DNA from: Spirogloea muscicola
Taxonomy: Eukaryota; Streptophyta; Zygnematophyceae; Spirogloeales; Spirogloeaceae
Direction: 5' to 3'
Assembly (NCBI GenBank): GCA_009602725.1
Contig: WELB01000032.1
Coordinates: forward strand, 669,958 to 701,326
DNA: 31,369 nt
The position numbers and the translations under genes are program-made. Shown in pieces: positions 1 through 31,369 of this stretch; position 1 is the stretch's first letter; each line of letters begins with the position of its first letter. Under the pieces are notes generated by a model. The model saw nothing but the letters and a program-made list of their open reading frames with translations. It was not told where the DNA came from and ran no database searches.

Positions 1-570
1 GGCGCGGACCGCGGCGCGCCGGGCGCCGCGCCACGCGGCGCAGCATCTCGGCGGGAGGGGGAATCTCTACCCTCCCCGCCATTGGCGGCGCCCCGCTGGG
101 CCTCTCGTTGTGGCCGGCGCGCTACCACGTGGCGGGCGTCGCGCCAATCGCGGACGGCCGTGAAAAGGCCCTGACGCGCGTCGGGCGCGGAAGGGGCCAG
201 CGGCGGGCCACGTGGGACGGCCGCGCCGGTGGGTGGGGGGCCGCACGATGCCCGCCCCAACGGGCCGCGGGCGGGCATCGGACGGCAGCCCGATGTGCCC
301 CTGGGGGAGGGGGGCCCAAACGTCGCGATGAATCAGATCGGACGGGCGGGGCCTGCCTGCCACCCCGCTGGCGACCAGCCGGGCGGGGACGTGCGCTCCG
401 GGGCCTGCAGCTCCCGCCGCTTCCCGCCACTGGGCTGCGCCACTTCCAGCCGTACACAGCGGCTCGGCGACACCGTCTCCCCGCTGCCCACCCTCCCACC
501 CTTCCGAGCCAGCCACTCTGCGGCTGGCCGACCGAACCACGTCCGGCTTGGGCAGAGTGCGTGCCGGCTC
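1..570. other. GC-rich edge without a recognisable gene
   Basis: Very GC-rich sequence with overlapping open frames on both strands. The frames are rich in Arg, Pro, Gly and Ala, show no domain I recognise and no splice structure, as expected of open frames that arise only because GC-rich DNA has few stops. The general look resembles the GC-rich stretch near 23.55-23.75 kb, which also sits next to the dispersed hairpin repeat. It could be the body of a degraded repeat or a gene promoter reaching in from the left. Confidence 0.4.
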
Positions 571-582
571 CCTCTAGCCCTT

Positions 583-655
583 CTCGTGCTTTGTTCATTC
601 TTTTCTGGGCTGGCTTTCCAGCCCCTATCCTCAATGGGCGAGCCCTTCTGTCTAG
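583..655 (+). repeat. Dispersed 3' hairpin repeat, plus-sense copy
   Basis: Contains a perfect hairpin: GGGCTGG at 607-613, a four-base loop, and CCAGCCC at 618-624. It is preceded by TTTGTTCATTCTTTTCT and followed by CCTATCCTCAATGGGCGAGC. A near-identical block lies in the opposite orientation at about 23,884-23,965, and weaker copies lie near 16.36, 22.58, 24.04, 27.78 and 27.91 kb. Elsewhere the block follows the C-terminal end of a retroelement frame, so I infer that it is a retroelement 3' UTR. Confidence 0.75.
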
Positions 656-1370
656 CAGCTCCAGAAGCGGACGTAGGGCGGCTTGACAAGGCCCCCATCT
701 GTTTGCACTAGTTTTTGTTTCAACAACCAATTTGCTTCAGTTGGCCACGCTTTCAGATCATGCGCCCCAGCGCGTCTTCTCACTCTTTACCCGGGCGCCG
801 CCCCTCAGCTGTTCCACCAAGTCCGGCTACCTGACCTCTGTGTGCCCACTCGTGAACACTAGTGCCCCTTGAAGAAAGTGGCTCTCTCTCTAAGGGCCAG
901 CCATGCTTTCGCCCTGCATTTCTGTTCCAGCAGCCGCATCCTTCTTTCCAATCTCTCCTAAACTAGGGGCTTCGTCTCGTGTAGGAGCATTGTTTGCACT
1001 ACCTTGCCTTGAAGCAATGTACGAACAGTGCATTGTCTTGTCTTGGCCTCCCCTGTATTCACGCGCACTGCGCACTTGCGTCTTCTCTCTCCCTCACGTC
1101 ATATTCGCTGATCTGGTACTGGGCCAATCGGGCATCAAATGCCATCAGACCCCAAAGCCCCGTTCGTCTGTGTCGGCTGAAATCAGTCCAAACATCGCTG
1201 CCGACCAGGCAGGCAATTTGACTGCAGTAGATCGCAGCACACACTGTGACTTTGACGAGTCGACGTCCACCTAAGAAAGAATGTCAACGGTCTCATCAAT
1301 GCCTGCCTCTAATGTCAGTGCATATACTGCCCATGCGGCAGACCTTGTCTGTCTCTCGGCCAGTGACCTA
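656..1370. other. Intergenic, no gene seen
   Basis: Mixed-composition spacer downstream of importin-9. Short open frames exist on both strands, but none has a recognisable motif or a consistent splice structure. Confidence 0.4.
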
Positions 1371-1375
1371 TTACA
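1371..1375 (-). terminator. TGTAA polyadenylation motif of importin-9
   Basis: The minus strand reads TGTAA 54 bases past the importin-9 stop codon. TGTAA is the known polyadenylation signal of green algae and usually lies within a few hundred bases of the stop. The sequence shows the motif and its spacing; its use is inferred. Confidence 0.55.
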
Positions 1376-1428
1376 CAGTTCACATTCAATAGATCGTCTT
1401 TGAAGTCTGGTCAGATTTCAAAGAGACT

Positions 1429-4400
1429 TCAATGATCCTCAACAGTAGCCAGGAGCACCTTCTGTTCCAGTGGTGTGAGGTCCTGCACAAGCCGTCTCCA
1501 TGCCTTCTCAACCATAAGCTGGTCATTCCTGGGTGCCTTGATTCGCACAATTGGCTGCAGACCACGAGGTGGTGCATGGAGCCTAACCTGACATAGTGCT
1601 TCGAAGGAAGGCGGACTTTGTCTTGCTAGGGTCCGCAGAAGCTCCCTCAACCACTCCACCAGGTCAATCTGTCAGAAATGGCACCAATGCGCGTCAGATA
1701 CTAGGACTTCCAAGTATACGTTCGGGGCTGACTTAACTGCCGATTGGTATACCATATGTTTCCGCTGCCCAGAACGTCGACAAGCACTTTAACCAGGCGG
1801 GCTGTGGCTCTTAACAAAGGAAACGGAGAGGAGCTGTGCTTGGAAGCTGCAAGTCATGCACCTGGTTGATAGGATCACGTGCAGCATCCACGTCATCAGC
1901 ATCAAGATCTAACGTGTCCACCTGGAGGGGCTGCTTGTGGATGTGCAAGGTGTCTCAGCTTTCGACCTTCTATGAACGGAACAAAGACAGCATATTGTGG
2001 GTCTGCAGTCGGCTGCTTCAGCATCTACTCAATGTATCGGGGTATGAAAGGCTAGATTAGGTCACCTCGTCATTCTGCACTGCCTGGTATGTACCAGACA
2101 TATGTGCATAAAGTGACTCATTGTTGGAGGTGACAGCAACTTCTGCAGGATCGAACTCTACACTATCATCGTTGCCTTCTCCCACTTCCTCCCACTCGTC
2201 GTCGTCCTGGGCCACCAACCACTATCAACAAAGGTCTTTATAGCCATCTCATTACAGATAGGGAGAAACGGCAAGAAAGAGGATTTGAGAGCATTGCCTG
2301 CTAATATACAGTATCCTGGCCTACTCTCCTGGCTGCCACAGAGAAACAGCGCTCTTCTCAAAGGTGTAGGGATACAGACCTGTTCATTGTCATCAGGTCC
2401 ACCTTGCTCACTCATCTCGAGTAGCGTTGCAAGCAGCAAAGACAGGATCTGCAAATACAGCCATCATCTGCTTCCCTGTCAGACTGCTAGACACACAGCA
2501 GGGTCTAACTCGTGGAGCACTGATGGCACACAGCTACACCTGAATGCAACAGAACAGCATGTCAGTGTTCGTCAATTCATACCTTGCTAGGAAGTGCAAC
2601 ACTTGACCACTGTACTGGGGCCAACTTTGCTCTTGACCTCGTCAAGATTCCAGCCATGGGACTCTGCATGCACAAACACAGTTGTGCTGTAGGCCTTGAC
2701 ATTAGAGCTTCTGGAGTGCAAGCAAGCGCAAGCACACAGAGAGTGCAAGCAAGCAGCAGATGCCCTGCTAGAAAGAGCAGAAGACAAACAAGCAGGCCCA
2801 GCTCTATGCTGGACGATGAGGCATGTCCACACAGAGCAACTTCGTTCTTAGCCAGCCCCCTAGCCATCTTGCTTCTACATACCTCAAGTAGTCGGCCTTG
2901 TACTTGCACTGAAGCCAGACGAGGATCTCCAGATGCTAGTAGCAGCGCCAGAGCTGTTGTGCTCACCTTTATCTGGTAGGCGCCTTGTATGTCACCTGTC
3001 ATGAAGTTGGAGTTCTTCCTTGTCATGAAGCCAATGTCAGGATCCACAAGCTTCGCATATTTAAGGACCTTCTTTCTCACCATAGTTTTTTGTCGGCAGG
3101 GTGGTATTTGTCAAACTATAATTTAGTACCTTGGAAGTGAGTCCACGTAGACATTACAAATGAGAGTGCACTTGTTTGACCTTCCATTGATACTGCTGCC
3201 AATAGGGTGACAAACTCCCCAATGGCTGGTGCGCTCATGTGCACCTTGTCGAAGCACAACCATCATGTGTGAATATGAATGGTAGCTAGGACAGTTGTAC
3301 AAGCCTTCTTGTGCCAATGAGCCATTAGTGCATCTGAGGTACAGGTTTCGCGACCATGTGGATGGTGCAGTAACAGCGAGGGCGTTTCAATTTGCTAGCT
3401 TGTCTGCAGGTGATTGATCTGCTTCGGTAATAGGAGTAGAGGCAAAAGCATGACACTGATGGCAGAAGCTGGTGCAGAATGACACAAGAGACTGGAGACG
3501 AGGCCTGGCTCGCAATACCCACTCTTACCAAGCGAGAAAAGACGAGTAATAGAGATGTTGTTACAGAGGGCATCTGTGAGGTTGCCAATCGACCAATGAC
3601 AGCCCTGACGAGAGCCGGCAGATGGGGTGCTAAGTGATGGGGCAACCTCAACACGAGCTGATTGACATAGTCTCCAGCAAAAAGAGAGGCTGAGCAGTCA
3701 AGCCCCGGGTCCAGGAGCCTACATTACAAGGAATTGTTAGCAAGTATCAGGCACGAAAGCTGAGCAAGGGTCGTGTTAAATTTAAAGCCCTCATTTGGAA
3801 AGAAGTGACAGAGTGAATCTTGCAGGAGCAACTTGCCCACTGTTCTTGTTTCTCATCAAAACATATACTGCAAGAAGCGCGTGTCAGTTCACCTGACAGC
3901 AACTTCGAGCAGTGTGCTCATGACCTGATGAGAAGTCTCATTGCTGTCCAGCAGAGCAGGACCCCCTTGTCTAACAAGCATGGCCAAGCACTCTGCTCCA
4001 TCCTGCACAGTTGCCACGGTCCTGCAGTTCAGTGGAAAGTCGGCGTCTTGATTGAAACTTGAATCTATGCTTATCTCTCAGAAGCCATGCACAAGTACAA
4101 CAGCAAGTACAACAGCTGGCCTATCCTCTGTATCCTGATCAAGAGTGAACAGGCGCATACTGTTGCATGCGATGAATGCTCACCTGGAGAATTGCGTGAT
4201 CCTCACTGTGCAGGAGGAGAAGCGTCAAAGGTTGGAAGACAGCTGGCTGAATTGCACATATATGATGGAGCTGCAACTTCTGCCGCAGGATCAGCCATAA
4301 CGGATGGCCACAATGTTAAAGATCGAAGACTCAGCTTTCATTCTGCCAATGTGTAAGATTGCCTTACAAGCTTCATGATCAACCAGCAGATTAGCAGCGC

Positions 4401-7400
4401 ATTGGTGATGAGCACCTGATATGCCTTGCACCATATAGTGAAGTCATGCTATGAGCTACATAGGTCATGATGTTTATGCTATTCCTGAGCGAGCATCAAT
4501 TGTTGCATTGGCAGCGTACTTTCAGCAGCATAGTAAGAAGACTGCAGGCCCCAGCTAAGGAACTCGAGGAATGCTGCTCAGGCTGTCATAGCAGATACAT
4601 CCACACGTCAAGAATGCATGCGAAGGCTTAGTACAGCCACATGCAGCAGCTCACAGATGCCAATCTCTGTACATTTCATAAGTGGAGTGCAGAATGCAGT
4701 GCAGAAATTATGCAGATTGATTATATAGTGTACCTTGCTCAGAACCTTTTGCAGACTTGGAAGCACACGGTGGAGGATAGGCTCCAGACATTCAGGCACC
4801 GCAGCTACAGCCTGTCAGCGCGTCTCAACTGATATACTAGTAAGTGCTTCATTGACTTCTCGTTCTCCCTAGGTACTTTCTTTGTTCAATTGCTTGGCCA
4901 GACAAGGCAAGGCTCGGCTCATGACATCCCACCGAGGAAGATGAGTGCAAGAAATGGCAGAAGAAGTAAGTAGCAGCAAACACCCACAATAATGACTACT
5001 CAGCACACACCTCAAGAACTTCCAGGGCATCAATGCTGATCAACGGGTCATTGATATATTGAGCCCAAATTTCCAGCACTACTGGCACTACAGCTCCTTC
5101 CATTTGGAATGCTGTGCTTGCATCTGCAATAAAAATCACAAGCTGACTGAACGCTTTGTGACTGATAGGTGTGTACACTACCGAACTGTCAAAATCAGAC
5201 TACTCTCACAGCAGTAGACTCTCTGCTATCTTGCCACTCAAAGTCTCATGCATGCTAAGCTCTACAAGTATACCTGATCTTATTATTGCTGTCAAGGCTT
5301 CCAATGCGAGGTGCAATGCGTCCTCAGAAAGCTGTGCAAGTGGAGGTGCACGCAAGCAGGCAAAAGAGAAAGCTTATGTGAGACGAGTATCATGAGAGAC
5401 TCAGATATAATACTTATTGCTATGCCAATGACTATGAACAGATAGCCTGCAATTGCTCCTCCAGGGTACTACACTCCTTGCCTATCAAGTGTCCTTCGAT
5501 GTGAGCAAAATTTCCGTTTCAGCTCTTCAGCATGCCTGGGCGACCAAAGAAAGAGCATTCTAATACCTGCGTGAGAAATGGGCACAGAGAATAGTACAGT
5601 GTCTTGAGTTGCAAACCAAGGCTGGCTGCATCAACCTTATCCAGGACCTTGGTGATGGCTCTACATGCCCCAACCTTTGTCAATGTTGACCTGCAGACAA
5701 TCTCCCCAAGTCAGACTGAGCAAAGGCAAGGGGATGAAAGCTGGACAAAGAGGTGAAGCTTAAATGGTACCATGTGGCTCAGTTCTTCTTAAGCGAGTAC
5801 TCTTCTCAAATCTCCTGTGATGGTTCCTTACATGACTCACCCCTGAGACATGAGATGGGCGTTTGCTGCTTCAAGAATTACTGTTGCCCTCACTTTATCA
5901 ATCTGCAATAAATATGTTGCATTCTGGGATGAGGAACAATACCAAGTCTGACTGCTAATGTGGATGAAAGAAACATAATCATAGTGCGTTGTAACCTGCG
6001 TCCATGGATTTTCAGAGTATATACCTCGGCATGGACAAATCAGATTATGCTAGCTGGCATTCACTGTGCACCTTGTACACATCAGCGTATACATCCTTTT
6101 GCCTGCCCAAAAATTAGATTGGTGCGCTGACTAGTGACAATCGCAGAAAAGCATTCCTGTCAGACCTACCCCGTCAACAAGCTTAGCAATCAATCCAAAG
6201 GCACGAGCCTGCAGAAAGGGATACATCTGCTTGCCTGCAAAGAGGATTGCCACACCAGACGTACATTACTATGTCCTTCTTGCTACATAGAGCCATGCAT
6301 CCAGATCCATCTGCAACGGAGATGAGACATTGAGCCAATCTTTGCTGACCTCATCAGAATATGTGTTCGCCCTAAACATGGCATAGCGTCGATGGATCGT
6401 GATGGGAGGCAGGACCAACCTGAGCTTAAGTCAGACAGTACGTCATCCACAAGTGTGGTGACCTCAAAGTCCTGCAAAAAAAGCCATTGATTGAACAGAT
6501 TAGACCATATTAAGCACCATGAGGATGCTTCTTCAACAGATGACTTTTTCTCTTTAAGACCTGCTCCTCCTAAATTCCAAAAATGACATGCCGACCTTCT
6601 CCTCCACAAGTGCCTCCGCAATTGTGCCAAGCCCCAACATTGCAGCCTCTCGGATCTGCCACACGCAATGATGGTCAAATCACACCTCGACGCGAATCAA
6701 GCAGCTTCAGTGTGCTAATGGGAAATACTTGCAATGACAGATCTTGGGGACAAGCTGAGACTTGAACCGTAAATGACTCAGCTTCTGACTCGTCTCATCC
6801 GCAGCTGCGGTTGCAGCTGTAGCTGAGTATGTCTCTTTGAAGATGTGAAAAACAGCTTAATTGCAGAAGTTGGCATTGCAATCAGGCTGACGACCTGAGG
6901 ATGTAATGAGAGCAGCTTTACCTTCCACCAGTCTTTGTGCCCTGAATGGCTCAGAGCTCTGGCTTCCTGAAATCGTTGCAAGGCTGCTGCAGTGATGTGC
7001 TTCACAATCACTGAGCCATGGTTCTCCACAAGCTCTTCAAGAAGCAAACAACCTGCAGAGCATAAAAAACACATAAGTAGGAGCTAGCTGATATGGGTGG
7101 CATACAGATTGCAGTCTTGACTGTGTGGCTGTGTGGCTCCAGCCACAAGACTGCTCACCTGAAACCCGACAGCTGTATGCCTCGTTATCCTCATCAGCAA
7201 CATATTGGTTGGGGTCATTAGACCATTCAATGATCTGCACAGAAAACAGATCACTGCTCTGTCAACCTGGTCGTATTCTAAGAGCCTGGCTTTTGTTGCA
7301 CTTTCCGACTATCTTGCCATACTACTGCCCTCTTAGGGCAAGAGAACATTCGAAATTACTCTTTGAGCAGCCGAGCAGCAGATCAAGCAAAGCAGGGTAA

Positions 7401-10400
7401 TAACTGTGCATAGCTCAGAAGACTAGGGCACAGCAAACTGGGCACACTAGCCATTTCTTGATCAAAGGCATTGGTTAACAATAGGACCTAGTCATTGTAG
7501 ACAACTGCTCCCTTGCCAAAAGCAGTGAAGCTCGTACAGGCGGTGTATACCTGCTCCTCAGTCATCTGGAGGTAAACGAATGTGTAATTCACGAGTTCCG
7601 GAAGGCCTTGCTCAACCAACTAACACAGCAGAATGACATGTACAGACAATTGATCAGACAAAGGGATTTGATTTCAATATTTTGCTAAGTAGCTCAGCAC
7701 AACGCCCATTACTGCTCAGAAAACGGCATGTGCCAGCTATATTCTCTGCTCTCTTTACAAGACTCTGCTGATACTCCAACCCTGAGAATAGGTAAGGTGA
7801 CATGCTTTGTTCATAGTAACGCCTTACACTGAAGTATCGTTGATGGCATGTCACACTCAAGAGGAACTCAAATACCTGCAAGTTGACAGAAAGAAGGCCC
7901 TCAGCAGCCTGGAGCCTCATCATTAGCTTTGCATCACCAAAGTAGAAAGATAACGAAGTATCAAGCAATGATTGTTTGCAAGTCTTCATATGTAACAGAG
8001 CTTCAAGCTCAAAATGCTGTTACAGCAACTAAATTTGCAGATTGAAGACCAGATTGTGGCAGATGCTGTTTATGTGCAGAACAAAAATCTAAGAAAGGTA
8101 CACAATGACTGGGCCTTGCATACTTGACTAGGCCTTGCATACTTGAATCATGAGCACTTCGAGTCCCTGCTCACTCCCATCTGCGTCGTCAAGATTGCCA
8201 TGAGTATCCTCCAGGCCAGCGACTGCACCTCTCTCATACACACAGCTGCCACTTGTGAACGTCTGCCAAACTGATTCCAATACCCCTGCTTCAATGACAA
8301 AGCGTCCAAGCTCATGGACTGTCAGAGAGTCTTGTGAGGATTTTCAATAATCCTGGGCGAATCATGCTATGCAAAAGCAGAGGCTCGAGAGACTACCTGG
8401 TAGATGCTCTGCAGAAAGCCTTGGGAAGTTCTGAACAATCTGGAATAAGCACTTGATGACCTATTCATAGAAATTGTCAGGACAAGAGAAAAATCAGGAG
8501 AAATATCATGCCCATGCTGCCAGGCCATGCTGCCAAGTCCTGGTTGTTAATAGCGCATCAATGTTGCTCACCTGCATCCGCGTTGCCCATTCTGTAGGAG
8601 AATCAGATGGCAGAGGTGGTGTAAGCATCGAACAGAAGTATTTGATAAGCTGCGGTAGCACAGGAGCCATGAGGTCCCTTATCTCTTCCTGTCAGAGGAG
8701 TAATAGAGAGAACACGCACTCATTTAGGACATCGTCCTATAGCTGCCAAATATTGCCAGGAAAATTCCTGTTGACTACGTCCATTACGTCTAACCTTGAT
8801 CAGCTTTATCAGTCATTCAGCTGATATAGCAGTTGACAATGGCAATTGTATCTGGCTAGGTTGCTTCAGCCCACGAATCTATTCTTACATTCTGGCCTGA
8901 AGTAGCCTCTGTAGGACACTAATAAGGGTCTAACACAATTCCTTCCATTAGCTTACAACTAATATTTGCAATTGTGGGGCTGTGTAATTGTACATAATAG
9001 CACCTGGTAGACTCCGCTCATGACTCCCAGCATGGCTATGCAATTTCGAAGAACATATAAGGCTCGCTGACGTACAGTTGCTGGATAGACCTGCGCCCAC
9101 ACAGATTCAAACCATATTTTATGCCATCGAGCGGAACATGAAAGCCACTCAGAAAGTTGACCAAAGCCCTCTTAGGAATAGTCTCAATAGGTAAGAAGGT
9201 ACCTGGTCACTAGTGAGTACGGAATATAGTACAGGGAATAGTTTTGGCACCAACAATGGCAACTGCGTATCATCGATGTCATCAGACAACAGAGCCAAGC
9301 ACTGAAGAGCTCCGTGTACTACCACATCGTAAAACAGATCAGAAGGCCATACATGAAATCTTCAAGTCTTTGTGCTTCAAAACAAGCTGACAGAGAAGCA
9401 TTATCCCAACTTAGAGCAAGAATCAGGCAGCTGTTTGATTGATTGAAGCTGATGGACAAGCAAGCAAAACCCAACCCCTGTATCATTAGCAGGGAGTGGT
9501 GAAAAGATGACAAGCAGGAGGGCAAGTGCACCTCGTAGTTGATTGCTTGGATCTGCAATTGACTCGACGAGGATTGGCATCAGCTCAGGCCACTCCTGTG
9601 GCCAGTCGAAGTGTGCAATGGCAATGATAGCCATGCCAACTGCAGTCTGCAGTCTTCTCTCACGAAATTCCAGAGCAGCTGGCAACAGTGCCTTCATAAT
9701 GGCCTATACAGAATAAAATATAGATTGAGTCCCCTCTCAGCATGCAACTGAGACATGCTGATTGGAGGAGATGACAGCAGCTCGTAAGTTGATCAATGAA
9801 ACACAATCTGGCTGGAGAGGACAATGACAAGGTTTTGTGAGGGGATTATTTTGCTTTCTACTGGATGTGAAAAGACTGAAGAACATGCGTATTGTATGAG
9901 AAGCTGCAGCTTGACATTTGGATCATATTGAAGAAGGCAATGCTACTGTTGTTTTACTTTGTCTTCTGCAGATACACTTGGGGGCCTATTGTGCTCATCG
10001 CCTTGATGCCAGTGCTCCTTGACGTACTGCTTCACCAACACAGCAGCTAGGTGTACAAGAGTCAAGCGAATGCAGGGACCAGTGCAGATATGGCGGCCAA
10101 GTATATTACTGCCCCGGAGGTTTGCCAGCTTGTTTCAAAGAAAGACAAATTAGGCAATAAATTACTCAGAAGTCAAGAAGGATATCTGCCGAATATCAAC
10201 ATCCACGCCTCGCAGAGTCGCAATCCTCGTCAAGGCAACCCCATAACCTGGCAGAAAAGGATGCATGATCAATCAGCTATTGACAGAGTTGTAATACATG
10301 TGACAATGTGAATGTACCTCAGGCTCTTCAGCTCCCTGGTTGCTTGACATCGTTGCTAAGATCCTGTGTCGCTAGGTTGCTTAGGGTCCGGCCAAAACCA

Positions 10401-10586
10401 AGGCAAGCCAGCTCGAGCTCCTCAACAACCAACCAGTGAATGCAGTTCACCTTGCTGCTCACTAGCAGCCGCCAGCGCCTGCTCGGCAGTCCGGCGTGTG
10501 ACCTGGTCGGCAGACATGGTGGCCTCCAGGCGCTGCAGGAGCCACAATCTGCCGTCGTCCGCCAGCTCCGCCATGGCAGCTGCCAT
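1429..10586 (-). CDS. IPO9: Importin-9 (importin-beta family nuclear import receptor), 33 exons
   Basis: HEAT-repeat karyopherin that carries cargo (in animals, histones H2A-H2B and ribosomal proteins) into the nucleus under Ran control. Exons in coding order: 10586-10451, 10247-10186, 10050-9958, 9703-9532, 9318-9203, 9090-9004, 8688-8572, 8460-8397, 8318-8143, 7875-7828, 7619-7551, 7234-7159, 7052-6922, 6655-6596, 6471-6420, 6234-6170, 5902-5841, 5690-5567, 5331-5274, 5123-5011, 4811-4734, 4582-4520, 4270-4184, 4002-3893, 3718-3529, 3244-3130, 2995-2883, 2663-2583, 2448-2380, 2206-2066, 1921-1862, 1668-1588, 1518-1429. Phases agree throughout and sum to 3,159 bases (1,052 aa; human protein about 1,041). 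Landmarks: importin-beta N-terminus LWLLQRLEATMSADQ; AVGMAIIAIAHFDWPQEWPE; VNYTFVYLQMTEEQ; ILTRSRAKLAP; the acidic insert DDDEWEEVGEGNDD. Exon 23 may start at 4279. Start chosen at the first ATG; a second in-frame ATG lies at 10574. Intron 2 is AT-AC, all others GT-AG. Confidence 0.95.
10051..10185 (-). other. AT-AC U12-type intron (intron 2 of importin-9)
   Basis: Exon 2 ends in codons for ...DVDIRQ at 10186 and exon 3 resumes with LAAVLVKQYVKEHW at 10050, an uninterrupted importin-9 sequence in phase 0. The 135-base segment between starts ATATCCTTCT, matching the U12 5' splice consensus ATATCCTT at eight of eight positions, and ends TACAC, giving an AC 3' terminus. A branch-site match CGCTTGAC (consensus TTCCTTRAC) places its A at 10062, 11 bases before the intron end, inside the U12 range. 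No GT-AG pair joins these exons in phase. No transcript evidence is available. Confidence 0.85.
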
Positions 10587-11047
10587 CGGCCCGGCCCCTG
10601 GCCGATGCTACAGCCTCATCGCGGCCGCATCTCCCCAGCGAGCCGCGGGGACTAGATGACACACGCCCGAGCGGAGTAAGTGTGTCCCAAGCTCGCTTCA
10701 GCCTCGGAATGACGCGGCGCGTGCTGCGTCGCTGCGCGCGCGGCGCGGCCCGCTTGCCGCCTGCAGGGGGCGGCAGAACGGAGCTGCCGAGAACTCTCGA
10801 GGATCAAGAGCTGGATGTACAGCGTGATGGAGGGAGAAGGCGCGCGGGGCGCATAAATTGAAAGGGGTGGCCAATTCAGAGCCAATTATAAACATTCGGG
10901 CAGAAACTAGTGCAAATTGAGTGAAGGAGGGCACGGGGCTGGGCTCGCCGCACCCCCAGGGCCCCGCAACAACGACGGACCGGACGAGGCGTCCCCGGCT
11001 TTGGCCGGAGCGCCGTGGACCGATGAAAAGAAAGTGGCTCTCGATCG
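10587..11047. promoter_or_regulatory. Divergent promoter region of importin-9 and the BtaB-like gene
   Basis: About 460 bases separate the two divergent start codons. The region is GC-rich on the importin side. At 10870-10895 it carries two CCAAT boxes followed by an AT-rich TATAAAC. These elements belong to a dispersed repeat (10836-10893). Placement of promoter elements is inferred from motif and position only. Confidence 0.5.
10836..10893 (-). repeat. Dispersed CCAAT-bearing repeat segment, copy 1
   Basis: In plus reading: GAAGGCGCGCGGGGCGCATA, then AAAGGGGTGGCCAATT, then a second GCCAATT and ATAAAC. The same order of blocks occurs at 27,485-27,560, and shorter versions at 23,361-23,416, 22,449-22,500 and (inverted) 16,201-16,262. 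At 23.4 kb it lies directly upstream, in minus sense, of a retroelement endonuclease-like frame, so it may be an internal or 5' part of that family. Confidence 0.65.
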
Positions 11048-13073
11048 ATGGCTGGCCCGTTCCTTCAAAGTGAGCCGAAAGGCAGACGACATAGTAGCGT
11101 ACAGGAACGCCGGCTGTCCAGGCTCCGCGCAGGTCACGGCCAGCTCCCGGGGGAGCCTGCGGCTGCCGCCGCCGGAGGCGGCGCGTGCTCCTGCCAGGTG
11201 GAAGGGCGGCCCGCCATGGAGCTCCTGCGGGGCCTCTGCGACGACCTGCTGGTTCTGAAGACCATGTGGTTCTCCAAGATCAGCGGCGACACGCACAAGG
11301 CGCGGCTCGAGTCCTTCGACGGGCCCCAGGCCCACGCCTGTGAGCGCTCCCCTCCCTTCTTCGCGGCACTACTGCCTATGCTGCTGGATGAAGTGATCCA
11401 TGCTAGAAGCACTCCTTCAGTGTGATACTTAAAAGGCACTGACAGAACAGGGGGGTCAGAGCAGGTTGTCAGCTTACTCGAGTGTGCAGCACATTCTCAA
11501 GCTGGCGCTTGACTTTTCCCCAGCGTTCCAAACGAGAGACTAGCGTAATGTACGATAGGGTGTTCACAAACTTCTGGGAATCCAGTAGATATGCGCAGCT
11601 ACAGTCATCGAGCAGGAAGAAGTCAGCATGCTAATTTAAGCTGCTACAATCGGCACCAATCCCTGCTGACTCTTTGGCTTGCCAAACACGTATGTCATGC
11701 TTGAACCGTGTGATTTTCACATTCCAGTCGATCTGAGGAATTCATGCACCTTGCTCTGCTGGTGCCGTTGTGCAGATGATCGCTTCCGAGCGAACTTCTT
11801 ACATGGCAGGCGACCCATGCTGCAGGCATGTGCCGCTGAGGTCCAGGCAATGCAGGACACGTCAGGACTGGTCTGGGTGGACCTGGGCGGCGGGACAGCT
11901 GAGAATGTGGAGATGATGGCTGACTACATGGACCTTTCCTTGTTCGAGAGGATCTATGTTGTAGACATCTGCGGCCCTCTTTGTGAGGTAGCAAGCAAGA
12001 AAGCCAAGCAGCGCGGGTGGAAGAATGTGGAAGTAGTGGAGGCCGACGTCTGCGAATTTGTCCCTGCAACTTCAACAGCCAAATTGATCACATTTTCGTA
12101 CTCTTTGTCAAGTATGTCAGCTCCACGAAGGGGGCTTCGCTCCTGGCCGCTCTGTCTTTTCGTGTGGCCCAGCTAGCGTTTGTATGGGACTCAGAAGAAA
12201 CTCTTTGAGCATGACCAGAGGCCATTAGCAGAGAGTAAGAGAGAGCATCTAGCAGCTATGTGGCACTTTCAGAAGGCTTCAAGCATGCCCGTGTACAATA
12301 GCAGCAGACACTAGCTCTCAAGATTTAAAGAGAGCTCACACTTGAGAGTACATGACGTGTTGGTTTGAGACTGGCACACACATTGACCAACTCATGGATG
12401 GGTGTTGCTTATGCAGTGATACCCCCCTTCATGGATGCAGTGGATAAGGCACTTGGCTACTTGGACCCAGCAGGGTTGGTTGGAGTGGCAGACTTCTACA
12501 CATCAGCCAAATTTGATGAGGCACCACGGCAGCACAGCTTTGTGACCAGGTGGTTTTGGCGAGCCATATTTGACCTGGATGGCATCGATCTGGGCCCCGA
12601 TCGCAGGGCTTATTTAGAACATCAACTCTCTAGAGGTGAGTGCATGAATCTCTAGTAACCCAGGCAACAACCCCCACAACTGACCTGATCTTCATATTGG
12701 CAGCTTGCTTGGCTTTGCTGTAATCACTAGCAAGGCACAATAGCAGTGCTACTTGCAGTACAGGGAATTCAAGCTTGCCTCTAGTGGCCTCTGAAGTTGC
12801 CAAAAAATGATATGTTCCATATTCACCGGACAGTAATGAGTCAAGCCCAAAGGGGTACGCTAGTCTTTGACATGAAACCCTACATCAAAGATGACCTTGT
12901 GTGCCCTCAATCACTAAGCATGTTGTCTCTGACCAATTGTGCACGCTGCTATTGCAGTTTATGAAGTAAATAGAAGTGGGCGCATCCCATATGTCCCCTT
13001 CTTGAGAGCTCCATACTACATCTGGTTAGGACGCCGTGACAACTCTGGTAGGTCACAAAGCAATGGTCAATGA
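11048..13073 (+). CDS. BtaB-type betaine-lipid (DGTS) N-methyltransferase, lacking a BtaA domain
   Basis: SAM-dependent methyltransferase that N-methylates diacylglyceryl-homoserine to DGTS, the betaine membrane lipid of many algae. Exons: 11048-11339, 11776-12111, 12417-12635, 12958-13073, all with matching phases. Seen in order: HKARLESFDGPQAHAYDRFR, the glycine-rich SAM motif VWVDLGGGTAENVEMMADY, IYVVDICGPLCEVA, ITFSYSLSMIPPF, WFWRAIFDLDGIDLGPDRRA, and the linker IPYVPFLRAPYYIWLGRR. In Chlamydomonas BTA1 this linker leads into the BtaA half (aminocarboxypropyl transferase). Here the frame stops nine codons after the linker (TGA 13071-13073), or after ten if a 51-base GT-AG intron at 13048 is removed. 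No BtaA motif follows before the next gene. The start could instead be the ATG at 11216; an open frame from 10917 in another phase lacks ATG and is not included. Confidence 0.85.
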
Positions 13074-13392
13074 CCCCAACTTCCCATATCCCATGTAGGG
13101 CACACCCACTTTCCCTTGGTCTTCTAAGCTAGGCAACTTAGCTGCCCCAGTACTGGAGCTCAGGCAGCAACTTTGCGATAACGCGCAAGCAGGAGGTCAA
13201 CAGAAGCCCCCAAGCAACCCTGCTGCAGCAGTCTGCCACAGCGCATGCAGTGCGCCCAGCAAGTAAATTTCCATTACAAGAATAAAAACGCACTGTACAC
13301 AGTGCTTGCAAGCTGCAATACACTGCCTTTGTCATAAGACAGGGCTGATTACGTAGGCATGCCTGAAGTAGAATATAATTCTGCCACCTGAT
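13074..13392. other. Spacer between convergent genes
   Basis: No gene seen. It holds a minus-strand TGTAA at 13274-13278, 115 bases past the stop at 13393, which supports a minus-strand transcript ending here. Confidence 0.45.
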
Positions 13393-15939
13393 TCACATGG
13401 TAGTAACAAGACCGATAAGTGCACTAGATAGAGCCCACACCATCTTTTGGTACTCTGTGCTTTTGAGTGGCCCTGGCTCGACAAATCTCATCTCCATTGA
13501 GAATATGTCCTGCACAACAGCAACAAATGTGCCTTCGAGGCTGAGTTTGAGATTGGAGTAGGTGTCGAGGGAAATGACCTGGACTTGCAACTTCCTTATG
13601 CTAAAAGTCCTAGATTGCATTCATCACAGGCATGCACTGTCACTCGAAAGAGAAAGATTCCACGAACATCCTGCGAGCTATGTATGGTAAAAGGTCTAGA
13701 TGATGAAGGCCAAGGTCATCGTGCTGAGACCAGCGTATGCATGTACAACCAATCCTTAAGTGCATGATAACGATGTTGGGACTTTTAGATAGCTGTGGAA
13801 TAACACATACTGCCCATCTGCTCGCCTTTCTCCCTGAATGGTGATGCAGAGGCTCCGACGGCCTCCCTGGTTTCGGTGCTCGTTCAGCCATATTCCCTGC
13901 TCAGTGCAACCCCACCCCGAGATGATGCTGGACTGTATGCAGATGCAAGGTGCTTGTGTTATCGCTCTCTAGGAGCCTGCATTCTGCTTGCACGATTCAA
14001 GAGAATGCTAGTAAGTTTAGGCATCACACACTAAGACCTGGTAACTACCTGCCAGATGCCCATGTTGAGTCGACCAGAGGTGATTGGGATTGTGAGTGAG
14101 CTTCCCATCATAGAGGCCTTGACATGAGCTGCAAGGAGACAAGACACTTCAAACTCTTTCATGACAGGAATCATATAATTTGCTCACCAACACAACAAAC
14201 CCATCATATCTGCAGAAAGCTGCACTCGAGGCAAAATCTTTCCTCTTGGACATCTGAACTCAGAAGGTGGCCATATAGGTTACTGTGGTCCACTTGTCAT
14301 TGACGTGACTTCCTCTCAAAAGCTCACTCTGGTTCTCATCACCCAGCTCAAGCTTTATGATGTGACCTGGACTCTGCAGTTGCTCTGACCTGGCATGTCA
14401 TCGTAACCCTCGTCGAGATGGCGATACTGGTTGCCCTGTGAACAACAACAGCAAAAATGAGTTTGGACACAATAATTGTTGCAGAAGTCCTTATTCCTGG
14501 AAAGATGTACATGTGGCCGACACGAGCAACCTATAGCACAGCTTTCTCATACCCTCTCATCTGAGCATGTATTATGCTGCATGGACTCGAGCCAGTGGAT
14601 CTTATAGCTGTTACCTCAGGCACGATACGATCAAGAGACTCTGCCATGTCCAGGGGCACATCAGGACTTGCATTTTCGTTGATTGTCAGGCTTGCTGATG
14701 TGTGAAGCACTGCAATCAATGACAGAAAGACCTTGAAGGCTTAATGACGAAGCGACAAGTGATAGCTTGCACTATACTTGAGGACTGACTAGAATACAGA
14801 GTTGCTGAGGCTGCCAAGCATCAACAATCTCAATGAATGATAGAAGAAAACGTAAAGGCCACCAGCTGCTGCTGTGGTAACAAATTTAGGATAGGAGGTG
14901 ATGACTTATATAATTGGAGGAGGAAAATGGAACCTCTTGCAATTGCTAATTGCACCCACCGAAGATATGGCAGATCCCAACTCGAAATGAGGTAATTTCT
15001 GGAATACTCTTCGTGATATGGGAGGTGATAATATGGCAGCCCCTGCAACAACAGCACTCCAGGCCCATCAATACCATCTTTTGGCGCTTGCTCACAACGA
15101 CGTCACGCAGCCTAGGAAGTAGTCCAGCTTCTTTGCACAAAGTTAATGGTGATTGGTGGAATTGCTCCTTGTGCTGCTTGCTATCATTGACTTCGCTCAT
15201 AATTCTCTTGCAGGAAAAGCAAATGTTCATCTCCAATGTGCTTCGATCTTCGCATAGATGTGAAGTACCTCTTGAAGGAGGGGAGCTCAATGGTCCTCTG
15301 CACCCACTCCGTGGCAGTGCCGCCGTCGGCTGGTCAGTCGAATACACGAGCTCAATTTCAGGCCCTCCTGAACACCACGCTTTGAAAGCGGCACAAGCTA
15401 TTCCTCCAGGAGCAAGGCGCGCTTCCACCCCCCCCGCAGAAGCATGAGCCGAACAAGGTCATTTTCCTTGCAAGCTCAAGTGTGCTGTATCAAGTGTGCT
15501 CAATTGCGCATAAGAGCTTGGCTTGAGTGAACCTGCTTGAGACCTCAAAGGAAGGAGAGGGTTTGGCGCTTCTCACTGATGGTCCCTGTGGCCTCGGCCA
15601 GCACTGGCCGCACTTGTCGCCTCAGACGCTCTCTCTGCGGGGGGGCTTGTATCTGCACGGAGGGACGCAGTCCTCTCCATCCCCATCAGTGCCGCTGATT
15701 GTTGCCACCACCGCCTCCACCGCTGCTGACATTGCCAAGCCCGCTGAACGCGCTGACAATCAAGATGGTGGGCATACCGGCCCCCAGAAGTGCTCCCTGC
15801 TGCAGGGCAGCAGGCGAGCCGGCGCGGCAGCCGCCACCGCCCTTTGCTGGTGAACGTGGCTCAGTGCCCCTGTGTCGCGGAGGCTTGCAGGTACTGCCCG
15901 CGAGGCAGCGGCAGGAGTGGCGGCGACGGCGGCCGCCAT
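13393..15939 (-). CDS. YjbQ/UPF0047 family protein with possible transit peptide and C-terminal extension
   Basis: YjbQ proteins are small beta-rich trimers; E. coli YjbQ has weak thiamine-phosphate synthase activity, but the true role is uncertain. Core exons: (about 15329-15297 start)-15269, 15042-14960, 14709-14615, 14435-14390, 14128-14049, 13896 onward; phases agree. Seen: WVQRTIELPSFKRGCHIIT, then VLHTSASLTINENASPDV (family signature), QYRHLDEGYDDMPAHVKASM, GSSLTIPITSGRLNMGIWQG, WLNEHRNQGGRRSLCITIQG. Two C-termini are possible: a stop at 13756, or splicing from a strong donor (CA|GTATGT, exon end 13769) to an exon near 13605 ending at 13393. The second is phase-compatible, adds about 70 aa ending in a hydrophobic stretch, and is followed by TGTAA. 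A candidate first exon (15939-15778) encodes an Ala/Arg-rich, acid-poor leader typical of chloroplast transit peptides; its junction is unresolved. Confidence 0.8.
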
Positions 15940-16200
15940 GGCCCCAGCTGGAGACGGAGGTAGCGGCGGACAAGGGCAAGGGAGCGCAGGAGCGGGATTG
16001 TGGATGTCGTCTTGCCGCCAATGGAGGGAGTGTGAGCGAGTAGCAAGCGATTAAACGTTGACCCTTAAGCGTGCTGGGCGTGCATTAGCCCTAGCTAATG
16101 GCTTCCGTGGTGGTGGTTTGGCTCCTCAGATATGCATATGCTCACTCGCGGATGTCAGTGTCCCCCTTAAGCTAGCTCATTACCCCGTTAAAAACCATTT

Positions 16201-16262
16201 GTAAGGCTAGGATTGGCCTCCCTGTCATGCGCACCGCGCGCTTTCTCTCTGACCCTACTCAC
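16201..16262 (+). repeat. Dispersed CCAAT-bearing repeat segment, inverted copy
   Basis: Reads GTAAGGCTAGGATTGGCC, then CATGCGCACCGCGCGCTTTC and TCTCTGAC. This is the reverse complement of the segment at 23,361-23,416 with few differences, so it lies in the orientation opposite to the other four copies. Confidence 0.7.
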
Positions 16263-16351
16263 AAGGCGGTCGATCGGGTATGTCACATGATGTCTCCGAT
16301 GACCAGCGTGCTGGGCGTGCATTAGGCCAGGCTACTGTGAGAGGCCCGCCC

Positions 16352-16430
16352 AAAGAGACGAGAGGCTGGCAAAGCCAGCCCAAAAAAGAATGGACAATGT
16401 CCAAAGCCAAAGAAAGAGGAGCCGGAAAAT
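16352..16430 (-). repeat. Dispersed 3' hairpin repeat copy
   Basis: Stem GGCTGGC (16364-16370), loop AAA, GCCAGCC (16374-16380), followed by CAAAAAAGAATGGACAATG, matching the block beside the hairpin in other copies. It is minus-sense, opposite to the neighbouring inverted segment at 16.2 kb, so the two come from different insertions. Confidence 0.65.
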
Positions 16431-17530
16431 GGACTACACTACAAAATACTGCAAAACATATAGACGATGCAGAGGGAAGCCTAATGGCTTCCGTCAACGC
16501 CATGGAAGGCAGTGGCCTGGCTAGGTGCGCGCGCGCGCGCCACAGGCCTGACAACCGATTCTATGTTGGCCAGGTACTTTTTCCATTGCCTGAGGCGATC
16601 ACCTAGCACGCATGATTGTGGGTGAACTGCAAATTGTTGTTCTCAGCAGAAGCGTTAGTATATATTGTGTGGACCACATATACTCGCAAGTTGACTCAAT
16701 TTTTGGTAGCCTAGCTACTCCATAAGGCTTGACAAGAGGCCTCCTGTTGCTCGAGCTGGTGAATCAGACGGACAACATCTGGGGGAGGATCAGGGCGCAC
16801 CGTGCAAAGGGGCTACGCGGGGCAACCATTGCCGATGTGCGGATGCCAGACATGAGCGCAGCGCGCTCTCTAGAGACGGTACTGATTGGCCTGCTGCAGG
16901 CACGTGGGACTTTGCTCACCAACACGGGGGATGCGTCGCACCGACATTTTGGGCTCCGCAAAGTTCTCATCACAGAACCACCCTTTTGAGAATCCTGTCG
17001 CTTAAACGCGGCGCGTACTGTTTGTCTAGCTTATGTCTTCCATGTGTACCAGTACCTTCTGTGACTTAGGCATGTCTTGCATTAGCTAAGACAATTTACG
17101 CCCGAGCTATGTGTCTCTTGTAATTCAGCAATTTAATGGTGATAGTGAGCCATTGCCCATTGCAAGGCCAACATAGCTAGCCCCCCGGCAGCAGAAGCAA
17201 TCCAACAATGGTGGGATGCCATTGCCCGGTTCAAGCCCATCTCAAATGAGATCTGTTTACAGCGAAGCTGTATGCCAAAGGGAAGAAAACGTCACACTAC
17301 AGCTTGATTGATCAAGAGCAGCATCTAGGAGATCTTTCAGCTGGTGCACTTGCAACTGCACGCGCGCAGGATTGCTTTAGCTTCTACTGAGAACGTCCAT
17401 TGATGTCGCAGCTAGGATGGCTGGGTGCAAGCAAGAGGTGAGAGGCCGTGGGCACTGGGCCTCTTGCTTGCGTTGGCAAAGGCCTGTACTGTGGAACTGC
17501 ATTTGTTGCTTGCACTTTCTACCAGGGCTT

Positions 17531-18255
17531 TCAGAGCTTTGCTGGTGCACCAATTTTGAAGACAACCTTGCCAATCACTTTGCGATGCAGCAGTGCTTGA
17601 AACGCCATGTCCGCCTGCCAGTAAAGGACACAGATCTATGAAAGGCCAGCTAGCAGATGCCGATGAAGTGCACAGTGGTCTTTCTAAAGAGGCAGGCCGT
17701 TCAGATGCCATGCCATTTACCTCAGATAGCTCGTAGCAATGAGAGACGTTGATGGTGAGGTAACCCTCTGCCAGCCACTGGAGAAGCTGTGTCATACTGT
17801 GGTGCAGGACGGACGGGTTGTTCGTCATATAGCTTCCCCAAAATAGCCCATGGATTGTCAGATTCTGCCACAAACCCAACCATGTAAGACCTTCCACTAA
17901 TCCACACAACATGCTTGAAGAAGGCGTACACCAGCTCATTAAGAATAAGCTGACTTGCAGCTTCAAGGTGACTGAAGTGACTAGGCAATAAGTTACCTTT
18001 ACCAAGACAATGTTGGCCTGTATGCTCGGTATGTCTCCGCTGGCAAAGCCAATGATTACGACCTGAGCGCCCCAGTTGAGGAGCCTCAAAGCCTCCTTGA
18101 ACTGAGACCCTCGCACTGGATCGTAGAGAACGTCAACCCCCCTCAGCTTTCTGACTCGAAGGAACTCTTTGACGCTTTTGTGCAGGTTCACTTTGCCAGT
18201 ATCAAGAGCACAATCAGCTCCAATGCTCTCAAGCAGAGCCACCTTCTCCTGTCCT
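17531..18255 (-). pseudogene. 5'-truncated MDR family quinone oxidoreductase
   Basis: Zinc-free medium-chain reductases of the quinone oxidoreductase class reduce quinones or enones with NADPH. Three intact exons remain: 18255-17997, 17864-17721, 17614-17531, with matching phases. Seen: GQEKVALLESIGADCALDTG, GVDVLYDPVRGSQFKEALR, VVIIGFASGDIPSIQANIVL, the conserved K-NL junction before GLFWGSYM, the helix with HSMTQLLQWLAEG, and the ending ADMAFQALLHRKVIGKVVFK. About 150 residues are missing: the N-terminal catalytic domain and the Rossmann AGGVG motif. Only about 640 bases separate the first remaining exon from the CENP-C start on the other strand, and they contain a retroelement tail. No stop or frameshift is seen in what remains, so it is either a young truncated gene or one whose front exons lie elsewhere. 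Confidence 0.75.
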
Positions 18256-18387
18256 CTGTTATCACAGCGGGTGCAGGACGTAAGTCTATTGAGGGGTAGC
18301 GTGCGCAGCCTAGACAGCTCGTGAATTAAAACTGACACAATGTTGCCCTGTCACTTGTGGGTCAGTGGACTTGAGGTTCATAACCTA

Positions 18388-18666
18388 CAGTAGATTGACC
18401 CGCTCAGTAACCACGGGTCAATACATAAAGGTCGCTAACCGATGCCTGAATAATAGATTGCAGATATGAAGCCCGTCTGCCACCAACTAGAGCTCGCCCA
18501 GCTTTCTGGGGCAAAGCATTAGCCTGAGCACGCTGCAAACAGGCCGAAACTCGTCGTCGCAAGAACGACAGATATGCAGCTGGCAAGCCCATCTCAGCCA
18601 AGAACACATCTGCATGTCGTGTGTAGCCTAGACTGGCTATGTTTTGAAGGAGAGCAAGGAAACGAG
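18388..18666 (-). mobile_element. Retroelement 3' end, copy A
   Basis: The minus frame contains GPRFLALLQNIASLGY, then LPAAYLSFLRRRVSACLQRA and AGRALVGGRRASYLQ, and ends SDLYVLTRGY-stop (stop at 18404). Copy B at 27 kb shares this block with about 15 substitutions in 88 residues. The stop codon lies inside a perfect hairpin, TTGACCCG (18395-18402) with CGGGTCAA (18414-18421). A shorter relative of the same ending is found in six further copies. Confidence 0.75.
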
Positions 18667-18807
18667 GACCTAAAAAGGAGGTGAATGGGAGCAAAGGCCG
18701 CAAAGCGAGCGAAAACGGCTCCCGCGCTGGCTGGCCCAACCCCGCCCTTTCCGCCGGTTCGAAAATTGCGGCCTTGAGAGACCGGCCGCTCCGCCCGCCG
18801 CCAATCG

Positions 18808-18872
18808 TCCCGCCGCCTTCGCCGCCGCCTCCGGCGCCGCCGCCTCCGGCGCCGCCGCCGCCGCCGCCGCCT
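18808..18872. repeat. (GCC)n-rich microsatellite
   Basis: Imperfect runs of GCC and CCGCCTCCGGCG directly upstream of the CENP-C start, probably in its 5' UTR or promoter. Confidence 0.7.
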
Positions 18873-18901
18873 CGAGCAGGCCCGTTGCGGCAGCCGCGCG
18901 C

Positions 18902-20685
18902 ATGCGCGTCGCTCCCATGGCGCTTGCAGGCCCCGCTGCCAACGCCGTCGCCGCGTCCTACAGCGAGGACGACGATGGCGACGAGGACGACCTTGCCAAG
19001 CTCATGCCCCTCAGCTTTGCCGCGAGCCGCCTGGAGTACGGCGGCGCACTGGATGCGAGCCAGCTCGGGAGTCGCGGCGAGCCTTCTGTGGTGTGCTCTG
19101 GCGTACGCAGCGTCGCCCTGTGGATTTGCTGCTGCATTGCCTGCTGGCTGCTGGCTCTTCCTGCTTGCGGCAGCCTGGCCTGGCCCGCCATACGTAGCAT
19201 ATGACCTTTGGCGCTCGGCAGGCTCAGAAGCGTGGAGCGGTAGATGAGCCCTTGGCGGAGAAGGAGAACCTGGCCCCGAAGCCTCATCAGGAGAGTCGCC
19301 GCGAACGGCTGCAGCACGCCAAGCGCCAGGGCAGCGGCCGAGCAACGAGCGCCCGCGCGTACGGCATGCTGCAGGAGCGCAAGTCCACGACGGCCACGCC
19401 GGCTCGCCGGAAAAGCGGCGGTCAGCACAGGCAGGGGACAGAGAGCAGCGAGCTGAGCATCAGTGGGCGGCGGATGCAGACACAGGCGGACCGGAGGCAC
19501 GGCACAGGGCGTGCCACCAGTGCTCGCGGCTTCAGCTTCCACTCGGGCTGGGCCGGTGGCGGCCTCCCCCGCACGCCCCAGCGAGCCGACGCTAGCCATC
19601 CTGCCACCGTGCAGCAGGACTCGAAGGCAAGAACGGCGGACAGCAAGGTGCAGCACTCGTCTCCCTTGGCCTACCACGACTGGCAGAATACAACCACGGA
19701 GCTCGCCGTCGAGGCCATGGCCTGGGACGCTGAGCAGCTCGAAGAGGAGGAGATGGCGCCCGCGCACTGGCAAAGCCCGAGGCTGCCACAGGGACCGGCC
19801 TCTAGGCACCCAGTCAGCCACGACCAGCCAGCTGGCACCGCAAGCAGCAAGCCAGGGGAGAGGCAGCATGATGAGACAGTCCAGGAGCTAGCAGCAGATG
19901 AGCTGCCGATGCTGTCCGAGCAAGCACTTGCGCATGCTGCCAAGATGCGAAGAGGAGAGAAGCTGAACGCAGAATGCATAGAAACGCCAGTGCCAGAGAT
20001 GCCAGACATGGAAGATCGGGGCCAGTCGCCCGAACAGGGCTCCACACAGACAAAAGAGGGCGACTATCAGCAGCACCTAGAAGCCATGGCAAAGGCAGAG
20101 CCGTCACCGGCTGCAAAGGCTGCTCCGTCAAAAGCAAAGCGGTTCAAGAAGGTGGCTCAGAAGCGGCGGCAAAGTCTGGCAGGTCATTATTGGACAATAG
20201 TTTGCTACATTTTGTGTGCAATTGCTTGAGCATAATTTCAACGTCACCTCGTGGTTATGTTGCATCCTGGACATACCTTTGCTTCAAAATATGCGCACTT
20301 GCATAAGCAGAACTGCAATCTCACCAAGAGGCAATTTTGTATTCTCACACCTACAGGAGCTGGAAGCAGTTGGTCTGGAGGAGTGCGGCGAAGCACACGA
20401 AAACGAGTGCGGCCACTGCAATACTGGCGAAATGAACGCCTCATATATCGCCGCCAACATGCAAGTGAGAACATTTACTTCAAGAGCTTGACACTGATGG
20501 ACACTTGACAATCTAGGTAAATTGTTGAAAGGTATGTCTGCTTGCTTTCTGCAGGTCTTCCCACTGTGGCATGCATAGAAACTGTGTCCCCGGAACCGCT
20601 CTGGCCACGTCCATCTGGCCGCAAGAGGAAGGTGTACCAGCCCCACATTGCCAACATCTCACCACAGCAAGCTCCAAGTCTGTGA
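18902..20685 (+). CDS. CENPC: CENP-C, inner kinetochore protein (plant type)
   Basis: CENP-C links centromeric CENH3 nucleosomes to the outer kinetochore. Exons: 18902-19090, 19222-20182, 20357-20464, 20555-20685; lengths sum to 1,389 bases (462 aa) with all phases matching. The diagnostic CENP-C motif spans exon 3: GGVRRSTRKRVRPLQYWRNE, with the arginine cluster that contacts the H2A-H2B acidic patch and the YW pair that contacts the CENH3 tail. It is preceded by KRRQSLAGAGSSW, as in land-plant CENP-C, and followed by LPTVACIETVSPEP. The protein ends about 40 residues after the motif with no cupin dimerisation domain, again as I remember for plants. The long middle exon is basic and low-complexity, with GRATSAR twice. 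Read without splicing, exon 2 ends in a spurious stop at 20229. Start could be ATG 18902 or 18917. Confidence 0.9.
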
Positions 20686-21107
20686 CCACGGGTTTCAGGA
20701 AAGCAGTCCATGCATGTGTTCACGGCCCCTTGTACTTCCAATAAGAGATATCAGCAGACAATGTTACACACTTGGCACAGCTTTGCTTGAGCCCAGACTA
20801 CTCTGCATCATAATTCAGCAACACATGAAAGAATGAAGTATACAGGTAAGCCACTGTATTTGCTACATGTTGAGCAGTAAAGGGACTAAAACTTTGAGTA
20901 CAGTGCCAAGATTGGGACTCATGATCATAATTGCAGGTCCACCCCATCGGACAGCTTGCATAAAGGTTGCAGCACGTTTAGGAAGGACTAGTAGGGCAGA
21001 CAGGCTGGTATATATATCACCACTCTGCTCCAATAGAAGAAGATAATACTCCACTATGGTATACAGAGCAGGTAGCTCACATGGCTGATCCTGCTGAACA
21101 TGACTGC
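20686..21107. other. Spacer between convergent genes
   Basis: About 420 bases between the CENP-C stop and the stop of the minus-strand membrane protein. Short open frames only; no recognisable motif. Confidence 0.5.
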
Positions 21108-21967
21108 CTACCTAGGCGGTGGTGGAGCAACAGGGTATGGATTATAAGCAGAGCCTGCAGGCTTGTGCACTGGGTAGCCCATTGCTGGAGCTCCATCTTG
21201 CACCACGCCAGGTCTGTCATAAGCAGGGTATGACTGCTGGGCGTTCATAGTCTGAGTGTATGTGGGGACCTGTGGGGCCTGATTTTTGGCTAAAAGAAGC
21301 CGTCTGCGCCTCCGCATCACAAAGAAGAGGATGATAACCACTATGGCAATCACAAGGACCACTCCGGCTGCAATGAGGCCGTATACCAGACCACCGTGGC
21401 GACCTATGTAGCTTCCGCGCGTCCTGGGGTAGTAACCATAACCACGATAAAGGCGACCAGTTACATGGAGCTCTGGAAGTGCAGCTTCAACAGGCTCTGA
21501 TGCTGACGGCAAGGGCTTGTCGATGGCTGCAACTCTTGTTTGATTGCAAGATCCCAGGCAACTGCTTGATGTCCTCAACAGGCGCCGGGTCACCAGGCTC
21601 TCTTGACTGTTGCGAGCTGCAAGGTGAGAGGAGACAGTCAGTCCTTTGTCCTATGAAAATACATAATTCAATTGGTGTACACTCTCCACCTAACTTCCGC
21701 AAGTAGTGAATGAAGGCCAGATTAGTGGCCGTCCACAAGCGCAGACGAGTTACTGAGGTAAGGGTGAGCAGGCCGGTCAAGGTTGAGCAGCAGCAGATTC
21801 GGTGCCCGTCGAAGACTGTCAGGGCTCAAGAGGGACAAGCAGAGGGCAGTCGCGGGAGCAAAGAGTGTGGCAGTGTGATAAGTATTACCAGCGGTATCAG
21901 CGCCAGCAGCGGAGGCGAGAAGGAGCAGCCCGAGGAGGAGGTGGGGCCGAGCCAACGGGCTGACCAT
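21108..21967 (-). CDS. Secretory single-pass membrane protein with Pro/Tyr-rich tail
   Basis: Not recognised as a named family. Two exons, 21967-21889 and 21616-21108, join in phase (588 bases, 195 aa). The first exon encodes a classical signal peptide, MVSPLARPHLLLGLLLLASA, cut near AGADTA. A short ectodomain of about 95 residues, with two cysteines, leads to one transmembrane helix (GLVYGLIAAGVVLVIAIVVI and onward) followed by RRRRR, which predicts a type I protein with the tail in the cytosol. The roughly 70-residue tail is rich in Pro, Tyr, Gln and Ala and ends VAPPPPR. A second protein of the same plan, with a larger ectodomain, lies 3 kb away at 24,887. Possible roles (cell-surface receptor, wall sensor) are guesses. 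Confidence 0.8.
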
Positions 21968-22448
21968 CGCGGCGGCGGCAAGAGCAGGGAGTTTGCACGA
22001 CGTGAGAGCGGCCCCGCGGACGTTGCCAAGCGTCCGGAGCCTCGAGCAGGAGGCCAGCCGGGACGGAACCGGCAGGCAGGAGGGCGTCGGAGGGGCGCAG
22101 GCGCCGCCCTTGTGGGAGCGCGGCGGAGGCGCGGCGAGGCGGCGGGCGGGGCGGGCAAGCGGGCGCGCGGGCGAGGCGGAAGGCGGAAGCGGCGTATGCA
22201 CTACGTGTGCAAGGCAGCAGACACGAGGTGGCCAGACGGCCGTGTCCCGACCGAGCGCCACCTGTCTGTTGCACTGCAGGGGTCTTTCCCACGCTGCAGT
22301 CCGCCGTGAGCCAGCAGCAGCCGCTGGTGCGGGCAGCCCCGGCGGCGCCGAGGGGCACCTGCCCATGCTTCTTCCGGGAAGCTCGTCGCATCCGCCGCGT
22401 GCGCACCTGCTGGCTCTACCCGCCGCCTGGCCTCTACCACTACTGGGC
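21968..22448. other. GC-rich upstream region of the membrane protein gene
   Basis: Very GC-rich, with long overlapping open frames on both strands that share no motif with known families. Probably 5' UTR and promoter of the gene at 21,108-21,967, merging on the right into repeats. Confidence 0.4.
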
Positions 22449-22500
22449 AAGAAGAAGGCCGCGGTGCGCATGAAAGAAGAAAGCGCGTCCAATTTGAGAG
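22449..22500 (-). repeat. Dispersed CCAAT-bearing repeat segment, short copy
   Basis: Plus reading GAAGGCCGCGGTGCGCATGA followed by AAAG and GCGTCCAATTTGAGAGC. Same block order as at 23,361-23,416 but more diverged. Confidence 0.6.
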
Positions 22501-22529
22501 CAGTGGCTGTGTGAAGAAGAAGAAGTGGC

Positions 22530-22860
22530 TATTCCAATGGGGGCAAGGGCTGTAAGAAGGGGCACTCCCAATGGGGGCAAGGGCTGTGAAAAGCCAGCCC
22601 TTAAAAGAAATGACTAAGGTTCGAAGGGGCCAAATGATGGACGGGCCTAAAAAGCGCTAAGCAGCTACTAAGGGGCCTGAAAAGGCTATGTCAGAACGGG
22701 GGAGGATGGACCACTCAGTAGTTTCGAGTGAGGAGCCAGTCCATAAAGAATTGACAAGGTTTGAAGGGGGCCAAACTACGAAGGGGCCAGAGGCGCTAGC
22801 TCTAAACTAGGGAAGGAGGAATCACTCAATAACAACGAGTGAGGAGCCTCAAAGCCGACA
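22530..22860 (-). mobile_element. Tandem retroelement 3' ends, copies C and D with their 3' UTRs
   Basis: Read on the minus strand: copy C ends LRLLTRCY-stop at 22826, inside the hairpin CACTC (22823-22827) / GAGTG (22837-22841). About 110 bases later comes a second ending, LLTRNY-stop at 22715, inside CACTC (22712-22716) / GAGTG (22726-22730). Each is followed by a block with CCTTC, ACCTT and ATTCTTT, and the second by the hairpin GGGCTG...CAGCCC (22581-22600). A 20-base block CCAATGGGGGCAAGGGCTGT is repeated at 22534 and 22568. The order indicates head-to-tail, 5'-truncated insertions. Confidence 0.7.
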
Positions 22861-23408
22861 GACTAGCTGGCGGAAAACAATCCCCCTGATGAAAGCCAGA
22901 GGCAGCAGCGAGAGCACGGCCAGCACGCAGATGCAAAGCGTGGGCCAGGGATCGCTGAAGGGATATGGCTAGTCGCATGCGATAGACTTGGGCCAACGAG
23001 CCAGCGGCGTTGAAGTCAGCCTGCTCACCTCGCCTGCGGGACACAGCGCGTCGCACAAGCCTGGCCAGCAGGTCGAGCCACTGGGACCCGAGAGCCCCGT
23101 GCACATCCACGGCCAGGGGTATGAACTCGTCCCCAGCCGGGTGGTCAGCGTGTTTGGCGGCCTTGCTGCGAGCGGCGTTCGCCGCAGCATGGCCAGCCCT
23201 CGAGGCAGAAAGCCCCCGGATTGGAGTGGTCCACCACATCAGTGGTGACCACATCGGCAATGATGCGCGTGCCGCCTCCTGGCGTGAAGGCCACCAGGTC
23301 GGCGCGTCGCGTGTGTAGGCCGTCCGCCTTCTGAACTCTCCCAGCCACCGCCCTCTCCTTGACGAGAGAGAAGGCGCGCGGTGCGCATGAAAATGGAAGG
23401 TAGGCCAA
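22826..23408 (-). pseudogene. Non-LTR retrotransposon C-terminal region with endonuclease-like domain (frameshifted)
   Basis: The minus frame from 23408 reads HTRRADLVAFTPGGGTRIIA then DVVTTDVVDHSNPG, the RxxD...IIADVVTTD spacing seen in restriction-like endonuclease domains of non-LTR elements. Coding sense then passes to another frame near 23,215: AAANAARSKAAKHADHP, GDEFIPLAVDVHGALGSQWL, LAISLQRSLAHALHLRAGRA, and ends LLTRCY-stop. The domain order (acidic catalytic strand, K-rich helix, 'F.P.AVD..G.LG', 'LQR' helix) matches the C-termini of such retroelements as I remember them. The frameshift and absence of reverse transcriptase make it a 5'-truncated dead copy. This is copy C. Confidence 0.65.
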
Positions 23409-23416
23409 TGTGAGCC
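23361..23416 (-). repeat. Dispersed CCAAT-bearing repeat segment, copy at the endonuclease-like frame
   Basis: Plus reading GACGAGAGAGAAGGCGCGCG, GTGCGCATGAAAATGG, AGGTAGGCCAATGTGAGCC. In minus sense it lies directly ahead of, and in frame with, the endonuclease-like region. Confidence 0.65.
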
Positions 23417-23460
23417 TTACACAAGTCCAGGTAACGGGGCAATGAGCTGGCTAAGGGAAA

Positions 23461-23530
23461 CACTAATATTCTCGAGTGAGCTCATACAAACCTGACAAGC
23501 GAAGCGTCTTTCTTCTCGTCATGGAAGCGC
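23461..23530 (-). mobile_element. Retroelement 3' end, copy E
   Basis: The minus frame reads MTRRKTLRLSGLYELTREY-stop, with TAG at 23463-23465. The stop lies in the small hairpin CACT (23461-23464) / AGTG (23475-23478). Minus-sense downstream it runs into the next segment (23,416), in line with a head-to-tail array. Confidence 0.6.
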
Positions 23531-23883
23531 CTTTTCATTGTCTTCTCGCCATCACCAGGCGCACACCCCGCCCCGCCTCTGGCGGTCGCGGCTCGGGGTG
23601 CCGCTACTTTAGCGCCACTTGGCGAGCGAGGGCAGGCCTGCCGCCTATCTGCCGCCACGTCGTCGCGTTGTGGGGCGGGCTCCATCGCTGGGCATCAATA
23701 TCACCCCCCCTTCCCCTCCCACTTTCCGGGCTAGCTGACGTGGTGGCGCCATCGCTGCGCCGCCCCAGCTGCCGACGCGGAAGAAAGATAAGAAGCTTCT
23801 TATTCGGAAGGGGTGGAGCCCCACCGCCCCGCCCACCTCGGGGGCTTCTCAGTGTGCTCCCAAAGCCGAGCTGCGAAAAAGAG
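23531..23883. other. GC-rich stretch between retroelement copies
   Basis: Open frames on both strands without recognisable motifs; composition like the left edge of the window, which is likewise followed by the 3' hairpin repeat. Probably repeat-derived. Confidence 0.35.
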
Positions 23884-24080
23884 AAGGGCTCGCCCATTGA
23901 GGATAGGGGCTGGAATAAGCCAGCCCAGAAAAGAATGAACAAAGGACGAGAAGGGGCCAGGGGAAGTACGAAGAACAACAAGCACTTAAAAGAAGCGAAG
24001 CAGCTACGAAAGAGAGCAAGCGCGGCCAGATTAACTGGTGGCTGGGAGAGGCCAGCCCAAAAGAATGGACAAGGTCTGAA
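23884..24080 (-). repeat. Two 3' hairpin repeat units in tandem
   Basis: Unit one: GGGCTGG (23907-23913) / CCAGCCC (23920-23926), near-identical to the unit at 583-655 in opposite orientation. Unit two: GGCTGG (24040-24045) / CCAGCC (24052-24057), followed by CAAAAGAATGGACAAGGTC. In minus sense both follow copy F, suggesting its 3' UTR plus that of another truncated copy. Confidence 0.7.
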
Positions 24081-24114
24081 GGAGTCGGAGTGCTAAGGAC
24101 TGAGACAGCAGTAA

Positions 24115-24345
24115 GCGAACTCTCAGTAACCTCTCGTCAGTAGATGCAAGTCTGAGTAGCTAGCAGGCGGAAAGACGTCGCCCTGACGGAAGCCGGAGGC
24201 CGCCGCCAGAGCGCGGCCTGCGCGCAAGTGGACCGCAAAAGCTAGGGACGAAGCACTCAGTAACCCCTGCTAAGCAGCCTCAGGTCAGAGAGGATGGGTT
24301 CCTGGAAGCGGGTCCCCCTGCGAAAGCCGTGCTCCTGACTAGGCG
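24115..24345 (-). mobile_element. Retroelement 3' ends, copies F and G, head to tail
   Basis: Minus sense: copy G contains GFRRGTRFQEP and ends SDLRLLSRGY-stop at 24257. About 20 bases later copy F starts within VHLRAGRALAAASGFRQGD, then VFPPASYSDLHLLTRGY-stop at 24123. Copy F matches the end of copy C over 36 residues with about eight changes. The join puts the truncated 5' end of F right behind the hairpin region of G. Confidence 0.7.
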
Positions 24346-24886
24346 GTATCGCCGCAAGGACGAGGCATGTAAGTACCCGGCGCTGTTGTGTGCAGCCAAG
24401 CGCCCTGTCCGTCCACTTTTAGTATGAAGAAACAATCATTTAACCCACGCAGCCACGCAGCGCACGCGCAGTGGAGTGTCAAAGTCACCAACAAGAGCGG
24501 CAGGCACCAGTCACCTCTTCAAAGGGGCGCTAGAGAAGCGTACAAGCTCGGTGTCGAGCAGCTTCTGATATTACGAAATTATTGTGAAACTCATTCTCCA
24601 CTCATGTCCAACGATGGTCTCAGTGGCGAGACAGTACTGTACTGAGCCCTACATTTGGGAAGCTCAGTGCGCTGCTCACGATCTGCATGATAAATCAGTC
24701 CGATGCATGCCAAATGGCAAGGATAGAGCACAGAGACTGTGTCAGCTTTGCTAATTTCCACCATTTGTGAGTTTCAGCAGAAACTCACATCTCCATGCCC
24801 TCCCTGTTTCCTTGCCCAATACACCGGAGCATGTGATGGACACCGTCAGGGATTGACTAAACTGCAAGGTCTAGAAGGTTTGGACA
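24346..24886. other. Intergenic, no gene seen
   Basis: Spacer downstream of the second membrane protein gene. A plus frame of 85 codons at 24388-24645 has no recognisable feature. Confidence 0.4.
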
Positions 24887-26467
24887 TCAGCCTGTGCGAA
24901 TGTACTGAGGAGCAGGTGCGCTAGCAGGATAAGGGTATATTGGGAAGCCATACTGAGGACCCTGTGCAGGATATCCATAGGCTGTATTGGAGGCAACGGG
25001 CTGGGACTGCTGCTGATGGAAGGCTGGAGGAAGGTCTGCCTCAAGGCTGTAAGGGGATGGCCCAGCCCCATATGCTGGAAAGGGCGGCTGTGTATTCGCC
25101 TTCTTTCTACGCCACCACTGGTAAAGGACATAGAGGAAAAAGATGAAAACAGCTGCAGCGATGACGATCCAGATCACCAGGGCAGCAGTGCCATGCAGCC
25201 AGCGCGAGGGGGAGCCATAGTAGTAGTAATATCCCGAGGGGGCATCATCGCCGCCTGTAGGATCCAGGTTCTGTGTTGACGTGAAAGTGTGGGAAGAGGT
25301 GACCTTGCCATAGGGATCAAAGTACGAGAGCGCCTGAACAATGTCAGAGGACACACATAAGGGTTAGCTGATTTGGCAACTGACATATCCAGAAAATTGG
25401 AGGGTACAAAGCAGCATCTAGGCCTGTCTCTGAGCTGTTTTGATCTCAAGTGTGACGTGCCAAACTTAGGAACAACCACGCACCTGAAAAACAGTCTCAG
25501 GGTGGTTGGCCAGGACAAGCTGGAAAGCTGAAGCTGCTTGCTCATAATTAGACTTTGAGAAAATCGTCTTTGACTCCACGGTGATACCTTTGGCACCCTG
25601 AGGTATGACGTCCACATCCTTGATTGTGACCTGTGAGCAAGTCTGTTGTCTTGTTAGACAGCAGCAACTATGCATCCAGGCTTGAGAGCGGCTGCTCATT
25701 TCCATATGGCTGATAGTACATACTGTGTAGGCTTACACAGCTATCTCAGCTAATTCAGTCTGCAGCAGCGTCTTTGTTCCTGGTCTTTGTTCCCACTGAG
25801 GTGACAGAAGGAGGCATCATCTTCCGTACAAGTTGCTGACCTGCCCTGTGAAATTGACTGTGCTTCCTGCATTGACTGCGGCTGCCACCATTGCATCCAC
25901 AAACTTGTCTGCAAAGTCATTGACGGAAGCATTTCCACTCGTGATGGGGCTGCTGAAGATGATGTCACTGTAGACAGCTCCATCGTTGTCATCTCCAGAG
26001 GTTATAGGAGGCAGGGTTGGGGGAGGACTCCTTTGCTCCTGTATAAGAGACAGCCGAAAGTTATTCTAATGTGAAATCCACCTTACAAAAACTAAAATCC
26101 AGGGACAGCAGAACGTGAGCAGGCATAAGCAGAGCCGCTTCTCAAGCATCACCACTTGAGCAACCATGCCCAGTGCTACCTGTTGGAGGAGCCGCCGTGA
26201 CGCTTTATTGATTGAACCAGCGTGAGAGAGCCTGATCATAAGTTATGCAGCAGTACAGTCGATGAGGAAGTGTTTGAACGTGTATGTGTCGTGCGGGACT
26301 TGACAAGCACTACTTCCTGGTCACTGGGGCAGCCCTGCAGTTAGCAATCGTGGCAGAAGACCACAGCAGCTGATTGCCTTCTGGCAGGGCTGACTGGCAG
26401 GTGGTCACTCCGTGCAGCGTCACCGAAGCCAGACATGGGGGTTGCAGATACGCAGTGGCACTCGCGT
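24887..26467 (-). CDS. Single-pass membrane protein with larger ectodomain and Pro/Tyr-rich tail (5' end unresolved)
   Basis: No named family recognised. Exons with matching phases: 26467-26325, 26038-25841, 25630-25484, 25333-24887. In order: a segment with four cysteines (LQPPCLASVTLHGVTTCQSA, ATIANCRAAP); a Pro-rich spacer (SPPPTLPPITSGDDND); an alpha/beta domain (helix NDFADKFVDAMVAAAV, strand VTIKDVDVIPQG, strand GITVESKTIF, helix YEQAASAFQLVLANHPETVF) whose pattern recalls SEA-type membrane-proximal domains, by eye only; then SGYYYYYGSPSRW, one transmembrane helix (AALVIWIVIAAAVFIFFLYV), WWRRKK, and a tail rich in Pro, Tyr and Gln. Same plan as the gene at 21,108. The signal-peptide exon was not found. 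The frame MARLQATVVP from 26566 is phase-compatible only through a 26-base gap, too short for an ordinary intron. Confidence 0.75.
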
Positions 26468-27017
26468 CTAGAATTGGTCAAGAGGCGGCCCACCAGCCTG
26501 CATGGGCGTGTTGGAGGCACTCTGCTGCAGCAGTGCCGGCACCACAGTCGCCTGCAGGCGCGCCATCGAGCCAAGAAGCTGGGCTTGAGGCGCATTCTGG
26601 CGTCAAACAATGTGGGAAACCGTGTCCCAAGCCAGTTGCGCGGCGCTGGACGTCAGCCCCTGGCATCTGCCGCAGCGGCAGCTAGTGGGGCCAGCAGAGC
26701 GGCGGGGCGCCGTGCCCGTGCCCCCCCCTGGCGCGGGCGCGAAGCTCGCGCCGGACGGGAGGAGGCCGAGACGCACCGGCGGCTCGGGCGCGGGGCGGCG
26801 CNGCCGCCGCGGCGGCGGTCGCGATCGCGGGGGCCGCGGCGCCTGCGGAAGCCTGCTGATGCGGAGAAGATGACAGATATGGCGGTGGGGGTTGGCATGA
26901 CTCGCCACCCCGGTCTCGCCTCGCCGCCCAGCGAGAAAATTTTCGTGTATTTGAATCAAACAAAGGCCAATTGGCCAAGTACAAAGGGAAGCACGTCTGG
27001 AGACGTACATCTTCTAC
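26468..27017. other. GC-rich upstream region with one ambiguous base
   Basis: Probably 5' exon, UTR and promoter of the membrane protein gene at 24,887. Position 26802 is an unresolved base in a GCC-rich run. A perfect 12-base palindrome, GGCCAATTGGCC, lies at 26965-26976, about 40 bases from retroelement copy B. Confidence 0.45.
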
Positions 27018-27452
27018 AGCAGATTGACCTGCTCAGTAACCACGGGTCAATACATAAAGGTCGCTAATTGATGCCTGAATACTGGATGGCAAATGTGAAG
27101 CCCTTCTGCTACCAACTAGAGCACGCCCAGCTTTCTGGTGCAAAGCATTACCCTGAGCACGCTGCAAACAGGCCGAAACGCGTCGTTGCAAGAACGACAG
27201 ATATGCAGCTGGCAGGCCTATCTCAGCCGGAAACACATCTGCACGTCGTGCATAGCCTAGATTTGCAATATTCTGCAGGAGAGTGTGAAAACGAGGACCT
27301 AAGCAGCCAAAGACGTCACAGCTGGCAGGAGCTGATCGCGCTGGGGGCAATCGAAGTAGTGCTGCAGCTTTCCTTCTTTTGCACTGCCCACCAGCGAGAG
27401 GGACGAGAGCTTCCCCCAATTTTAGCAGATCAAACAGCTTCTTCAAAGACAA
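27018..27452 (-). mobile_element. Retroelement 3' end, copy B
   Basis: The minus frame reads GPRFHTLLQNIANLGY, then LPAAYLSFLQRRVSACLQRA and ends SDLYVLTRGY-stop at 27033. It is about 85 percent identical to copy A by eye from 27018 to 27300. The end hairpin is TTGACCTG (27024-27031) / CGGGTCAA (27043-27050), with one changed pair relative to copy A. Confidence 0.75.
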
Positions 27453-27484
27453 ACAGCGCTTCTAAAGCAAAGCGATTGCAGTAA

Positions 27485-27560
27485 GACGAGAGAGAAGCCG
27501 CGTGCGGTGGGCATGAAAGGAAAGGGTGGCCAATTTAAGCCAATTTAAACAGAAGCTAGA
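27485..27560 (-). repeat. Dispersed CCAAT-bearing repeat segment, full copy
   Basis: Plus reading GACGAGAGAGAAGCCGCG, CATGAAAGGAAAGGGTGG, CCAATTTAAGCCAATTTAAA, then AGAAGCTAGAGCAGAAA. Closest relative of the copy in the importin-9/BtaB promoter (10,836-10,893). Confidence 0.7.
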
Positions 27561-27614
27561 GCAGAAAGGTGGGGCTACATGAAAGGAAGCCCTAAGCGAA
27601 GGTGGCTAAGGTAA

Positions 27615-27930
27615 CAGTGTGACATTAGTACCCACGGGTGAGCACATACAGACTTGACAGTCTAACTTGGGGAGCCGGAGCTCCACCACAGGAAAAGAAA
27701 GACTTCTTCCAAACAGCCGAAAGGCGCCTGAACCACACAGCTATGCACGAGCTTCACCACAGAGGAGAGCTGCAATGGCTGTGAGAGGCCAGCCCAATCG
27801 AAGGTACAAGGTCTTAAAAAGGGACGATAGGCGCAAAATCACGGAACTACTCTTCATAACGCCTGCGAGTGAGTGCTCAACAAGAGAAGAAGCTCTTCTT
27901 GGGGATGGCTGTGAGAGGCCAGCCTTGCTA
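27615..27930 (-). mobile_element. Retroelement 3' end, copy H, with two hairpin units
   Basis: Minus sense: VRLSSLYVLTRGY-stop, with TAA at 27625-27627. To its right lie two hairpin units GGCTG...CCAGCC near 27,778-27,795 and 27,907-27,924, the first followed by a degraded CAATCGAAGGTACAAGGTC. They may belong to further truncated copies. Confidence 0.6.
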
Positions 27931-28829
27931 CACTGCTTTGACCCTATAGAGGTTCTCGGAGTAAGGCTCCCTCGCGGCTGATCCGCCTGGTATCCCCGCC
28001 TGCGTTCCCTCTTGACATGGCCCGGATCGCTCACGCAATGTCTGCTGGTGCAGCACCGCGGCGGCGGCAGCAGCCCTCGTGGTGGTAACCCAAGGTCCAG
28101 TATCTGTCGAAGCGAGTGGCTTGGCTACTCGGCCCTGGCACTCCACGCCAACTATACATTGTCTGGCTACGAGTTGAATGATATGTTGGGGCAAGGCCCG
28201 TTTGGCCCCTGTTGGTCCTAAAGGCGGCCAGTATGGCCTTGGACCAGTCTTAGCACTGGCCACCACTACCTGGTCGCTGCTCATCCAATTCCGTTAGACC
28301 TCTTCCAGGTGTGACACTGCTGTTTTGCAGAGGCATAATCTATTGAGTGCACTCTCATGGGCGTTTGGTCTACTTCGGTTGTCTTGCATGATTGGCGCGG
28401 ATGACAGGGTGGAACCGGACCCATTTGTGGCATGGGCAGATAGGATATACTCCCTGACCGAGGCTGGGTCTGAGTCTGAGTGCTCGCAACTCCCTCCACA
28501 CCAGAATAACAGAAGTCATGCCGAATTCATCCATGTTTGCAGCCACTTCAGCATCCTTGTTAGACTAACTCCAAGTAAGCCAATGACAGATTGTGTCGCA
28601 ACATGTTCCTCTGTGGCCAGCAAGTATTCTGTGCAGATTGCAGCCGGATGTCCTCCCCAGCTAGCTCAGTCAGGAAAAGTGATTTGGCAGCCGCCAACAT
28701 AAACTAACAGGAGTATTGAGAGGAATGGAGGCTGCTGGCTACGATGCAATTATCACTTGCAATAAGCATGCCCTCTACACCACTGCCCTCAGAGTGTCGC
28801 AGGAAAGCCCGCCCCCATCCTGTTGCATC
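27931..28829. other. Intergenic, no gene seen
   Basis: Several short open frames on both strands. None shows a domain that continues or splices. A plus frame near 28,156-28,218 ends YELNDMLGQGPFGPCW, weakly kinase-like, but stops at once. Confidence 0.4.
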
Positions 28830-28834
28830 TTACA
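28830..28834 (-). terminator. TGTAA polyadenylation motif of RRP36
   Basis: Minus-strand TGTAA 63 bases past the RRP36 stop codon, the usual position for the green-algal signal. Use is inferred. Confidence 0.5.
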
Positions 28835-28896
28835 CATCCCATCCTGGAGATTGGCGGAGCTGCTAGAGAGCTTGGCGGGCCTGGCCTTTGATTGGC

Positions 28897-31369
28897 TCAC
28901 TCTTCTACGGCTCTCCTATATGGCACCCGCCGGTGGTCTTTCGAAGCATTTCGTTTTCTCCTCTTGGCCAGGAACGCTTCCACCTTCCCAGCGGCCTGCC
29001 ATATAGCAGCATGCTCGACTGCATGCTCAGCATTGTCCACTGGCCATATGCCTTCTATGGCCAAGTAAGGCCCAGCAGTCTTCAGCATAATCAATGTCAG
29101 CTGCGGCAAATGAGCTTGTCTTGATCTTAAACATCCACTTGTTCACGATATTAAACAGAAGCATCACTTACCTTCAGCTCCTTGTACTTGGCAATCAAAT
29201 CCTCTCGCCGCAGCAACTCTGATAAATGCTCAGACAATTAGTCGTATCACCAGACTGCCGAATTGTGCACTTTTGACCATGCAACAAGCAGAGAACACAG
29301 TGCTTGCACACCTCCAAGTAATAAGAATTTGCTTGCTGCAACTGCGGCAAAGGTAATTGCTTACTCTTTGTCACATAGAATGGCTTCTTTCCTTTCTTTA
29401 CCGCCTCCTTTTCACGGCGCTTGCGGTCAAGGTTATGATCCTCCTTGACTTTCCTAGTCTTTTCATTTTGCAGCTGCCAATCCTGCAGGACGGATGGACC
29501 ACAGTAAGTCAAAAGGACCACGCCTGGCTCAAGTGACTGAATCATCTATAGCATATGTAGGCATCGAAAAAGTGAAAGCACAGACAAATAGGACATACAA
29601 TGTTCTTCACCAACTTCTGCAGCTCCTCCTTGCGCTCCACCCTTTTCTCCTTCTTAATCAGCTTCTGGAGCCTCTGTTAGTGGCGGGTAATCAAGACATC
29701 AGAACAGAATCTTGCAGCAACAAGAGGAGAAAGGGGCTACGCTCTGCTGTTGCTGAAGAAGGACAAAGGTGGGTGGCGAGAGAGCAGGAGAGCAGACCTG
29801 ACGCTCAGCAGGAAGCTGCTCATTGTAGATGAAGTTGTACGCAGCTCTGAACCTGGACACACATGTGCTTTGGTGAGATGTATGGCACACACTTCGAAAG
29901 GCAGAGCAGAAAGGTGAACATGCGTGAGCAGACATGGAGGTTTGACAGCCTTGGCAATGTCCTCACATCGCCATTCACTCTAACGTATCGTGCTTTTTCT
30001 GGGATCGAGGAAAGAGGCAGACTGGTACAGATGAATCAGTGCTGCAATCCAGGAAGATCATCATATGATTGGCACTAGAAATTACAGCTCACAAGCTCAC
30101 CTGCCTTCATCATACTTGCCACAAAGCGACTCAAATCGGGGATCTCGGACGTCCTGCAAGCATGATCATTCCATGTGTAATATAGAGACGCTCCAAACGC
30201 CTCAGGAAGATAGCAGATCTTCGAGGCTCAGGCGGTCCCTAGATGCCTGCTTCGGTAGCGGTACAGCATGGCCAGCCATCCGAGCTATCTCAGCATGCAC
30301 TCCGTAGGTGCAATCCCCGGACAATGCATGATAGAAGTGGCACCTTCAGTAGGTATCTCAACCAAACAGATGCTGACTGCCAAGCAAACTCTACGCTTTG
30401 AATCTCTCACCAGTTTGGGCGCCTGAATAACGTCACGAAATCTTGGGACGGGCTTCTTGGCTGGTTGCTCCATAGGCCTTCACCAGCCTCGAGCAACTAC
30501 AGCGACTGTGAGAAGGTAAGCAGCAGCCAGTATCTACGTGCAAACAGAGGTACACACAGCAGAGCACCGGCAAATGCTACGAGCAAGAGCGAGCCACCTC
30601 GTATGTAGACTTGCTAGCTATGGTTCAACATCTGAGCGCAGCTATAGATGCAAGTCTGAGAGGACGAGCATTTGGGTCATAAGCGTCTGCTGATCGCACG
30701 CTGGCTTCTGGTCGTTCATGCTCTACCTTTGTGAGCGTAGCATGACAGCGACCACTTACAGCACATTATTGGTAAGATGGTATGCATCCTTGATGCGTGT
30801 GATCTAAGCAGTACTTTGCTGCCTGCTGACTGCTTCGTCTGCCTGCCGACAACTGGTCGAAATTGGGCGATCCAGGAGGAAGAGGTGTCCCGGAGTGGCC
30901 GAGCTGCACCTGTTCTTGTTGGCTCGCTTGAGGCTCGCCGCCTTCGCCGCCCGGTTCCGCGGCACGAGGCCGCTGCCGTCGCTGCTCATGCGCCGGAGCT
31001 CCTCGAACGGGACGTCCGCCACGGCCTGCAGCAAGTCCTCCTGCCAGAGAGAGCAACCGGCCGGGGGGGGGACCAAAGCCTGCTGTATCAGTGGCACGCC
31101 CAACAGCCAGCAATCGAGATCAGAGCCCAGCGTCTGGACTTAAACCTGACTCTCATCTCTGCTGAATTCCTGTCAGAGCTCCGGGATGGCCGTCTGATTC
31201 ACCGCAAGCTGGTCTCTGGCGTGCACGCCCTCGCTGCCAGCCTCGCCCTGATCCTCGTCCTCGCCGTCATCCGCGTCGCCGCCATGGCGGCCTCCTCGTC
31301 GCGCCGGCGGCCGCTCGCCGCGGGGAGGGCCTCGCTGCAGGGCAGCGGCGGGGCCGGCGCCGCCCGCGG
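28897..31369 (-). CDS. RRP36: RRP36, ribosomal RNA processing protein (5' partial)
   Basis: Nucleolar component of the small-subunit processome, needed for early cleavages of pre-rRNA toward 18S. Nine exons with matching phases: (edge)-31203, 31040-30910, 30477-30411, 30153-30101, 29852-29798, 29673-29611, 29482-29365, 29218-29172, 28995-28897. Seen: an acidic N-terminal stretch (DADDGEDEDQGEAGSEG); ADVPFEELRRM; KRANKNRPMEQPAKKPVPRF; RDPRFESLCGKYDEGRFRAA; NFIYNEQLPAERQRLQKLIK; KEAVKKGKKPFYVTKK (family signature); VEAFLAKRRKRNASKDHRRV near the end. The first exon stays open to the window edge with no in-frame ATG, so the start lies outside. The junction of exons 2 and 3 rebuilds KNRPMEQ with an acceptor at GTGAAG|G that is poor in pyrimidines. 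Confidence 0.93.

Follow-up and report, generated by a model that had tools for sequence, protein, structure and literature searches.

Green algae have been stated to lack U12 splicing, in a source whose intron survey covers Chlamydomonas (PMC2846911), and a 2023 study has counted minor introns in two algae, 166 in Chara braunii and 110 in Klebsormidium nitens (PMC10639083). The main text of that study names no Spirogloea, Mesotaenium or Penium and contains no word that begins with 'Zygnem'. In the literature that we covered, from which supplements and most subscription papers were excluded, minor splicing was not reported for any chlorophyte, nor for any zygnematophyte by name. As to the RNAs, a human minigene assay is described in which GG14/15 of U6atac pairs with CC5/6 of the 5' splice site, and in which the change of CC5/6 to GG leads to defective U12-type splicing; use of the normal sites returns only with a matching change of U6atac, partly with the mutant GG14/15CC and nearly fully when U11 GG6/7CC is added (PMC4980772).

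Judging from its sequence, a segment of the importin-9 gene within the stretch of DNA analyzed here (the window, 31,369 nt) is very probably a U12-type AT-AC intron, carried by a streptophyte green alga that is most likely a Spirogloea-like zygnematophyte and presumably removed by the minor spliceosome. The intron termini, the 5' splice site, the position of the intron in the protein and the genome copies of U11, U12 and U6atac are directly visible. The initial annotation had placed the intron at 10051-10185, which proved exact (Table 1). On the minus strand the upstream exon ends in ...CGGCAG, the intron runs from ATATCCTTCTTG... to ...TTCGCTTGACTCTTGTACAC, and the next exon begins with CTAGCTGCTGTG... 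The spliced peptide, DIRQ joined to LAAVLVKQYVKEHW, crosses the junction without a gap when aligned with 10sm_D, a PDB chain that bears the name Importin-9 (E 1.2e-21), where the query dirqlaavlvkqyv is matched to AIRQLASVILKQYV of the chain.

Table 1. Coordinates in the window of the U12-type intron, its splice signals and the surrounding gene
Feature	Position	Strand	Basis
U12-type AT-AC intron, 135 nt, phase 0	10051..10185	-	Importin-9 protein continuity, enumerated alternatives, motif scan
5' splice site ATATCCTT, +5 = C	10178..10185	-	8/8 to consensus quoted in PMC2426677
Branch-site motif CTTGAC; predicted U12 pairing leaves A unpaired	10061..10066	-	Motif scan and duplex prediction
3' splice site AC	10051..10052	-	Window sequence
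Upstream exon, last codons D-I-R-Q	10186..10247	-	Importin-9 alignment, rough gene model, enumeration
Downstream exon, first residues L-A-A-V-L-V-K-Q-Y-V	9958..10050	-	Importin-9 alignment, rough gene model, enumeration
Importin-9 gene, approximate span, start codon 10586	1315..10586	-	Rough gene model (final iteration), IBN_N domain

The N-terminal peptide of the gene contains an IBN_N domain (42.5 bits, cut-off 21), and the 3' end of the gene is uncertain, as the first iteration of the rough gene model placed it at 1429 and the final one at 1315. In this model 49 of the 50 introns start with GT and one with AT; the model over-splits the gene and grants AT-AC introns a fixed bonus, so this count is not independent evidence for the AT intron. 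The figure of 31 other introns, given earlier, was not exactly reproduced. One of the GT-AG introns of the model (window 6103-6224, minus strand) has the 5' end GTATCCCTTT and lacks a U12-like branch site; it may have descended from a U12 intron or be a product of chance. Elsewhere in the window, exons on the plus strand at 11212-12640 encode a methyltransferase-like stretch (WVDLGGGTAENVEMM), in a gene that we take to be a betaine-lipid synthase, and two single exons of this gene gave no hit in Pfam. A zinc-binding dehydrogenase (quinone oxidoreductase-like, Pfam PF00107) lies on the minus strand at 17564-18260.

The splice signals of the intron were described beforehand as a complete U12-type 5' splice site and a CTTGAC branch site near the intron end, and both were recovered. 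The 5' splice site agrees with ATATCCTT (RTATCCTT class) in all eight positions and is followed by a C at position +9. The branch-like motif CGCTTGAC agrees with TCCTTRAC in six of eight positions. It lies 10 nt from the 3' end of the intron, just within the range of 10-15 nt given for U12-type branch sites (PMC2426677). The predicted duplex between the branch motif and the U12 of the alga amounts to -7.4 kcal/mol, versus -13.0 kcal/mol for the consensus branch site, and that between U11 and the 5' splice site to -5.3 kcal/mol.

Genes for the minor spliceosomal RNAs were sought with Rfam models in the assembly that contains the window (153.1 Mb, 471 contigs). Four loci were recovered for U11 (59.6, 57.2, 52.4 and 45.8 bits; cut-off 39), three for U12 (81.1, 80.1 and 80.1 bits; cut-off 53) and three for U6atac (RF00619; 85.5, 85.5 and 83.2 bits; cut-off 33), the latter in a search that scored the best candidates (46 of 5506). 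Nine of these ten loci (L001-L003 and L005-L010) carry the element TATCCCA at a fixed distance upstream, at -76/-77 in three of the four U11 genes and all three U12 genes and at -68/-69 in all three U6atac genes, thus around 8 nt nearer to the start in the last; counting both strands of all ten loci, nine of the 11 occurrences of the element are at these fixed places. A loosely defined TATA-like element is found near -30. In the snRNA promoters of land plants, polymerase III genes have a shorter distance between upstream element and TATA box, a spacing code that the present arrangement resembles. Within the RNA part the three copies differ in 4 of 135 columns for U11, 3 of 161 for U12 and 6 of 117 for U6atac (gap columns and the fourth U11 locus excluded), whereas in the upstream flanks outside TATCCCA the variable columns range from 14% in the far upstream part of U6atac to 54% between -66 and 0 of the same gene; the fraction is also higher downstream of the genes, where the alignments are poor. 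Given the shared upstream element and the conservation of the RNA while the flanks vary, the U11, U12 and U6atac loci are probably working genes. The fourth U11 locus (L004, G000:C439:1913-2051; 45.8 bits) has neither TATCCCA nor a TATA-like box and has only around 141 nt in common with the remaining U11 genes, and it may be a dispersed pseudogene.

It had been proposed that the lineage keeps U11, U12, U4atac and U6atac, and this was borne out for all but U4atac, which we did not find. The U4atac model (RF00618) gave no match in the genome at E 0.001, nor in any of 14 control genomes, and again none in the genome at E 10, where 11 of the 14 control genomes showed matches below the cut-off that are attributable to chance; as 48 of 1771 candidates were scored, without a positive control, the search could easily miss U4atac and absence is not implied. 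Three pattern searches, built from complementarity to U6atac and from general U4atac features, gave 1, 3 and 10 matches versus 6, 0 and 6 in the reversed controls, none of them convincing. Rfam did not identify the single match of the first pattern (L011) as U4atac, the second pattern yielded among its three matches two that are alike and look protein-coding, and three of the ten matches of the third, which were fetched, lack an snRNA promoter element and the stem I word, the other seven having been judged from the printed letters.

The recognition sequences of U11 and U12 in the alga are canonical, and U11 retains G6 and G7. In U6atac, the box that pairs with the 5' splice site reads GAGCCGAGAG in all three copies, versus GAAAGGAGAG in the Rfam consensus, and the longer stretch around it GUGUUCGUUGAGCCGAGAGAAGGUUAGCA, versus GUGUUGUaUGAAAGGAGAGAAGGUUAGCA. 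Nucleotides 12-14 are GCC where the consensus has AAG, and nucleotides 6-8 are changed too, with no matching change in U12. In the standard register, nucleotides 11-16 form two Watson-Crick pairs and one wobble pair of six with the 5' splice site, versus five of six for the consensus, and the best duplex is predicted at -1.4 kcal/mol, versus -5.1 kcal/mol for the consensus U6atac. The box therefore does not complement the 5' splice site of the U12 type, as that of a member of RF00619 would be expected to do. U6atac thus has C14 while G6/G7 of U11 and CC of the intron are retained. We also considered whether U12 and U6atac might have changed in compensation upstream of the box, and discarded this idea, as the U12 of the alga is predicted to pair better with the consensus U6atac (-9.4 kcal/mol) than with its own (-6.6 kcal/mol). 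Searches of the viral and the prokaryotic DNA collections for U6atac-like sequences gave no match in either.

Our tentative reading, to which we would give somewhat less than an even chance, is that U6atac no longer pairs in the usual way with positions +6 to +8 while U11 and the 5' splice site have stayed canonical, in which case the site would be recognized via U11 and proteins, or via a new contact of U6atac. A competing explanation, which we consider improbable, holds that the copies in which the box is changed do not function and that a canonical U6atac resides in unassembled or masked sequence. The assembly does contain gaps and masked stretches, and the limited scoring of the family search would leave room for such a gene. 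A pattern search of the genome, however, retrieved the exact word GAGAGAAGGTTAGCA at these three loci only (besides 15 matches with one mismatch; reversed control 4), and all three retain the promoter element and the terminal T-run. Their 5' parts moreover are identical in 66 of 66 aligned positions while the flanks vary, an identity that makes them unlikely to be pseudogenes.

If U6atac has indeed given up its usual pairing, minor splicing would dispense here with a pairing on which human cells depend in the suppressor assay. In the literature covered, which leaves out most subscription papers, no such U6atac was reported. A change of nucleotide 14 in three conserved copies, with no matching change in the single known 5' splice site, would provide a natural test of the roles of U6atac and U11 in setting minor 5' splice sites, and of the idea that the contact between U6atac and the 5' splice site is free to drift as the set of minor introns shrinks, although with one confirmed intron drift and coevolution of the box are indistinguishable. 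For this reason the U6atac variant matters more than the intron itself and deserves follow-up.

With respect to the way in which the intron is removed, U11 would pair with UCCUU of the 5' splice site and U12 with the CUUGAC branch motif, each thereby defining its site, after which U6atac, together with the shared U5 and a presumed U4atac, would take the place of U11 and the minor spliceosome would excise the intron. U6atac would enter with its weakened pairing, aided by proteins and by the two pairs that are retained (U+4/A16 and C+5/G15); a different U6atac contact might serve as well. Considering the changed box, recognition of the 5' splice site probably leans more on U11 here than it does in animals and land plants.

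Two other ways of removing the segment were weighed. It might be spliced out with other ends, either GC-AG or GT-AG, the U12 motifs being due to chance, and in-frame candidates do exist: enumeration between the two exons yielded 7 GT-AG, 9 GC-AG and 20 AT-AC pairs. Among all of these the AT-AC pair 10185/10051 alone joins IRQ directly to LAAV, and every GT-AG or GC-AG alternative loses or adds residues in the conserved IRQLAAV stretch, nine being lost at the junction in the case of GC-AG 10208/10047. The earlier statement that the importin-9 sequence is continuous only when the AT-AC segment is taken out was in this way confirmed, and coding continuity fixes the termini. As to chance, ATATCCTT occurs once in the window where 0.43 occurrences are expected, a figure that falls to 0.04 per window once a branch motif and AC are attached, even before the position at the protein junction is demanded (first-order Markov, 100 windows), so that this alternative is very unlikely. 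Removal of an AT-AC intron by the major spliceosome is more improbable still, since the U2-type AT-AC introns described in PMC2831892, which show that such a class exists, have a G at +5 where the importin-9 intron has a C, the latter is of U12 type in its first eight bases and the genome contains minor snRNA genes. As read from the sequence, the AT-AC intron is real and of U12 type, in a relative of the land plants in which most of the RNA machinery is present.

The number of minor introns in this genome may be small, judging from one gap bin and from exact words. A strict-consensus GT-AG U12 pattern with a spacing of 62-92 had no match in the genome (reversed control 1), which implies that strict-consensus U12 introns are not common. 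Animal and plant sodium/proton exchangers share two U12 intron positions (PMC2426677); an exact-word scan of the gene strand, made without a gene model, revealed no RTATCCT in the three exchanger copies, one of the four exchanger loci (L026) holding 851 N.

The phylogenetic position of the host was approached via plastid genes and genome structure. A plastid contig of 56.9 kb (G000:C392, L015-L019) carries psaA and psaB, and the top three PDB matches of both products are 8htu, 9lut and 6l35 (among the best 60 of 84 sequences each), an affinity that is expressed in scores and not in a tree. For PsaB the four best entries score 1623-1627 bits, versus 1524 for 6zzx and 1519 for 6ijj. For PsaA the leading entries score 1633-1650 bits and 6ijj 1605, the same level as chains that we take to be from flowering plants (~1600), so that PsaA separates the leading entries only. 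We take 8htu, 6l35 and 7ksq to be moss entries, 6zzx to be a Chlorella chain and 6ijj a Chlamydomonas chain. The contig also encodes chlI and odpB, the latter with 370 bits to the pyruvate dehydrogenase E1 beta family. OdpB was listed among the genes that had by then not been found in Chlorophyta (PMC1781420), and it is described as having been cut out of ancestral clusters in certain prasinophytes (PMC4194372), so that it is not diagnostic by itself. On the same contig the atpF and rpoC1 frames are continuous, with no intron seen, and chlB and tilS were named by eye. A placement near Mesostigma or Chlorokybus, considered on account of these continuous frames, was set aside on the basis of the threefold duplication.

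This duplication is apparent from four sets of threefold homologous segments (L001/L002/L003, L005-L007, L008-L010 and L023-L025). The U11, U12, U6atac and exchanger loci occur in three copies each that are 82-91% identical in pairwise comparison, RNA included, over 1.6-3.5 kb, and the exchangers lie on the same contigs as the U11 genes (C42, C8 and C39), with around 3.5 kb aligned at 86-88% identity. The four sets are consistent with a recent whole-genome triplication, an event reported in Spirogloea muscicola, a zygnematophyte (PMC7994812, PMC9065682). Taken together, the plastid genes and the threefold genome indicate that the host is a streptophyte alga rather than a chlorophyte. Eight short psaA/psaB-like fragments, four of them with internal stops, were observed on C74, C93, C136, C17, C22, C36, C148 and C132; these resemble insertions of plastid DNA into nuclear sequence.

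The intron had been set against the loss reported in chlorophytes and thought informative about loss events in green algae, a link that is not supported when the best PsaA and PsaB scores, the plastid odpB and the threefold genome indicate a streptophyte host and minor introns are already on record for two streptophyte algae (PMC10639083). The intron is therefore an expected new member: it adds one streptophyte lineage close to the land plants, as anticipated by descent, and is silent on loss in chlorophytes. With Klebsormidium nitens and Chara braunii it shares the occurrence of minor splicing in streptophyte algae, whereas the lineage, judged by the threefold genome, is a different one. Like animal and land-plant introns of the U12 AT-AC type, it has the 5' splice site ATATCCTT, AT-AC termini, a branch motif around 10 nt before its end and a host gene with otherwise GT introns (according to the rough model); unlike these, it has a weaker branch motif (6/8), and its host is not one of the two algae named in the main text of PMC10639083. 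The U6atac resembles the Rfam family RF00619 in its score (85.5 bits), in the retention of GAGAGAAGGUUAGCA, of the AAGGA.GG segment and of the 3' T-run, and in hairpins that fit the model, and deviates from it in nucleotides 6-8 and 12-14, the box being GAGCCGAGAG instead of GAAAGGAGAG in every copy. With the human suppressor mutant GG14/15CC (PMC4980772) it has in common a C for G at position 14; the human mutant, however, was matched to a 5' splice site with GG at +5/+6, whereas the alga combines CC in its 5' splice site with a G at position 15.
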